NCBI GenBank assembly: GCA_902586025.1
Contig: CACIFV010000006.1
Coordinates: 1-55,332, forward strand
DNA length: 55,332 nucleotides
Origin: an uncultured Pelagibacteraceae bacterium
GTDB taxonomy: Bacteria; Pseudomonadota; Alphaproteobacteria; Pelagibacterales; Pelagibacteraceae
Reading direction: 5' to 3'
Made by a program: the position numbers and the translations under genes. Numbering within the stretch: position 1 is the first letter of the stretch; every line of letters begins with the position of its first letter. The notes under the pieces were generated by a model that was not told the DNA's origin, did not search any database, and saw only the letters and a program-made list of their open reading frames with translations. Positions 1 to 55,332 of the stretch are shown piece by piece.

Positions 1-114
1 GTGACTGTTATCTATAAACAAAACAGTACAGAGATACCAGGAGACTTTTTAGGTCGACTAGTCCTTGGAGAAGAGGGAGATGAGGTCAAAGTCTTCGGGG
101 CAACTATTTTTTAA
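1..114 (+). CDS. 3' end of an unidentified gene (partial)
   Basis: An open frame runs from the first base to a TAA at 112-114 and encodes 37 residues, ending in EVKVFGATIF. The window edge cuts the gene, so the true start is not visible; the GTG at position 1 may be only an internal valine codon. The residues look like ordinary soluble-protein sequence (mixed charged and hydrophobic), but I do not recognise the family. It lies upstream of the sulfite exporter gene on the same strand. Confidence 0.5.
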   Translation: MTVIYKQNSTEIPGDFLGRLVLGEEGDEVKVFGATIF

Positions 115-165
115 ATTTAATTAAATATTATTTGCATTTAGTAAAACTTGTGGTATTTCGCGGGT

Positions 166-312
166 ATGCTTCAAGCATTTAATCAAAATATTAAGAAAAT
201 CCCATTATTAGTTTCAAATCAGTTTTCAAAAATAATTAAATCTTTTCTATATCTTTTTATATTTTTTACTTGGGCAATTATAATCTTAGGAACATTTCAA
301 AATTTTATTTAA
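166..312 (+). CDS. Possible small single-pass membrane protein (48 aa)
   Basis: An ATG at 166 opens a 48-residue frame ending with TAA at 310-312. Residues 1-26 are polar and basic, with several lysines, and residues about 27-44 form one hydrophobic stretch (FLYLFIFFTWAIIILGTF) that would make a single membrane helix with the N-terminus on the cytoplasmic side. It fills most of the gap between the partial gene at the window edge and the TauE-like gene. No clear Shine-Dalgarno motif precedes it. It could be a real small membrane protein or a chance frame in AT-rich DNA, where Phe/Leu/Ile-rich translations are common. Confidence 0.35.
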   Translation: MLQAFNQNIKKIPLLVSNQFSKIIKSFLYLFIFFTWAIIILGTFQNFI

Positions 313-363
313 TTTATTCTTATAATCATTGACTTTAGATTATGAGAGGAATAGTTAGATTAT

Positions 364-1449
364 ATGGAATATTTTCTTCCAATAGCTCAAGTCGAGATTA
401 ATATACTCTTTATATTTGGTTTAAGTTTAGCAGTTGGTATTCTTTCAGGATTATTTGGTGTAGGCGGAGGATTTTTAATGACACCGTTTTTAATATTTTT
501 AGGTATTCCACCTGCTTATGCAGTTCCAAATGAAGCAAGCAATATTTTAGGTACATCGGTATCTGGTTCGACTACTCATTATTTAAAAGGTACATTAGAT
601 TATAAAATGGGATTGATGATTGTAGTTGGTGGAACTATTGGAACTTTACTTGGGATATTAACTTTTTCTTATTTCCAGGATATTGGAAAAATAAACATCG
701 TTATATCTTTAGCCTACATGTACATCTTAGCTATACTTGGAACTTTAATGCTTATTCAAGGAGTATCAGAAATTGATAAGGCTAGAAAAAAAATTGTTGT
801 TAGAAAAAAATTACATACTCATTATTGGATACATGGACTACCCTTTAGAATGCGTTTTAAAAAATCAAAAGTTTATGAAAGTGCATTTACTCCAATTATT
901 ATTGGTTTAATTGTTGGATATATTGCAGCAATTATGGGAGTGGGTGGTGCATTTATATTGGTTCCTGCAATGATTTATATTATTGGAATGCCAACAAAAC
1001 TAATTCCTGGCACATCTTTGTTTGTTACAATATTTGTAAGTGCAATCGTAACAGTTCTTCATGCTTTTAATTACGGAACAATTGATCTTGTTTTAGTTTT
1101 TGTACTAATACTTGGCTCTATTATTGGCGTTCAGTTTGGTCAAAAAATTGGTGAAAAAGTTGATAGCTCAGAATTTAAAACAATCTTAGCAGTACTTTTA
1201 TTATTAGTTGGAATTGCAATTGCTTATGACACTTTTATTAAAGAAGACATAATCGCTGAAACAGTAGTAAATGGAACTAAAAACCTTGGTAACATTGCAC
1301 AGTTTATTTTAGATTATTCGAAAGACCTTCCAGTTTTTTATGGACTTACATCAGTTGTATTAGCAGTAGTTCTTGGAATTGGAGCTGCAATTTTAAGAAA
1401 TTATATCTCTAAGTGGAATAAAGCAAGAGAAGCTAAGCTTAAAGCTTAA
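364..1449 (+). CDS. TauE/SafE-family sulfite/anion exporter
   Basis: This 361-residue polytopic inner-membrane protein has the duplicated architecture of the TauE/SafE (DUF81) family: a first repeat near residues 20-140 with the glycine-rich [13 protein letters not shown] motif, and a second near 178-290 with the related [13 protein letters not shown] motif. Roughly 8 hydrophobic helices are visible, with a basic cytoplasmic loop near 139-165. Family members export sulfite, sulfoacetate or other organosulfur anions. The adjacent genes, suyAB and xsc, both release sulfite, so a sulfite-export role is a good inference, although substrates in this family cannot be read from sequence alone. It converges on suyB with a 4-nt overlap at the stop codons. 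The C-terminus adds a periplasmic or linker segment near 290-330 before a final helix. Confidence 0.85.
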
Positions 1450-2612
1450 GCACTTCTGTATAATTTAGTCATCACAAATTCTCTATGACCTAATGCTTCA
1501 GCACAAGTTAATCTTCCGTTTGCAACTCTTATTGTAGCTTTAATTAATTCATCACCAGCTTCATCTAAATTCATTTCTCTTGATAAGATTTTAGAAACAT
1601 CAATATCAATATGCTCACTCATTGTTCTAGCAGTTAAAGGATTAGCAGTTAGTTTTACTACTGGCTCAATTGGGTTTCCAATTATATTTCCTTGTCCGGT
1701 TGGAAATAGGTGAAGATTGAATCCTCCTGCAGCTTGTAAAGTAACACATTCAGCAGCAGCTGATGAGGTATCCATAAAGTATAAGCCTGGACCTTTAGTT
1801 GGTTCTTCTGCTGGTTCTAGTACATCAATAAACTTGCATCCCCCAATTTTTTGAAAGTTTCCAAATGCTTTTTCTTCGATTGTAGTAAGTCCACCTGCTA
1901 TATTTCCAGCTGTTGGTTGACTTTCAGAAAGATCGTCAGTTGCTTCTTTTAAGATGAAATCATTATATGAACTCCAAGTTTTTTTAAACTTCTCTTGAGC
2001 CTCAGGAGTTTTTCCTCTTTTTTCACACACAGTTTCAGCACCTGTTAGCTCAGATGTTTCACCAAAACATAAATGAACACCCAAGGGCTCTAATTTATCC
2101 ATTAAATTTCCAACTGTCGGATTTGATGCTAATCCTGATGTTGTATCAGACTCTCCACATTTAACTGATATCCATAAATCACTTATAGGACGCTCTTCTC
2201 TTTGTTTCTCAGATGCCCAAATTGAAAATTCTTGAGCTTTCTTTGAAACTCTTGCTATAGTGTCTATATCTCCTACACCTTCTATACTAAATCCTTCAAC
2301 TGGTTTTCCAGTCGTTGCAATTGCATCAACAATTCTTTTTGTCCATTTAGGCTCAATACCTATTACTATAACTGCTGCAACATTTGGATTTTTTCCTGTT
2401 CCAATCATTGTTCTAAAATGAAGCTCTAGGTCTGCTCCAAATTGTAATCTTCCATAAGAATGTGGAAGTGCAATCGTACCTTTAATATTATTAGCTACAG
2501 CTTCAGCGCAAGCATTTGAAATATCATCAACAGGAAGAATTATTACGTGATTTCTTGTACCTGTTCTTCCATCTTCTCTTTTATATCCTAAAAACGTTTT
2601 TGGAATTTCCAT
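1446..2612 (-). CDS. suyB: (2R)-3-sulfolactate sulfo-lyase, large subunit SuyB (UxaA family)
   Basis: The 388-residue product matches the C-terminal catalytic part of the altronate/galactarate dehydratase (UxaA) family. It opens with the typical [20 protein letters not shown] start and has a cysteine-containing [10 protein letters not shown] segment near residue 151 and a [12 protein letters not shown] motif near 303. In split form with a separate small SAF-domain partner immediately upstream, this is the arrangement of SuyAB, which cleaves (R)-sulfolactate to pyruvate and sulfite in the cytoplasm. Altronate dehydratase is normally one fused polypeptide of about 500 aa, and no hexuronate genes are nearby. 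The adjacent exporter and xsc support the sulfonate assignment. It follows suyA by 1 nt, so the two should be co-transcribed and probably translationally coupled. Confidence 0.82.
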
Positions 2613-2613
2613 T

Positions 2614-2901
2614 TTACCACTTTTTAGTTTTTACGTTGTGAACATGCACATGCTCACCTTTTTTAATTGATTTTACGACTTTGCCAATATCATGCCCGTA
2701 CTTTAATATTGTATCTCCCTCGTTAAGATCAGTCATAGCAATTTTATGACCCAAAGGTATTTCATCCATCGATTGAATTTTTACTGATTTATCATTTTCC
2801 ATAATCCAGCAATCACAGTCTTGTTTTGGAGTAATTTTTTCAATAACTACAACACCTACATTGTCTTTTTCATCGTGGATTATAATATCTGTGCCGGCCA
2901 T
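2614..2901 (-). CDS. suyA: (2R)-3-sulfolactate sulfo-lyase, small subunit SuyA (SAF domain)
   Basis: I place the start at the ATG at 2901, giving 95 residues; a TTG at 2934 would add 11 residues in frame but no better context. The product has DNVGVVVIE near the N-terminus and then a SAF-type domain with [16 protein letters not shown] and the C-terminal GEHVHVHN motif, as in the N-terminal part of UxaA-type dehydratases and in SuyA. It is the small partner of SuyB and should assemble with it in the cytoplasm. A Cys-Asp-Cys sequence near residue 29 could contribute to an iron site, but this is speculative. The gene is divergent from xsc across a 90-nt region that probably holds both promoters. 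Confidence 0.8.
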
Positions 2902-2930
2902 TGTGACGATTTCTTTGTTTGAAATTCGAC

Positions 2931-2950
2931 CCAATTTATATATGAATTGG
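2931..2950. promoter_or_regulatory. Dyad in the suyA-xsc divergent promoter region
   Basis: CCAATT (2931-2936) and AATTGG (2945-2950) form a perfect 6-nt inverted repeat around an 8-nt AT-only-plus-G spacer, with outer bases (GAC and GTC) also nearly matching. The 20-bp size and location between the suyA and xsc starts fit a dimeric repressor or activator site controlling both transcripts. A TTGACA at 2956-2961 lies just downstream. If suyA used the TTG start at 2934 the dyad would overlap that codon, another reason to prefer the ATG at 2901. Short AT-rich dyads do occur by chance. Confidence 0.35.
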
Positions 2951-2991
2951 TCACTTTGACAATTAAAAAATAGAATTAAGAAGGATTTGAT

Positions 2992-4776
2992 ATGGCTAAA
3001 ATGACAACCGAAGAAGCTTTTGTAAAAGTTTTACAAATGCATGGTATTGAACATTCGTTTGGTATTATTGGTTCTGCATTCATGCCTATTTCTGATCTTT
3101 TTCCAGAAGCTGGAATAACTTTTTGGGACGTTGCTCATGAAACAAATGGTGGATTGATTGCTGATGGTTACACAAGAGCAACTGGAAAAATGTCAATGGT
3201 GATTGCTCAAAATGGTCCAGGAATTACAGGACTTGTTACACCAATAAAAACCGCTTACTGGAATCATACTCCATTACTATTAGTTACACCTCAAGCTGCA
3301 AATAAAACTATGGGCCAAGGTGGTTTTCAAGAAGTAGAGCAAATGAATTTATTTAAAGACATGGTGTGTTATCAAGAAGAAGTTAGAGATCCATCAAGAA
3401 TGGCAGAAGTTTTAAATAGAGTAATAGAAAAAGCATTTAGAGGTTCAGCGCCTGCACAAATAAATGTACCAAGAGATTTTTGGACACAAGTTATAGATAT
3501 AGAATTACCTCCAATTGTAAGATTTGAAAGACAAGGTGGTGGAAAAGATGCTGTTGATAGAGCTTCAAAATTATTATCAGATGCAAAATTCCCAGTAATT
3601 TTATCTGGAGCAGGAGTTGTTATAGGTGATGCGATTGATGATTGTAAAAAATTAGCAGAAAAGCTTGATGCACCTGTATGCAATGGATATCAACATAATG
3701 ATAGTTTTCCAGGAAGCCATCCATTAGCTGTTGGCCCATTAGGGTACAACGGATCTAAAGCTGCAATGGAGTTAATTTCAAAAGCTGACGTTGTTTTAGC
3801 ATTAGGAACAAGATTAAATCCATTTTCAACATTACCAGGGTATGGAATTGATTACTGGCCAAAAGATGCAACAATTATTCAAGTAGATATGAACCCCGAT
3901 CGTATTGGCTTAACAAAGAAAGTTACAGTTGGTATTTGCGGTGATGCTAAAATGGTAGCTCAACAAATATTAGAAAAACTCTCATCAAATGCTGGAGATA
4001 ATGGGAGAGAAGATAGAAAAAATCTAATTCATCAAACTAAATCTGCATGGTTGCAAACTCTTACAAGTTTAGATCATGAGGATGATGACCCAGGAACTGT
4101 TTGGAATAAAGAAGCAAGAGAAAGAGATAAAGATAGAATGTCTCCAAGACAAGCATGGAGAGCTATTCAAGCTGGGATGCCAGAAAATGTTATAATTTCA
4201 AGTGATATTGGAAATAATTGTGCAATTGGTAACGCATACCCAACATTTGAAAAACCAAGAAAATATTTGGCACCAGGTTTATTTGGACCATGTGGATATG
4301 GATTTCCATCTATTCTTGGAGCAAAAATTGGATGTCCAGATACTCCAGTTATAGGTTTTGCTGGTGATGGAGCATTTGGAATAAGCATGAATGAAATGAG
4401 CTCTTGTGCAAGAGAAGAGTGGCCTGCAATAACAATGGTAATTTTTAGAAATTATCAATGGGGTGCTGAAAAAAGAAATTCAATTTTATGGTTCGATGAT
4501 AATTTTGTTGGAACAGAGTTAGATCCAGAATTAAGTTATGCAAAAGTTGCTAATGCATGTGGTTTAAAAGGTGTAATTGCAAATACAATGGAAGAAACCA
4601 CTAAAGCTATTAAACAATCATGTGAAGATCAGAAAAAAGGTATTACTACATTTATTGAAATAATTCTAAATCAAGAATTAGGTGAGCCGTTCAGAAGAGA
4701 TGCTATGAAAAAACCAGTTAAAGTAGCTGGTATAAGCAAGAGTGATATGAAACCTCAAAAGTCTCTTGTTAGTTGA
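2992..4776 (+). CDS. xsc: Sulfoacetaldehyde acetyltransferase Xsc
   Basis: This 594-residue thiamine-diphosphate enzyme converts sulfoacetaldehyde and phosphate to acetyl phosphate and sulfite. The three domains of the family are in order: N-terminal PYR domain with the FWDVAHETNGGLIADGY segment carrying the conserved glutamate near residue 52, central domain near 185-330, and C-terminal PP domain with the GDGAFGISMNEM ThDP/Mg motif near residue 456. The AQNGPGITG and RNYQWGAEKRN segments are of the Xsc type rather than acetolactate synthase. The length matches the family (about 590). A good Shine-Dalgarno (AAGAAGG, 2979-2985) sets the start. It is divergent from suyAB, which also makes sulfite. 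No phosphate acetyltransferase gene, needed to use acetyl phosphate as acetyl-CoA, lies in this window. Confidence 0.93.
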   Translation: MAKMTTEEAFVKVLQMHGIEHSFGIIGSAFMPISDLFPEAGITFWDVAHETNGGLIADGYTRATGKMSMVIAQNGPGITGLVTPIKTAYWNHTPLLLVTPQAANKTMGQGGFQEVEQMNLFKDMVCYQEEVRDPSRMAEVLNRVIEKAFRGSAPAQINVPRDFWTQVIDIELPPIVRFERQGGGKDAVDRASKLLSDAKFPVILSGAGVVIGDAIDDCKKLAEKLDAPVCNGYQHNDSFPGSHPLAVGPLGYNGSKAAMELISKADVVLALGTRLNPFSTLPGYGIDYWPKDATIIQVDMNPDRIGLTKKVTVGICGDAKMVAQQILEKLSSNAGDNGREDRKNLIHQTKSAWLQTLTSLDHEDDDPGTVWNKEARERDKDRMSPRQAWRAIQAGMPENVIISSDIGNNCAIGNAYPTFEKPRKYLAPGLFGPCGYGFPSILGAKIGCPDTPVIGFAGDGAFGISMNEMSSCAREEWPAITMVIFRNYQWGAEKRNSILWFDDNFVGTELDPELSYAKVANACGLKGVIANTMEETTKAIKQSCEDQKKGITTFIEIILNQELGEPFRRDAMKKPVKVAGISKSDMKPQKSLVS

Positions 4777-4813
4777 GATTAGTAAAATTTCATTATAAAA
4801 ATTTAATTTACCG

Positions 4814-5020
4814 ATGAGTAATAATTTAAAAGTTTCAATAATTATAATACTTGGAGTTATAGCATTGTATATATCAACTCAGTATTATTCAGGTTTTAAT
4901 AAAAGCAAAACTATCAAAGCGTGTATAATTGGAAAAGCTGAATTAGATTCGAATAAACCTGAGAGCGAAAGGCTTTCTGCTGATGAGGTTAAAAAATTTT
5001 GTGAAGATCAAATAAAATGA
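4814..5020 (+). CDS. Small membrane-anchored protein of unknown function (68 aa)
   Basis: The 68-residue product starts with a short polar N-terminus, then a hydrophobic segment at residues 6-25 (VSIIIILGVIALYIST) that is either a membrane anchor or an uncleaved signal, followed by a charged domain of about 40 residues containing two cysteines (near 37 and 63). The two cysteines could form a disulfide if the domain is periplasmic. Its stop codon overlaps the ATG of the next gene (ATGA), so it is translationally coupled to the aminotransferase. It lies 37 nt after xsc and probably belongs to the same transcript. I do not recognise the family. Confidence 0.75.
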   Translation: MSNNLKVSIIIILGVIALYISTQYYSGFNKSKTIKACIIGKAELDSNKPESERLSADEVKKFCEDQIK

Positions 5021-6165
5021 TGAAAAAATCAAAAAGATCAGATGTTGATCCATTTATAGTAATGGATGTAATGGAATCAGCAAGAATTGCAGAGGAAAAA
5101 GGTAAAGATATAATTCATATGGAGGTAGGTCAGCCAGGAACACCAGCACCTAAGATCGCAAAAGATTATATTACTAATGAGATAAACAAAAATAATCTAG
5201 GTTACACAGTATCACTTGGTCTACCTGCTTTAAGAGCAAAAATTTCAAAGCTATATGGAGATTGGTACAATTTAGATTTAAATCCAAATAGAATAGTAGT
5301 TACAACAGGCTCCTCTGGAGCTTTTATATTATCCTTTTCTGCACTATTTGATAGTGGAGACAGAGTTGGAATTGGTTCTCCAAGTTATCCTAGTTATAGA
5401 CAAATACTAAAATCACTAAGTTTGGAAACTGTAGATATTCAAACCAAACTTCAAAATAGATTTCAACCTGTTCCAGATGATATTCTAAATAATAATTTAA
5501 ATGGAATTCTAGTTGCATCACCTGCAAATCCAACTGGGTCTATGTTAGATAAACAATCGTTAGAGAATTTAATTAATACTGCAAATGAGAATAATGTAAG
5601 TTTTATTAGTGATGAAATTTATCATGGAATTCAATATGAAAATAATCCAACATCAGCTCTAGAGATTACAGATAATTGCTATGTAATTAATTCTTTTTCA
5701 AAATACTTTTCAATGACTGGTTGGCGAATAGGGTGGATGGTTGTACCAGAAGATCATGTTAGACAAGTAGAAAGACTTTCGCAAAATTTGTTTGTTTGTC
5801 CTCCACACGCAAGTCAAGTTACAGCTCTTGCTTCATTAGATGCAAATGAAGAGTTACAATCGAATGTTGAGGTATATAAAAAAAATAGAGAGATACTTTT
5901 AGAAGAATTACCGAAAGCAGGATTAAAAAAGTTTTCACCACCAGATGGTGCTTTTTACATTTATGTTGATATTTCTGAATATTCAAATGATAGCTTAGCT
6001 TTTTGTAAAAAAGTTTTAGATGAAGCAAATGTTGCTATAACACCAGGAATTGATTTTGATCAAAAAAGAGGAAATTCTACTATCCGATTCTCATACGCTA
6101 GAAGCACAAAAGATATAATTGAAGGTGCTAAGAGAATTAAAGATTTTATGTCTAAAAATTATTAA
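5017..6165 (+). CDS. PLP-dependent class I/II aminotransferase
   Basis: This 382-residue fold-type I aminotransferase has the expected landmarks: GLPALRAKISKLY near residue 68, ASPANPTGS near 170, ISDEIYHGI near 197 and the Schiff-base lysine at K229 in NSFSKYFSMTGWRIG. The arginine that binds the substrate carboxylate is in the IRFSYARS segment near 358. The donor cannot be read from sequence. Because it closes an operon behind xsc, transamination of a sulfonated amino acid such as cysteate, which would give sulfopyruvate, is a possible job, but the family also contains aspartate, aromatic and general aminotransferases. It is not the class III enzyme known as taurine-pyruvate aminotransferase. 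An intrinsic terminator begins at its stop codon. Confidence 0.85.
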   Translation: MMKKSKRSDVDPFIVMDVMESARIAEEKGKDIIHMEVGQPGTPAPKIAKDYITNEINKNNLGYTVSLGLPALRAKISKLYGDWYNLDLNPNRIVVTTGSSGAFILSFSALFDSGDRVGIGSPSYPSYRQILKSLSLETVDIQTKLQNRFQPVPDDILNNNLNGILVASPANPTGSMLDKQSLENLINTANENNVSFISDEIYHGIQYENNPTSALEITDNCYVINSFSKYFSMTGWRIGWMVVPEDHVRQVERLSQNLFVCPPHASQVTALASLDANEELQSNVEVYKKNREILLEELPKAGLKKFSPPDGAFYIYVDISEYSNDSLAFCKKVLDEANVAITPGIDFDQKRGNSTIRFSYARSTKDIIEGAKRIKDFMSKNY

Positions 6166-6211
6166 AAGGGGTCAGCTCAATTGGTTATTACCAAAAGAGC
6201 TCCCCTTTTTT
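6164..6211 (+). terminator. Intrinsic terminator after the xsc-aminotransferase operon
   Basis: AAAAGGGG (6164-6171) and AGCTC (6174-6178) pair with GAGCT (6197-6201) and CCCCTTTT, giving a GC-rich stem with a 2-nt bulge and an 18-nt loop, ending in a run of six T at 6206-6211. The left arm starts within the stop codon of the aminotransferase gene. The A run and T run also make it potentially bidirectional. Confidence 0.75.
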
Positions 6212-6513
6212 ATGCCATTTTGGCCAAATCCATCAAATGGATTTAGTTTGTGTTATTTTTAATATGTGATATCTCACCAGCTAAGTGTCAGGTGGCGTTA
6301 TTCTAAGCATTTGCACCTCCTTCACTTATAAAAATAAGTTTTAGGTAGGTTGTATTCAACAAATTTATTTCTATTTTTTATAAATATACTATTTGAATAC
6401 AACCTGCCTCTTTAGTAGATTCTCGATATCAAAATAATCTAAATATTCCATAACTCTTAAATGAAACTTATGTCACAGAGACAGATAATAAATATATTTG
6501 TAATTAAAATCTC
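6212..6513 (+). other. Gene-poor, highly structured segment, possible small RNA
   Basis: No convincing protein gene lies in these 300 nt. Two strong inverted repeats are present: AAATCCAT-CAA-ATGGATTT at 6226-6244 (perfect 8-bp stem) and a 17-bp stem with one G-U pair between 6343-6359 and 6393-6409. Between them (6265-6330) are several short complementary GGTG/CACC blocks that could fold with one another. The layout, terminator upstream and long hairpin before a T-rich stretch, would suit an independent RNA or a long structured leader for the gene at 6514. It does not match any riboswitch or housekeeping RNA consensus I can recall. Confidence 0.35.
6343..6409. repeat. Long inverted repeat (17-bp stem, 33-nt loop)
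   Basis: AGGTAGGTTGTATTCAA at 6343-6359 is complementary to TTGAATACAACCTGCCT at 6393-6409, apart from one position that can form a G-U pair. The loop is AT-rich and contains further short complementarity. A CTTTAG follows the right arm, so this may be the 3' hairpin of a transcript. The single G-U wobble hints that RNA rather than DNA pairing is being preserved, though one position is weak evidence. Confidence 0.7.
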
Positions 6514-6705
6514 ATGAAAACTATATTTGTTATTGGATCAAAAAAACATACTTTGAAGTACACAAGAAAAATGCCCGAGGGCGAAGTTAAGAAAATGAAA
6601 TCTTTTGTTACAAAAAAAGGTCAAAAACTTGAAAAAACTTCTAAATTTAAAATTTTAAAAGTCTCAGACGATAAAACTTCAAGAACTTTCAAAATCAGTC
6701 TTTAA
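6514..6705 (+). CDS. Small basic protein of unknown function (63 aa)
   Basis: The 63-residue product is rich in lysine (about one residue in four), has no signal peptide, cysteine or hydrophobic helix, and alternates short beta-like stretches (KTIFVIG, KFKILKV, SRTFKISL) with basic loops. The high positive charge suggests nucleic-acid or ribosome contact, but that is only an inference. The gene lies 9 nt upstream of the photolyase-like gene on the same strand, so the two are probably co-transcribed. I do not recognise a family. The start is the only ATG consistent with the frame. Confidence 0.65.
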   Translation: MKTIFVIGSKKHTLKYTRKMPEGEVKKMKSFVTKKGQKLEKTSKFKILKVSDDKTSRTFKISL

Positions 6706-6714
6706 TTATTTAAA

Positions 6715-8172
6715 ATGAACAAAATCGTATGGTTCAGGAACGATCTACGTGTATCTAATAATGATGCATTTAATGAGGCTGTAAAATCAGGAAAAATTTT
6801 ACCAATTTACATATTTGATAAAGAATATCACAAATTACCTACATCAAGCTCATTCCATCTAGATTTTTTAAAATCATCATTAGACGATTTATCAAAAACA
6901 CTAAGTGAAAAATATAATGCTAAACTCAATATATATTACGGAAATACATTAGAAATTTTAAGTCATTTAACTAATAAATTTAAAATAAATGAGGTTTATT
7001 CAAATATAATATTCAAGAATATGTATATAACTGACTTAGATAAAGAAGTTAGTTTTTTATTTAAAGAAAAAAATATTAATTGGAAAATATCAAATCAATT
7101 TGGTGTTCAATTAAATCATAGAATAAGAAATAAATGGTCATATAATTGGAATAAATTTATAGATAGTGAAAGTGTAAATTCAAATTTAAATTGTGAGTTT
7201 ATTTCAGATAATTATGTAGAGGATTTATCGAAAGTAGAAACAAACAATTTGGAAAATGGAAAAATTCAGATTGGTGGAAGACAAAAAGCACTCCAACTTT
7301 TAGATTCTTTTCTTAATGACAGATCAGAAAATTACCAAAAAGAAATGTCTTCGCCGATAACAGGAGAAACTTCTTGTTCTAGATTAAGCCCCCATATTGC
7401 ATTCGGAAATATTTCTATCAAGGAAATTTTTAAAAAGACTAATGACAAGTTAAAATCCAATTTATCTTTTTCAAAAAAGAAATCCTTAATTGCTTTTAAA
7501 AGTCGATTAGCCTGGCACTGTCATTTTATTCAAAAGTTATATGATGAACCAGAAATTGAATTTAGAAATATGAATAGCGCTTATAATGGAATAAGAGAAA
7601 ATGATTTTAATGAAGATTATCATTTAGCATGGAAAAATGGAACTACTGGTTATCCGTTTGTTGATGCTTGTATGAGGTACCTAAGAACTAATGGATGGAT
7701 TAATTTTAGAATGAGAGCAATGTTAGTTTCATTTGCTTCTTATCAATTATGGCTTGATTGGAAAAAAACATCAAAACATTTAGCAAAATTATTTACAGAT
7801 TATGAGCCGGGTATTCATTATTCACAATTTCAAATGCAATCAGGAACAACAGGAATAAATTCAATAAGAATTTACAATCCAATTAAACAATCAATTGATC
7901 AAGATCCTGCAGGAGATTTTATTAAAAAATGGGTTATAGAATTAAAAAATGTTCCAGGAAAATTAGTTCATGAACCATGGAAATTAACATTCATTGAACA
8001 AAAGGGTATAAATTTAGTAATTGGTAAAGATTACCCATCGCCAATAGTTGATAATAAAATATCAACTAAAATTGCTAAGGAAAAAATCTGGAATATTAAG
8101 AAAACAACAGAAGCAAAAGTTATTTCAGCTGAAGTATTAAAAAAACACGCTAGTTTATCTCAAAGAAGATAA
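6715..8172 (+). CDS. Photolyase/cryptochrome-family flavoprotein with variant active site
   Basis: This 485-residue protein has the N-terminal Rossmann-like photolyase domain (IVWFRNDLRVSNNDAF at the start) and the C-terminal FAD-binding helical domain, with TGETSCSRLSPHIAFGNIS near 217 and TGYPFVDACMRYLRTNGW near 310. Classical enzymes repair UV pyrimidine dimers using light. However, the segment that in E. coli PhrB carries the flavin N5 asparagine and first electron-transfer tryptophan (AANNGGWQWAASTG) reads GIHYSQFQMQSGTTG at 366-380 here. A Phe (F372) and a His (H368) stand at those approximate positions. It may be a divergent photolyase or a light-sensing cryptochrome. It is 9 nt behind a small basic protein gene. 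Confidence 0.85.
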   Translation: MNKIVWFRNDLRVSNNDAFNEAVKSGKILPIYIFDKEYHKLPTSSSFHLDFLKSSLDDLSKTLSEKYNAKLNIYYGNTLEILSHLTNKFKINEVYSNIIFKNMYITDLDKEVSFLFKEKNINWKISNQFGVQLNHRIRNKWSYNWNKFIDSESVNSNLNCEFISDNYVEDLSKVETNNLENGKIQIGGRQKALQLLDSFLNDRSENYQKEMSSPITGETSCSRLSPHIAFGNISIKEIFKKTNDKLKSNLSFSKKKSLIAFKSRLAWHCHFIQKLYDEPEIEFRNMNSAYNGIRENDFNEDYHLAWKNGTTGYPFVDACMRYLRTNGWINFRMRAMLVSFASYQLWLDWKKTSKHLAKLFTDYEPGIHYSQFQMQSGTTGINSIRIYNPIKQSIDQDPAGDFIKKWVIELKNVPGKLVHEPWKLTFIEQKGINLVIGKDYPSPIVDNKISTKIAKEKIWNIKKTTEAKVISAEVLKKHASLSQRR

Positions 8173-8175
8173 AAT

Positions 8176-8313
8176 TTAATTACCGTAAGGTATTCCAACT
8201 AATTTTCCATTTTCATTATAAAAATAAAAAAAGTTCGGGTTTATAACCTTAGGCTTTTTTGAAAGCGTTTTAGATTTATTTGTTGATTTATTTTTTTTTA
8301 ATTTACGTTTCAC
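8176..8313 (-). CDS. Small lysine-rich protein (45 aa), antisense to neighbours
   Basis: Reading the minus strand in the gap after the photolyase gene gives a GTG-initiated frame of 45 codons ending in TAA at 8176-8178. The N-terminal half is almost all Lys, Ser, Thr and Asn; the C-terminal third reads NPNFFYFYNENGKLVGIPYGN, a compact protein-like motif unlike random AT-rich translation. The GTG start has only a weak AAAAAGAT upstream. There is no signal peptide. The tail pattern of an aromatic patch plus GKLVG(I)PYG suggests a folded or peptide-binding end. Function unknown; it may be missed by annotation pipelines because of its length and start codon. Confidence 0.5.
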   Translation of the reverse strand: MKRKLKKNKSTNKSKTLSKKPKVINPNFFYFYNENGKLVGIPYGN

Positions 8314-8424
8314 ATCTTTTTATTACTGAAAAAAATAAGGTAAACTATTGATAACTTTTCAACCCAGATATGCATTTATTCTTAATCAATAAATTCAAAT
8401 TAAGTATATCTATTCATTTTACTT

Positions 8425-11016
8425 ATGAAATTATCTGAATTATTTCAGCAAAATGGCTTTGATTTAGGAAATCTAAAAGAATCCTTTGGACTAATAGATG
8501 GAATATCAGAGCACATAATAGCTGGAAGTGATGAAGTTTTAGCAAAGCAGCATCAAATTTCAGAAAACATTTATTTTTTAATTAAAGGCAAAGCTACATT
8601 TACCAAGTATTTTGAAACTAAATCTATAACCTTTGCAAAAATAACAAAGCCTGCAACACCATTAGGTATATCTGGACTTAATCAACCCAATAGATTTATG
8701 GGTGAAATATTTATTGAAGGTGGAACAGAATATATCTCGATAAAACTAGATGATTTAAAAGATTTACAACAAAAAAAAAGTAAACTTATATCAACATTAT
8801 ACTCAGCGATTTCTTTTTTTTCTTTCCAACTGCTTGTCTCTTCAAGAAATTTAAACACTTTGTATAAAGATGATGAAATACAAATTTCTCCGGGCATCCC
8901 ATCAGAAAAAAGTATTACGAATATACATAGAATTAAATCTGCTACTTTTTTTTCAACACTTACTGATGATGACTTAGAAAAGTTTATTAAATTAGGTAAT
9001 ATTAAGATGTATTCATCAAATCAATATATAGTTAAAGAGGGAGATGTTTCTAAAGGTTTAAAAATATTATTAAGTGGCAAAGTTGATGGCTTATTCCACA
9101 ATTTTATTAATGGAAAAATAATAAGAAATTTTAGAACCCTAACTAGAGCTGGTATTGCTTTAACTTTATCTTCTGGAAAAGGAGATTTTTTTAATCCATA
9201 TACAATTAAATCTACTAGGGATACAAAAGTTTTACATATTTCCAACGAAGCACTTGAAAATCTGATTATTTCTGACCCAGAATTATCAATAAAGATTTTC
9301 AAAAGACAATTGTGGCAATTAGGTCGTTTCCAACAAAGTGCAACTGGTCTGACAAAATATTCAGCGGAAAACGAATTAGAATTTGTTAATTTATTATTGA
9401 AAGATAATACTGCAAGAATACCTGCTAGTTCTAAGTTATATAGTATTCCACACTTATTAAAGAGTACTCATACTTATGCAATGGCATTTGATGTTGTTTA
9501 CGAACTACTTATTAAAGGAAATGAGATAGAAAAATCATTATCTAGTTTAATAAAAGATACCTTAAATAATTTAGAAAGAGAGTCTCGTTTCCACAGCCAA
9601 TTAAATATTATTTATAATAGAGTTTCAAATTCTTCTAGTGATTCAGATAAAACAAAATTAAGAGAGTTAACCAATTCAAATTTCACCAAAGCTTTTGATA
9701 ATGTTAAATATGTAATTAAGGGTTGGGAAAATTTGCCAGATGAACCAACAAATATTTTTTTTTACAATCACTTAGCAGCTATAGATGATAATCAGCTTGC
9801 AAATGGGCATTCATTTTCAATCGACAGTCATTTCATCAGTTCAAAAATATTACATCCAAAATATAATGATGGAGGCCAACGTATCGTTAGAACAAGTCGG
9901 AACACAGAATTTTGGAGATATAATTACTATGAAAATTTAGATTACATTTTTGTTCATACACCAGAGTCTGATAAGTTGGACGAAAGCGAAGAGGAAAAGA
10001 AATTAAGAAAACAAAAACTTTTTGACGAAGCTCAAAAGGTATTTAATCAAAAACAACCGATTGTAATTGCCCCCGAAGGAACATCAGAAACAGAAGATAA
10101 TAAAACAATAACATCTCCAGGACCATTTAAAGCTGGTGCATTTAATCTTGCATTTAAACTTAATCCTAAACCAAAACTAATTCCAATTGCCCTTGCTAAT
10201 TTTGATTACCCAGTTTCTAAAACAATATATTCAGCAGTTATTAAGGAGCCAATAACAATAAGTGATCATGTCAAAGATCCAGAAAATCAAGAGGAAATGA
10301 AAAGCTTCTTAGATAATTACAGAACCAAATTTAGATCTTATGTAGAAGAGGCTATTGATTTAGCTAAAAATGTTCAAGACAACATAGATAAAATAGAAAA
10401 TTTGAAAACTAATGTAAATTTAGTTAGTCCAGTTGAAGAAGAGTTTGAGCTCGACGTTAGAGAATTAGAACATAATTCTTTTCAACAGACAAAAACAAAT
10501 AATAGTGTTGCTTTGTATGGAAGTTCAACTTTTAAAATGTGGGATAATGCCAAAAATGATTTATCAATAAGTAATCTTTATAATTTAGGCTTTGGGGGTT
10601 CAACTTTAGTCTCTTGTAGAAGATATTTTGATAGATTGGTTGCTCCTTTAAATCCATCTAATCTTTTCTTTTATGCTGGAGATAATGATATTGGATATGG
10701 AATGGATAGCGATGAATTGTTAAAAGAATTTTTATTATTTTCTAATCAAGTTGAAGAAAAACTACCAAATGCGAAATGTTTTTTTATATCTATTAAACCT
10801 AGTCCTTTTAGAAGGGATCTTATGACAACAATTTTAGATGCGAATTCAAAGATAAAAAAACACTTAACCAATTTAAAAATGTGGGATTATGTTGATATTA
10901 CAACACCCATGATAAATGCTGGTTATGATAAGTTTTACGATGAAGATCCACTACATATGAATGAACTTGGATATAGTTTATTAAGTAAGCTTGTAAGAGA
11001 CAAAATTTATAACTAA
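8425..11016 (+). CDS. Fusion: two cNMP-binding-like domains + PlsC-type acyltransferase + SGNH hydrolase
   Basis: This 863-residue protein is a three-part fusion. Residues about 20-125 and 165-290 resemble two cyclic-nucleotide-binding (CAP_ED) beta-barrels; the second contains the typical IVKEGDVSKGLKILLSGKV pattern. The usual phosphate-binding cassette (GE-A...R-A) is not evident in either, so the ligand is open. Residues about 435-620 are a glycerolipid acyltransferase of the PlsC type, with the H-x4-D motif at H449-D454 (NHLAAID) and the EGT motif at 551-553. Residues about 690-863 are an SGNH/GDSL esterase with all four blocks: GSS (699-701), GFGGST, GDND (752-755) and DPLH (841-844). 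No signal peptide is present. A DUF4174-like gene follows after 9 nt. The likely role is regulated acyl transfer or lipid remodelling, inferred only. Confidence 0.8.
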   Translation: MKLSELFQQNGFDLGNLKESFGLIDGISEHIIAGSDEVLAKQHQISENIYFLIKGKATFTKYFETKSITFAKITKPATPLGISGLNQPNRFMGEIFIEGGTEYISIKLDDLKDLQQKKSKLISTLYSAISFFSFQLLVSSRNLNTLYKDDEIQISPGIPSEKSITNIHRIKSATFFSTLTDDDLEKFIKLGNIKMYSSNQYIVKEGDVSKGLKILLSGKVDGLFHNFINGKIIRNFRTLTRAGIALTLSSGKGDFFNPYTIKSTRDTKVLHISNEALENLIISDPELSIKIFKRQLWQLGRFQQSATGLTKYSAENELEFVNLLLKDNTARIPASSKLYSIPHLLKSTHTYAMAFDVVYELLIKGNEIEKSLSSLIKDTLNNLERESRFHSQLNIIYNRVSNSSSDSDKTKLRELTNSNFTKAFDNVKYVIKGWENLPDEPTNIFFYNHLAAIDDNQLANGHSFSIDSHFISSKILHPKYNDGGQRIVRTSRNTEFWRYNYYENLDYIFVHTPESDKLDESEEEKKLRKQKLFDEAQKVFNQKQPIVIAPEGTSETEDNKTITSPGPFKAGAFNLAFKLNPKPKLIPIALANFDYPVSKTIYSAVIKEPITISDHVKDPENQEEMKSFLDNYRTKFRSYVEEAIDLAKNVQDNIDKIENLKTNVNLVSPVEEEFELDVRELEHNSFQQTKTNNSVALYGSSTFKMWDNAKNDLSISNLYNLGFGGSTLVSCRRYFDRLVAPLNPSNLFFYAGDNDIGYGMDSDELLKEFLLFSNQVEEKLPNAKCFFISIKPSPFRRDLMTTILDANSKIKKHLTNLKMWDYVDITTPMINAGYDKFYDEDPLHMNELGYSLLSKLVRDKIYN

Positions 11017-11025
11017 TATTTTTTA

Positions 11026-11568
11026 ATGAGTTTTAAAAAATATCTATGGAAATGTAGATTGTTAGTCCTCAATACGCCTAATTACAGCCATCCAGAATAT
11101 AAAAGATCAAAAGATTTATACCAAAAAGAAATTAAAGGCTTTCACAAAAGATATATAAAATTAGTTACAAAATTAGATAAATCAAAAAAATTTAAAGTTA
11201 CTTTAATTGGTTTTGATGGCACAATAAAAATTGAGCTAGATAAAGTATATACAAAAAAAATCTTTGGAATAGTTGATAAAATGCCAATGAATAAACTAAT
11301 CAAAGATAAAAAATTTAAACCATTAAATCTTTCTTTATTTTCAGATTATAAACCAGAGACAACCTTAAAAGGCTTAGGTTTTAAAGATAAAGAAAAGGCA
11401 TTGTTTACTGTTTCAGCTATAAAAAAAAGACCAATAAAATATCAAGTAAATGTTATTGCAACTATGCTAGGTAGGGCTAAAAATCATCCTAACAAAACAA
11501 AAGACATGAATGATGCTATAATTGTTTTTAAAAAATGGATGGAAAATTACAAAGCAAATAAAAAATGA
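11026..11568 (+). CDS. DUF4174-like protein with an extra C-terminal domain
   Basis: The 180-residue product has an N-terminal half resembling DUF4174: a KVTLIGFDGTIKIE segment near residues 57-70 followed by IFGIVDKMPMNKLI, matching the family's 'LIG-DG-K ... IDxMPMR' pattern. The family is of unknown function with a thioredoxin-like look. From about residue 110 a second basic helical region follows (KGLGFKDKEKAL ... NVIATMLGRAKNHPNKT ... FKKWMENY), which I do not recognise. There is no signal peptide. The gene starts 9 nt after the acyltransferase-SGNH fusion and its stop overlaps the pilin start by 4 nt, so the three are likely one operon. Confidence 0.65.
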   Translation: MSFKKYLWKCRLLVLNTPNYSHPEYKRSKDLYQKEIKGFHKRYIKLVTKLDKSKKFKVTLIGFDGTIKIELDKVYTKKIFGIVDKMPMNKLIKDKKFKPLNLSLFSDYKPETTLKGLGFKDKEKALFTVSAIKKRPIKYQVNVIATMLGRAKNHPNKTKDMNDAIIVFKKWMENYKANKK

Positions 11569-12059
11569 AAAATAAAGGCTTTACATTAATAGAACTCTTA
11601 GTTGTTGTAGCAATCATTGGGATCTTAGCTGCAGTAGGTGTAGTTGCTTATAGTGGTTATACAAGTGGTGCTAAAGCAAGTGCCGCAAAAGCAAATTTAA
11701 AATTAGTCACAAAATTTGTTTCTACTGAAATTATGAAATGTGTAATAGGAGAGGAATACATAATGGAAAAGACAATAGACTGTTCACAAAGAGCTGGAAG
11801 TCTTTATGTTTATAATGATGCTGCTAATTTAAAGAAACGAGTGGAAACATATTTTGATGGTAAACTAACAAATCCATATACTGGTGGGAAAGGTGTTGTT
11901 AGCAACAGTGGACTTCCTAATGGAGACAATGAGGTTGGAGAAATAAGACAACATGGTCAATCAACAGTGCCTGAAAGAATTAATTTTATGATATGTTTTA
12001 AATTACCTTGCTCAGATGCTAATAATAGAATTATAAAAACAATTATTTTACCTGAATAA
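11565..12059 (+). CDS. Type IV pilin-like protein (first copy)
   Basis: The 164-residue protein has a textbook class III signal: MKNKG, prepilin-peptidase cleavage before Phe6, Glu at position +5 of the mature chain, and a hydrophobic N-terminal helix (LLVVVAIIGILAAVGVVAY). The globular part contains cysteines near residues 54, 65, 144 and 149, probably forming disulfides, and a Gly-rich TGGKGVVSNSG loop. Its N-terminal 33 residues are nearly identical to the second pilin at 26109, while the rest differs. No assembly ATPase, platform protein or prepilin peptidase lies in the window, so the machinery must be elsewhere. ATGA overlap with the upstream gene indicates coupled translation. Confidence 0.9.
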   Translation: MKNKGFTLIELLVVVAIIGILAAVGVVAYSGYTSGAKASAAKANLKLVTKFVSTEIMKCVIGEEYIMEKTIDCSQRAGSLYVYNDAANLKKRVETYFDGKLTNPYTGGKGVVSNSGLPNGDNEVGEIRQHGQSTVPERINFMICFKLPCSDANNRIIKTIILPE

Positions 12060-12061
12060 AA

Positions 12062-12259
12062 ATGATTGAATTCTTATTTAAAGTATCACTACTAATCCTT
12101 GGTTTAATAGTTATTAGGTTTGGTATAATTCAGATTAGAAAGTACAAAAAAGGAGAAATTAGATCAAAGAATAATATTTTTAGTCAAATTTCATTTTTAA
12201 TTTTCTTTGCTGCAATTATAGGGTTAGTTATTTATTCAATTTTAGGCTTACTTGAGTAA
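12062..12259 (+). CDS. Small two-helix membrane protein (65 aa)
   Basis: The 65-residue product has two hydrophobic segments, near residues 3-21 and 42-63, separated by a basic loop (IRKYKKGEIRSKN) that should face the cytoplasm. It begins 2 nt after the pilin stop codon, so it is in the same operon and might serve as an accessory membrane protein, but nothing in the sequence shows a function. Similar two-helix proteins are common in small genomes and generally lack names. Confidence 0.7.
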   Translation: MIEFLFKVSLLILGLIVIRFGIIQIRKYKKGEIRSKNNIFSQISFLIFFAAIIGLVIYSILGLLE

Positions 12260-12303
12260 GCTAATTTATCTCATATATTAATTTTTAAATTCCAATAAAG
12301 AGC

Positions 12304-13737
12304 ATGATTATGAAAAAAATTATCTTCACTTTTCTCAGTATTTTATCTGTATTTAGTTATGCTAACGCTAAAGATTTTTTCCTAAATATAACTGATCAAA
12401 TAGCAGAAAATGAGTTTCGACTAAGCTACGGAGTTTCAGTTACTGATGTTAATAAAGATAATAAATATGATTTTGTAGTAACTGGCTTTGGTTTCAAAAA
12501 TTTAGCCCTTTCTTATAAGGATGGAAAATTAATAAACATTGTAAATGAAAAAATATTTACAGATGAAGAAAGAAGAACGATAGGTGTTGCCGCATGTGAT
12601 ATCGATCAAGATGGCTATGAGGAAATATATTTTTTAAATACTGATACATACAGTGGATCAAAAATTTATTCTGATCGACTAATAGATTTAAATAACAATA
12701 AATTCGAGGATTTATTTGAAAAAGAAATCAATCAAAGTGAATTAAACTTAACTGCAGGTAGGTCAGTTGTTTGTGTAGATAGAAATGGTGATGGTGCATA
12801 TGGTATTTATGTTGCAAATTATGGAGGTCCTACTCGATTTTATGAATTAATTAGAGATCGAATAAAAGATCAAGCTAAATCATTATCAATTGATAAAATT
12901 ACTGGAGGTAGAGCTATTGTTTCAGGACATATTCTTTCGGATAGATCTGATATTTTTGCAGCAAATGAGAGAGGAGACAACTTTTTATATTATAATTCTA
13001 AAGGTTCTTTCCAAGATGTTGCTGAAGAGTATGCAGTACAAGATAGATTTGAAAATGGTAGAGGAACAGCTTTGAGTGACCTTTTGTATAGAGGAAGATT
13101 AGATATCTTATCTTCAAACTGGGATGGAATGCATAGAGCATATGTTTTAGATGGAGATAAATTTAAAGATATATCAACATCTCCATATAATGATCCTACT
13201 AAAATTAGAACAGTTATTTCAGCTGATTTTGATAATGATGGATATGATGAAATTTTCATGAATAATATTGGAGAACCAAATAAACTTTTCAAAGTTTTAG
13301 AGGGTGGAAAATTTAAAGAAATTAAAATGGAAAATGGTTTAGAGACTGTTGGTCTTGGAACTGGTGCAGCTGTTGCGGATGTTGATGGAGATGGAATTTT
13401 AGAACTATTAGTTTCACATGGTGAGTCAGGTTTTCAGCCGTTAACTTTATATAAAGCAGATATAAAAAATTTTAATTATTTAAGAATTAAACCACTTAAT
13501 CAGTTTGGAGCTCCAGCAAGAGGTGCAACAGTAACAATGAAATCTAATAAAAGAATTCACTCAAAAACAATAGATGCAGGCTCAGGATATCTTTGTCAGA
13601 TGGAACCCGTTGCTCATTATGGGATAAGAAAAGACGAAAAAGACTTTAAAGTTGAAATTAAATGGACCGATGGATCAATAGAATCATTTGATATTGATGA
13701 ATTAAATAAAACTTACGAATTTAGACAAAAATTATAG
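12304..13737 (+). CDS. Secreted FG-GAP/VCBS repeat protein with ASPIC/UnbV domain
   Basis: The 477-residue protein starts with a cleavable signal peptide (MKKIIFTFLSILSVFSYANA). It carries several FG-GAP/VCBS-type calcium-binding repeats of the pattern D-x-[ND]-x-D-G near residues 53, 99, 158, 308 and 356 (for example DVNKDNKYD, DIDQDGYEE, DRNGDGAYG, DFDNDGYDE, DVDGDGILE). This indicates a beta-propeller outside the cytoplasm. The C-terminal 90 residues fit the ASPIC/UnbV domain (RGATVTMKSNKR ... DAGSGYLCQMEP ... WTDG) of the CRTAC1 family. The usual role is surface or extracellular protein binding. A second ATG at 12310 is an equally good start. It lies between pilin and small membrane genes. 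Confidence 0.85.
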   Translation: MIMKKIIFTFLSILSVFSYANAKDFFLNITDQIAENEFRLSYGVSVTDVNKDNKYDFVVTGFGFKNLALSYKDGKLINIVNEKIFTDEERRTIGVAACDIDQDGYEEIYFLNTDTYSGSKIYSDRLIDLNNNKFEDLFEKEINQSELNLTAGRSVVCVDRNGDGAYGIYVANYGGPTRFYELIRDRIKDQAKSLSIDKITGGRAIVSGHILSDRSDIFAANERGDNFLYYNSKGSFQDVAEEYAVQDRFENGRGTALSDLLYRGRLDILSSNWDGMHRAYVLDGDKFKDISTSPYNDPTKIRTVISADFDNDGYDEIFMNNIGEPNKLFKVLEGGKFKEIKMENGLETVGLGTGAAVADVDGDGILELLVSHGESGFQPLTLYKADIKNFNYLRIKPLNQFGAPARGATVTMKSNKRIHSKTIDAGSGYLCQMEPVAHYGIRKDEKDFKVEIKWTDGSIESFDIDELNKTYEFRQKL

Positions 13738-13795
13738 GACAATACTGCTCATTATATAGTGTTGAAAAATTATAAAGCTTTTATATATCAATCGT

Positions 13796-13939
13796 ATGAC
13801 TATTTGTTCTTTATCATTATTGGCATTATTTGTTTCAGGAATTGTAATGTATCTTTTAAGAGAACCATCTAAGGAAGAATTAAAAAAATTCAATAGTAAA
13901 ACCCAAGACCGAAGTAACTGGTCAAATATGGGTTTTTAA
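13796..13939 (+). CDS. Small single-pass membrane protein (47 aa)
   Basis: An ATG at 13796 opens a 47-codon frame ending at TAA 13937-13939. Residues 4-21 are a hydrophobic helix (CSLSLLALFVSGIVMYLL), followed by a charged tail with REPSKEELKKF and a polar end (DRSNWSNMGF). The clean helix-plus-charged-tail layout and its fit into the gap between two genes on the same strand support it. It ends 11 nt before the next ATG. Function unknown. Confidence 0.55.
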   Translation: MTICSLSLLALFVSGIVMYLLREPSKEELKKFNSKTQDRSNWSNMGF

Positions 13940-13950
13940 ATCATTTATTA

Positions 13951-14652
13951 ATGCATAGTATTAAAAATATACTTAGTCTTATTATATTTGTTATTTTTTT
14001 TTCAATTCCGATAAATTCAGCAAATTCTCAAGAAAAAAACTATTATCAAGATATCGTTAATGATTGGAATAAAATTTTCCCAGACAGAAATAGAAATGCG
14101 GCAGGTCCTAAATTTTTCAAATATATAATTGATAAAGATATCTCTTATGAAGATTTTGTAGAATATAATAAATTATATTGTGCAGTATCAGGTTCTTTAA
14201 TAAGTCCAAATGCTGTTCCAGAATATGTTTATTTAACTGAAAACAATACGGGTAAGAAGATATGTGGTGAATATTATAGATGCTGCATTCCGTGCTCCTG
14301 CGATTTAATGAAATATTCAAAAACAACTAAAATGAAACATAAATTTAAAGGCATAGAAAAAGAATTTTATGTTTTCACAATTGAAAATCCTTGTGGGAAA
14401 ACAGATTTTCCTGAAAGGGTAAACAAAAAATATTTTTGCAATGGCAATGATTTAGATACGAAACAAGTTTCTGTAATAGATGGAAAATTAGTTATTGGTC
14501 TATTACACAAAGCCAAAACCTGCACTCAATATAATGTTAATGCTATAGATAGACACCAAGTGACAGGTAGATATTGTAATCTTAGAAATAATACTCCATT
14601 AGATCAACTTCAGTCAGGTATGGGAGATATATTCATTAAACTTGCAAGATAA
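13951..14652 (+). CDS. Secreted cysteine-rich protein of unknown function
   Basis: The 233-residue product has a signal peptide ending near residue 26 (INSANSQ). The mature part carries about ten cysteines, including a dense cluster ICGEYYRCCIPCSCD near residues 104-118 and further single cysteines in NPCGK, YFCNG, KTCTQ and RYCNL. In a periplasmic protein such a pattern means several disulfides or a metal site; CC-x2-C-x-C is reminiscent of copper or iron-sulfur binding but does not match a motif I know. An H-x-V-T-G-R-Y-C segment lies near 206. It follows the FG-GAP protein and a small membrane protein on the same strand. I do not recognise the family. Confidence 0.75.
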   Translation: MHSIKNILSLIIFVIFFSIPINSANSQEKNYYQDIVNDWNKIFPDRNRNAAGPKFFKYIIDKDISYEDFVEYNKLYCAVSGSLISPNAVPEYVYLTENNTGKKICGEYYRCCIPCSCDLMKYSKTTKMKHKFKGIEKEFYVFTIENPCGKTDFPERVNKKYFCNGNDLDTKQVSVIDGKLVIGLLHKAKTCTQYNVNAIDRHQVTGRYCNLRNNTPLDQLQSGMGDIFIKLAR

Positions 14653-14676
14653 CACCAAGATTATATATTCATCAAA

Positions 14677-14946
14677 ATGGTATTATATAACGAAAAAATT
14701 AAACACCTTAGTTGTTCAGATTTAAGGGTATTTTTGAAAAGATTGGTCAAAGATAAGATAGAAAAAGAGTGGACCGAGGACTTCATTGATAATATGAACC
14801 TCGTAATAATTCCAAGAATGACAATAAAAAGACGTTATGAGAATAAGGGTATAGATATGTCAAGACTGATTGATAATCCTACCTACTATAAGCATGTCAA
14901 AAAGAGCGTCGACTCCCGTGGCAATCTTGAATTTAAAGATCGATAA
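14677..14946 (+). CDS. Small charged cytoplasmic protein of unknown function (89 aa)
   Basis: The 89-residue product has no signal peptide or membrane segment. It is highly charged and predicted to be helical, with LRVFLKRLVKDKIEKEW near the N-terminus and a basic middle part (PRMTIKRRYENKG). A single cysteine (LSCSDL) lies near residue 13. It starts 24 nt after the Cys-rich secreted protein gene. Its codons include somewhat more G and C (for example GTCGACTCCCGTGGC near 14908) than its neighbours, which may hint at a different history, but the gene is too short to judge. I do not recognise the family. Confidence 0.6.
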   Translation: MVLYNEKIKHLSCSDLRVFLKRLVKDKIEKEWTEDFIDNMNLVIIPRMTIKRRYENKGIDMSRLIDNPTYYKHVKKSVDSRGNLEFKDR

Positions 14947-15032
14947 TTATTTCCGATATGCCAATTTAATCCCTAGCACTGCATTCATATTTTCTGTAAG
15001 CTGTTTTAAAAAAACAAACTTAAGAGGGAAAT

Positions 15033-16007
15033 ATGAACAAATATTTTAAAATAATTGTTGCTTTATTATCGTCTCTATTTTTAAGTTTCTCAGCAAATTC
15101 AACTGAAGTAAAATTTGGACACGTAGGAAAACCTGGATCTTTATTTTCTGCATCAGTTGATCATTTTGCTAAACTTGCAAATGAGAGATTAGGCAGCAAA
15201 GGAAAAGTAACTGTTTTTGGTTCTTCGCAACTTGGTAAAGACAAACAAGGAATGCAAAAACTAAAATTGGGTACAGTTAACATGTGGTTACCTTCATCAG
15301 TAATGGCATCTATTCATGATGAGTTTGGTGTATTTGATATGCCTTTCATTATTAAAGACAGAAAACACATGAATAAAGTTGAAAGCCAAGTTTTACCAGG
15401 AATGTTTAAAAATCTTGAAGATAAAACTGGATACAAAGTTATTGCTGTTTGGGAAAATGGATTTAGACATATCACAAACAACACTAGACCAATTAACACT
15501 CCAGGTGACTTAAAAGGAATTAAATTAAGAACACCTAAATCAAAATGGAGAGTTAAAATGTTCCAATCATATGGTGCAAACCCAACTCCAATGTCTTTCT
15601 CAGAAGTATTTACTGCTTTGAAAACAGGAACAATGGATGGACAAGAAAACCCATATGCTCAGATTGCTAGTGCTAAATTCCAAGAAGTTCAAAAATATCT
15701 ATCAATCACAGGTCACGTTTACACTCCTGCTTATGTAACAGTACATAAAGACCACTGGAGCAAACTACCTGCAGATGTACAAAGTATTTTAGAGCAAGCT
15801 GCTAAAGATACACAAAAATTTGTGTACGCTGAAGCTGCTAATCTTGAAAAATCTTTATTGGGAGTTATCAAATCAGCTGGAGTTCAAGTTAATGAAGCTG
15901 ATAAAGGTGCTTTCATTAGTGCAAGTAAAGGAATATACGATCAATTCGCGTCAGAAGTACCAACTGGTGGTGCGTTAATTGATAAAGTATCGTCTTTAGC
16001 AAATTAA
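15033..16007 (+). CDS. TRAP transporter periplasmic solute receptor (DctP type, first system)
   Basis: The 324-residue protein has a signal peptide (to about residue 23, SFSANS) and the DctP receptor fold. The carboxylate-binding arginine is expected in IKLRTPKS near residue 165 and the second lobe motif is MDGQENPYAQ near 205. The substrate is presumably an organic acid. A strong Shine-Dalgarno (AAGAGGGAAAT) precedes the ATG. It heads the TRAP-crotonase-CoA-transferase operon, so the imported acid may be activated to a CoA thioester. A hairpin directly follows, probably giving this gene higher mRNA levels than the permease genes. Confidence 0.92.
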   Translation: MNKYFKIIVALLSSLFLSFSANSTEVKFGHVGKPGSLFSASVDHFAKLANERLGSKGKVTVFGSSQLGKDKQGMQKLKLGTVNMWLPSSVMASIHDEFGVFDMPFIIKDRKHMNKVESQVLPGMFKNLEDKTGYKVIAVWENGFRHITNNTRPINTPGDLKGIKLRTPKSKWRVKMFQSYGANPTPMSFSEVFTALKTGTMDGQENPYAQIASAKFQEVQKYLSITGHVYTPAYVTVHKDHWSKLPADVQSILEQAAKDTQKFVYAEAANLEKSLLGVIKSAGVQVNEADKGAFISASKGIYDQFASEVPTGGALIDKVSSLAN

Positions 16008-16019
16008 CATAATTTGTAA

Positions 16020-16042
16020 CAGGCCCTCTACCAGAGGGCCTG
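16020..16042 (+). promoter_or_regulatory. Intercistronic hairpin between TRAP receptor and small permease
   Basis: CAGGCCCTCT (16020-16029) and AGAGGGCCTG (16033-16042) form a perfect 10-bp GC-rich stem with a 3-nt loop. It is followed by eight A rather than a T run, so it is unlikely to be a classical terminator. It sits only 7 nt before the ATG of the small permease gene. It may protect the receptor mRNA 3' end from exonucleases and restrict ribosome access to the next gene. Confidence 0.75.
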
Positions 16043-16049
16043 AAAAAAA

Positions 16050-16559
16050 ATGACATTGCAAAAATTTATAAATTCTTACGAAAAAATATTAAAACTAATA
16101 CTGTTTATAATGATGGTAGCATTAGCAGTAACAGTTTTGCTTGGTGTCACTTTTCGTTTTGCTGGCAGCGCTTTGGTTTGGTATGACGAGGTTGCAGCTG
16201 TTCAGCTTGCTTGGATAACTTATTACGGTTCAGCCTATGCGGCTTTGAAAGGTGCTCATATAAGTGTTCCAAGTATTTTTAAAGCTTTTCCATTAGTACT
16301 TAGAAAAATTTTCTTTGTAGTGTCAAAATTGGTTGTTTATGGTTTTTTAATATTATTGGCTTACTATGGTTATTTGGTTTTAACTCTTATAACAGGAGAA
16401 ACCTTAGTAACATTAGAGTGGGTTCCGCAACCCTTTGTGCAATCAGTTATTCCAATTGCATCATGTTTATTTATTTTATCTGAAACTTTAAGAATTCCTG
16501 AAGATTATAAAAATTTAGTTCTTCAAACAACAGGTGACGAGCAAACAGGAGATATTTAA
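16050..16559 (+). CDS. TRAP transporter small permease (DctQ, first system)
   Basis: The 169-residue protein has four hydrophobic helices and the DctQ-type pattern, including VLLGVTFRFAGSALVWYDEVA near residues 28-48 and WITYYGSAYAALKGAHI near 53. It pairs with the large permease to form the membrane part of the TRAP importer, driven by a sodium or proton gradient. The usual Shine-Dalgarno is absent: the start lies 7 nt after the closing base of a strong hairpin, within an A run. Its stop overlaps the start of the large permease gene (TAATG). Confidence 0.9.
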   Translation: MTLQKFINSYEKILKLILFIMMVALAVTVLLGVTFRFAGSALVWYDEVAAVQLAWITYYGSAYAALKGAHISVPSIFKAFPLVLRKIFFVVSKLVVYGFLILLAYYGYLVLTLITGETLVTLEWVPQPFVQSVIPIASCLFILSETLRIPEDYKNLVLQTTGDEQTGDI

Positions 16560-17842
16560 TGATAATTCTTACAATGTTTGCAGTCCTTCTACTTCTTTTA
16601 TCTATAAATGTACCTATCGCTATTGGACTTGCAGTAACAACAATTATTGCAATGGTATTGAAAACTGGAACAAGTTTTCTAATTGATACAGCAATCGTTA
16701 TGTTTGATGGATCAATGAAATTTCCATTGATTGCTATTCCTTTATTTATCTTAGCTGGATCAATAATGAATAGTGCGGGTATTTCTAGAAGATTAATAGC
16801 TTTTGCTTCAGCACTCGTTGGATTTATCAAGGGTGGTCTCAGCATGATTAACATTGCTACATCAATGTTTTTTGCAGAAATTTCTGGGTCAGCTGTTGCA
16901 GATGTTGCAGCACTAGGATCTATTTTAATTCCAGCGATGAAGAAAAAAGGATACCCTGGTCCTTTCGCTGCTGCAGTAACTTCATCTTCAGCTTCTTTAG
17001 CAATTATCATTCCACCTTCAATACCAATGATTGTTTATGCGGTAATGGCTCAAAGTTCAGTTGTGCAATTGTTTGTAGCGGGAATTGTTCCAGGAGTAAT
17101 AGGTGGTTTTTTCTTAATGTTAGCAGCATATATTACTGCAAGACGTAAAAACTTTCCTGTTGAAGAAACATTTAATATTCCAAATGTAAAGAAAACTGCA
17201 AAAGATGCAGCTTTAGCATTTTTATTACCTATCATTATCTTAGGTGGAATTTTTGGAGGAGTTGTAACTGCAACTGAAGGAGCAGGTTTAGCAGTTGTAG
17301 CATCATTAGTTATTGGATTTATTTATAAAGAAATAGATTTTAAAAGATTATACGAGTCGGCTTGTGAAGGAGCAATTCAAACAGCTTCAGTAATGTTATT
17401 AGTAGCTGCATCTGTATTACTGGGTGAATTTTTAACAATTGAACAAATCCCGCAAAAAGTTGCAGAATCAATTATTGATTTTACAAATAATAAATATGCA
17501 GTCTTAGGAATACTTAATGTATTTCTTTTAATAATAGGTTTCTTTTTACATTCTGTTGCTGCAATAATTTTAACAGTTCCAATTGTAATGCCATTGGTGA
17601 ATGCTGTAGGAATTGATCCAGTTCACTTTGGTATAATTGTGACATTAAATTTAGCAATCGGTCAACAAACACCACCAGTCGCAAGTGTTCTAGTTACAGC
17701 CTGTTCTGTTGCAAAAGCAGACATATGGGATGTAACAAGATCAAATATATCCTTTATATGTGTATTGTTAGTATTGTTAATGCTAGTAACTTATGTTCCA
17801 GCTATACCAATGACATTAGTTGAATTTTTTTATAGGAGCTAA
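16559..17842 (+). CDS. TRAP transporter large permease (DctM, first system)
   Basis: The 427-residue protein has about 12 hydrophobic segments and the DctM signatures FAEISGSAVADVAALGSI near residue 103, SSASLAIIIPPSIPMIVYA near 142 and LAIGQQTPPVASVL near 364. It forms the transport channel with the small permease in the inner membrane. The length is typical of the family (about 425-430). Its stop codon touches the ATG of the crotonase gene, so transport and first catabolic steps appear to be co-expressed. Confidence 0.93.
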   Translation: MIILTMFAVLLLLLSINVPIAIGLAVTTIIAMVLKTGTSFLIDTAIVMFDGSMKFPLIAIPLFILAGSIMNSAGISRRLIAFASALVGFIKGGLSMINIATSMFFAEISGSAVADVAALGSILIPAMKKKGYPGPFAAAVTSSSASLAIIIPPSIPMIVYAVMAQSSVVQLFVAGIVPGVIGGFFLMLAAYITARRKNFPVEETFNIPNVKKTAKDAALAFLLPIIILGGIFGGVVTATEGAGLAVVASLVIGFIYKEIDFKRLYESACEGAIQTASVMLLVAASVLLGEFLTIEQIPQKVAESIIDFTNNKYAVLGILNVFLLIIGFFLHSVAAIILTVPIVMPLVNAVGIDPVHFGIIVTLNLAIGQQTPPVASVLVTACSVAKADIWDVTRSNISFICVLLVLLMLVTYVPAIPMTLVEFFYRS

Positions 17843-18625
17843 ATGAGTAAATTAATAAAATTAAATAAAAAAAACGAACATTTAGTAGAAGTTGTTATTA
17901 ATAGACCTGAGAAATTAAATGCAATGACTAAGCCAATGTGGATTGAGCTTGGCAAAGTTTTTAAAAAGTTATCTAAGAATAAAAATTTAAGATGTATCAT
18001 TATAAGAGGAGAGGGTGGTAAATCTTTTTCACCAGGAAATGATATTGGAGAATTTAAAAAACAAAGATCTTCATCAAAATTAGCAAAATCTTACGGTAAA
18101 TTTTTACACGGAACACTTGGAGCAATTTTTGATTGCCCAATACCAACAATTGCTTTGATTGAAGGAATATGTGTTGGTGGTGGATTAGAAATAGCAGGAT
18201 GTTGTGACATTAGAATTTGTGGTAAAAGTTCTAGGTTTGGAGTTCCAATTAAAAGATTAGGCTTAACAATGGCTGCAAAAGAACTTGAGGTTCTTTTAAA
18301 AGTAACCAATTACACAACTGCAATGGAAATATTGTTTGAAGGAAGAGTATTTGGAGCTGATGAAGCATTTCAGAAGAGACTAGTTAATAGAGTAGTAAAT
18401 GATAAAGATGTTGAAAAAGAAGCTTATAAATCAGCTGAATTAATATGTGAAGGTGCTCCAAAAGTTGCAAGGTGGCATAAGCAATTTGCAAGAAACATTT
18501 TAAAAAATGGAAAAGTCACAGAAAAAATAAACAATCTTGGTTACAAATGCTACGATACCCAAGACTTTAAAATTGGATATCAATCTTTCTTAAATAAAAC
18601 AAAACCAAAATTCAAAAATAAGTAA
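17843..18625 (+). CDS. Enoyl-CoA hydratase/isomerase (crotonase) family protein
   Basis: The 260-residue protein has the crotonase fold: VVINRPEKLNAMTKPMW near the start, the oxyanion-hole segments GGKSFSPGNDIGEF near 58 and IEGICVGGGLEIAGCCD near 105. The first catalytic glutamate of hydratases is kept (GGGLEIA), but the position of the second, in FGQPEI of classical hydratases, reads FGVPIK here. This suggests another crotonase reaction such as isomerisation, decarboxylation or hydrolysis, or a one-acid hydratase. It starts directly after the TRAP large permease and is followed after 3 nt by a CoA-transferase, so a CoA thioester of the imported acid is a plausible substrate. Confidence 0.88.
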   Translation: MSKLIKLNKKNEHLVEVVINRPEKLNAMTKPMWIELGKVFKKLSKNKNLRCIIIRGEGGKSFSPGNDIGEFKKQRSSSKLAKSYGKFLHGTLGAIFDCPIPTIALIEGICVGGGLEIAGCCDIRICGKSSRFGVPIKRLGLTMAAKELEVLLKVTNYTTAMEILFEGRVFGADEAFQKRLVNRVVNDKDVEKEAYKSAELICEGAPKVARWHKQFARNILKNGKVTEKINNLGYKCYDTQDFKIGYQSFLNKTKPKFKNK

Positions 18626-18628
18626 TAG

Positions 18629-19822
18629 ATGACTGCATCATTAAAAGGCATTCGTGTACTTGAGATGGCACAAATAATGGCTGGTCCAACCTGTGGACTG
18701 TTATTAGCTGATCTTGGAGCAGAGGTAATTAAAATAGAAAAGACACCCGGAGGAGATGATACCAGAAACTTCTTACCACCAGAAATTAATGGAGAGTCTG
18801 CAGCCTTTATGATGATGAATAGAAATAAGAAAGGTATCGCATTAAATTTAAAAGACAAAGATGGAATAGAGATATTTAAAACGATGGTAAAAAATTCTGA
18901 TGTAGTTTTAGAGAATTTTAGAAAAGGGACATTAGAAAAACTAGGTGTTGGATATGATGTTATGTCAGAAATTAATCCTAAAATCATTTTATGTGAAATA
19001 TCTGGATATGGAAGAACGGGTCCTTACGCAGATAAGGGAGGATTTGATTTAGTTGCACAAGGAATGAGTGGATTAATGAGTATTACTGGCGAAAGTAAAG
19101 ATAAACCACCAATGAAAGTTGGTGCACCAATAACAGATATTACAGCTGGTTTGCTTGCAGCTAGTGGAATTTTAGCAGCTTTAGTTCACAGAGAAAAAAC
19201 AGGTGAGGGACAAAAAGTTGATACATCTTTATATGAAGCTGGTATTGTTCATACTTACTGGCAGTCTGCTATTGCAGGTGCAACTGGAGAGTCGCCTGGA
19301 CCTTTAGGTTCAGCACATCCTTTAACAGCTCCTTATCAAGCATTTAAAACAAAAGATAAATGGATTACTGTAGGTGCTTCAAATCAAAATACTTGGTTGA
19401 TGTTACTTAAAGCAATTGGTCGTGAAGACTTGCAAGAAAATGAAAAATTTACATCAAATTTAAATCGAAAACAAAATTTAAAAGAATTAGTTGATATTCT
19501 TAACGAAGAACTAATAAAAAAAACTTCTAGTGAATGGTTAAAAATCTTTGATGATAATGGATTACCATGCGGACCTATTAACTCTATAACAGAAATGTTT
19601 AAAGATCCTCAAACAATTGAAAGAGAAATGGTTATAGAAGTAGATAATAAAAAAGCTGGTAAAAGTACAGCTATTGGTATGCCAATTAAATTTTCAAAAA
19701 GTAAAACAGAAAAATCAAAAGGTGCTCCAAACTTAGGAGAACATACAAAAGAAGTTATGCAAATCTTTGGTTACAAAGATGACCAAATTGAAGATTTTTA
19801 TAATAGAAAAGTAATTCTTTAA
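18629..19822 (+). CDS. Class III CoA-transferase (CaiB/BaiF family)
   Basis: The 397-residue protein starts with LKGIRVLEMAQIMAGPTCGLLLADLGAEVIKIE-type family sequence, has LNLKDKDG near residue 72, and the catalytic aspartate is expected in PITDITAG near residue 169. The conserved HREKTGEGQKVD segment follows. The family moves CoA between carboxylic acids without ATP. Together with the TRAP importer and crotonase in the same operon it probably activates the imported acid. Specificity (for example carnitine, formyl, mesaconyl, succinyl) cannot be told. Its 3' end overlaps the convergent 2-hydroxyacid dehydrogenase gene by 4 nt. Confidence 0.92.
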   Translation: MTASLKGIRVLEMAQIMAGPTCGLLLADLGAEVIKIEKTPGGDDTRNFLPPEINGESAAFMMMNRNKKGIALNLKDKDGIEIFKTMVKNSDVVLENFRKGTLEKLGVGYDVMSEINPKIILCEISGYGRTGPYADKGGFDLVAQGMSGLMSITGESKDKPPMKVGAPITDITAGLLAASGILAALVHREKTGEGQKVDTSLYEAGIVHTYWQSAIAGATGESPGPLGSAHPLTAPYQAFKTKDKWITVGASNQNTWLMLLKAIGREDLQENEKFTSNLNRKQNLKELVDILNEELIKKTSSEWLKIFDDNGLPCGPINSITEMFKDPQTIEREMVIEVDNKKAGKSTAIGMPIKFSKSKTEKSKGAPNLGEHTKEVMQIFGYKDDQIEDFYNRKVIL

Positions 19823-22722
19823 TTAACAGTTTCAAAAATTTTAAATAATAATTCTGAGACGTGCTTACCTTTTTTCTCAGATAAATCAGATATTTGATGT
19901 CTGCAGCTCGTACCATTTGCAACTATAAAATCTTTTTCACCACTATTATTGATTGCAGGTATCAAAGAAAGATTTGCCATTTTTTTGGAGACATCGTAAG
20001 TCTTACTGTCATATCCAAATGAACCAGCCATACCACAACAACTAGAATCTATCATTTTATTATTAATATTTAATTCTGATAAAAGATTAGTTAGCCCTTT
20101 CATTCTATCCTGTGATTTTTGATGACAGTGTCCATGAATTAATACATTTTGATCAAACTTGTTTGCTTTAATTTTATTATTATTTCTTATTTGTTCTAAA
20201 ATAAATTCCTCAAGTAGATAAAATTTATTTTTAATTTGTTCTCTATTTTTCACATTTTTTAAAGTTTGATATTCATCGTTAAAAGTTAATAAACAGGATG
20301 GTTCAATACCTACAACTGGTAAATCAATATAATTATTTTGAATAACGTAATCATTAAATCTATTAAGCTCTTCAGAAGCTTTGTCTAATTGACCGTAAGA
20401 AATATAAGTTCTTCCACAACAAAGGGGTCTCTTTAATTTATCTTTACCAAAACTTGGTATAACCGCCTGATATCCAAATTTATTTAGTACTTTAATTGCA
20501 TAAACTAAATTTTCATTTTCAAAATTGACATTAAATGTATCTGCAAACAGAATTACTTTATTTTCTGATACTGTTTGACTGTCGTAAATCTCTCTTAATG
20601 CATTCTGGTTTTGAACTTCAGGCATAGACCTTGCCGTTGCAAAACCAAACCTTTCAACGATTGTTGAGATTAGTGGTAGGTTTTTAACCTTGTTGAATAT
20701 AGGAGCAACAATTTTTAATAACCAAATCAGTCTTGGCATATCTGAGATAACTCTATCTTTAATTCGCATACTAAATTTTTTATAGTAATGAGAGAGAAAC
20801 TCAGATTTCATCTTAGCCATATCAACCGACATAGGACATTCTCTTTGACAAGCTTTACAGCTCACACATAACTCCATAGTTTCATACATTTCTTTTGATG
20901 CAAATGAACCCTCTGGAAGTTGATTAGACAAAGCTAATCTTAAAGTATTTGCTCTACCTCTGACTAAATCTTTTTCTTCTTTAGTTACTCTGTATGACGG
21001 ACACATCACACCAGAATCTAATTTTCTACAAGCTCCATTGTTATTACACATCTCAACAGCATCAGAGAATTGGCCCCAGTTTGACCAATCATAATGTGTA
21101 TCTATATTTTCTGTTTGATAACCTGATTTGTATCTCATTAAAGATCTATCATTTGATTTAAACGGTCGAACAATTTTACCTGGATTTAAAAGGTTTTTAC
21201 TATCGAACGTATCTTTTATTTCTTCAAATGCATTTGTGATTTTTTTACCAAACATCATTTCATGAAATTCTGATCTAACAATTCCATCACCATGCTCACC
21301 AGAATGAGAACCTTTATAATCTTTAACCATTTCAAAAGCTTCTTCAGATATGGATCTCATGTTTTGTATATCTTTGTCTGATTTCATATTTAAAACTGGT
21401 CTTACATGGAGAGTTCCAACAGATGCATGTGCATAAAACATTCCACTTGTTCCATATTTTTTAAATATTTCTTTTAATCTAGCTGTGTAGTCAGCTAAGT
21501 GTTCTAAAGAAACTGCACAATCTTCAATGAAGGCAACTGGTTTTCTATCACCTTTCATTGACATCAAAATATTTAATCCAGCTTTTCTTATTTCAAAAAC
21601 CTCTTTCTGTTCTGAAAGATCTGAATAATATGAAAACTCGTTTTTTTTGTTTTGGTTTAAAACTAAATATTCTAGATCCTTTATTTTCTTTTCATATACA
21701 CTTTTCTCGGTATCAATAAATTCTACCATCAAAACAGCTTCAGGATTTCCTTTAATGTATTTTTTTATACCCCCAGCATACATCGGGATTTCTTTCGCTA
21801 AATTTAATAAATTTTGGTCCATCAACTCAACGCAAGTTGGTTTTAATTTCACAATCTCTTTTGACAATTCCATTGCTTGATGGAAATTATCAAAGTAACA
21901 GACACCTAAAATTTTATTCTTTGGTATTTCTGATAATTTTAATTTTATTTTATTAAATAAAGATAATGTTCCTTCAGAACCAACAAGAAGATTTGATGAG
22001 TTGAAGCCTTCAGGATCAATTAAATCAATGTTATATCCTCCAACTCTTCTTTGTGTTGTTGGCCAATTAGCATCAATTTCGCCTCCAACCTGTTGTCTCA
22101 CATCTATGAATTTATCTATGATTTTATAGAGTCTATCTTGATTGTTCTTTGTAGCTAAATAATTCTTATTTATTTGATCAAAATTAAATATGGAGCCATC
22201 ATCCAATATTGCTTCAATTGCTAATACGTTATGAACCATGTTGCCATAATATAAAGATCTTGATCCACAAGAGTTGTTAGCTGACATCCCTCCAATAGTT
22301 GCTCTACTGCTTGTTGAAACATCTACTGGAAACCAAAGACCATGAGGCTTCAAATAAGCATTTAGATGATCTAATACGACACCTGGCTGAACCCATACAT
22401 ATTTTTCTTCAACATTAAGTTCTAAAATTTTATTTTGATGTTTGCTGTAATCGAGTACAACACTTTCGCCAACAGTCTGACCACATTGAGAACTTCCACC
22501 TCCTCTCGCTAATAGAGGTACAGAATTCTTTTGTGAATACTCCATTAAACTTAAAACATCATTGGTATCTTTTGGAAGAACTACACCAAGAGGTTTAATT
22601 TGATATACAGAAGCATCAGTACTGTATCTTCCACGTGAGAATTCATCGAATAAAGTTTTTCCATCAACTTTACTACTAATTTCTTTACCAATTTTTTGTA
22701 TCTGATCTGAATTAAACCGCAT
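19819..22722 (-). CDS. YdiJ-like FAD- and Fe-S-dependent 2-hydroxyacid dehydrogenase
   Basis: This 967-residue protein fuses an FAD-binding oxidase domain (residues about 40-270, with ARGGGSSQCGQ), an FAD-oxidase C-terminal domain (to about 530, with HSGEHGDGIVR), a ferredoxin-like region (CVSCKACQRECP near 625) and a cysteine-rich CCG region with GIEPSC, HGHCHQKS and SSCCGMAGSFG near 800-910. This is the layout of E. coli YdiJ, a D-2-hydroxyglutarate dehydrogenase, and of respiratory D-lactate dehydrogenases. Electrons would pass through the Fe-S cluster to a membrane or soluble acceptor. The exact substrate is unsure. It follows the enolase-superfamily gene by 17 nt on the same strand, so both are probably one operon acting on hydroxy or sugar acids. 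Confidence 0.88.
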   Translation of the reverse strand: MRFNSDQIQKIGKEISSKVDGKTLFDEFSRGRYSTDASVYQIKPLGVVLPKDTNDVLSLMEYSQKNSVPLLARGGGSSQCGQTVGESVVLDYSKHQNKILELNVEEKYVWVQPGVVLDHLNAYLKPHGLWFPVDVSTSSRATIGGMSANNSCGSRSLYYGNMVHNVLAIEAILDDGSIFNFDQINKNYLATKNNQDRLYKIIDKFIDVRQQVGGEIDANWPTTQRRVGGYNIDLIDPEGFNSSNLLVGSEGTLSLFNKIKLKLSEIPKNKILGVCYFDNFHQAMELSKEIVKLKPTCVELMDQNLLNLAKEIPMYAGGIKKYIKGNPEAVLMVEFIDTEKSVYEKKIKDLEYLVLNQNKKNEFSYYSDLSEQKEVFEIRKAGLNILMSMKGDRKPVAFIEDCAVSLEHLADYTARLKEIFKKYGTSGMFYAHASVGTLHVRPVLNMKSDKDIQNMRSISEEAFEMVKDYKGSHSGEHGDGIVRSEFHEMMFGKKITNAFEEIKDTFDSKNLLNPGKIVRPFKSNDRSLMRYKSGYQTENIDTHYDWSNWGQFSDAVEMCNNNGACRKLDSGVMCPSYRVTKEEKDLVRGRANTLRLALSNQLPEGSFASKEMYETMELCVSCKACQRECPMSVDMAKMKSEFLSHYYKKFSMRIKDRVISDMPRLIWLLKIVAPIFNKVKNLPLISTIVERFGFATARSMPEVQNQNALREIYDSQTVSENKVILFADTFNVNFENENLVYAIKVLNKFGYQAVIPSFGKDKLKRPLCCGRTYISYGQLDKASEELNRFNDYVIQNNYIDLPVVGIEPSCLLTFNDEYQTLKNVKNREQIKNKFYLLEEFILEQIRNNNKIKANKFDQNVLIHGHCHQKSQDRMKGLTNLLSELNINNKMIDSSCCGMAGSFGYDSKTYDVSKKMANLSLIPAINNSGEKDFIVANGTSCRHQISDLSEKKGKHVSELLFKIFETVN

Positions 22723-22739
22723 AAAACTTAATTAAAGGT

Positions 22740-23894
22740 TTATTTATTTTTGTAAACCAGTTTACCGAACTTTTTTAACGCGGCCTCTGAAATCTCTAAA
22801 CCTAAACCAGGTTTTTCATTTAAATGTATCCATCCATCACTCATTTTGTGTGGATTTTCAAATAATTGAGCTTGAAGAGGATCTCTTTCATCATCAAATG
22901 ACTCAACAATTCTCCCAGCTGGAGTTGATGCTACTAATGGAGCATGAATATAACAATCATGATGTGGAGCTACATCTATATGATTTAATTCACACAATGC
23001 AGAAAGTTTTTTTCCATTAGTAAAACCACCAAACATTGTGCAATCAAATTGTAAAATTTGTATTGCCTCTTCTTCAATCATGGACCTACATCCATAAATA
23101 GTTATTTCACTTTCACCACCTGACAATGGAATTTTGGTTTGCTTTGATAAAAGTTTTAAAGTTCTTCTATCATCTTCCCATCTAACTGGTTCTTCAATCC
23201 ATGTAGGATTAAATCTCTCAAATTCTTTTACACCTTCAATTGCAGTTTTTAGATCCCATGCTCTATTGACATCAATCATTAAACCTTTTTGATCTCCTAT
23301 TTCATCTCTAATAATCTCTAATCTCTTAGCATCTTCTTTGATACTAAGTCCTCCAACTTTAACTTTAAAACTATGATGACCGATATTTAATAATTTTTGA
23401 ATTTCATCTCTTAATTCTTTTTCATCTTTACCATCTCTGTAGTAAGCACACGTAACATAAACAGGAATTTTATTTCTGTATCCACCAAATAATTTATACA
23501 ATGGGATGTTTGAAGCTTTTCCTATCAAATCCCAACACGCAATATCTAAAGCTGCTGAAATTCTGATTAATGCTTCTCTGCTCCAGCCTTTTTCGCTACT
23601 GGTTCGAGTATCAGTTAATTTGAAAATTTTTTCATAAATTTTTTCAGGACAAAATGGATCTTCTCCAATTATTAAATCTTGTAAGCCATTTGAAAATGGT
23701 TTGATGATAGGAGCTATATCAGTGTAGCTTGTTGCTAAACCAAAGCCTGAATGACCATCTTTAGTTTTAATTTTAATTAAGAGTTCATTAGCTGTTGGTA
23801 CAATAAAGTGACTAACCCAATGTGGCTTTACTTCATCTGGATTATTAAGAACATAAACTTCTAAGCTATCAATTAAATTACTACTATTTGTCAT
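22740..23894 (-). CDS. Enolase-superfamily enzyme (mandelate racemase/acid-sugar dehydratase type)
   Basis: The 384-residue protein has the mandelate racemase subgroup residues: a K-x-K pair in SFKVKVGG near residue 168, metal ligands in LMIDVNRAW (Asp near 197), IEEPV (Glu near 223) and SGGESE (Glu near 249), and an Asp (LQFDCTMFGG) plus His (APHHDC) general acid-base pair. Members abstract an alpha proton from carboxylic acids, giving racemisation or dehydration of sugar acids. The pairing with a YdiJ-like dehydrogenase suggests hydroxy-acid catabolism. It is divergent from the aminotransferase gene at 23940, with a 45-nt shared promoter region. Confidence 0.88.
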   Translation of the reverse strand: MTNSSNLIDSLEVYVLNNPDEVKPHWVSHFIVPTANELLIKIKTKDGHSGFGLATSYTDIAPIIKPFSNGLQDLIIGEDPFCPEKIYEKIFKLTDTRTSSEKGWSREALIRISAALDIACWDLIGKASNIPLYKLFGGYRNKIPVYVTCAYYRDGKDEKELRDEIQKLLNIGHHSFKVKVGGLSIKEDAKRLEIIRDEIGDQKGLMIDVNRAWDLKTAIEGVKEFERFNPTWIEEPVRWEDDRRTLKLLSKQTKIPLSGGESEITIYGCRSMIEEEAIQILQFDCTMFGGFTNGKKLSALCELNHIDVAPHHDCYIHAPLVASTPAGRIVESFDDERDPLQAQLFENPHKMSDGWIHLNEKPGLGLEISEAALKKFGKLVYKNK

Positions 23895-23939
23895 ACATTA
23901 TAAATTTGCTTATATAATTTCTTTAGCATATACAGCGGT

Positions 23940-25112
23940 ATGGCAATTTCAAATAATATAAGACCTGGTCGACATTTTTTGCAAATTCCAGGACCAACAA
24001 ATGTTCCAGATAGAGTTCTAAGAGCTATGGATTATCCAACTATAGATCATAGAGGTCCAGACTTTGCTGAATTAGGATTAAGAGTTTTAGATCGAATAAA
24101 ATTAATTTTCAAAACTTCTGAACCTGTAATAATTTTTCCGGCTTCAGGAACGGGTGCTTGGGAAGCTGCACTTGTAAACACTTTAAGTGCTGGAGATAAA
24201 ATCTTGATGTTTGAAACTGGACATTTCTCAACTCTTTGGTGGGATATTGCTCAAAAATTTAAAATTGAAGTAGACTTTGTTGAAGGTGATTGGAGAACAG
24301 GTGTTGATCCAAACATCGTTGAACAAAAACTAAAAGAAGACAAAGATAAAAAAATTAAAGCAGTTTGTGCTGTACATAATGAAACTTCTACAGGTGTCAC
24401 AAGTAGAATTGGAGAAATTAGAAAAGCTATGGATAATGCGGAACATCCAGCTTTATTATTTGTTGATACGATATCTTCATTAGGCTCTATTGATTATAGA
24501 CATGAAGAATGGAAAGTTGATGTAACTGTTGGTGGTTCACAAAAAGGATTACTATTACCACCAGGACTTTCTTTCAATGCAATAAGTTCTAAAGCTTTAG
24601 AGGCATATAAAACATCTGAATTACCAAAATCGTATTGGGATTGGGGACCGATGTTAGAAAATAATAAGAAAGGTTACTTCCCTTATACACCAGCCACCAA
24701 TTTATTTTATGGTTTGGATGAAGCAATCAATATGCTTACAGAAGAAGGTTTAGATAATGTTTTCAAAAGACACAAAAGATTTGCAGAAGCTACAAGAGTT
24801 GCAGTCAATTCGTGGGGATTAGAAATACTTTGTAAAAATCCAGAAGAATACTCAGATTCATTAACAGCAGTAATGGTTCCAGATGGTCATGATGCAGATT
24901 TTTTAAGAAAAACTATTTTAGATCACTACAACATGTCATTGGGAACAGGACTTGCAAAAGTTGCTGGTAAAATTTTTAGAATTGGCCACTTAGGTGATTT
25001 TAATGAATTAATGTTAGCTGGAACATTAGCTGGTGTTGAAATGGGTTTAATGAAATCTAAAATACCTTATAAAAAAGGTGGAATACTTAAGGCACTTGAG
25101 TATCTCTGTTAA
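23940..25112 (+). CDS. Class V aminotransferase, serine-glyoxylate type
   Basis: The 390-residue protein starts with RHFLQIPGPTNVPDRVLRAM and DHRGPDFAELG, both typical of alanine/serine-glyoxylate aminotransferases. FPASGTGAWEAAL near residue 68 binds the PLP phosphate, FVDTISSLG near 178 contains the PLP-pyridine aspartate, and K202 in GGSQKGLLLPPG is the Schiff-base lysine. The enzyme would convert glyoxylate and serine to glycine and hydroxypyruvate, consistent with the strong glycine/serine requirement known for SAR11-type cells. Alanine or another donor cannot be excluded. It stands alone on the plus strand, followed 18 nt later by a flavoprotein gene. Confidence 0.88.
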   Translation: MAISNNIRPGRHFLQIPGPTNVPDRVLRAMDYPTIDHRGPDFAELGLRVLDRIKLIFKTSEPVIIFPASGTGAWEAALVNTLSAGDKILMFETGHFSTLWWDIAQKFKIEVDFVEGDWRTGVDPNIVEQKLKEDKDKKIKAVCAVHNETSTGVTSRIGEIRKAMDNAEHPALLFVDTISSLGSIDYRHEEWKVDVTVGGSQKGLLLPPGLSFNAISSKALEAYKTSELPKSYWDWGPMLENNKKGYFPYTPATNLFYGLDEAINMLTEEGLDNVFKRHKRFAEATRVAVNSWGLEILCKNPEEYSDSLTAVMVPDGHDADFLRKTILDHYNMSLGTGLAKVAGKIFRIGHLGDFNELMLAGTLAGVEMGLMKSKIPYKKGGILKALEYLC

Positions 25113-25130
25113 TTAATCAAGTTACAAATC

Positions 25131-26096
25131 ATGCTTGATTTTTGCATCATAGGATCGGGAATTTCTGGATCAACGATAGCAAACTTATTAAGTAAAAAAT
25201 ATTCCGTTGCAGTTTATGATAAAGCAAGAGGTTATGGTGGAAGAAGTTCATTTAAAAAATACAAAGATAAAGTTGGATTTGATCATGGACTTCAATATAT
25301 CTCTCCAAAATCTACAAAATTTAAAACATTTACTAATAAACTTATTAAGAAAAAAGTTTTAAAAAAGTGGGGAGGAAATCATTTATTTCTACATAAAACA
25401 GTCAAAGAAATTAAAAATCATTTAAAATTAATTGGAACAAAAGGAAACAACTCCATTAGTAAACATTTATTAAAGAAAATTAAATGTAATTTTGAACATG
25501 AGCTTATAAATATAAAGAGATTAAGTGATCATTGGGAGTTAACATTTAAAAATAATGTAAAACAAAAATGTAAAAATCTTATTTTGACTTGCCCTTTTCC
25601 ACAAAGTAAGAAATTAGGACGAAAATATCTTAATAAATCTTATTTAAATCAAAAAGTTAAGATGGATGCCAATTTGACAGTTATGATTGTCACCAATAAG
25701 CTTAAACAGAATAATAGTAGTTATTTTTTTAACGATGAGATACTTGGTTGGGCTGCATACGAAAATAGTAAGAAAAGATTTAACTATAAGTATGATTTAT
25801 GGACACTTCAGAGCACATACAAATACGGTAATAAATTCACTAAAGATTATAGAAACAAAAGAAAATACTATACAAATCAACTAGTTAAAAAATTTGAAAA
25901 ATTAACAAAGTTAAAAATCAAAAAAATTCATCACTCAAGAATTCATGGCTGGATGTATTCATCTAATTCAAAGCCACTTAAACAATTATCTTTATGGAAT
26001 AAGTCTTTAAAATTAGGTTTATGTGGTGATTATTTTGGAGGACCAAGGTTAGAAAATGGGTGGCTAAGTGCACAAGACTTATTTAAAAAAATATAA
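25131..26096 (+). CDS. Renalase-like FAD-dependent oxidoreductase
   Basis: The 321-residue protein has an N-terminal dinucleotide-binding motif (CIIGSGISGSTIANLL), the KARGYGGRSS motif typical of renalase-like amine oxidases near residue 33, FDHGLQYIS near 52, and a C-terminal LGLCGDYFGGPRLENGWLSA segment that closes the FAD site. Bacterial relatives oxidise dihydro-nicotinamide isomers or unknown amines. It contains many lysines and asparagines, as neighbours do. The second pilin gene starts 12 nt downstream, so they may be co-transcribed, but no functional link is evident. Confidence 0.82.
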   Translation: MLDFCIIGSGISGSTIANLLSKKYSVAVYDKARGYGGRSSFKKYKDKVGFDHGLQYISPKSTKFKTFTNKLIKKKVLKKWGGNHLFLHKTVKEIKNHLKLIGTKGNNSISKHLLKKIKCNFEHELINIKRLSDHWELTFKNNVKQKCKNLILTCPFPQSKKLGRKYLNKSYLNQKVKMDANLTVMIVTNKLKQNNSSYFFNDEILGWAAYENSKKRFNYKYDLWTLQSTYKYGNKFTKDYRNKRKYYTNQLVKKFEKLTKLKIKKIHHSRIHGWMYSSNSKPLKQLSLWNKSLKLGLCGDYFGGPRLENGWLSAQDLFKKI

Positions 26097-26108
26097 TAAG
26101 TTAAATTT

Positions 26109-26651
26109 ATGAAACGAAATGGTTTTACTTTAATCGAGCTTTTAGTTGTTGTAGCTATCATAGGCATTTTAGCTGCGGTAGGGGTTGTTGCTTATAGTGG
26201 ATATACAGCAGCTGCCAAAAAAAAAACTGTGTGGTCTAATCATGCTAAATTTATTAAGTGGGTAAATACCACATATATGAAATGTGCGATTGACCAATCA
26301 GATAAAATTGAATTAGCACAAGGTGGAAAATCCGACGGCAATGGCGGTTTTACAAATTTTAGTCCAATACAAACATCTTGCTCAGATATTTATAATGGCA
26401 GATATACATCACATACAAACAATATTTGGAAGTATTGGTATCATCAAGTTGGAATGAGAAATTCTTTTGGAGCAATGGTCAATGGAAATATGGGGATAGG
26501 ACATGGTGATTCAGAAAATTGGTGTAAAACGCGTATGTCAAGATGTGCAGGTTATAATGATTATCATTGCAACTCAGCATCAGACTGTAAGTTATGTGGC
26601 TACGATGGTGAAAAAATTAAATGTACAAAATTTAGTCTGGATTTAAGGTAA
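26109..26651 (+). CDS. Type IV pilin-like protein (second copy, cysteine-rich)
   Basis: The 180-residue protein has the class III signal MKRNG with cleavage before Phe6, Glu at mature position +5, and a hydrophobic helix identical over about 28 residues to the pilin at 11565. The C-terminal region differs: after TTYMKCAID it has eight cysteines in total, most of them in the last 50 residues (NWCKTRMSRC, YHC, DCKLCGYD, KCTK), suggesting a disulfide-stabilised globular tip. A glycine/asparagine-rich stretch lies near residue 75. It may be a minor pilin or an alternative major subunit. No pilus assembly genes are nearby. Confidence 0.88.
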   Translation: MKRNGFTLIELLVVVAIIGILAAVGVVAYSGYTAAAKKKTVWSNHAKFIKWVNTTYMKCAIDQSDKIELAQGGKSDGNGGFTNFSPIQTSCSDIYNGRYTSHTNNIWKYWYHQVGMRNSFGAMVNGNMGIGHGDSENWCKTRMSRCAGYNDYHCNSASDCKLCGYDGEKIKCTKFSLDLR

Positions 26652-26661
26652 TTTAAATTAA

Positions 26662-26783
26662 ATGAAAATTATATTCTCTATAATAATATTCCTTTTTTTG
26701 TCATCAATTAGTTTTTCTAAAGTATGAATACTAAAGATAATGAAAAATACATTTCTTTCTTTGGGTGTATTAAAGAATTATAA
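26662..26783 (+). pseudogene. Broken small secreted-protein gene (frameshift)
   Basis: An ATG at 26662 gives 21 residues that are nearly a complete signal peptide (MKIIFSIIIFLFLSSISFSKV) and then a TGA at 26725-26727. In the next frame, starting within the same GTATGA, an ATG at 26724 continues for 19 residues (MNTKDNEKYISFFGCIKEL) to TAA at 26781-26783. Joined by a one-base shift they would make a 40-residue secreted peptide with one Cys. This may be a decayed gene, a sequencing slip, or two unrelated frames. Confidence 0.3.
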
Positions 26784-26801
26784 TAATGATTCAATTAGTT
26801 A

Positions 26802-27572
26802 ATGATAAAATTTTTAGTCAAGTTACCTATTTTAAAAAGATTAATTCCTTCTCTTGGTATTAGATTATTAAGTATTCTAAAAAAAAATAGAGGTTATTTT
26901 AAAATTAATAACATCAAAATGTTCTTAGATTTCCTAGATCCAATTGACAGACAAATAATATTAACTGAAGAATATGAAAATGACGAATTTTTAATTTTTT
27001 CAAAATATATAAAAGGAAATTCTATAAATAATTTTATTGATATAGGTGCAAATTGTGGTTTTTATACATTTCATTTATCAAACATTTTAAATGTATTCGC
27101 TTTTGAACCTAATCTTGAAGCGTATGAAAAATTAGAGAAAACACTAAAAAAAAATAATACTTTTAAGAATAAAATTAAATTATATCCATTTGGCATATCT
27201 GACAAAAACTCAGTCTTAATGATGAAAACTAAAGTAAAATTTGGATATGTTCAAACTGGAGGATCAAGTGTTTCAAATCCAACAGAGGAAAAAGGGCATG
27301 AATTGTTTGAGGCAGATTTTAAAATAGGTGATGAAGTTTTAAAGTTAAATAATCAGAAATTAGCAATCAAAATAGATGTAGAGAGACATGAGCTTAGTGT
27401 TTTGAAAGGTTGCGTAAATTTATTAAATAATAATGATTGCTTAATACAAATAGAGATTTTTGAAAAGAATTTTAAAGAAGTTGATCAATTTTTGAAAGAT
27501 AACAAATTTAGTAAAATTTCAAGCTTTGATGAAAGATCAAATTACTTTTATTCTAATTTTATAAATTTATAA
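26802..27572 (+). CDS. FkbM-family methyltransferase
   Basis: The 256-residue protein has the FkbM Rossmann methyltransferase core: the SAM-binding motif FIDIGANCGFYTFHL starting near residue 78, VFAFEPNLEAYEKL near 97, and KIDVERHELSVLKG near 187, which is the characteristic 'KIDVEGxE' post-motif (here with Arg in place of Gly). Family members O-methylate sugars or other small acceptors. It probably modifies a surface glycan, but no glycosyltransferase is nearby. The basic N-terminal 35 residues may associate with the membrane. It converges on the M24 gene with a 6-nt overlap. Confidence 0.88.
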   Translation: MIKFLVKLPILKRLIPSLGIRLLSILKKNRGYFKINNIKMFLDFLDPIDRQIILTEEYENDEFLIFSKYIKGNSINNFIDIGANCGFYTFHLSNILNVFAFEPNLEAYEKLEKTLKKNNTFKNKIKLYPFGISDKNSVLMMKTKVKFGYVQTGGSSVSNPTEEKGHELFEADFKIGDEVLKLNNQKLAIKIDVERHELSVLKGCVNLLNNNDCLIQIEIFEKNFKEVDQFLKDNKFSKISSFDERSNYFYSNFINL

Positions 27573-28718
27573 GATTACTAAATCTTGTTTTTGTTTTCCT
27601 AATCTTTCATTACCTTTTTCAGTAACAAGATATGTTTCGCCTAAATTCATGGCTAATTGATTTTCAGAGTCCATTAATATCATATGCATAAAAAATACAT
27701 TTCCTGGTTGGATTTCATATGCATTTCCTGTGTATAACATTGGCCAATCCATCCAGTTTGGAGAAAAAGTTGCACCTAAGGAATAACCACATGCATTCAT
27801 TCTTGAATTCTTAAAACCATGATCATCAAAGGTTTTTGCATGAACATCAAAAACTTCTCCAATTTTATTTCCTGGCTTTAGTTTATTTTCACAATTTATA
27901 AGAGCCTCAACACATGCTTCATGCATTTTATGATGCTTAGGATCTGCTTTTCCAATTGGTATTGTTCTAAACATTGCTGAATGATAGTGCCTATAGGTTC
28001 CAGCCCATTCAATAGTTAACTGATCTTGATTATTAAGTATTTGTTTTTCTGCCTGATATCGACAGAGTAGGGCATTCTTTCCAGACCCTATAATAAATTC
28101 ATTAGCAGGATAATCTCCACCTCCTTCAAATATAACTCTGTTCATTTCAGCTAATATTTTAGACTCACTTACCCCAGCTTTTGCATGCTTCCAAACTTCA
28201 TCTAAAGCTTTGTCAGCTAAATTTGCAGCTTTTTTTACGTAACTTATTTCTTCATCGGATTTAATTACTCTTAATTTTGTTATTAATTCTGACTTATCCT
28301 CAATTGAGCAATAGTTTTGTAAAACTGTATTTAGTCTTAATGCATTTCTTCCTGTTAGACCGTATGCTTCATATTCAACACCAATTTTTTTTCCTTTTAA
28401 ATTCAACTCATCTAAAATTATTTTGAGTTCATCAACAGGATTAGCACCATCTTTATCAACCCAAATTCTTATATCACTAATATTGGACGTGTTTTGAGCT
28501 TGCCTTAGATCAGGGGCTCTAGTTAATAATATTACATTACCTTTTTGATCTAAAACTAATGCTTGAAAAAAAACATATCCAAATGTGTCATAACCAGTGA
28601 GCCAATACATAGACTCTTGTCTAAACATAATAAGAGCATCTACACCCTCATTTTTCATAGAGTTAAGTATTTTTTCTTTTCTATTTGAGAATTCTTCTTT
28701 ACTAAAATGAAGACTCAT
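27567..28718 (-). CDS. M24-fold hydrolase lacking most metal ligands (creatinase/ectoine-hydrolase-like)
   Basis: The 383-residue protein has the N-terminal creatinase domain (residues 1-150, ESMYWLTGYDTFGY) and the C-terminal pita-bread fold. The five metal ligands of aminopeptidase P are mostly changed: Glu237 and Ala248 stand where the two Asp are expected (IEWAG, HSAMFRT), Tyr312 for the His, His345 for the first Glu, and only Glu361 is retained. This resembles metal-independent creatinase-type enzymes, which include the ectoine hydrolase DoeA/EutD, so amidino- or lactam-type C-N hydrolysis is a better guess than peptidase activity. It is the last gene of a six-gene operon, overlapping its predecessor by 1 nt (TAATG). 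Confidence 0.8.
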   Translation of the reverse strand: MSLHFSKEEFSNRKEKILNSMKNEGVDALIMFRQESMYWLTGYDTFGYVFFQALVLDQKGNVILLTRAPDLRQAQNTSNISDIRIWVDKDGANPVDELKIILDELNLKGKKIGVEYEAYGLTGRNALRLNTVLQNYCSIEDKSELITKLRVIKSDEEISYVKKAANLADKALDEVWKHAKAGVSESKILAEMNRVIFEGGGDYPANEFIIGSGKNALLCRYQAEKQILNNQDQLTIEWAGTYRHYHSAMFRTIPIGKADPKHHKMHEACVEALINCENKLKPGNKIGEVFDVHAKTFDDHGFKNSRMNACGYSLGATFSPNWMDWPMLYTGNAYEIQPGNVFFMHMILMDSENQLAMNLGETYLVTEKGNERLGKQKQDLVIL

Positions 28719-29491
28719 TAACGAATGTTAACACTAACGGAACCAATTTTATCAACTGTTCCTTTGTATAATCCTTTTCCTTTAAATGGAACTACTCCCA
28801 CAGTTGAGCCTGTGAAAACATAAAAATCTTTATTTAAGTTAATCTTTTCTTTCTTAACTTTATTTAAAACAAATCTTAAAGAATTTAATGGATTAATATA
28901 AACAATATTTGTATTTCCACTTACTTTTACTCCATTCTTTTTGCTGACTAATGAAGTTTTTAAATTATTTAAATTTAATTTTTTAAATTTTGTTTTTCTT
29001 CCAACAACAAACTTGATATTAAATCCAAAATCCCCACAAATATCTCCCAAATATGTAAATTTTTTATTTCTTTGTCTAAATCCAACTATTTCAAAACAAG
29101 GTCCCATAAATTTAATAAATTTTGTTACATTTGATTTTGTTACTTTTCCTTTAAAATCAAAGAAAGATTTTTTGATAAAGTAATAAACTTCTACCTCTAT
29201 ACCTTTAGTGTGTTGATTAATTTTTACATTTTGACCTGATTTAACTAACCTTTTTTTAAAAACTTTAGCTGTAAAAGGTTCTTTTTCTTTTAATTTTTTT
29301 AAAGCTTGAATTCCAGTTCCACCAGCCTTTACTCCAATTGTTTCATCTTTAATTTGATCTTCACACAATTTTCTAAGTTTATTAGCTAAATTAATATTTT
29401 TACAATATTTTACTGGGATGGGATTAATGACTGTATTTGTGTTGTAAGCTTTTACTAGTCTTACAGCAATACGACTAATTTCATTTTTCAT
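28718..29491 (-). CDS. 2-keto-4-pentenoate hydratase (MhpD)-like protein
   Basis: The 257-residue protein shows the MhpD/4-oxalocrotonate decarboxylase pattern: VKAGGTG near residue 53, the metal-binding glutamates in IEVEVYYF near 99 and CFEIVGFR near 131, GDICGDFGFNI near 148, NPLNSLRFVLNK near 201, and TGSTVGVVPFKG near 228. Homologues hydrate 2-hydroxydienoates in meta-cleavage-type pathways. No other aromatic catabolism genes are here, so it may act on another 2-keto or enol acid. It is strongly lysine-rich. It follows the M23 gene by 9 nt and overlaps the M24 gene by 1 nt. Confidence 0.78.
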   Translation of the reverse strand: MKNEISRIAVRLVKAYNTNTVINPIPVKYCKNINLANKLRKLCEDQIKDETIGVKAGGTGIQALKKLKEKEPFTAKVFKKRLVKSGQNVKINQHTKGIEVEVYYFIKKSFFDFKGKVTKSNVTKFIKFMGPCFEIVGFRQRNKKFTYLGDICGDFGFNIKFVVGRKTKFKKLNLNNLKTSLVSKKNGVKVSGNTNIVYINPLNSLRFVLNKVKKEKINLNKDFYVFTGSTVGVVPFKGKGLYKGTVDKIGSVSVNIR

Positions 29492-29500
29492 AGCCAGAAC

Positions 29501-30289
29501 TTATTGAAGAATGCTCATAGGATCAAGTCTAGTTTGAAACCAATTTATCCTAAAATCTAAATGTGGCCCTGTTGATCTTCCAGTGGATCCAACAGTTCCA
29601 ATAATTTCTCCTTGTTTAACCTCATCACCAACTTTAACCATTACATTTTCTAAATGCGAATATATCGTTGAAATTCCATGTCCGTGGTCCATTATTACAG
29701 TGCCACCCGTATAATAAAGATCATCTTCTGCCATAGTCACTATTCCAGTTCCAGATGCTTTGATTTCAGTTCCTTGTTTGGCTGCAATATCAATTCCATA
29801 GTGAGGCCATTTCGGTTTACCATTAAGAATTCTTTGGCTACCGTAAACTCCACTAATTATTCCTTTAACTGGGATAATAAATTGTTCAGTAAAGAAAGTT
29901 AAATCTGAATTGATGGCTCTTGCTTTTCCAATTCTTCCATTTTCTTCTTTAATTCTTTTATAAACAGATTCTGGTGGTGTAACTTTACTTTCAGGCAGAC
30001 CATCTATTCTTTGAATATTATATTTTCTCTTAAAAACTTTTTTTATAACTTTATTTTTTTTACCATTACTTATTTCAGTAATAGCTACATCAAATTTTCG
30101 ATCTCTATCAATACCAAATACAAAATATCCATCCTCAGATACTTTAACTTGTGTTTTATCTACAAATACCTTTGATCCAGCTTCTGCTTTACCTAAAATA
30201 AAATGTCCTTGTAAAAATTTACCTTGAAACTCTAAAGCATGAGAGTGTGTAGAAAATATAATTGCTAAAAAAAGCAACAATTTTTTCAT
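29501..30289 (-). CDS. Periplasmic M23-fold endopeptidase-like protein with altered zinc motif
   Basis: I use the ATG at 30289, which overlaps the SDR stop (TAATG) and gives a 262-residue protein with signal peptide MKKLLLFLAIIFSTHSHA; an in-frame ATG at 30304 would add five residues inside the upstream gene. An N-terminal beta domain (to about 125) precedes a LytM domain with HYGID (H163, D167) and GHGISTIYSHL. The final H-x-H motif of lysostaphin-type peptidases reads HLD (243-245), so one zinc-ligand His is replaced by Asp. This variant occurs, as far as I recall, in a subgroup of proteobacterial M23 proteins. Role: cell-wall hydrolysis or its regulation. Confidence 0.8.
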   Translation of the reverse strand: MKKLLLFLAIIFSTHSHALEFQGKFLQGHFILGKAEAGSKVFVDKTQVKVSEDGYFVFGIDRDRKFDVAITEISNGKKNKVIKKVFKRKYNIQRIDGLPESKVTPPESVYKRIKEENGRIGKARAINSDLTFFTEQFIIPVKGIISGVYGSQRILNGKPKWPHYGIDIAAKQGTEIKASGTGIVTMAEDDLYYTGGTVIMDHGHGISTIYSHLENVMVKVGDEVKQGEIIGTVGSTGRSTGPHLDFRINWFQTRLDPMSILQ

Positions 30290-31047
30290 TATTTTGCTGT
30301 CCAACCCCCATCAATTACAATTGATGTCCCAGTTATCATGCTTGCTGCATCTGAAGCTAAAAAACATACTGCTGTAGCCACATCAGACTCTGTTGCAACT
30401 TTTCCCATGGGTATATTACTTAATGCAAGCTGCTTAAACTTTTTGTTTTTAAAGAACTTTTTAACCATTGGAGTTTCAACAAATGTAGGTGCAACTGTAT
30501 TTACTCTGATATTTTTTGTTGCAAGTTCAACTCCCATTCCTTTTGTTAATCCCTCAATTCCAAATTTTGTCATGTTATAAATATTTCTACCTGACATACC
30601 GACATGCCCTAATTGTGAGGACATATTAATTATAGATCCACCTTTTTTTTTATTTTTTAACATTTTTAGGACTACTAATTGTGCAACATTGAATGCTGCT
30701 TTCATATTTAAATCTACAAGATAGTTCATACTTGTTTGTTTTATTTTCTCGAAAGGCTCGGGAATATTTGTACCAGCGTTATTTACAAGTATATCTACTT
30801 TCTTAATTTTTTTTAATTTAGAAGAAAGATCATCATAATCCATTATATCACAAGTAATTTTAACTAATTTTCCTTTAACTTTTTGTATATCTTTTTGAAG
30901 TTTATCAAGATCAGAAGCAGTTCTACTTACTCCAATTATTGTTGCACCAGCTTCTGCAAGAGCGATAGAACATGCTCTACCAATACCTTTTCCCGCACCA
31001 GTAACTAAAGCAACTTTATTTTTTAAATTAATTTTTTTTAAATACAT
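30289..31047 (-). CDS. Short-chain dehydrogenase/reductase (3-ketoacyl-ACP reductase-like)
   Basis: The 252-residue protein has the classical SDR features: cofactor motif TGAGKGIGRA near residue 18, NNAG near 90, catalytic Ser in NMSSQLGHVG near 142, and Y-x3-K in YNMTKFG near 156. The C-terminal GTSIVIDGGWTAK is typical. An Arg in the GVSRTAS loop after the second strand suggests NADP preference. The substrate is unclear: the family covers ketoacyl, sugar and gluconate dehydrogenases. In this operon it follows TerC directly and precedes M23. The neighbouring GMC oxidase suggests an alcohol/ketone conversion. Confidence 0.85.
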   Translation of the reverse strand: MYLKKINLKNKVALVTGAGKGIGRACSIALAEAGATIIGVSRTASDLDKLQKDIQKVKGKLVKITCDIMDYDDLSSKLKKIKKVDILVNNAGTNIPEPFEKIKQTSMNYLVDLNMKAAFNVAQLVVLKMLKNKKKGGSIINMSSQLGHVGMSGRNIYNMTKFGIEGLTKGMGVELATKNIRVNTVAPTFVETPMVKKFFKNKKFKQLALSNIPMGKVATESDVATAVCFLASDAASMITGTSIVIDGGWTAK

Positions 31048-31626
31048 TTATAAAAATAGTTTTACGTCTGTATATATTAACTCTATTGCAACAAATAATA
31101 TTGCTAATAATCCAACCCATCCTATCCATTTATACTTTTTAATCCAGCCAGATATCAAAGTTGCTGCTGTAGCCATTAAAACAATTGATAAAACTAGACC
31201 AAATATCAATAACATGTAATGATCTCTAGCAGCACCTGCTACTCCCAACACATTATCTAAACTCATTGTTACATCTGCTAGAATTACAGTTGTTATAGCT
31301 TTCATGAATGAACTGTTATCTACTTTTTTTACATTTTCTTCAGCATTACCATTCATTTTAATTACATCCACGTAAAGTCTGCAACATATATAAAGAAGTA
31401 ATATTCCACCTATAAGTCTAAGTCCTGTGATTTGTAATAGATAAGCAGTTATAAGAGTAAATATAATTCTTAAAACTACTGCTGCTCCAATTCCCCAAAA
31501 AATAATTTTTTTTCTCTGTTCAGTTGGAAATTGAGATGCAACCATTCCAATTATAATTGCGTTATCTCCTGCTAAAACTAAATCGATAAAAACTATTTGA
31601 AAAAAAATTACTATTTGTTCGGTCAT
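31048..31626 (-). CDS. TerC-family integral membrane protein (YjbE-like)
   Basis: The 192-residue membrane protein has two TerC half-repeats, each with an acidic motif: FIDLVLAGDNAIIIGM near residue 14 and VILADVTMSLDNVLG near 113. About six to seven hydrophobic helices are visible. TerC proteins are implicated in manganese or metal-ion export and in metal loading of exported proteins. The length fits the short YjbE/YkoY subgroup. Its start overlaps the stop of the GMC oxidoreductase gene by 4 nt, so it is translationally coupled, though no functional relation is obvious. Confidence 0.85.
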   Translation of the reverse strand: MTEQIVIFFQIVFIDLVLAGDNAIIIGMVASQFPTEQRKKIIFWGIGAAVVLRIIFTLITAYLLQITGLRLIGGILLLYICCRLYVDVIKMNGNAEENVKKVDNSSFMKAITTVILADVTMSLDNVLGVAGAARDHYMLLIFGLVLSIVLMATAATLISGWIKKYKWIGWVGLLAILFVAIELIYTDVKLFL

Positions 31627-33227
31627 CTTCTACTATCCTCAATTATCATATCAGCTGCTTTTTCCGCAATCATTATTGTCGGTGCATTTGTATTTCCTGA
31701 TGTGATATGAGGCATAACAGAGGCATCTACAACCCTTAAATTTTCTAATCCATGAGCGACTAATCTATCATTAACAACAGCATTTTCATCTTTACCCATT
31801 CTACATGTGCTAACCGGATGGAATATAGTATTCGCAAATTTTCCAGCTTCTGTTGCTAATTCTTCATTATCAGTAATATTGATTCCCGGTCTAAGCTCTT
31901 CAGGTTGATAATCTTTATAGGCTTTAGACTCCATAACAATTTTTCTTACAATCTTTAATGCTTTTCCAGCAATCTCACGATCTTCATCGGTTGATAAATA
32001 ATTCATTTTTATTTTTGGTGAAACTCTGGTGTCTGGAGATTTTAATTCAATAGACCCTCTGCTTGTTGGTCTTACATTTGTAATTGTTGGAGTGAACGCC
32101 GGAAATTTATGTAAAGCTGATTTTCCTAAAAGATCAGTACTTGCTGGTGAAATATGAAATTGAAGATTTGGAGTTTCTAAATGTTCATCACTTTTAACAA
32201 AACCACAAACATAACTAGCACCAACTGTTAATGGTCCTTTTCTTAAGAGAAGAAACTTTAAACCAGATAACATTTTTTTAGTAAAGCTGTAGTAAATATC
32301 ATTTAAAGTTTCTAAATTTTTAATTTTGTAAACAGGTCTTAGCATTAAATGATCAGTTAGATTTCTTCCAACTCCTTGATGATCTTTTAATACATTAATA
32401 TTATTTTCTTTTAGAAGTTCTCCTGGTCCAATCCCTGATGCTTGCAATATATGAGGCGAACCAATTGTACCTGCGCTTAAAATAATTTCTTTATTTGTTT
32501 CAACAGAAAACTCTTTTCCATCTATCCAATAATTTACTTTTTTTGCTTTATTATTTTCAAATTCTATATTTTTAATATGAGCCTTAGTAATAATTTTTAA
32601 ATTTTTTCTACTCTTAACTGGATTTAAATAACCTACAGCTGTACTACATCTAAATCCGTTTTTAATTGTGAATGGAAAATATCCCATTCCTTCATTATCA
32701 CCATTGTTAAAATCATCAGTTCTTTTATAGCCATGTTCTTCAGCAGCTTCTAAAAATAGATCAAGAACTTTAAATGTTGCTCTAATTTTCTCAACTGCGA
32801 TAGGCCCTCCAGAACCATGAAATTCATTTTCTCCAAATTGAAAATCTTCAGATTTTTTAAAATAAGGAAGAACATCATCCCATGACCAACCAACATTACC
32901 TAGTTGTCTCCAATAATTATAATCATTTGATTGACCTCTAATATAAAGCATTCCATTGATAGATGAGCTTCCGCCTAGTGTTTTACCTCTTGGATAAACC
33001 ATTTGCCTGTTATCACAGTTTGGCTCTTTTTCCGTATTAAAACACCAGTCAGTATCTGGATTGTGCATGGTTTTAAAATAACCACCAGGAATATGGATCC
33101 ATGGATTAGTGTCTTTACCACCAGCTTCAAGTAAAAGAACTTTAGTATCAGGATTTGCTGTTAATCTATTAGCTAACACACATCCAGCTGAGCCTGCACC
33201 AATAATTATGTAATCAAATTTATCCAT
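31623..33227 (-). CDS. GMC-family FAD-dependent alcohol/choline dehydrogenase
   Basis: The 534-residue protein has the GMC N-terminal motif IIGAGSAGCVLANRL, the first signature YPRGKTLGGSSSINGMLYIRG near residue 76, the second (AGTIGSPHILQASGIG) near 251, and the C-terminal active-site segments FHPVSTCRMG near 464 and HITSGNTNAPTIMIAEKAA near 499. It resembles choline dehydrogenase BetA and alkyl or polyethylene-glycol alcohol dehydrogenases. No betaine aldehyde dehydrogenase lies beside it, so choline is not certain. It heads the minus-strand operon and is divergent from the second TRAP system. Confidence 0.88.
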   Translation of the reverse strand: MDKFDYIIIGAGSAGCVLANRLTANPDTKVLLLEAGGKDTNPWIHIPGGYFKTMHNPDTDWCFNTEKEPNCDNRQMVYPRGKTLGGSSSINGMLYIRGQSNDYNYWRQLGNVGWSWDDVLPYFKKSEDFQFGENEFHGSGGPIAVEKIRATFKVLDLFLEAAEEHGYKRTDDFNNGDNEGMGYFPFTIKNGFRCSTAVGYLNPVKSRKNLKIITKAHIKNIEFENNKAKKVNYWIDGKEFSVETNKEIILSAGTIGSPHILQASGIGPGELLKENNINVLKDHQGVGRNLTDHLMLRPVYKIKNLETLNDIYYSFTKKMLSGLKFLLLRKGPLTVGASYVCGFVKSDEHLETPNLQFHISPASTDLLGKSALHKFPAFTPTITNVRPTSRGSIELKSPDTRVSPKIKMNYLSTDEDREIAGKALKIVRKIVMESKAYKDYQPEELRPGINITDNEELATEAGKFANTIFHPVSTCRMGKDENAVVNDRLVAHGLENLRVVDASVMPHITSGNTNAPTIMIAEKAADMIIEDSRR

Positions 33228-33313
33228 ATTTTTTATAAATAATCTTTAATGAATATTTAATGATTTTAAACATTTTTCTCATAAAAACGTCGAAATGACA
33301 CTTGTATGTGGCT

Positions 33314-33344
33314 TTGATTTTTGAGAGGATCTTCACATTATAAA
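33314..33344 (+). promoter_or_regulatory. Candidate promoter of the second TRAP system
   Basis: TTGATT (33314-33319) and TATAAA (33339-33344) or the overlapping CATTAT (33336-33341) sit 16-19 nt apart, upstream of a strong Shine-Dalgarno (GAGAGGG) and the receptor ATG at 33363. Spacing is not ideal for the TATAAA choice. In such AT-rich DNA this is only a reasonable candidate. Confidence 0.35.
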
Positions 33345-33362
33345 TAAAAAGAGAGGGATATA

Positions 33363-34460
33363 ATGAAAAAAATCGTTTCAGCGTTGTTTGCCGCGTTCTT
33401 AGTATTTGGATTTATTTCAAATGCGAATGCTGCAAAAACGTTAAAGTGTCAGACGGTTATTAGCGCTAAAGGTGATGAAGCGGTAATGTTAAAAGACTTT
33501 ACTGACAACGTAACAAAACTAACAGGTGGATCTCTAAAATTTGAAATTATGCCAGCAGGAACAGTAGTTGGAGTTAAAGAAACTCTTGATGCTGTTGATA
33601 AAGGTTTGATTGATTGCGGATTTGCTTGGACACACTATTGGTCTGGAGAACATCCAGCTGCTATGTTATTTGGTTCGCCAGTAGCAGGTGGTGGTGTAGG
33701 AATTGATAACATCGCATTCTTATCATGGTTTTTATATGGTGGTGGAGAACAACTATATGACAGACTTTGGGGAGAAATGAAAAGAGACATTAAAGGTTTC
33801 ATGCTTCAACCAGTTGGTCCAGAAGCTTTAGGATGGTTCCCAAGAAAAATCAAAGATATGGATGATTTCAGAACATTTAAGTTCAGAACTCCTCCAGGAA
33901 TTCCAGGTCAAACTTATAAAGACATTGGAATAGCTTCAGTTGCAATGGGTGGTGGAGATATTCTTCCAGCATTGGAAGCAGGAACTATTGATGCTGCTGA
34001 GTGGTGTTGTCCTCAACCAGATAAAGTGTTTGGTATACATAAAGTATTAAAACACTACTATCTACAAGGTTTACACCAAGTAGTCGTAAATGCTGACTTT
34101 TACTTAAACAAAAGCACTTATGACAAATTCACTGACCATGAGAAATTTTCAATGAAGATGGCTGCTGATGCATCGTTGATGAGAGCTTTAGCTTACAGAA
34201 TCAACACTAATGGTTTGGCACTTAAAGATCTAACTGAAAATCATGGTGTGATACTTGAAGATACACCAGCTGATTATTTCCCAGCTTATATGGCTGCAGC
34301 GAAAGCAACTTTAGAGAAAAATGCTAAAGAAAATGCATTCTTTAAAGAAGTTTATGACTCAATGATAAGCTTTGCTAATACTGCTGTACCATTCTGGTCT
34401 GGTGCACAAACATCGAATGCTAAGCTAGGAATGGCTTATGCTAATTCGTTGAAGAAATAA
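33363..34460 (+). CDS. TRAP transporter periplasmic solute receptor (TakP-like, second system)
   Basis: The 365-residue protein has a signal peptide ending at NANAA near residue 24. Length and motifs (KFRTPPGIPGQ near 178 with the carboxylate-binding Arg, GGGDILPALEAGTIDAAEW near 199, KHYYLQGLHQ near 231) match the TakP/FcbT1-type receptors, which bind 2-keto or other monocarboxylic acids and may dimerise. The residues after the conserved Trp (CCPQPDK) differ from the usual G-P, so the pocket may be shifted. A strong Shine-Dalgarno (GAGAGGG) precedes the start. The divergent GMC/M24 operon may act on the cargo. Confidence 0.92.
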   Translation: MKKIVSALFAAFLVFGFISNANAAKTLKCQTVISAKGDEAVMLKDFTDNVTKLTGGSLKFEIMPAGTVVGVKETLDAVDKGLIDCGFAWTHYWSGEHPAAMLFGSPVAGGGVGIDNIAFLSWFLYGGGEQLYDRLWGEMKRDIKGFMLQPVGPEALGWFPRKIKDMDDFRTFKFRTPPGIPGQTYKDIGIASVAMGGGDILPALEAGTIDAAEWCCPQPDKVFGIHKVLKHYYLQGLHQVVVNADFYLNKSTYDKFTDHEKFSMKMAADASLMRALAYRINTNGLALKDLTENHGVILEDTPADYFPAYMAAAKATLEKNAKENAFFKEVYDSMISFANTAVPFWSGAQTSNAKLGMAYANSLKK

Positions 34461-34471
34461 ATAAAGTTATT

Positions 34472-34501
34472 AAGCGGGCTTTATAAGCCCGCTTTTTTTT
34501 T
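34472..34501 (+). terminator. Intrinsic terminator/attenuator after the second TRAP receptor
   Basis: AAGCGGGCTT (34472-34481) pairs perfectly with AAGCCCGCTT (34485-34494) around a TAT loop, followed by a T run to 34501. It lies between the receptor and small-permease genes, so it should reduce, but not abolish, transcription of the permeases. Confidence 0.85.
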
Positions 34502-34512
34502 CAAAAAATTAT

Positions 34513-35118
34513 ATGTCGGATAATCCAAAGTTAGATATTTCAGATGAAATGATAGCCGAAAGGCGATCAGGATCTGGAAAGATGCCTGATGATATGCCAA
34601 CTTGGATGGCTAAAACTATAGTTAACATAGATAAATTTAGTAAATTAATAGGAAACATAGTTTGTTGGATTACGATCCCACTAATGCTTGGGATGGTTTA
34701 TGAGGTTTTAGCAAGAAAATTATTTTTAGCTCCTACAATCTGGGCTTATGATATGAGCAGATTTTTTTATGGAGCATTGTTTATGCTGGGAGCAGGATAC
34801 GCTCTTTCAAAAGGTGTTCATATTAGAGCAGATTTTTTATATAGAAATTTTAAAGTTAAAACTCAAGGCAGAATAGATTTTTGGCTTTACTTATTATTTT
34901 ATTTTCCAGGATTAATAGTCTTTTTATATATGACAACAGGCTTTGTCCAAGAAAGTATAATGAGAAACGAAAGAGGAATGGATACAACATGGATGCCATA
35001 TATGTGGCCGATAAAATCTTGTCTATGGATTGGAATTGTTTTCCTTTTAATCCAAGGTATTTCAGAACTTTTTAAAAGTTATTACGCAGCCGTCAAAGGT
35101 AAATGGCCAGGTAGTTAA
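34513..35118 (+). CDS. TRAP transporter small permease (DctQ, second system)
   Basis: The 201-residue protein is longer than the first DctQ because of a cytoplasmic N-terminal extension of about 45 residues (KLDISDEMIAERRSG). Four hydrophobic helices follow, with YEVLARKLFLAPTIWAYDMSRF near 66 and GYALSKGVHIRADF near 96 as family markers. It forms the membrane domain with the large permease, whose start overlaps its stop (TAATG). The T-rich sequence after the hairpin leaves no room for a clear Shine-Dalgarno. Confidence 0.9.
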   Translation: MSDNPKLDISDEMIAERRSGSGKMPDDMPTWMAKTIVNIDKFSKLIGNIVCWITIPLMLGMVYEVLARKLFLAPTIWAYDMSRFFYGALFMLGAGYALSKGVHIRADFLYRNFKVKTQGRIDFWLYLLFYFPGLIVFLYMTTGFVQESIMRNERGMDTTWMPYMWPIKSCLWIGIVFLLIQGISELFKSYYAAVKGKWPGS

Positions 35119-36455
35119 TGCTTTCACATTTAATAGACCCGGCAATTTTAGGTTTCATACTTATTGGTGTGATGTTGTTTGCCATATTTATAGGATTTCC
35201 AATTTCATTTACTCTTATTTTTTTAGGATTTGTTTTTGGATACTTAGGTTTTGGAAAATTAGTTTTCTACTTAATGACACTCCAATTTTCAATGGTGATG
35301 ACCGAACAAACTCTCGCCGCCGTCCCCTTATTTGTATTTATGGGAATAATGATGGAACAAGCAGGTTTAATGGAGAGATTATTCTCAGCTTTCCAAATGA
35401 TGTTGGCAAGAGTTAGAGGCTCTTTATATTATGCAGTTTTATTTGTTTCAGTAATATTCGCAGCTGCAACAGGAATAGTGGGTGCATCAGTTACAATTCT
35501 TGGAATTATGGCTGCAAAATCAATGAACAGGTCTAATTATGATGTAAAATTAGCTGCTGGTACAATTACTGCTGGAGGAACTTTGGGTATTTTAATTCCA
35601 CCGAGCATTATGCTTGTAGTTATGGGTCCAATTATGGAAATTCCTGTAACTGATTTATTCGCAGCAGCAATAGTTCCAGGAATATTATTAGCATGCTTAT
35701 ATGCTGCATACACAACATTCAGATGTATGATGAACCCAAAGTTAGGTCCACCCATACCAGAAGAATTAAGAACAACGGATTTAAAAAAATTATGGCTAGA
35801 ATTTTTCTTAGGATTAGTTCCACCCGCTGCATTAGTATTTGCAGCATTAGGTAGTATTTTATTTGGATTTGCTACCCCAACAGAAGCTGCAGGATGTGGT
35901 GCTGGTGGTGCATTATTGCTTTCATTAGCTTACAAAAAATTAACATTAAAAAAATTACAAGATGCTTTAGTTAAAACTTTAGAAATTTCTGCATTAATTA
36001 TGGTTTTAGTTGCTGCTTCTAACTTTTTTGGAGCAGTGTTTGCAAGATTAGGAACTCCGATGGTTTTAACAGATTTTCTTTTATCACTTGAGATGAATAA
36101 ATATTTAATTTTAGGAATAATCATGATTATGATTTTTCTTTTAGGATGGCCATTAGAGTGGGTACCAATTGTTATGATAGTTGTTCCTATAATTTTACCA
36201 TTAGTTGAAGCATTAGGATTTAATTTAACTTGGTTTGCAATTCTTGTTGCTGTTAATTTGCAAACCGCTTGGCTCTCACCCCCCGTAGCGTTATCTGCTT
36301 ATTTTTTAAAAGGAGTAGTTCCAAGTTGGGATTTAAAAGACATTTATCTTGGAATGATGCAGTTCATGGTGTTACAGATAATTGGATTAATTATAATCAT
36401 AGCTTATCCAAAAATAGTACTGTGGTTGCCAACTCTCTTATATGGACAGCAGTAA
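35118..36455 (+). CDS. TRAP transporter large permease (DctM, second system)
   Basis: The 445-residue protein has about 12 helices and DctM signatures: VPLFVFMGIMMEQAGLMERLF near residue 69, SVTILGIMAAKSM and TAGGTLGILIPPSIMLVVMG near 151-170, FGFATPTEAAGCGAGGALLL near 249, and NLQTAWLSPPVALSAYFLKG near 380, the last typical of receptors with TakP-like partners. It is the substrate-translocating subunit. The operon appears to end here; the next gene follows after 22 nt and uses a GTG start. Confidence 0.92.
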   Translation: MLSHLIDPAILGFILIGVMLFAIFIGFPISFTLIFLGFVFGYLGFGKLVFYLMTLQFSMVMTEQTLAAVPLFVFMGIMMEQAGLMERLFSAFQMMLARVRGSLYYAVLFVSVIFAAATGIVGASVTILGIMAAKSMNRSNYDVKLAAGTITAGGTLGILIPPSIMLVVMGPIMEIPVTDLFAAAIVPGILLACLYAAYTTFRCMMNPKLGPPIPEELRTTDLKKLWLEFFLGLVPPAALVFAALGSILFGFATPTEAAGCGAGGALLLSLAYKKLTLKKLQDALVKTLEISALIMVLVAASNFFGAVFARLGTPMVLTDFLLSLEMNKYLILGIIMIMIFLLGWPLEWVPIVMIVVPIILPLVEALGFNLTWFAILVAVNLQTAWLSPPVALSAYFLKGVVPSWDLKDIYLGMMQFMVLQIIGLIIIIAYPKIVLWLPTLLYGQQ

Positions 36456-36477
36456 ATAATTGATTAATATCATATAG

Positions 36478-37932
36478 GTGAATCAAAGCGAAAAATTTCA
36501 ACTTAGAAATTGGGAATTAGTTTCGATAAATCCTAATAATAGAGACTGGAGTTGGAAAAATTACTTTAACTTTTGGGCTATAAATATTCAAACAATAGTT
36601 GGGTTCTCTTTAATATCAGCTTTATATTTATTCTATGATCTAAATTTTTTTGTTGTTTTGACAGGATCATTGTTAGCAGGATTATTAGTATTCTTTTTTG
36701 CTAACATTATTGGAAAAATTTCTCAAAGCAGCGGTTTAAGTTTTCCAACAATTCTCAGACTTTCAATGGGTTTTACTGGTGCAAGATATGTAGGGATGAT
36801 CAGAGGATTAGTTGGTTTATTCATGTTTGGTGTACAAACATTCTTTATATCAAAGTCTCTAGGATATATTGCAAGGATCGTTCTATTTAAAATTGATAAT
36901 CAAATCTTACAGAATGAAATATTTTTATTATTCTTTTTTGGTTTGAATTTAATTGATTGGGTTTGTTTATTTTTAACTTTAATATTTCAATACATCCTTT
37001 TTACAAAAGGACAGAATTTTTTAAAATCATTTATTAATTTTTCAGGTCTTTCAATATATTTAGGACTTTCTGTTTTATTAATTGTTATTTTATCTGAGTA
37101 TTACAACGAACTACTAAATGGAATAAAACTAAGCTTAGTCTTTAGCAATTTTGCAATTCAATCGAATATAGCTCCTATAATATCAATCACAGGAACTCTA
37201 TTTGCTTATTTTGCTATAGTTCTTCTAACTTTTGGAGACTTTTCTAGATACTCAATGAATTACAAGGAAATGACCAAAGGAAATTTAAGTATAATATTAA
37301 ATTTAATATTCTTTTCTTTTTTCTCTGTTTTGATCACTTTAGGTTCGGATATAATTCTTACTAGCAAAGGTTTAAATGCTTCAAGTCTGCTTACTAATCC
37401 AAATGATATAATTGGTAAATTTAATAATAACTTTCTAACTTTCTTTTGCTTGATATTTATAATTATATCTTCGTTATCAACTAATTTGATAGCAAATTAT
37501 ATTCCTTCGCAAAATACGTTGATAAATTTCTTCCCGAACTCTTTAACGTTAAAAAAAACAGGAATTGTAATATCAATTATTGGATTAATTATTTCAACAT
37601 TTTGGCTTTCAATTTTCAGTAAAGCTAATGTTTTAATATTTGTTGAAGCCGTAGCGACGACTTTTGGGCCAATTTTTGGAGTATTGGTTGCAGATTATTA
37701 TTTGTTTAAAAAACAACAAATTAATCATAAAGAGCTTTTTTATCCTAAAGAACATACGGAATATATTTATAGCAATGGTTGGAACCTCAAAGCATTGTAT
37801 GCTCTGTTAATTGGATCAATATTTTCATTATCATCTTTGCTGAATGAAAACTTAATACAATATCAATCTTTTGGTTGGATTATTGGAGCATTCGCATCTT
37901 ATTTAGTATATTATTTATTAAATAATAAGTAA
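36478..37932 (+). CDS. NCS1-family nucleobase/cytosine/allantoin-type permease
   Basis: The 484-residue protein (GTG start) has about 12 hydrophobic helices and the NCS1 pattern: an N-terminal RNWELVSINPNNRDWSWKNYFNFW segment around which family members place the first helix, SSGLSFPTILRLSMGFTGARY near residue 83, and FGPIFGVLVADYYLFKK near 393. The family imports nucleobases, allantoin, hydantoins or related ring compounds with sodium or protons. The substrate cannot be told. It lies between the TRAP operon and an alcohol dehydrogenase gene, 3 nt apart from the latter, so they are probably co-transcribed. Confidence 0.88.
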   Translation: MNQSEKFQLRNWELVSINPNNRDWSWKNYFNFWAINIQTIVGFSLISALYLFYDLNFFVVLTGSLLAGLLVFFFANIIGKISQSSGLSFPTILRLSMGFTGARYVGMIRGLVGLFMFGVQTFFISKSLGYIARIVLFKIDNQILQNEIFLLFFFGLNLIDWVCLFLTLIFQYILFTKGQNFLKSFINFSGLSIYLGLSVLLIVILSEYYNELLNGIKLSLVFSNFAIQSNIAPIISITGTLFAYFAIVLLTFGDFSRYSMNYKEMTKGNLSIILNLIFFSFFSVLITLGSDIILTSKGLNASSLLTNPNDIIGKFNNNFLTFFCLIFIIISSLSTNLIANYIPSQNTLINFFPNSLTLKKTGIVISIIGLIISTFWLSIFSKANVLIFVEAVATTFGPIFGVLVADYYLFKKQQINHKELFYPKEHTEYIYSNGWNLKALYALLIGSIFSLSSLLNENLIQYQSFGWIIGAFASYLVYYLLNNK

Positions 37933-37934
37933 TC

Positions 37935-38939
37935 ATGAAAGCGCTTGTTTATACTGGTGTAGAAGAAATGGAATTTAGGGAGGAAAAAGAACCTTCTGAA
38001 AAACCTGGGGAAAGTATTCTTAAAGTACATGCGTCTGGTATCTGTGGCTCAGATATGCATGCTTACCACGGAAAAGATGAGAGAAGAATTCCACCATTAA
38101 TTTTAGGTCATGAAGTTAGTGGTCAAATAATTAACGGTAAACTTAAAGATCAAATTTCAGTTCTTAATCCATTAATAACTTGCAGAAATTGTGAATATTG
38201 CAAGAGTGGAAGAGAACATTTATGTCCAGATAGAGTTCTTTTAGGAATGAATAGACCTTACGAAAGACAAGGTGCATTTGCAGAACTTATAACAGTTCCA
38301 GATCATAATATTTTTAAAGTTCCTGAAAAACTTGATGTAAAAGAGGCTGCAGTTGCAGAACCAACAGCAGTTTCATATCACGCAGTATTATTAGCAGTAG
38401 AAGCATCAAAAAAACCATTAAATGAATGTAGAACACTTGTTCAGGGTGGTGGAGCAATTGGCCTTTTGTGTGCATTAATTTTGTCCAAGATCCAAGGTAA
38501 TAAAAATTTGACAATTTCTGATCCTAATCAAAAAAGACTAAATGAATGCTCAAAATACGTAGATGCAAAAACAGTGTCACCTGATCATAAAGATATTAAA
38601 GAGAGCAACTTTGATTTAGTTTTTGATACTGTTGGACTTGAAGTTTCACGACAACAGGCAATCAGTGTAGTAAAACCGGGTGGAATAATAGTTCATATCG
38701 GACTAACTCAGCCTGCAGGATCTTTTAATTTTAGAAAAGCAACACTTCAAGAAGTTACTTTTATTGGGACTTATTGTTATACAAACAAAGAATTTGGAGA
38801 AACTATTGATATTTTGACTAATAATAAGCTAGGCAAGATAGAGTGGATTGAGTACAGAAATCTTAAAGATGGTTGGGGAGCTTTTAAAGAAATTCATGAT
38901 GGAACCTGTTCAGCCCCTAAGATAGTACTTCTGCCTTAA
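37935..38939 (+). CDS. Zinc-dependent medium-chain alcohol dehydrogenase
   Basis: The 334-residue MDR enzyme has the catalytic zinc ligands in SGICGSDMHAYHG near residue 36 and GHEVSG near 58, the structural zinc site with four Cys (CRNCEYCKSGREHLC near 80-94), and an NAD-binding motif QGGGAIGLL near 173. An acidic residue after the second strand (ISDPNQKR) suggests NAD. It looks like sorbitol, threonine or galactitol-phosphate dehydrogenases; specificity is open. Its stop codon overlaps by 3 nt the stop of a small antisense gene. Confidence 0.88.
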   Translation: MKALVYTGVEEMEFREEKEPSEKPGESILKVHASGICGSDMHAYHGKDERRIPPLILGHEVSGQIINGKLKDQISVLNPLITCRNCEYCKSGREHLCPDRVLLGMNRPYERQGAFAELITVPDHNIFKVPEKLDVKEAAVAEPTAVSYHAVLLAVEASKKPLNECRTLVQGGGAIGLLCALILSKIQGNKNLTISDPNQKRLNECSKYVDAKTVSPDHKDIKESNFDLVFDTVGLEVSRQQAISVVKPGGIIVHIGLTQPAGSFNFRKATLQEVTFIGTYCYTNKEFGETIDILTNNKLGKIEWIEYRNLKDGWGAFKEIHDGTCSAPKIVLLP

Positions 38940-39067
38940 ATTCTTGGTTTTTTAAGAGGTACTAATACCTTTTTTTCTCCAAATTTTTCAGAATTTTTTG
39001 AAATTACAGGTGCAGTTATAATTATAGACCAATAAATCATTAAACCGAAAAGAACTGTTAATTTCAT
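38936..39067 (-). CDS. Small membrane protein on the minus strand (43 aa)
   Basis: On the minus strand an ATG at 39067 starts a 43-codon frame ending with TAA at 38936-38938. Residues 2-21 are hydrophobic (KLTVLFGLMIYWSIIITAPVI) and the rest is a lysine-rich tail ending in KKVLVPLKKPRI. The layout of one helix and a positively charged C-terminus is that of a small inner-membrane or secreted peptide. It occupies the otherwise empty 220-nt gap between the alcohol dehydrogenase and DUF3047 genes. Confidence 0.55.
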   Translation of the reverse strand: MKLTVLFGLMIYWSIIITAPVISKNSEKFGEKKVLVPLKKPRI

Positions 39068-39162
39068 ATCATCAAAATAGAGAACAATAATGATTTATGC
39101 ATGTTTAAATAATGTCAAAATTTTGAATTTGAAAATTATTTTATCTTTTATATAGAGAGGAC

Positions 39163-39816
39163 ATGTTTAGATTTTTATTTAAATTGATTTTGGTTACAGT
39201 GTTGTTTCAAACAACTTTGTATGCCGAGGAAGTAAAAGTATTTGAGTTTACAGACAAAGAACTATCAGAATTGACAGTTAGAAAAGTAAGAGGGGCAGAT
39301 AATAAAACTACATATTCAGTTGGATCTAATGAGAATGGTAATTACTTAAAAGCTATTGCAGATAATGCTGCTTCTGGTCTAGGTAAGGAGATTAAAATTG
39401 ATCTAAATAGAACACCTTTCATAAACATAACTTGGAAAATTGAGAAAGATATACCAGGGATAGATGAGACAGCTAAAAAGGGTCATGACTTTGCAGGAAG
39501 AGTATTCGTCATTAAAAAAACTGGAGCAACACCTTTATCCAATAGAGCAATAAATTATGTTTTTTCAAGCAATCAAGAAGTTGGAAGCAACTTTCCAAGC
39601 CCATATACTAAAAAGTCCATAGATAATGTACTTGCTACTACCAAAACAAATTTAAATGAATGGGTAACTGTTAAAGCAAACGTTAAAGAAGATTTCAAGA
39701 AATTCCATAATTTAGATGTTAATGAGCTAGATGGTATAGCGATCATGTCAGATACAGATAATTCAAAGAAAAAATCAATTACTTACTATCAAAATATCTA
39801 TTTTTCTTCTCAATAA
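39163..39816 (+). CDS. Periplasmic DUF3047 protein
   Basis: The 217-residue protein has a signal peptide (FLFKLILVTVLFQTTLYA) and matches the DUF3047 family in length and pattern: NITWKIEKDIPG near residue 88, DFAGRVFVIKKTG near 109, INYVFSSNQEVGSNFPSPYT near 127 and a C-terminal DGIAIMSDTDNS. The fold is probably an all-beta jelly roll. Function unknown. A Shine-Dalgarno (GAGAGGAC) precedes the ATG. It is followed after 19 nt by the thioesterase gene. Confidence 0.85.
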   Translation: MFRFLFKLILVTVLFQTTLYAEEVKVFEFTDKELSELTVRKVRGADNKTTYSVGSNENGNYLKAIADNAASGLGKEIKIDLNRTPFINITWKIEKDIPGIDETAKKGHDFAGRVFVIKKTGATPLSNRAINYVFSSNQEVGSNFPSPYTKKSIDNVLATTKTNLNEWVTVKANVKEDFKKFHNLDVNELDGIAIMSDTDNSKKKSITYYQNIYFSSQ

Positions 39817-39835
39817 ATTTTATTAATATCAATTG

Positions 39836-40228
39836 ATGAAAGTATTTAAGTATAATTTAAAAGTATACTATGAGGATACTGATTTTGGTGGAATTGTTTA
39901 CCACGCAAATTATTTAAAGTACTTTGAAAGAGCAAGATCTGAGCTTATTTATTACCTGGGATATTCGAATAAAAAGTTATTAGATAAACATAATGTTTTA
40001 ATAGCAGTAAAAACTTGCAATGTAGATTTTAAAAAACCGGCAAAATTTGAGGATAAAATTACTGTTTTCACAAAAGTAAAATCTAATACTTTGACTACAA
40101 TTACAATGTCACAAGTAATTAAAAGAAAATCAGATACTTTATGTGATGCAGAGATTAAATTAGTATCTCTAAATAAGTTTGGAAAACCAGTAAAACTTCC
40201 AAAAGAACTTATTAACAAATTAAACTAG
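39836..40228 (+). CDS. ybgC: YbgC-type acyl-CoA thioesterase (hotdog fold)
   Basis: Starting at the ATG at 39836 (a TTG lies one codon upstream) gives a 130-residue hotdog-fold protein. The signature YYEDTDFGGIVYHANYLKYFERAR near residue 10 contains the catalytic Asp and the HANY helix of the 4-hydroxybenzoyl-CoA thioesterase/YbgC family, often linked to the Tol-Pal system or to fatty acyl-CoA hydrolysis. No tol genes are in the window. Its 3' end overlaps the convergent uracil-DNA glycosylase gene by 9 nt. Confidence 0.85.
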   Translation: MKVFKYNLKVYYEDTDFGGIVYHANYLKYFERARSELIYYLGYSNKKLLDKHNVLIAVKTCNVDFKKPAKFEDKITVFTKVKSNTLTTITMSQVIKRKSDTLCDAEIKLVSLNKFGKPVKLPKELINKLN

Positions 40229-40894
40229 TTCTTTTACTTTTTTAAATAGTTTAGTCATTTGTTTTTCATTAATTCGTCCAGTATTAACATTTCTTGGACT
40301 TGGATGATAACACCCCATTAACAATACATTATTAGGTAATTTAAAATATGTTCCATGACCAAATTTTACTCTCTCAGTGTAATCAAAATTTTCTCTATAA
40401 AATTTTACACAAGTATCAAAGGCAATTTTCCCTAAAGCCACAATTATTTTAAGATTTTTAAGTATTTCAAATTCAGATTTAAAATAACCAAAGCAATTTT
40501 TTAACTCTTCATTTAATGGTTTATCTCCTGGAGGAACGCACTTTAGAGCTGGTGTTATAAAGGTATTTTTTATTTTTAATCCATCATTTATATGATCTGA
40601 ATTACTTTGATTGGCAATTTTTACATTGTGTAAACATTTATATAAAAAATCTGAGGATTTATCGCCTGTAAATACTCTGCCTGTTCTTGTTCCACCATGA
40701 GCAGCTGGTGCTAGACCAACAATCATTATTTTTCCATTTATATCTCCAAAACCTGTAACTGGTTTTCCCCAATAAGTTTGGTCCATATATTGTTTTCTTT
40801 TTTCCGTAGATATTTTTTTTCTAAACCTCACAAGTCTAGGGCATTTGTTACATTTAATTATTGTTTTTTTTAATTTTTCAAATTTAACGGTCAT
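40220..40894 (-). CDS. Family 5 uracil-DNA glycosylase (UdgB-like, Fe-S)
   Basis: I choose the ATG at 40894 (224 residues) because it removes a 28-nt overlap with glpD; a longer frame starts at 40927. The protein has motif A GLAPAAHGGTRTGRVFTGD near residue 61 and motif B HPSPRNVNTGR near the C-terminus, both diagnostic for family 5 glycosylases, which remove uracil and other deaminated bases. Four cysteines, in CNKCPRL near 17, ALKC and NCFG, would hold a 4Fe-4S cluster. It probably works next to photolyase in base repair. It follows glpD in the same direction. Confidence 0.85.
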   Translation of the reverse strand: MTVKFEKLKKTIIKCNKCPRLVRFRKKISTEKRKQYMDQTYWGKPVTGFGDINGKIMIVGLAPAAHGGTRTGRVFTGDKSSDFLYKCLHNVKIANQSNSDHINDGLKIKNTFITPALKCVPPGDKPLNEELKNCFGYFKSEFEILKNLKIIVALGKIAFDTCVKFYRENFDYTERVKFGHGTYFKLPNNVLLMGCYHPSPRNVNTGRINEKQMTKLFKKVKELV

Positions 40895-40899
40895 TAAGT

Positions 40900-42051
40900 T
40901 TAGAGAAGCTTCTTTTTGTGTGTCCATGGACCTTTTATTGTTTTAGGTAAAAACTTTCTAAGGTCAAAAAGGACTTTTTCAGACAATTTTCTGTAGGTGG
41001 TTAGTTTTCCTCCATATATATTCAATAAAGGTAATTTTTTTATAATTTTTAAATCAAAAACATAATCTCTTGTGACTTTTGAAGCTGTATTAAAATCTTC
41101 AATTAGAGGTCTTATCCCTGAATAAGTATCTACAATGTCCTTTGTTCTGATTTGTTTTTTTAAGTAATTATTTACTGAACGAATTAAATATGTAATTTCT
41201 TTTTTTGATATTCCTTTATTTTCTGGTGATTTAACCTCAACTTCTGTAGTTCCAATTAAAGAAAACTTCCCTTTATAAGGTATCACAAATATTATTCTTT
41301 TATCAGTATTTTGAAATGTGAATGCAACATTTTCTTTGTACAATTTTTTTGTAATAATATGACTTCCTTTAACTAATCTTATTTTTTTCTTAGATTTAAT
41401 TTTTATATTTTTATTTAAGGTTTCGTTTATCCATGGTCCAGATGCATTAATTAAAATTTTTGATTTTACTTTTTCACCTTTTTCAAGACTAATAATCCAT
41501 TCATTGCCAATAATTTCAGCTTTTTTAACTTTGTTATATTTTAGTATTTTAGCTTTATTTCTTTTTGCATCTTTAGCATTTAGTTTCGTTAATTTTTTAT
41601 CGTCAATTTGTATGTCAAAATATTGAAAACCAGTTTTGTATTTTTGCTTAAGAATATTTGAAAATTTTTTTGTAAGATCAAACGTTTTTGATTTTGGTAT
41701 ATTGCTTTTGCCACCTAAATTATCATACAAAAATAAACCAATTTTAATTAACCAGGCTGGTCGAATTTTATCTGCATAAGGAATTATAAAAGGAATCGGT
41801 TTGGAAATATGTCTGGCAATTTTATAAACTATTTCTCTTTCTTTCAGAGATTCTCTAACTAGTTTGAATTCATAATTTTCTAAATAACGAAGACCACCAT
41901 GTACTAATTTCGTCGACCAAGATGAGGTTGCTCCTCCAATCTCACCTTTGTCAGCTAAACAAACTGATAAACCTCTACCTGCAGCATCTCTTGCAATACC
42001 TGCACCGTTTATACCGCCACCTATTATGAATAAATCAAATTTTTTAGACAT
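40900..42051 (-). CDS. glpD: FAD-dependent glycerol-3-phosphate dehydrogenase (short form)
   Basis: The 383-residue flavoprotein has FIIGGGINGAGIARDAAGRG at the N-terminus, GGATSSWSTKLVHGGLRYLE near 39-58 and SGIRPLIEDF near 315, all typical of GlpD. It ends at GGKLTTYRKLSEKVL plus about 20 residues, where full-length homologues (about 500 aa in E. coli) continue into a C-terminal DAO_C domain. It is therefore a short form, and no continuation is visible downstream. The enzyme would oxidise sn-glycerol-3-phosphate to dihydroxyacetone phosphate and donate electrons to quinone. It is divergent from ugpB, so import and use are controlled from one region. Confidence 0.85.
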   Translation of the reverse strand: MSKKFDLFIIGGGINGAGIARDAAGRGLSVCLADKGEIGGATSSWSTKLVHGGLRYLENYEFKLVRESLKEREIVYKIARHISKPIPFIIPYADKIRPAWLIKIGLFLYDNLGGKSNIPKSKTFDLTKKFSNILKQKYKTGFQYFDIQIDDKKLTKLNAKDAKRNKAKILKYNKVKKAEIIGNEWIISLEKGEKVKSKILINASGPWINETLNKNIKIKSKKKIRLVKGSHIITKKLYKENVAFTFQNTDKRIIFVIPYKGKFSLIGTTEVEVKSPENKGISKKEITYLIRSVNNYLKKQIRTKDIVDTYSGIRPLIEDFNTASKVTRDYVFDLKIIKKLPLLNIYGGKLTTYRKLSEKVLFDLRKFLPKTIKGPWTHKKKLL

Positions 42052-42191
42052 TTAAATTATGATTTGTTTTAAAATATACAACCTCTTTTAGAAATTTAAA
42101 ATTTTTAAATGCAATTATTTACAATTTCATAATATCTTAACATTAATAAATTATTAATAAAAAATTAAATAAACTTAACAGAAGGATAGAT

Positions 42192-43499
42192 ATGAAAAAA
42201 ATACTTAGTGTTTTAACAATTCTATTTACTTTCTCTTTTACATCACACAGTTATTCAAAAACAGAAATTCATTGGTGGTACGGAAACAGTGGTTTTCTTG
42301 GTGATGTAATTATTGAAATTGCAAATAGATTTAACGCTTCACAAGATCAATATACGGTCATTCCTACAGGAAAAGGAAGTTATGAAGATAACATGGCGGC
42401 AACTATTGCTGCATTTAGAGCAGGCGACCAACCACACTATTCACAGGTTTATGATGCAGGTGCTGCAATCATGGTAGCTCAAGTAAAAAATGGTGTTGTT
42501 ATCGGTTTTGAAGAAATGGCTAAGAAATATGGCATTGATGTAGATGCTGACAACTATATTCCAGGCATTAAAAATTTCTATGCCGACTCTGATGGAAAAA
42601 TGATTGGTGTACCTTTCAATAGTTCAACTTGTTTGATGTATGCAAACATGGACATTTTGAAAGAGGTTGGAATTGAATCTGTGCCAAAAACTTATGAAGA
42701 ATTTGAGGCCATGGCTCCAAAAATCAAAGCTGCTGGATACATTCCTTTAGTTCAAAGTCATAGTCCATGGATTTGGACTGAAAATTTCTTTTCTAGACAT
42801 AATTTATTAATGTTAGATGGAAATAATGGTTACGATGCTGTTCCTACAAAAACTTTATTCGCTGAAACTGATGCATTTGTCTATCATTGGAAGAAAGTTA
42901 AAGAATGGTATGATAAAGGTTTATATGGCTATAAAGGAAGAGCGTGGGGAGACAATCAAGCACCATTTATAGCAGGTGAAGCTGCATTTTGGTTTGGTTC
43001 TGCTGCATCATTTGGTGGAATGAAAGGTGTTGTTCCAAACTTTACAGTTAATCATATTCCTTACTGGGATTCAGTAACCAAAGGAAAAGAGTATCCAACT
43101 TTTATAGGTGGTGCTGCTAACTGGATCTTAAATGGTCATACTGAGGAAGAGTACAAAGGACTTGCTAAATTTATAGAATTTATGGGTTCTCCAGAAATGG
43201 ATCTGTATTATCATAATATGACTGGTTACTCTGCAGTGACTAAAGGTGGTATAGAGTTAGCTGAAACTATAAATTTCTATAGAGCTTCTCCATATCATAA
43301 AGCAGTTGGTGAACAATTAAGCTTAGAAGGTTCAACTATTCCTGGTGGATATAGAGCTGGTAATTGGCCCCAAATTCGTGAAGTAATTTACGAAAATATT
43401 GAGCCAATGTTAAACGGCAAAATATCAATCGAAAAAGGATTGCAGAATATGGACAAAGGTGCAGCTAAATTGTTAAAGCAATTTGCTAAAACTTTGTAA
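42192..43499 (+). CDS. ugpB: sn-Glycerol-3-phosphate/glycerophosphodiester ABC transporter binding protein
   Basis: The 435-residue periplasmic protein has a signal peptide (to about residue 22, SHSYSK) and the extracellular solute-binding protein family 1 fold. IHWWYGNSGFLGDVI near 26 and YEDNMAATIAAFRAGDQPHY near 60 match the UgpB pattern; VPFNSSTCLMYAN near 141 and GEAAFWFGSA near 264 follow. The GlpD gene upstream and GlpK and UgpQ downstream support a glycerol-phosphate ligand. A Shine-Dalgarno (AGAAGGATA) precedes the ATG. A terminator-like hairpin follows. Confidence 0.9.
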   Translation: MKKILSVLTILFTFSFTSHSYSKTEIHWWYGNSGFLGDVIIEIANRFNASQDQYTVIPTGKGSYEDNMAATIAAFRAGDQPHYSQVYDAGAAIMVAQVKNGVVIGFEEMAKKYGIDVDADNYIPGIKNFYADSDGKMIGVPFNSSTCLMYANMDILKEVGIESVPKTYEEFEAMAPKIKAAGYIPLVQSHSPWIWTENFFSRHNLLMLDGNNGYDAVPTKTLFAETDAFVYHWKKVKEWYDKGLYGYKGRAWGDNQAPFIAGEAAFWFGSAASFGGMKGVVPNFTVNHIPYWDSVTKGKEYPTFIGGAANWILNGHTEEEYKGLAKFIEFMGSPEMDLYYHNMTGYSAVTKGGIELAETINFYRASPYHKAVGEQLSLEGSTIPGGYRAGNWPQIREVIYENIEPMLNGKISIEKGLQNMDKGAAKLLKQFAKTL

Positions 43500-43512
43500 G
43501 AATAATTAAAAC

Positions 43513-43552
43513 AATAAGGAGGGTATTAATTTACCCTCCTTATTTATTTTTA
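43513..43552 (+). terminator. Intrinsic terminator/attenuator between ugpB and ugpA
   Basis: AATAAGGAGGGTA (43513-43525) pairs perfectly over 13 bp with TACCCTCCTTATT (43532-43544), loop TTAATT, followed by a T-rich run (TTATTTTTA). It should lower expression of the permease genes relative to the abundant binding protein. The arm GGAGGGT also resembles a Shine-Dalgarno but is far from the next start. Confidence 0.8.
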
Positions 43553-43559
43553 CAAAAGT

Positions 43560-44438
43560 ATGAAAAAAGTCCAATTCAAATCTAGCTATTCACAATATCT
43601 TTTCTTAGCTCCGCAGCTAGGTATATTGTTAATTTTTTTATATTGGCCAATCATACAAACCTTTAGAGATGCATTTACAATGCAAGATGCTTTTGGATTT
43701 GGATCGAAGTTTGTATGGTTTGACAATTTTTTATTTATTTTTGATGATCCAGCTTATTTCATAGCTTTCAAATTTACTATTATTTATAGTTTTGTTATTA
43801 CGTTAATTACAGGCTCAATTGGATTATTACTTGCCGTTCAGGCTAATAATGTAATGCATGGTAAAAGCACTTACAAAACACTTTTAATTTGGCCTTATGC
43901 AATTGCGCCTGCGGTAGTCGGTGTAATGGCAAATTATTTTTTTAGTGAAAGATTTGGTCTTCTTTATCATTTATTTCACGAACTGTGGGGATTTAATTGG
44001 TACGAAAGTGTGTTCGACTCTTATATTTACGTAATCATAGCTGGTTCTTGGAAGCAAATCAGTGCTAATTTTATTTTCTTCTTGGCTGGACTTCAAGCTA
44101 TACAAAAATCTGTAATTGAAGCATCAATGATTGACTGTAAAAATAGTTTTAGAAGATTTTGGACAATTACATTCCCATTATTAATGCCAACTACATTCTT
44201 TTTAATAATTATTAATATAACGTATGCTTTCTTTGATACATTTGGAATTATTGATACCACAACAATAGGTGCTCCTTCTGGTGAAACAAGAACTCTAGTT
44301 TATAAAGCTTACATGGATGGATTTAGAGGACTGGATTTAGGAAGTGCAGGAGCTCAATCAATAATGATGATGTTGATTGTATTAGTAATTACGATTTTTC
44401 AATTTAGATATATCGAAGGGAAAATACATTATAATTAA
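43560..44438 (+). CDS. ugpA: Glycerol-3-phosphate ABC transporter permease UgpA
   Basis: The 292-residue protein has six hydrophobic helices and the MalF/UgpA-type features: FLAPQLGILLIFLYWPIIQTFRDAF at the start, and the cytoplasmic EAA loop VIEASMIDCKNSFRRFWTITFPLLMPT near residue 183. It forms one half of the membrane channel of the importer. Its last base overlaps the ATG of the next permease gene (TAATG). The first in-frame ATG is 15 nt after the terminator stem. Confidence 0.9.
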   Translation: MKKVQFKSSYSQYLFLAPQLGILLIFLYWPIIQTFRDAFTMQDAFGFGSKFVWFDNFLFIFDDPAYFIAFKFTIIYSFVITLITGSIGLLLAVQANNVMHGKSTYKTLLIWPYAIAPAVVGVMANYFFSERFGLLYHLFHELWGFNWYESVFDSYIYVIIAGSWKQISANFIFFLAGLQAIQKSVIEASMIDCKNSFRRFWTITFPLLMPTTFFLIIINITYAFFDTFGIIDTTTIGAPSGETRTLVYKAYMDGFRGLDLGSAGAQSIMMMLIVLVITIFQFRYIEGKIHYN

Positions 44439-45259
44439 TGACTAGATTTATCACATCAAGTTTTTCACATTTAATTTTACTCATTGGAATACTAATCATG
44501 GTAGTTCCTGTATGGATGATTTTTGCTAGCTCTACGCACACGAGTTCAATGATTAATATGAATGGTCTCCAAATGTTTTTAGGAGATAGCTTTTATGAAA
44601 ATTACTTACGAGTTTTATTATATCAGGGTGGTTTTTTTAAAGAGATAACAGCATTAAAAATGTTTTTTAATAGTTTTATCATGGCTACAGGAGTTGCAAT
44701 ATTATCCGTTGTTACATCTTTAATGGCTGCTTACGCGTTGGTTTATTACAGAATAAAATATGCAACATTATTGTTTTGGATTATATTTATTACAATTTTA
44801 GTACCATTAGAGTTAAGAATTTTCCCCACTTATTCAGTAATGGCTGAGCTTAATCTAGTGAATTCTTACTTTGGATTAATAGTTCCTATTTCAGCATCAG
44901 CTATAGCAACATTATTCTTTCGCCAATTTTATAAAACCGTTCCAGATGAATTACTTGAATCCGCAAAACTTGATGGAGCAAATACCTGGAGATTTTTTGT
45001 TGATTTTTTAATTCCTTTGTCAAAAACAATGATTGTAGCGATGTTAATATTTATGTTTGTTTTTGGCTACAATCAGTATCTATGGCCATTATTGGTAACA
45101 ACTTCAGAACAATATTGGACAGTGGTTATGGGATTAAAAATGATGTCGGGTTCAATTGTTCATCGTTTTGCTTTCGTGATGATGTCTATGGTGCCACCAA
45201 TTTTAATTATAATTGTGTTGCAGAAATATTTTATTAAGGGGGTTTTTCAAGATAAATGA
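44438..45259 (+). CDS. ugpE: Glycerol-3-phosphate ABC transporter permease UgpE (first copy)
   Basis: The 273-residue protein has six helices and the EAA loop ELLESAKLDGANTWRFFVDFLIPLSK near residue 168. It is the MalG/UgpE-type partner of UgpA. It is followed, with a 4-nt ATGA overlap, by a close paralogue of 283 residues. The two share long stretches such as AAYALVYYR, FRQFYKT and PDELLESAKLDGAN. This copy has a shorter loop before the last helix (MSGSIVHRFAF). Confidence 0.88.
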   Translation: MTRFITSSFSHLILLIGILIMVVPVWMIFASSTHTSSMINMNGLQMFLGDSFYENYLRVLLYQGGFFKEITALKMFFNSFIMATGVAILSVVTSLMAAYALVYYRIKYATLLFWIIFITILVPLELRIFPTYSVMAELNLVNSYFGLIVPISASAIATLFFRQFYKTVPDELLESAKLDGANTWRFFVDFLIPLSKTMIVAMLIFMFVFGYNQYLWPLLVTTSEQYWTVVMGLKMMSGSIVHRFAFVMMSMVPPILIIIVLQKYFIKGVFQDK

Positions 45260-46107
45260 AAATTAAACCACTTCAAATAATTGCTCATATTATTTTAATA
45301 CTAGGAGTCTTGTTAATGGTAGTTCCTATTTGGATATCTTTTGCAAGTTCTTCGCATGACTCTGTAACTATATTAACCGAAGGTATGAAGTTTCATATAG
45401 GTGATCAGCTAGCAAGAAACTATAACGAAGTTTTAAATGAAAAAGGTGGTTGGTCAGAAGAAGTGACTGCTGCAAAAATGTTTATTAATAGTTTTATAAT
45501 GGCATTAGGAATTGCAACACTTAAGGTAGTTATTTCAGCAATGTCAGCATATGCTTTGGTTTATTATAGATTTAAATTAGCTGTACCAATTTTTTGGTTA
45601 ATCTTTATTACTCTACTTGTTCCTTTGGAGGTAAGGATTTTTCCAAGCTATAAAATTGTATCTGATTTAGGTTTAACAAATTCATATACAGGCCTTATCC
45701 TTCCATTAGTTGCTTCAGCTACAGCAACATTTTTCTTCAGACAATTTTATAAAACAATTCCAGATGAACTCTTGGAGTCAGCAAAATTAGACGGAGCAAA
45801 TGCTTGGAGTTTTTTCATAGATTTCTTGGTTCCATTATCTAAAACCATGATAGCAGCAATGTTTATCTTTATGTTTGTATATGGATACAGCCAATATTTA
45901 TGGCCACTAATAATGACAACTGCAGAAGAATACTGGACTGTTGTAATGGGAATGAAGATTATTTACACAGAAAGCTATGAAGGAGTTGCTCTGCCAAGAA
46001 CTGCAGAAAGATTTGCGTATATCATTTTGTCAATGATCCCACCAGTTTTAGTGGTAGTATTTTTACAAAAATGGTTCATAAAAGGATTAATTCAAACGGA
46101 GAAATAA
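45256..46107 (+). CDS. ugpE: Glycerol-3-phosphate ABC transporter permease UgpE (second, tandem copy)
   Basis: The 283-residue protein is a tandem paralogue of the previous gene with the same topology and EAA loop (PDELLESAKLDGANAWSFFIDF). It carries an extra loop of about ten residues before the last helix (ESYEGVALPRTAERFAY) that is closer to the usual UgpE sequence. An ABC importer needs only two permease halves, so the pair could form alternative heterodimers with UgpA or one with the other. It ends directly before ugpC. Confidence 0.88.
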   Translation: MKIKPLQIIAHIILILGVLLMVVPIWISFASSSHDSVTILTEGMKFHIGDQLARNYNEVLNEKGGWSEEVTAAKMFINSFIMALGIATLKVVISAMSAYALVYYRFKLAVPIFWLIFITLLVPLEVRIFPSYKIVSDLGLTNSYTGLILPLVASATATFFFRQFYKTIPDELLESAKLDGANAWSFFIDFLVPLSKTMIAAMFIFMFVYGYSQYLWPLIMTTAEEYWTVVMGMKIIYTESYEGVALPRTAERFAYIILSMIPPVLVVVFLQKWFIKGLIQTEK

Positions 46108-47160
46108 ATGAGCTTTTTAGATTTAAAAAATGTGACTAAGATTTACCCAAATGGAACTAAGGCTGTTCATGAAACTTCATTAAGTGTTGATGAAGGTGAG
46201 TTTATGGTTTTTGTAGGACCTAGTGGATGTGGAAAATCAACTTTATTAAGAATGGTTGCAGGCTTAGAGGATATTACAGAGGGTGATATTAATCTTGATG
46301 GAAAATTAATTAATGAGGTAGATCCGTCTGAAAGAGATGTAGCAATGGTGTTTCAGAACTATGCATTATACCCACATATGAATGTTTATAATAACTTGGC
46401 TTATGGTCTAAAAAACAGAGGAATTGACAAAGAAACAATCGAGCAAAAAGTAAATGATGCAGCTAAGCTGTTACAAATTTCAGATTATTTACAGAGAAAA
46501 CCTTCAATGTTATCCGGAGGTCAAAGGCAAAGGGTTGCAATGGGTAGAGCAATTGTTAGAAATCCAAAAATATTCTTATTTGATGAACCTCTTTCAAATT
46601 TAGATGCAAAATTAAGAATTCAGATGAGACTTGAAATCAAAAAACTTCAACAGAAAGTTGGAGTAACAAGCATATTTGTTACGCATGATCAAGTAGAGGC
46701 CATGACACTTGCTGATAGATTAGCAGTTATTAACAATGGAATTATTGAACAGCTTGGAACTCCTATTGAGATATATGATAATCCAAAATCATTATTTGTT
46801 GCTGGTTTTATTGGCTCACCTCAAATGAATTTTTTAGATGGTAATATAAAAAATAAAACATTATCTGCAGAAGGTTTTGAAATTAAAGATATTGATAGTG
46901 ACTTTGAGGGAGAAGTAAAATTAGGAATAAGACCTGAACATTTAAGTCAAAGTGAAAATAGTTTAATTAATTTAAAAGTAGACTTAGTGGAACAACTTGG
47001 TTCGGATAATCTTGTTTATGGTCAATTAAAAGACAAAAAAGACTTTTGTTATAGGTGTCCGGGAAATCTAACTATTGAAAAAGGTGCTGATCTAAGTCTT
47101 AATATTGAGAACAATAAATATTATATTTTTGATAAAAGCACTGGCAAAAGAGTTAATTAA
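46108..47160 (+). CDS. ugpC: Glycerol-3-phosphate ABC transporter ATP-binding protein UgpC
   Basis: The 350-residue ATPase has Walker A GPSGCGKST near residue 38, the Q-loop MVFQNYALYPH, the signature LSGGQRQRVAMGRA near 134, Walker B IFLFDEPLSNLD near 154 and the H-loop THDQ near 190. A C-terminal TOBE/MOP-like domain begins near 235 (GIRPEHL near 275), typical of the MalK/UgpC group. It energises import by the Ugp permeases. It abuts the second ugpE and is followed by ugpQ after 2 nt. Confidence 0.93.
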   Translation: MSFLDLKNVTKIYPNGTKAVHETSLSVDEGEFMVFVGPSGCGKSTLLRMVAGLEDITEGDINLDGKLINEVDPSERDVAMVFQNYALYPHMNVYNNLAYGLKNRGIDKETIEQKVNDAAKLLQISDYLQRKPSMLSGGQRQRVAMGRAIVRNPKIFLFDEPLSNLDAKLRIQMRLEIKKLQQKVGVTSIFVTHDQVEAMTLADRLAVINNGIIEQLGTPIEIYDNPKSLFVAGFIGSPQMNFLDGNIKNKTLSAEGFEIKDIDSDFEGEVKLGIRPEHLSQSENSLINLKVDLVEQLGSDNLVYGQLKDKKDFCYRCPGNLTIEKGADLSLNIENNKYYIFDKSTGKRVN

Positions 47161-47162
47161 TT

Positions 47163-48083
47163 TTGATTTTAAGCAAACCAAATCATATAAAAATTTATGG
47201 TCACCGAGGAGCAAGAGGAGATCTTCCCGAAAACACTCTAGAAAGTTTTAAATACTTATTTGAAAACAATATTAATGCATACGAAACAGATATATTAATT
47301 TCTAAGGATCTTGTACCAGTTATTGCTCATGATTTTAGATTAGATCCAAGCAGAACAAAAGATAATGAGGGGAATTGGATAGAGGATGAAAATTTAAAAA
47401 TATTTGATTTAACTTATGCAGAACTTTCAAAGTTTGATGTAGGTTCAGTAAATAAATTATCCAGATACGGAAGAAGATTTATTAATCAAAAAAAATTAGA
47501 AAACCAAAGAATACCAAAACTTTCTGAATTATTAGAAATGTCTTCAAAAAATAAATCTGAAAAATTATTAATAAATTTAGAAATTAAATCTACACCAGAG
47601 GAAGAAAATTTGACACCAGAACCAGAAGATACAGTAAAATTAATTATGAACGATATAAATGAATCATCTTTAAAAGATAAAATAATCGTTTCATCATTTG
47701 ATTGGAGAACTTTATCAGTAATTAAAAATCAGTATCCTGAAATTCCAAGAGCTTACTTAACTCAACATTTGACAGGAATTAATATTAATCAAACTATTTA
47801 CAACAGATCTCCATGGTTGAGTTTTTTGCCTTATTATGAAGATCATGAATTGCCAAAAATTATAAAGTCACAAGGTGGAAAAGCTTGGCATCCATACCGA
47901 AAAGACATTACAAAAAAACTTGTCGATATTTCTCATCAAGAAGAATTGCCAGTAAATGTATGGACAGTAAACAAAGAGTACGAAATGTTAAAGATGGTTG
48001 AGTACGGTGTAGATGGTATTATGACAGATTATCCATTAAGGTTGAAAGAACTTTGTGAGAAAGAAAATATAAAATGGTTTTAG
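47163..48083 (+). CDS. ugpQ: Glycerophosphodiester phosphodiesterase (UgpQ-like)
   Basis: The 306-residue protein (TTG start, 2 nt after ugpC) has the GDPD catalytic motifs YGHRGARGDLPENTLESF near residue 12, AYETDILISKDLVPVIAHDF near 38 with the Glu/Asp metal ligands and second His, NLEIKS near 139, and VNVWTVN near 264. No signal peptide is present, so it acts in the cytoplasm on diesters imported by UgpBAEC, releasing sn-glycerol-3-phosphate and an alcohol such as choline or glycerol. This fits GlpD and GlpK in the locus. Confidence 0.92.
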   Translation: MILSKPNHIKIYGHRGARGDLPENTLESFKYLFENNINAYETDILISKDLVPVIAHDFRLDPSRTKDNEGNWIEDENLKIFDLTYAELSKFDVGSVNKLSRYGRRFINQKKLENQRIPKLSELLEMSSKNKSEKLLINLEIKSTPEEENLTPEPEDTVKLIMNDINESSLKDKIIVSSFDWRTLSVIKNQYPEIPRAYLTQHLTGININQTIYNRSPWLSFLPYYEDHELPKIIKSQGGKAWHPYRKDITKKLVDISHQEELPVNVWTVNKEYEMLKMVEYGVDGIMTDYPLRLKELCEKENIKWF

Positions 48084-48092
48084 TTTATCTTA

Positions 48093-48812
48093 ATGGATTT
48101 AAATATAGTTAATAACCAAGAGAAATTTTTAGCAGGAAAACTTGAAGGATATACTTTAAAAGATGCAGAAAATAAATTTGATGATAGAGGAAATCCTTTA
48201 CCATTTCCAGGCTGCACAATAATTTGCAATATTCCTCTTAATACTAATTTATCTGATCAAATTATTAGTTTTCAAAAAAATATAGAGAATTTTAACCCCA
48301 AAAAAACTTACTTCTATTTACCTCCATCCAGTTTTCATATGACATTATTTGATTGTTGTAATTTTAATACAAAAGACACTAATTATTGGCCATCAGATAT
48401 AGATCCTGATATGGATTATAAAGATATAGCTGTTGAATTAAATAGAAGAATTCAGAACTATATCTTTCCAAAAGAATTCAATCTTAAACTAAAAATGTTT
48501 TTTGGAGGATACAGTATTATTTTAGAACCATATTCTGAAAAGGATGAAAAAATATTAAGAAATTGTAGAGATGAACTAAGTAGCTTATTAAAAATTAAAT
48601 TTGAAAACCATCAAAGATATACTTTTCATATTACTTTGGCATATATCTTAAGAGAGCTTAGTGAGATTGAAATAAGTAATTTAATTGAATTTAATAAAAA
48701 ACTATTTTTAGACTTTAGTAAAAAATTTCCAAAAATTACTTTTTCAAAACCTGAAATGTGTACTTTTGAGAACATGTTAGAATTTAAAAGTGTTAATCCT
48801 TCCAGTCTGTAA
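48093..48812 (+). CDS. DUF1868 2H-phosphoesterase-like protein
   Basis: The 239-residue protein matches DUF1868, a branch of the 2H phosphoesterase (RNA ligase/cyclic phosphodiesterase) fold. It contains the two H-x-T motifs expected of the active site: H82-M-T84 in PSSFHMTLFD and H179-I-T181 in YTFHITLAY. 2H enzymes hydrolyse cyclic phosphodiesters or 2',5' bonds. It lies 9 nt after ugpQ on the same strand, so a role in cleaving an unusual imported phosphodiester, such as a cyclic glycerophosphate, is an attractive inference. No signal peptide. Confidence 0.78.
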   Translation: MDLNIVNNQEKFLAGKLEGYTLKDAENKFDDRGNPLPFPGCTIICNIPLNTNLSDQIISFQKNIENFNPKKTYFYLPPSSFHMTLFDCCNFNTKDTNYWPSDIDPDMDYKDIAVELNRRIQNYIFPKEFNLKLKMFFGGYSIILEPYSEKDEKILRNCRDELSSLLKIKFENHQRYTFHITLAYILRELSEIEISNLIEFNKKLFLDFSKKFPKITFSKPEMCTFENMLEFKSVNPSSL

Positions 48813-49011
48813 CAGTTTTTAATTCTAAATATTCTTTAAGCCCCAAACTCAATCAGCTCATAATAGATATGATTATTTGTTATTATTAAAATTTTCATCA
48901 AATTTAAAATTGTTTTTTATCGAGCATAAGTAATAATTAGTTTAAATTTTTTTAATAAATCTTTCACTTTTTAGTAAAAATACTTTCATATTTTATAACG
49001 ATTATCCCGTC

Positions 49012-50775
49012 ATGAAATTATTTTTAATTATTTTTTCACTTATTTTAAGTTCATCAGCTTTAGCAGATAAAATTACCATTTTACATATAAATGATCATCA
49101 CTCTCATTTGGAACCAAATAAAAGACTTGATTTAAATTTAGATGGTGAAAAGACGAGAGTTGTATCAGGCGGTTTTCCATCTGTCGTAGCAAAATTTAAA
49201 GAATTAAAATTAAAAAATGAAAATGTTATCAAGCTTCATGCGGGTGATGCTATTACAGGGACATTATATTACACTCTTTTCAAGGGCAAAGCAGATGCAG
49301 AAATGATGAATCAAATTTGTTTTGATGCTTTCGCTATAGGAAATCATGAATTTGATGATGGTGATAAGAGTTTAGTTGAGTTTTTAGATTATCTTCATAC
49401 TGATAAGTGTAAGACTCCAGTTTTGTCAGCAAACATTAAAGCAAAAATAAACTCACCTTTGTCAAAAAAAATTAAACCTTACACTATAATCAATAAAGGA
49501 AATCAAAAAATTGGAGTAATTGGAATTGTGATCTCAAAAAAAACGAGAGAGTCATCAAATCCAGACGACACAACTTTATTTTTAGATGAAATTAATTCAG
49601 CACAAGAAAATATAAATAAGCTTAAACAACAAGGAATCAATAAGATAATTCTTTTAACTCATTATGGATATAAAAATGAGATTAACATGGCTAAACTTCT
49701 CACAGATGTTGATGTTATAGTTGGAGGTGATTCTCATAGTCTAACTGGAGATTTCGATAATGTAGGACTAAATTCTAATGGGGCCTACCCAACTGTAGTC
49801 AAAAATAAAAATGAGGAAGATGTTTGTGTAGTTACAGCATGGGAATATTCTCAAATTGTTGGAGAACTTAATATCGAGTTTAATAACGATGGCACCATCA
49901 AGTCATGTGATGGAATACCACATATAATGTTAGATGATTCCTTTAAGAGAAAAGATTCAAATGGAAAAAGAGTTGAGATAGATGGTAATTATAGAGAAGC
50001 CGTATACAAGGCTATCGAAGTTAATCCAAATATTTCAATCGTAGAGGCTGACGCACAAGCATCAAAAATATTAGAAAAATACAAAAATGAAGTTAAAGAA
50101 AAAAGCAGTGAAGTAATTGGCAGAGTAACTGATGATTTATGTCTTGAAAGAATTCCTGGACAAGGAAAGTCAAAACTTTGTGATGTATCAAAAACTGAAA
50201 AAAATGGATCCGATATTTCGAATATTGTAGCACACGCCTTCAGAGAAATGTCCAAATTAAGTGATATTGCAATTCAAAATGGTGGTGGAACAAGAATAGA
50301 TATAAAAGAAGGCAATATTACAATTGGGGACGCGTATACTTTATTACCTTTCAGTAATACTATTGTAGAATTGAAAATGAGTGGAGAAGAAATTAAAAAT
50401 GTTTTGGAAGACTCAATTGATTATGCTTTAACTCCAGATGGTTCTACAGGAGCCTATCCATATGCTGCTGGATTGAGATGGGATGTTCAAGCAAGCAATA
50501 GTAAAGGAAATAGAGTGATAAATTTAGAGTTTAAGGGTAGAACAGACAAGAGTTGGGTAAAGATAAATCCAAGTAAGACTTATACAGTAGCAACAAATAA
50601 CTATATTGCAGCTGGTAAAGATGGATATAAAACTTTTGGAATTATATCTAAGCAAGGAAGAGTAGTAAATACATATCTCGGCTATGCTCAATCTTTTGTA
50701 GATTATGTCAAAAAGATAAAAACTTTATCAAAACTTCCCTTGTCAGAATATTCAACTCAATCTTTCACTAAATAA
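49012..50775 (+). CDS. Periplasmic 5'-nucleotidase/UshA-like metallophosphoesterase
   Basis: The 587-residue protein has a signal peptide (MKLFLIIFSLILSSSALA). The calcineurin-like domain has LHINDHHSHLEP, HAGDAITG near residue 77, IGNHEFDDGD near 110, LTHYG near 215 and GGDSHS near 239, which are the metal ligands. The C-terminal 5'-nucleotidase domain has NGGGTRIDI near 423 and AAGLRWDV near 484. It should strip phosphate from nucleotides or UDP-sugars outside the inner membrane, providing nucleosides and phosphate. The neighbouring glp/ugp genes suggest a phosphorus-scavenging locus. A 199-nt AT-rich gap lies upstream. Confidence 0.88.
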   Translation: MKLFLIIFSLILSSSALADKITILHINDHHSHLEPNKRLDLNLDGEKTRVVSGGFPSVVAKFKELKLKNENVIKLHAGDAITGTLYYTLFKGKADAEMMNQICFDAFAIGNHEFDDGDKSLVEFLDYLHTDKCKTPVLSANIKAKINSPLSKKIKPYTIINKGNQKIGVIGIVISKKTRESSNPDDTTLFLDEINSAQENINKLKQQGINKIILLTHYGYKNEINMAKLLTDVDVIVGGDSHSLTGDFDNVGLNSNGAYPTVVKNKNEEDVCVVTAWEYSQIVGELNIEFNNDGTIKSCDGIPHIMLDDSFKRKDSNGKRVEIDGNYREAVYKAIEVNPNISIVEADAQASKILEKYKNEVKEKSSEVIGRVTDDLCLERIPGQGKSKLCDVSKTEKNGSDISNIVAHAFREMSKLSDIAIQNGGGTRIDIKEGNITIGDAYTLLPFSNTIVELKMSGEEIKNVLEDSIDYALTPDGSTGAYPYAAGLRWDVQASNSKGNRVINLEFKGRTDKSWVKINPSKTYTVATNNYIAAGKDGYKTFGIISKQGRVVNTYLGYAQSFVDYVKKIKTLSKLPLSEYSTQSFTK

Positions 50776-50849
50776 TTTAAATTTCATATCCTTCCAGCTT
50801 GTATTAGTTTTTACTTTTAGAAAAAAAAATTTAGGTATAGACTTAAATT

Positions 50850-52328
50850 GTGAAAAAATTTCTTGTTGCTATTGACCAAGGCACAACATCAACTAGAGCA
50901 ATTCTCTTTGATTTAGATGGTAATATAAAATTTACATCCCAGTTTGAATTTAATCAATATTTTCCAAAAAATGGATGGGTGGAGCATAATCCAAACGAAA
51001 TTTGGCTTACAACTCTAAAAGCGTTGAAAAAAGTAATAAAAAAAGCATCACTATTAAGAGGAAAAATATTAAGTATAGGAATAACTAACCAGAGAGAGAC
51101 AACTATTCTTTGGAATAAGAAAACAGGAAAACCAGTCTACAACGCAATTGTTTGGCAAGATAGAAGAACCCAAGACTATTGTGAAGAGTTAAAGAAAAAA
51201 AATTATGAAAAAATTTTTAGAAAAAAAACTGGATTATTTATTGACCCATATTTTTCTGCAACTAAAATTAAATGGATACTAGAAAACGTAAAAAATGTTA
51301 AGAAACTTTTAAAATCAAATAATTTATTATTTGGTACTGTTGATACTTTCCTTATTTGGAAACTTACTAATCGGCAACATCATTTAACAGAAGCAACTAA
51401 TGCTTGTAGGACCATGTTATTTAACATTAATAATAATAAATGGGATAAAGAAATCTTAAAAAAACTTAAAATTTCTGAAAATATTTTGCCAAAAGTTAAA
51501 AATTCAGCTGATAATTTTGGTTTAACAAGTAAGAGAATTGTCGGCAGTGAAATACCAATATCAGCAGTTCTAGGAGACCAACAAGCAGCTGCAGTAGGAC
51601 AGTCATGCTTTGAAAGAGGTTCAGTAAAAAGCACATATGGAACTGGTGCCTTTGTCATAATGAATACTGGTTCAAAAAAAATTTATTCTAAAAATAAATT
51701 ATTAACAACAATATGTTACAGATTGAATGGAAAAAATACTTATGCTCTTGAAGGATCTATTTTTATTGCAGGTGCAGGTGTACAATGGTTAAGAGATAAA
51801 TTAAAATTTATTAACAATGCTTTTGATACGGAAACAATTGCTCAATCAAAAAAAAATAATGAGGGTGTATACGTTGTGCCTGCCTTCAGTGGAATGGGAG
51901 CACCTTATTGGAGGCCTGATGCAAGAGGGGTAATAACAGGTTTAACAAGAAATAGTGATTGGAAAACCTTAGTTAGAGCAGTATTAGAGTCAGTTGCCTA
52001 TCAAAGTAATGATTTATTTAATGCAATGAAAAAAGATGGTTTAAAACCAACTAAACTTAAGATTGATGGAGGCATGGTAAAAAACAACTGGTTTTCGCAA
52101 TTTTTATCTGACATCATAAATATAAATACAGAAAGACCAAAGGTATTAGAAACAACTGGTTTAGGAGTAGCTTTACTAGCTGGATATCAAATTGGATTAT
52201 TTAAATCATTATATCAAATCAAGAGGAAATGGAAAAAAGATAAAATTTTTAAGCCTAAAATAAACCGAAAAGTTAGGAACGATTTAATAAATGGTTGGAA
52301 ATTATCAGTTCAGAAAGCTCTATTATAA
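50850..52328 (+). CDS. glpK: Glycerol kinase
   Basis: The 492-residue protein (GTG start) has the FGGY features: AIDQGTTSTRAILFD at the start, TNQRETTILWNKKTGKP near 75, AIVWQDRRT near 95, LGDQQAAAVGQ near 240, YGTGAFVIMNTG near 261 and KIDGGMVKNNWF near 403. It phosphorylates glycerol to sn-glycerol-3-phosphate in the cytoplasm, the substrate of GlpD. No glycerol facilitator gene is in the window, so glycerol may enter by diffusion or be released by UgpQ from glycerophosphodiesters. Confidence 0.93.
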   Translation: MKKFLVAIDQGTTSTRAILFDLDGNIKFTSQFEFNQYFPKNGWVEHNPNEIWLTTLKALKKVIKKASLLRGKILSIGITNQRETTILWNKKTGKPVYNAIVWQDRRTQDYCEELKKKNYEKIFRKKTGLFIDPYFSATKIKWILENVKNVKKLLKSNNLLFGTVDTFLIWKLTNRQHHLTEATNACRTMLFNINNNKWDKEILKKLKISENILPKVKNSADNFGLTSKRIVGSEIPISAVLGDQQAAAVGQSCFERGSVKSTYGTGAFVIMNTGSKKIYSKNKLLTTICYRLNGKNTYALEGSIFIAGAGVQWLRDKLKFINNAFDTETIAQSKKNNEGVYVVPAFSGMGAPYWRPDARGVITGLTRNSDWKTLVRAVLESVAYQSNDLFNAMKKDGLKPTKLKIDGGMVKNNWFSQFLSDIININTERPKVLETTGLGVALLAGYQIGLFKSLYQIKRKWKKDKIFKPKINRKVRNDLINGWKLSVQKALL

Positions 52329-52358
52329 AAAATACAGATAAAAATTTAATTGTCGTTT

Positions 52359-52916
52359 ATGAAATATATAAATTTTATTCTTTTATTTTTGCTAAGTATT
52401 TTTAATTCAAATTATTCACAGGCTAATGATTTAGTAATAAGCGAACTGCAGAAGGGTGGGAAAATTGTATTTATAAGACATTCACTTGCACCTGGAAATG
52501 GAGATCCTAACAATATTGATTTAACAAAATGTGATACTCAAAGAAATTTAAATCAAGAGGGCATAGAGCAATCAAAAAAAATTGGAATATTATTTAGTAA
52601 TAATAATATTCAAATTGATAAAGTATTATCCAGTGAGTGGTGTAGATGTAAAGATACTGCAAGATTTGCCTTTAATAATTATGAAACCTTCAAAGGTTTA
52701 AACTCTTTTTATCAAGAAAAGTTTTATAAATATAAAGATGAACAAATTAAAAGTTTAAAAAAATATATATCTAATTGGAATAGTGATAAAAATCTTGTTT
52801 TAGTAACACATTTTGTAGTTATTTCTGAAATGTTAAATTTTGGTACTTCATCTGGTGAAATTGTTGTTATAGATAAAGATTATAAATTTATAGGAAATAT
52901 TGAAACATTGAACTAA
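52359..52916 (+). CDS. Exported histidine-phosphatase-family protein (RHS variant)
   Basis: The ATG at 52359 gives a 185-residue protein; a TTG at 52350 would add three residues. A signal peptide (MKYINFILLFLLSIFNSNYSQA) precedes the domain. The phosphohistidine motif is FIRHSLAPGNGDP, with R40-H41-S42 instead of the usual R-H-G. A second Arg lies in SSEWCRCKDTAR near 92, and the C-terminal His is in LVTHFVV near 150. The TQRNLNQEG and SSEWCRC segments recur, from memory, in an alphaproteobacterial subfamily. Its substrate is unknown; a periplasmic phosphomonoesterase is likely. Confidence 0.8.
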   Translation: MKYINFILLFLLSIFNSNYSQANDLVISELQKGGKIVFIRHSLAPGNGDPNNIDLTKCDTQRNLNQEGIEQSKKIGILFSNNNIQIDKVLSSEWCRCKDTARFAFNNYETFKGLNSFYQEKFYKYKDEQIKSLKKYISNWNSDKNLVLVTHFVVISEMLNFGTSSGEIVVIDKDYKFIGNIETLN

Positions 52917-52949
52917 CTTTTTTTACGTATAAAATTTTAGATTATTTAA

Positions 52950-53921
52950 ATGAAAAAAACCTTAGGCACATTAGAAAAAGTTGAATTAAGAGAAGTTTGG
53001 GAAAGAGAGAATTCTGACTTCACTCCTTGGTTAGCTGGAGAAGAGAATATTAATATTTTAGGACAAAAAATTGGATTAGATTTAGAGGTCGAAGCTCAAG
53101 AAAAAAGTGTTGGTAAATTTAAAGCTGATATTCTTTGTAAGGATATAAATACTGATAATTGGGTGTTAATTGAAAACCAGTTGGAAAAAACAAATCATGG
53201 ACATCTTGGTCAATTATTAACTTATGCCACTGGATTAGATGCAGTAACAATAGTATGGATCGCAGCTTCATTTAATGAAGAACATAAGGCAACCTTAGAG
53301 TGGTTAAATAAAATTACTGATGAAAATTATAATTTTTTTGGATTAGAAATTGAATTATATAAAATTGAAGATTCAAAAATTGCCCCAAACTTTAAAATTG
53401 TATGTCAGCCAGACAATTGGTCTCAAAGTATTTCAAGAGAAGCCAAAAGGATTGAGCAAGGTGAAGTTTCTGAAACTAAATTAAAACAATATAAGTTTTG
53501 GACAGAGCTAGGTAAAGAGTTGCAAACAGCAGATACTCCACTAAAGTTACAAAAAGCCCGCCCTCAACACTGGACAAATTTAGCTGTTGGAAAAACTGGT
53601 GTTCGTTTAGCAGCAACATTTAATACTCAAGAAGAAAGAGTAAGTGCTCAATTATATATCGTTCGTGACAAATCTATGTTTAAGGCTTTAGAAAATGACA
53701 AAGAGGCAATTGAAAAAGAATTAGGAGAAAAATTAAGTTGGCAACTTCTTCCCGAAAAAGCAGCTTCAAGAATTGCTTTATATAGATCCAACTCTGACAT
53801 AGAAAACAATGATGACTGGAAAGAAATGTTATCATGGCTTGTTGAAAAACTTGAAAAACTCCGTTCAGTTTTTTCACCAAGATTAAAAAATCTTAGATTA
53901 GAAAGTGAGGAAGAAAATTAA
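52950..53921 (+). CDS. DUF4268 protein with PD-(D/E)XK-like N-terminal domain
   Basis: The 323-residue protein matches DUF4268-type sequences. Its first half contains a nuclease-like core: GKFKADILCKDINTDNWVLIENQLEKTNHGHLGQLLTYATGLDA near residues 55-98, where KADIL and IENQ resemble the D and E-x-[KQ] positions of PD-(D/E)XK enzymes. The C-terminal half (about 175-315) has conserved-looking HWTNLAVGKTGVRLAATF and IALYRSN. Relatives are found next to restriction or repair genes, but none is present here. It could be a solitary DNA-binding or nuclease protein; the role is unknown. Confidence 0.75.
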   Translation: MKKTLGTLEKVELREVWERENSDFTPWLAGEENINILGQKIGLDLEVEAQEKSVGKFKADILCKDINTDNWVLIENQLEKTNHGHLGQLLTYATGLDAVTIVWIAASFNEEHKATLEWLNKITDENYNFFGLEIELYKIEDSKIAPNFKIVCQPDNWSQSISREAKRIEQGEVSETKLKQYKFWTELGKELQTADTPLKLQKARPQHWTNLAVGKTGVRLAATFNTQEERVSAQLYIVRDKSMFKALENDKEAIEKELGEKLSWQLLPEKAASRIALYRSNSDIENNDDWKEMLSWLVEKLEKLRSVFSPRLKNLRLESEEEN

Positions 53922-53929
53922 ATTTAATT

Positions 53930-54784
53930 ATGAAAGTTGGATTTATAGGTGTTGGATGGATGGGTTTTGGTATTGCAAGTAATATACTTAAAAATAATCA
54001 TGAATTATTTGTAATTGCTAACAAGAACAGAAAGCCAATTGATAGAATTGTTAAAGAGGGTGCAAAAGAAGTTAAATCCTATGATGAGCTTTGCAAAAGT
54101 GGATTAGATGCTTTGTTTTTATGCGTAACGAATTCTCCTATAGCTCACGAAATTGGAAAAAAAATAGTTTCATTACTATCTGATAAAACAATTGTCATTG
54201 ATATTACTACTCATAATCAAAATGGATCTGTTAAAATGGAGCAAATATTAAATGCAAATTATATTCCTTATTTAGAGTGCCCTGTAATGGGAGGTCCAGT
54301 TCAAGCAGAAGAGGGAATATTAGGTGGAATTGTTGGTGGATCTGAGGAAAATTTAAAAAGATCAGAAGAACTTTTAAAATGTTTTTGTAAAAATTATTAT
54401 CATTTTGGAGGGATTGGAAATGGCGCAAAAACAAAATTATTAAATAATTTTCTATCTTTAGGAACAGCTACTTATGTAATTGAATTAATAAAAGCTGCAA
54501 AAAAATTAGATATTGATCTGGATAAACTTTATAAAGTCGCACAATTAGGATCAGGTAATTCTAATGCTTTAAAAAGGATTTTTGATAAAGTTCTTGAGGA
54601 TGATTACACAGGTTTTAAGTTTACAGCGACTAATACACTTAAAGATTTAACATATATAACTGACCTTTTAAAAGGTATGGATAATGCAGAAAAATTATCA
54701 GATTTATCGAAATCCTTTTATAAAAAAGCTGTAGATGCTGGTGATGGTGAACTTTTTATTAGTGAACTAATAAAGAAGAATTAA
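53930..54784 (+). CDS. 3-Hydroxyisobutyrate dehydrogenase-like NAD(P)-dependent oxidoreductase
   Basis: The 284-residue protein has the N-terminal dinucleotide motif VGFIGVGWMGFGIASNIL, the substrate-binding segment ECPVMGGPVQAEEG near residue 120 and the catalytic Lys in KTKLLNNFL near 168. This is the beta-hydroxyacid dehydrogenase family, which includes 3-hydroxyisobutyrate, tartronate-semialdehyde and glyoxylate reductases. The specificity segment CPVMGG replaces the more usual APVSGG, so the exact substrate is uncertain. It starts 8 nt after DUF4268 and converges on a small membrane gene. Confidence 0.88.
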   Translation: MKVGFIGVGWMGFGIASNILKNNHELFVIANKNRKPIDRIVKEGAKEVKSYDELCKSGLDALFLCVTNSPIAHEIGKKIVSLLSDKTIVIDITTHNQNGSVKMEQILNANYIPYLECPVMGGPVQAEEGILGGIVGGSEENLKRSEELLKCFCKNYYHFGGIGNGAKTKLLNNFLSLGTATYVIELIKAAKKLDIDLDKLYKVAQLGSGNSNALKRIFDKVLEDDYTGFKFTATNTLKDLTYITDLLKGMDNAEKLSDLSKSFYKKAVDAGDGELFISELIKKN

Positions 54785-54960
54785 TCTTTTTTTTCTTCTT
54801 TTTCTTTTTCAGCGAAGAATAAAGCAATTGCAAATAAAGTTGTCCATGCAATTCCTAATAAAGCTTTTGGACTTGTTTCAGCACTCCATATATCTAAAAA
54901 GATTGCACCTAATGCAAGACCGACTAGATAAATAACAATTGCAATATTTGTTTTGCTCAT
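54781..54960 (-). CDS. Small two-helix membrane protein (59 aa)
   Basis: On the minus strand an ATG at 54960 opens 59 codons to TAA at 54781-54783. Two hydrophobic helices (residues about 5-23, NIAIVIYLVGLALGAIFLD, and 33-50, LLGIAWTTLFAIALFFA) flank a short polar turn, and the C-terminus is acidic-basic (EKEKEEKKD). Such two-helix proteins with charged tails are typical of small inner-membrane proteins. It overlaps the end of the dehydrogenase gene by 4 nt, convergently. Function unknown. Confidence 0.65.
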   Translation of the reverse strand: MSKTNIAIVIYLVGLALGAIFLDIWSAETSPKALLGIAWTTLFAIALFFAEKEKEEKKD

Positions 54961-54995
54961 ATCAATTAAGCTAATGTTTTACACTATTATTCTAA

Positions 54996-55024
54996 TTGGA
55001 CAATTATAAACAATCATATATAAA
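54996..55024 (+). promoter_or_regulatory. Promoter of tRNA-Leu
   Basis: TTGGAC (54996-55001) and TATAAA (55019-55024) are separated by exactly 17 nt, and the tRNA begins 13 nt downstream at 55038. This is the best sigma-70-type promoter match I found in the window. Confidence 0.6.
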
Positions 55025-55037
55025 GCACCAATAATTT

Positions 55038-55122
55038 GGGCGAGTGGCGGAATTGGTAGACGCGTTGGTCTTAGGAACCAATAGTGCAAACTGTGAAGGT
55101 TCGAGTCCTTTCTCGCCTACCA
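55038..55122 (+). tRNA. tRNA-Leu (anticodon UAG)
   Basis: The 85-nt sequence has an acceptor stem GGGCGAG/CTCGCCT (the first pair G-U), a D-arm with GGTAGACGC, an anticodon stem TTGGT/ACCAA with loop CTTAGGA (anticodon TAG at 55072-55074), a variable arm typical of class II tRNA-Leu, TTCGAGTC in the T arm, and an encoded 3' CCA. The codon read is CUA and, with wobble, other CUN codons. It is directly upstream of tig. Confidence 0.95.
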
Positions 55123-55128
55123 TATTTT

Positions 55129-55332
55129 ATGAAAGTAACAGTAGAAAATAAAAAAGGTTTAGAAAAAGATATAAAGGTTTTTATCGATAAAAAAACTATA
55201 TCTGGATATCTCGAAGAAAAATACGAAGAGATTAAAAAAGATGTCGTTTTAAAAGGATTTAGACCAGGAAAAGTACCTACAGAAATTTTAAAAAGACAGT
55301 TTGGAAAAGCAGTCTATGGAGAAGTGATAGAT
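55129..55332 (+). CDS. tig: Trigger factor, N-terminal part (cut by window end)
   Basis: The ATG at 55129, 6 nt after the tRNA, starts 68 residues without a stop. VTVENKKGLEKDIKVFIDKK is followed by the ribosome-binding signature GFRPGKVP near residue 43, which is diagnostic for the ribosome-docking domain of the chaperone trigger factor. It would bind near the peptide exit tunnel and assist folding of new proteins. The tRNA-Leu and tig genes probably share a transcript. The remaining roughly 85% of the protein lies beyond the window. Confidence 0.93.
   Translation, partial: MKVTVENKKGLEKDIKVFIDKKTISGYLEEKYEEIKKDVVLKGFRPGKVPTEILKRQFGKAVYGEVID

Follow-up and report, generated by a model that had tools for sequence, protein, structure and literature searches.

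The window, a stretch of 55,332 nucleotides from an uncultured Pelagibacteraceae (SAR11) bacterium, carries a gene that raised the question of whether two cyclic-nucleotide-binding (CNB) barrels, a PlsC-type acyltransferase and an SGNH hydrolase form one protein, and what such a protein would do. The first-pass annotation, made from the sequence alone, had described an 863-aa chain with these three kinds of domain and had proposed regulated acyl-chain swapping. The chain was borne out: the ORF was intact, and the motifs H449-x4-D454, EGT, GSS, GDND and DPLH all stood at the positions given by that annotation (Table 1).

Pfam analysis of the window protein placed all three domain families above their cut-offs: cNMP_binding (PF00027) with 37.3 bits over two stretches (cut-off 27.5), Acyltransferase (PF01553) with 31.1 bits (cut-off 23), and the GDSL-type lipase family Lipase_GDSL_2 with 33.3 bits (cut-off 32.9). 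The PF01553 match spanned model positions 61–131 only, and the HX4D half was unmatched. The Pfam matches, taken up to an E of 1, included no Crp/Fnr-type DNA-binding helix-turn-helix after the CNB domains. The most hydrophobic 19-residue stretch (residues 121–139) had a mean of only 1.53, so the protein has no clear membrane helix.

Table 1. Positions in the window of the fusion gene, its domains and motifs, and the adjoining genes
Feature	Residues	Position	Strand	Evidence
CNB-CNB-PlsC-SGNH fusion gene, 863 aa		8425..11016	+	ORF intact; full-length relatives exist
CNB1 barrel	1–115	8425..8769	+	structure match to 3mdp, Z 13.1; family alignment
CNB2 barrel	165–300	8917..9324	+	Pfam and alignment
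Helical region preceding the acyltransferase	301–410	9325..9654	+	partly inside plastid-type GPAT matches
PlsC/GPAT-type acyltransferase domain	411–645	9655..10359	+	Pfam and fold match
H449-x4-D454	449–454	9769..9786	+	motif position checked in sequence
D467	467	9823..9825	+	alignment: in 97/97 rows keeping H449
EGT	551–553	10075..10083	+	third residue variable in distant members
SGNH hydrolase domain	686–863	10480..11013	+	Pfam and structure match
GSS, nucleophile S700	699–701	10519..10527	+	motif position checked
GDND, block III N754	752–755	10678..10689	+	motif position checked
DPLH, D841 and H844	841–844	10945..10956	+	motif position checked
DUF4174 gene, 9 bp downstream of the fusion		11026..11568	+	Pfam and SAR11 loci
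Photolyase-family gene, upstream, 252-bp gap		6715..8172	+	Pfam and SAR11 loci

AlphaFold2 gave a mean pLDDT of 56.5 for the full-length protein (48 input sequences from two groups) and of 52.7 for a separate model of residues 305–665; these are low-confidence models and are evidence for fold class, not for atomic geometry. In the full-length model, VIA matched the SGNH part (residues 691–863) to 4rw0 (Z 16.5, rmsd 2.9, 168 aligned residues) and CNB1 (residues 1–138) to 3mdp (rmsd 3.0, 127 aligned residues). The list for this model consisted mainly of SGNH matches with few CNB matches, and no PlsC entry was among the best 50; therefore, residues 305–665 were modelled separately. For that model, matches 1–12 were all acyltransferases of the PlsC superfamily: the algal GPAT 8ia1 (Z 11.3, rmsd 4.7, 243 aligned residues), 1k30 (Z 10.4), 1iuq (Z 9.3), human GPAT1 8e4y (Z 9.2), PlsC of T. 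maritima 5kym (Z 9.0), PatA entries (Z 5.5–6.2) and LpxM (Z 5.0). The first unrelated match was in row 13, with a Z of 5.0 equal to that of LpxM. The 8ia1 match extended from window residue 378, and that to 1k30 from about residue 342, so that part of the helical region belongs with the acyltransferase match, as in soluble plastid GPAT. At the level of fold class, the CNB, PlsC/GPAT and SGNH folds were thus all recovered from these low-confidence models.

The plastid-type soluble GPATs (1iuq, 1k30 and 8ia1) and PlsC (5kym) share with the window protein the fold of residues about 342/378–665, a PEG-type block and the helices before the catalytic domain. They differ from the fusion family, which adds CNB and SGNH domains and does not conserve the Asp of HX4D. 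A sequence profile of the acyltransferase region against PDB chains found 5kym at E 0.18, an unrelated chain at E 0.41, and no GPAT chain. On the esterase side, residues about 670–863 share their fold and their catalytic blocks with sialate O-acetylesterase (6njc and 7pzg), PAF acetylhydrolase Ib (1wab) and GDSL lipases (4rw0); unlike the window protein, these hydrolases carry no fused CNB or PlsC domain.

Relatives of the fusion protein were encoded on 117 stretches of the genome contig collection (genome_contigs). The best 80 of the 117 comprised 49 from Pelagibacteraceae (85–99% identity over the best segment) and 31 from Alphaproteobacteria (55–57%). Fusion identity was 85–99% in SAR11, fell to 54–57% in groups close to it and was about 30% in another two genera of proteobacteria. 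In the window's order, 16 of 197 genomes matched (14 of the 149 good ones), in 2 of 10 genera, with two matches cut by contig ends. The class sample had matches in 19 of 385 genomes, most through the SGNH or CNB part alone; beyond the window's own genome, full fusions were found in G356, G416 and G312, and a CNB-PlsC gene in G379. In the phylum sample, 52 of 398 genomes matched; beyond the own genome, there were full fusions in G697 and G712, CNB-PlsC genes in G584 and G587, and single-domain matches in the rest. The order of G356 had 24 matching genomes among 80, all of genus g159 and two cut by contig ends, and that of G416 had 3 among 11, all of genus g126. Five full fusions, all of genus g393 and including G697 and G712, were found among the 145 genomes of the order of G712, and two CNB-PlsC genes among the 48 of the order of G587. 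The domain order of the window protein was thus found elsewhere in SAR11 relatives and in genera g159, g126 and g393.

Whole-gene dN/dS between the window and five SAR11 relatives was 0.053–0.083. By domain, these relatives gave 0.11–0.21 for CNB1 (the loosest), 0.03–0.07 for PlsC and 0.03–0.08 for SGNH; against L041, for which synonymous change was near saturation, per-domain values were 0.06–0.11. Purifying selection acts on every domain of the fusion, and with 117 relatives and such whole-gene ratios, the fusion is not a product of chance.

Phage records and PADLOC had no match to the fusion protein and PHROGs gave weak matches only (20.9 and 20.3 bits), so a phage or defence origin was dropped. 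Plasmid records gave 51 matches, and one, from Persicobacter (Bacteroidota), covered at least 80% of the query (92% in two pieces); among the best 20 of the 51, the 19 besides Persicobacter matched the SGNH part only. The two pieces in Persicobacter were adjoining genes with one base between them, a CNB-CNB-PlsC gene (655 aa, stop codon TAG) and an SGNH gene (209 aa, start codon ATG), and the pair scored with the same Pfam families as the fusion. This adjacency suggests that the activities belong together.

Other arrangements were found as well. In G379, G584 and G587, the CNB-PlsC gene kept H449 and had no attached SGNH domain; in G379, it was preceded by a single-CNB gene on a 5.5-kb contig, and in G584 and G587, the 20 kb read contained none of this family's SGNH relatives. 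The loci of free-standing SGNH relatives (about 2–4 kb) had no CNB-PlsC relative. An AXE1-type esterase gene was located near the CNB-PlsC gene in both G584 and G587 (f190), a suggestive observation from two genomes only.

Residue conservation was analyzed in an alignment of ORFs of at least 300 codons (E <1e-30, identical sequences removed). Of its 103 rows, 52 had at least 80% identity to the window protein, 37 had 50–80% and 14 had less than 50%. Overlapping loci could represent the same gene (G312 appears twice), a SAR11 row was truncated, and one row held only SGNH, with gaps in the PlsC part; the Persicobacter SGNH protein, being short, and the majority of free-standing SGNH proteins fell below the length limit. 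The SGNH residues GSS/S700, G725, N754, D841 and H844, which include the Ser, Gly, Asn and His of blocks I, II, III and V, were kept in every row bearing the domain (51, 37 and 10 rows by identity class), and a separate alignment showed their equivalents in the Persicobacter SGNH protein. The window protein has the catalytic residues of the SGNH hydrolase that the first-pass annotation had called intact.

The same annotation had also called the acyltransferase intact. H449, D454 and EGT are indeed present in the window protein, but conservation across the family does not extend to the Asp of HX4D. H449 was kept in 97 of the 101 rows with a residue there (51, 37 and 9 by identity class), and was replaced by Ser in four rows from three genomes of genus g126. 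Position 454 was D in all 51 SAR11 rows; in the 50–80% rows, it was E in 34 and D in 3 of the 37, and in the 13 distant rows, D did not occur (A 2, P 5, E 4, M 1, T 1). D467 was found in exactly the 97 rows keeping H449 (51, 37 and 9), with Cys in the four His-less rows; from this co-occurrence in few independent lineages, D467 is a candidate acid partner of H449. Another candidate is E551 of the PEG block, kept in 13 aligned members. The 551–553 block read EGT in the SAR11 and 50–80% rows and EGQ, EGK, EGE, EGN or EGT in the distant rows.

An acid partner outside HX4D has a precedent in PatA, the mycobacterial PIM acyltransferase; according to the text available of one study, its HX4D Asp has a structural role and the partner of its His is E200, elsewhere in the chain (PMC4792965). 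PatA belongs to the same superfamily, with a Z of 6.2, well below that of GPAT. In contrast to PatA, the fusion has CNB and SGNH domains, and the acid that co-occurs with its His is D467, a candidate partner only. The same available text gives K193, R235 and R237 as acceptor-site residues of squash GPAT (PMC4792965).

With the +5 Asp of HX4D varying in this way, it is uncertain whether all members of the family are active acyltransferases. The main rival to acyl exchange is a CNB-gated esterase, in which the SGNH domain is the working enzyme. The PlsC-type domain would bind lipid or acyl groups and hold the protein at the membrane, with no transfer in some or all members. The invariant SGNH residues of the aligned rows, the varying HX4D acid and the loss of the His in g126 agree with it, as do the poor PF01553 scores of full fusions (L050, 18.3 bits; L152, 17.1 bits; L117, none at E ≤0.01; in the genome search, G312 22.9 and G938 22.4 bits, or 25.6 and 25.5 bits with neighbours). 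Neuropathy target esterase and the CNB-patatin proteins carry CNB domains on a lipid esterase, which has a patatin fold, not an SGNH fold, and no acyltransferase; by analogy, neuropathy target esterase would be a model for such gating. However, H449 and D467 stood together in 97 of 101 rows, and the three genomes with CNB-PlsC and H449 keep them without an attached SGNH. PlsC was also the best conserved domain between SAR11 and the 37 rows at 50–80%, where mean identity to the window was 71.8% for PlsC, 59.6% for SGNH, 53.8% for the helical region, 47.4% for CNB2 and 39.3% for CNB1. On this evidence, the gated esterase is a possible reading, though a rather doubtful one.

In genus g126, H449 and D467 were missing and the SGNH residues were retained (three genomes). 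Together with the three genomes that have no attached SGNH, this shows that the two activities are separable in evolution. Each enzyme part is thus missing or altered in some lineage while the CNB parts stay, as would be expected if the CNB pair controlled two independent enzymes of one pathway that act on different molecules. Such a fusion of convenience is quite improbable; it leaves unexplained the fusion or adjacency of the parts in five groups (the SAR11 family, the order of G356, g126, g393 and Persicobacter), although these groups may not represent separate origins. That the fusion recurs, and that a two-gene form also exists, suggests a single process shared by sensor, acyltransferase and esterase.

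One process could also take the form of a relay, in which the acyltransferase domain passes the acyl group to the SGNH domain for transfer to a third acceptor. This has been proposed for the AT3-SGNH O-acyltransferases, which likewise join an acyltransferase to a C-terminal SGNH domain, thought to make the final transfer according to the available part of that work (PMC9558356). The fused or adjacent acyltransferase and SGNH parts of the present family agree with a relay. However, in the accessible text AT3 is an integral membrane fold with 11 membrane helices, the SGNH domain lies outside the cytoplasm and no CNB domains are named (PMC9558356), whereas the fusion shows no clear membrane helix and its acyltransferase fold differs from AT3. 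A relay is therefore improbable.

The sensor barrels had been described as CNB-like without an obvious phosphate-binding cassette, and Pfam and the family alignment agreed with this. The consensus cassette for cAMP or cGMP has Gly-Glu and Arg. In CNB1, G81, S83, P88 and R90 were present in all 12 of the diverse family members compared, the position of the cassette Glu held Ile or Trp, and an ungapped alignment to Plasmodium PKG put R90 one position before the cassette Arg. On reading the family alignment, no Gly-Glu...Arg pattern was found in CNB2. One relative, L121, reached 25.5 bits for cNMP_binding, below the 27.5 cut-off. Tandem CNB proteins (PKG, PKA-R and Epac) and Gmet_1532 (3mdp) also have CNB barrels upstream of or beside an effector; compared with these proteins, the fusion lacks the cassette Glu and its effector is a lipid-type enzyme. 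Class III cyclase (PF00211) was found in none of 14 SAR11-family genomes and none of five of genus g393; it was present in 4 of 4 genomes of g159, 1 of 3 of g126, and G379, G584 and G587. The missing cassette Glu and the lack of a cyclase, which concerns class III only, make cAMP an unlikely ligand in the SAR11 members.

The fusion was the only PF01553 match in its own genome, which would fit a reading as the organism's own PlsC, catalyzing the second step of phosphatidic acid synthesis. That genome is, however, 83% complete; a second, stronger PF01553 match (81–85 bits against 30–34 for the fusion) was found in 12 of 12 other fusion-bearing SAR11 genomes, and all 13 SAR11 genomes without the fusion had at least one match (11 had one and two had two). 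A role as the cell's PlsC is very improbable on these counts and was rejected. Given the separate, stronger PlsC of the sister genomes, the fusion looks accessory to the ordinary enzyme.

The DUF4174 gene was next downstream in 62 of 64 SAR11-type loci, many of them from the same species through different collections, and the two exceptions (L039 and L096) end at a contig end; it is a probable operon partner of the fusion in SAR11. The window-type photolyase-family gene was upstream in 56 of the 64, and some of the others were cut short. Elsewhere, the neighbours were photolyase-family genes and MsrA in G189 (L121), a Zn-peptidase and a histone-deacetylase-family gene in L050 (of the 54–57% group), a flavin reductase in L152 (genus g393), and a PAP2 gene and a sulfatase in Persicobacter. 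No operon partner was found to be shared by the lineages read, so a conserved operon was dropped, and with neighbours differing in this way, the pathway cannot be read from context. A promoter scan gave 21 sites, fewer than the shuffle mean of 26.2, and was uninformative. A role in phosphate limitation, suggested in the first-pass annotation, found no support. The scan of the neighbours (window 2992–16007) recognised none as a phosphate-starvation gene. In the phylogenetic tree, the window gene grouped with L050 before G189 (support 97/98), which hints at horizontal transfer on a tree with long branches and unequal composition.

NCBIfam had no model near its cut-off for the window protein and none reaching the cut-off in six relatives scanned. 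Literature searches, judged mainly by title and with most subscription journals outside their scope, returned no paper on a CNB-CNB-PlsC-SGNH architecture; in the available part of the lipocone paper, CNB and SGNH occur in other fusions or operons, with no PlsC (PMC12419801). Within the literature and NCBIfam searched, the architecture is therefore apparently undescribed, in agreement with the first-pass annotation, which had known of no family with this domain order; the component domains are of known kinds. With the same parts fused or neighbouring in several distant groups, it looks like a real acyl-remodelling enzyme family.

Our preferred reading, tentative at a probability of roughly 0.4, is that the fusion is a soluble, ligand-gated acyl-exchange enzyme of the membrane surface, accessory to the housekeeping PlsC. 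The SGNH domain would cleave an ester substrate and so remove an acyl (or acetyl) group. With acyl-CoA or acyl-ACP as donor of a long acyl chain, the PlsC/GPAT-type domain would acylate the hydroxyl exposed in this way, on the same molecule or a related one. The tandem CNB barrels would act as an allosteric switch for a signal other than cAMP or for a protein partner. We infer both chemistries, the order of steps, their coupling, the ligand, the substrate and the cell location from the observed domains, SGNH residues, constraint, recurrence, two-gene form and separate PlsC. The unconserved HX4D Asp, the lost His of g126 and the three genomes without an attached SGNH count against a simple acyl-swapping reading. 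A more specific form, a Lands-type deacylation-reacylation cycle in one soluble chain, with a CNB pair not reading cAMP and the His served by an acid outside HX4D (D467 being the candidate), is possible and on present evidence unlikely.

If both sites work on one substrate, a single ligand-gated protein would let bacteria with streamlined genomes exchange acyl chains with no need to synthesize anew. The family would also test whether lipid metabolism uses the CNB fold for signals that are not cyclic nucleotides, and whether the catalytic arrangements of the PlsC superfamily go beyond those of GPAT and PatA. Were the Lands-type reading true, SAR11, which is among the most abundant bacterial lineages of the ocean, would have in this fusion a switch dedicated to acyl remodelling.

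The phylogenetic tree showed that the SAR11 fusion gene (8425–11016) joined the gene of fusion locus L050, whose source was an Alphaproteobacteria single cell, ahead of that of L121 (97/98), which belongs to a genus within the SAR11 gene's own family. This branching order hints at horizontal transfer; the reading is unsure because the branches in the tree are long.

Ordinary PlsC, as a PF01553 match separate from the fusion, was present in 12/12 other fusion-bearing SAR11 genomes examined and was not found in the whole genome to which the window belongs (83% complete), where an assembly gap is the probable cause.

Two features downstream of the fusion gene were compared with the example sister SAR11 loci.

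Genes downstream of the fusion gene
Feature	Coordinates	Description	Basis
Pilin-like gene (PF07963)	11565–12059	Overlaps DUF4174 gene	Pfam scan
233-aa ORF	13951–14652	No Pfam family matched	Pfam scan up to E 1

The ORF was 97–98% conserved. The best identity of the pilin-like gene was just 39–71% in most of these loci, with its flanking genes at 90–100%; it was 99% in L051, and elsewhere among the example loci the gene was undetected. Judged by this pattern, the position is a hypervariable pilin slot.

In genome G584 (L155, 8437–12512), an AXE1 esterase gene and a CNB-PlsC gene were arranged tail to tail, and their ends overlapped; the opposite side of the CNB-PlsC gene was occupied by an FHA-GGDEF gene.

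In genome G189 (L121, 3691–10739), the fusion gene had a photolyase FAD-domain gene on one side and a DPRP photolyase-related gene on the other. MsrA was also nearby, and a light or oxidative stress setting is possible for this locus.
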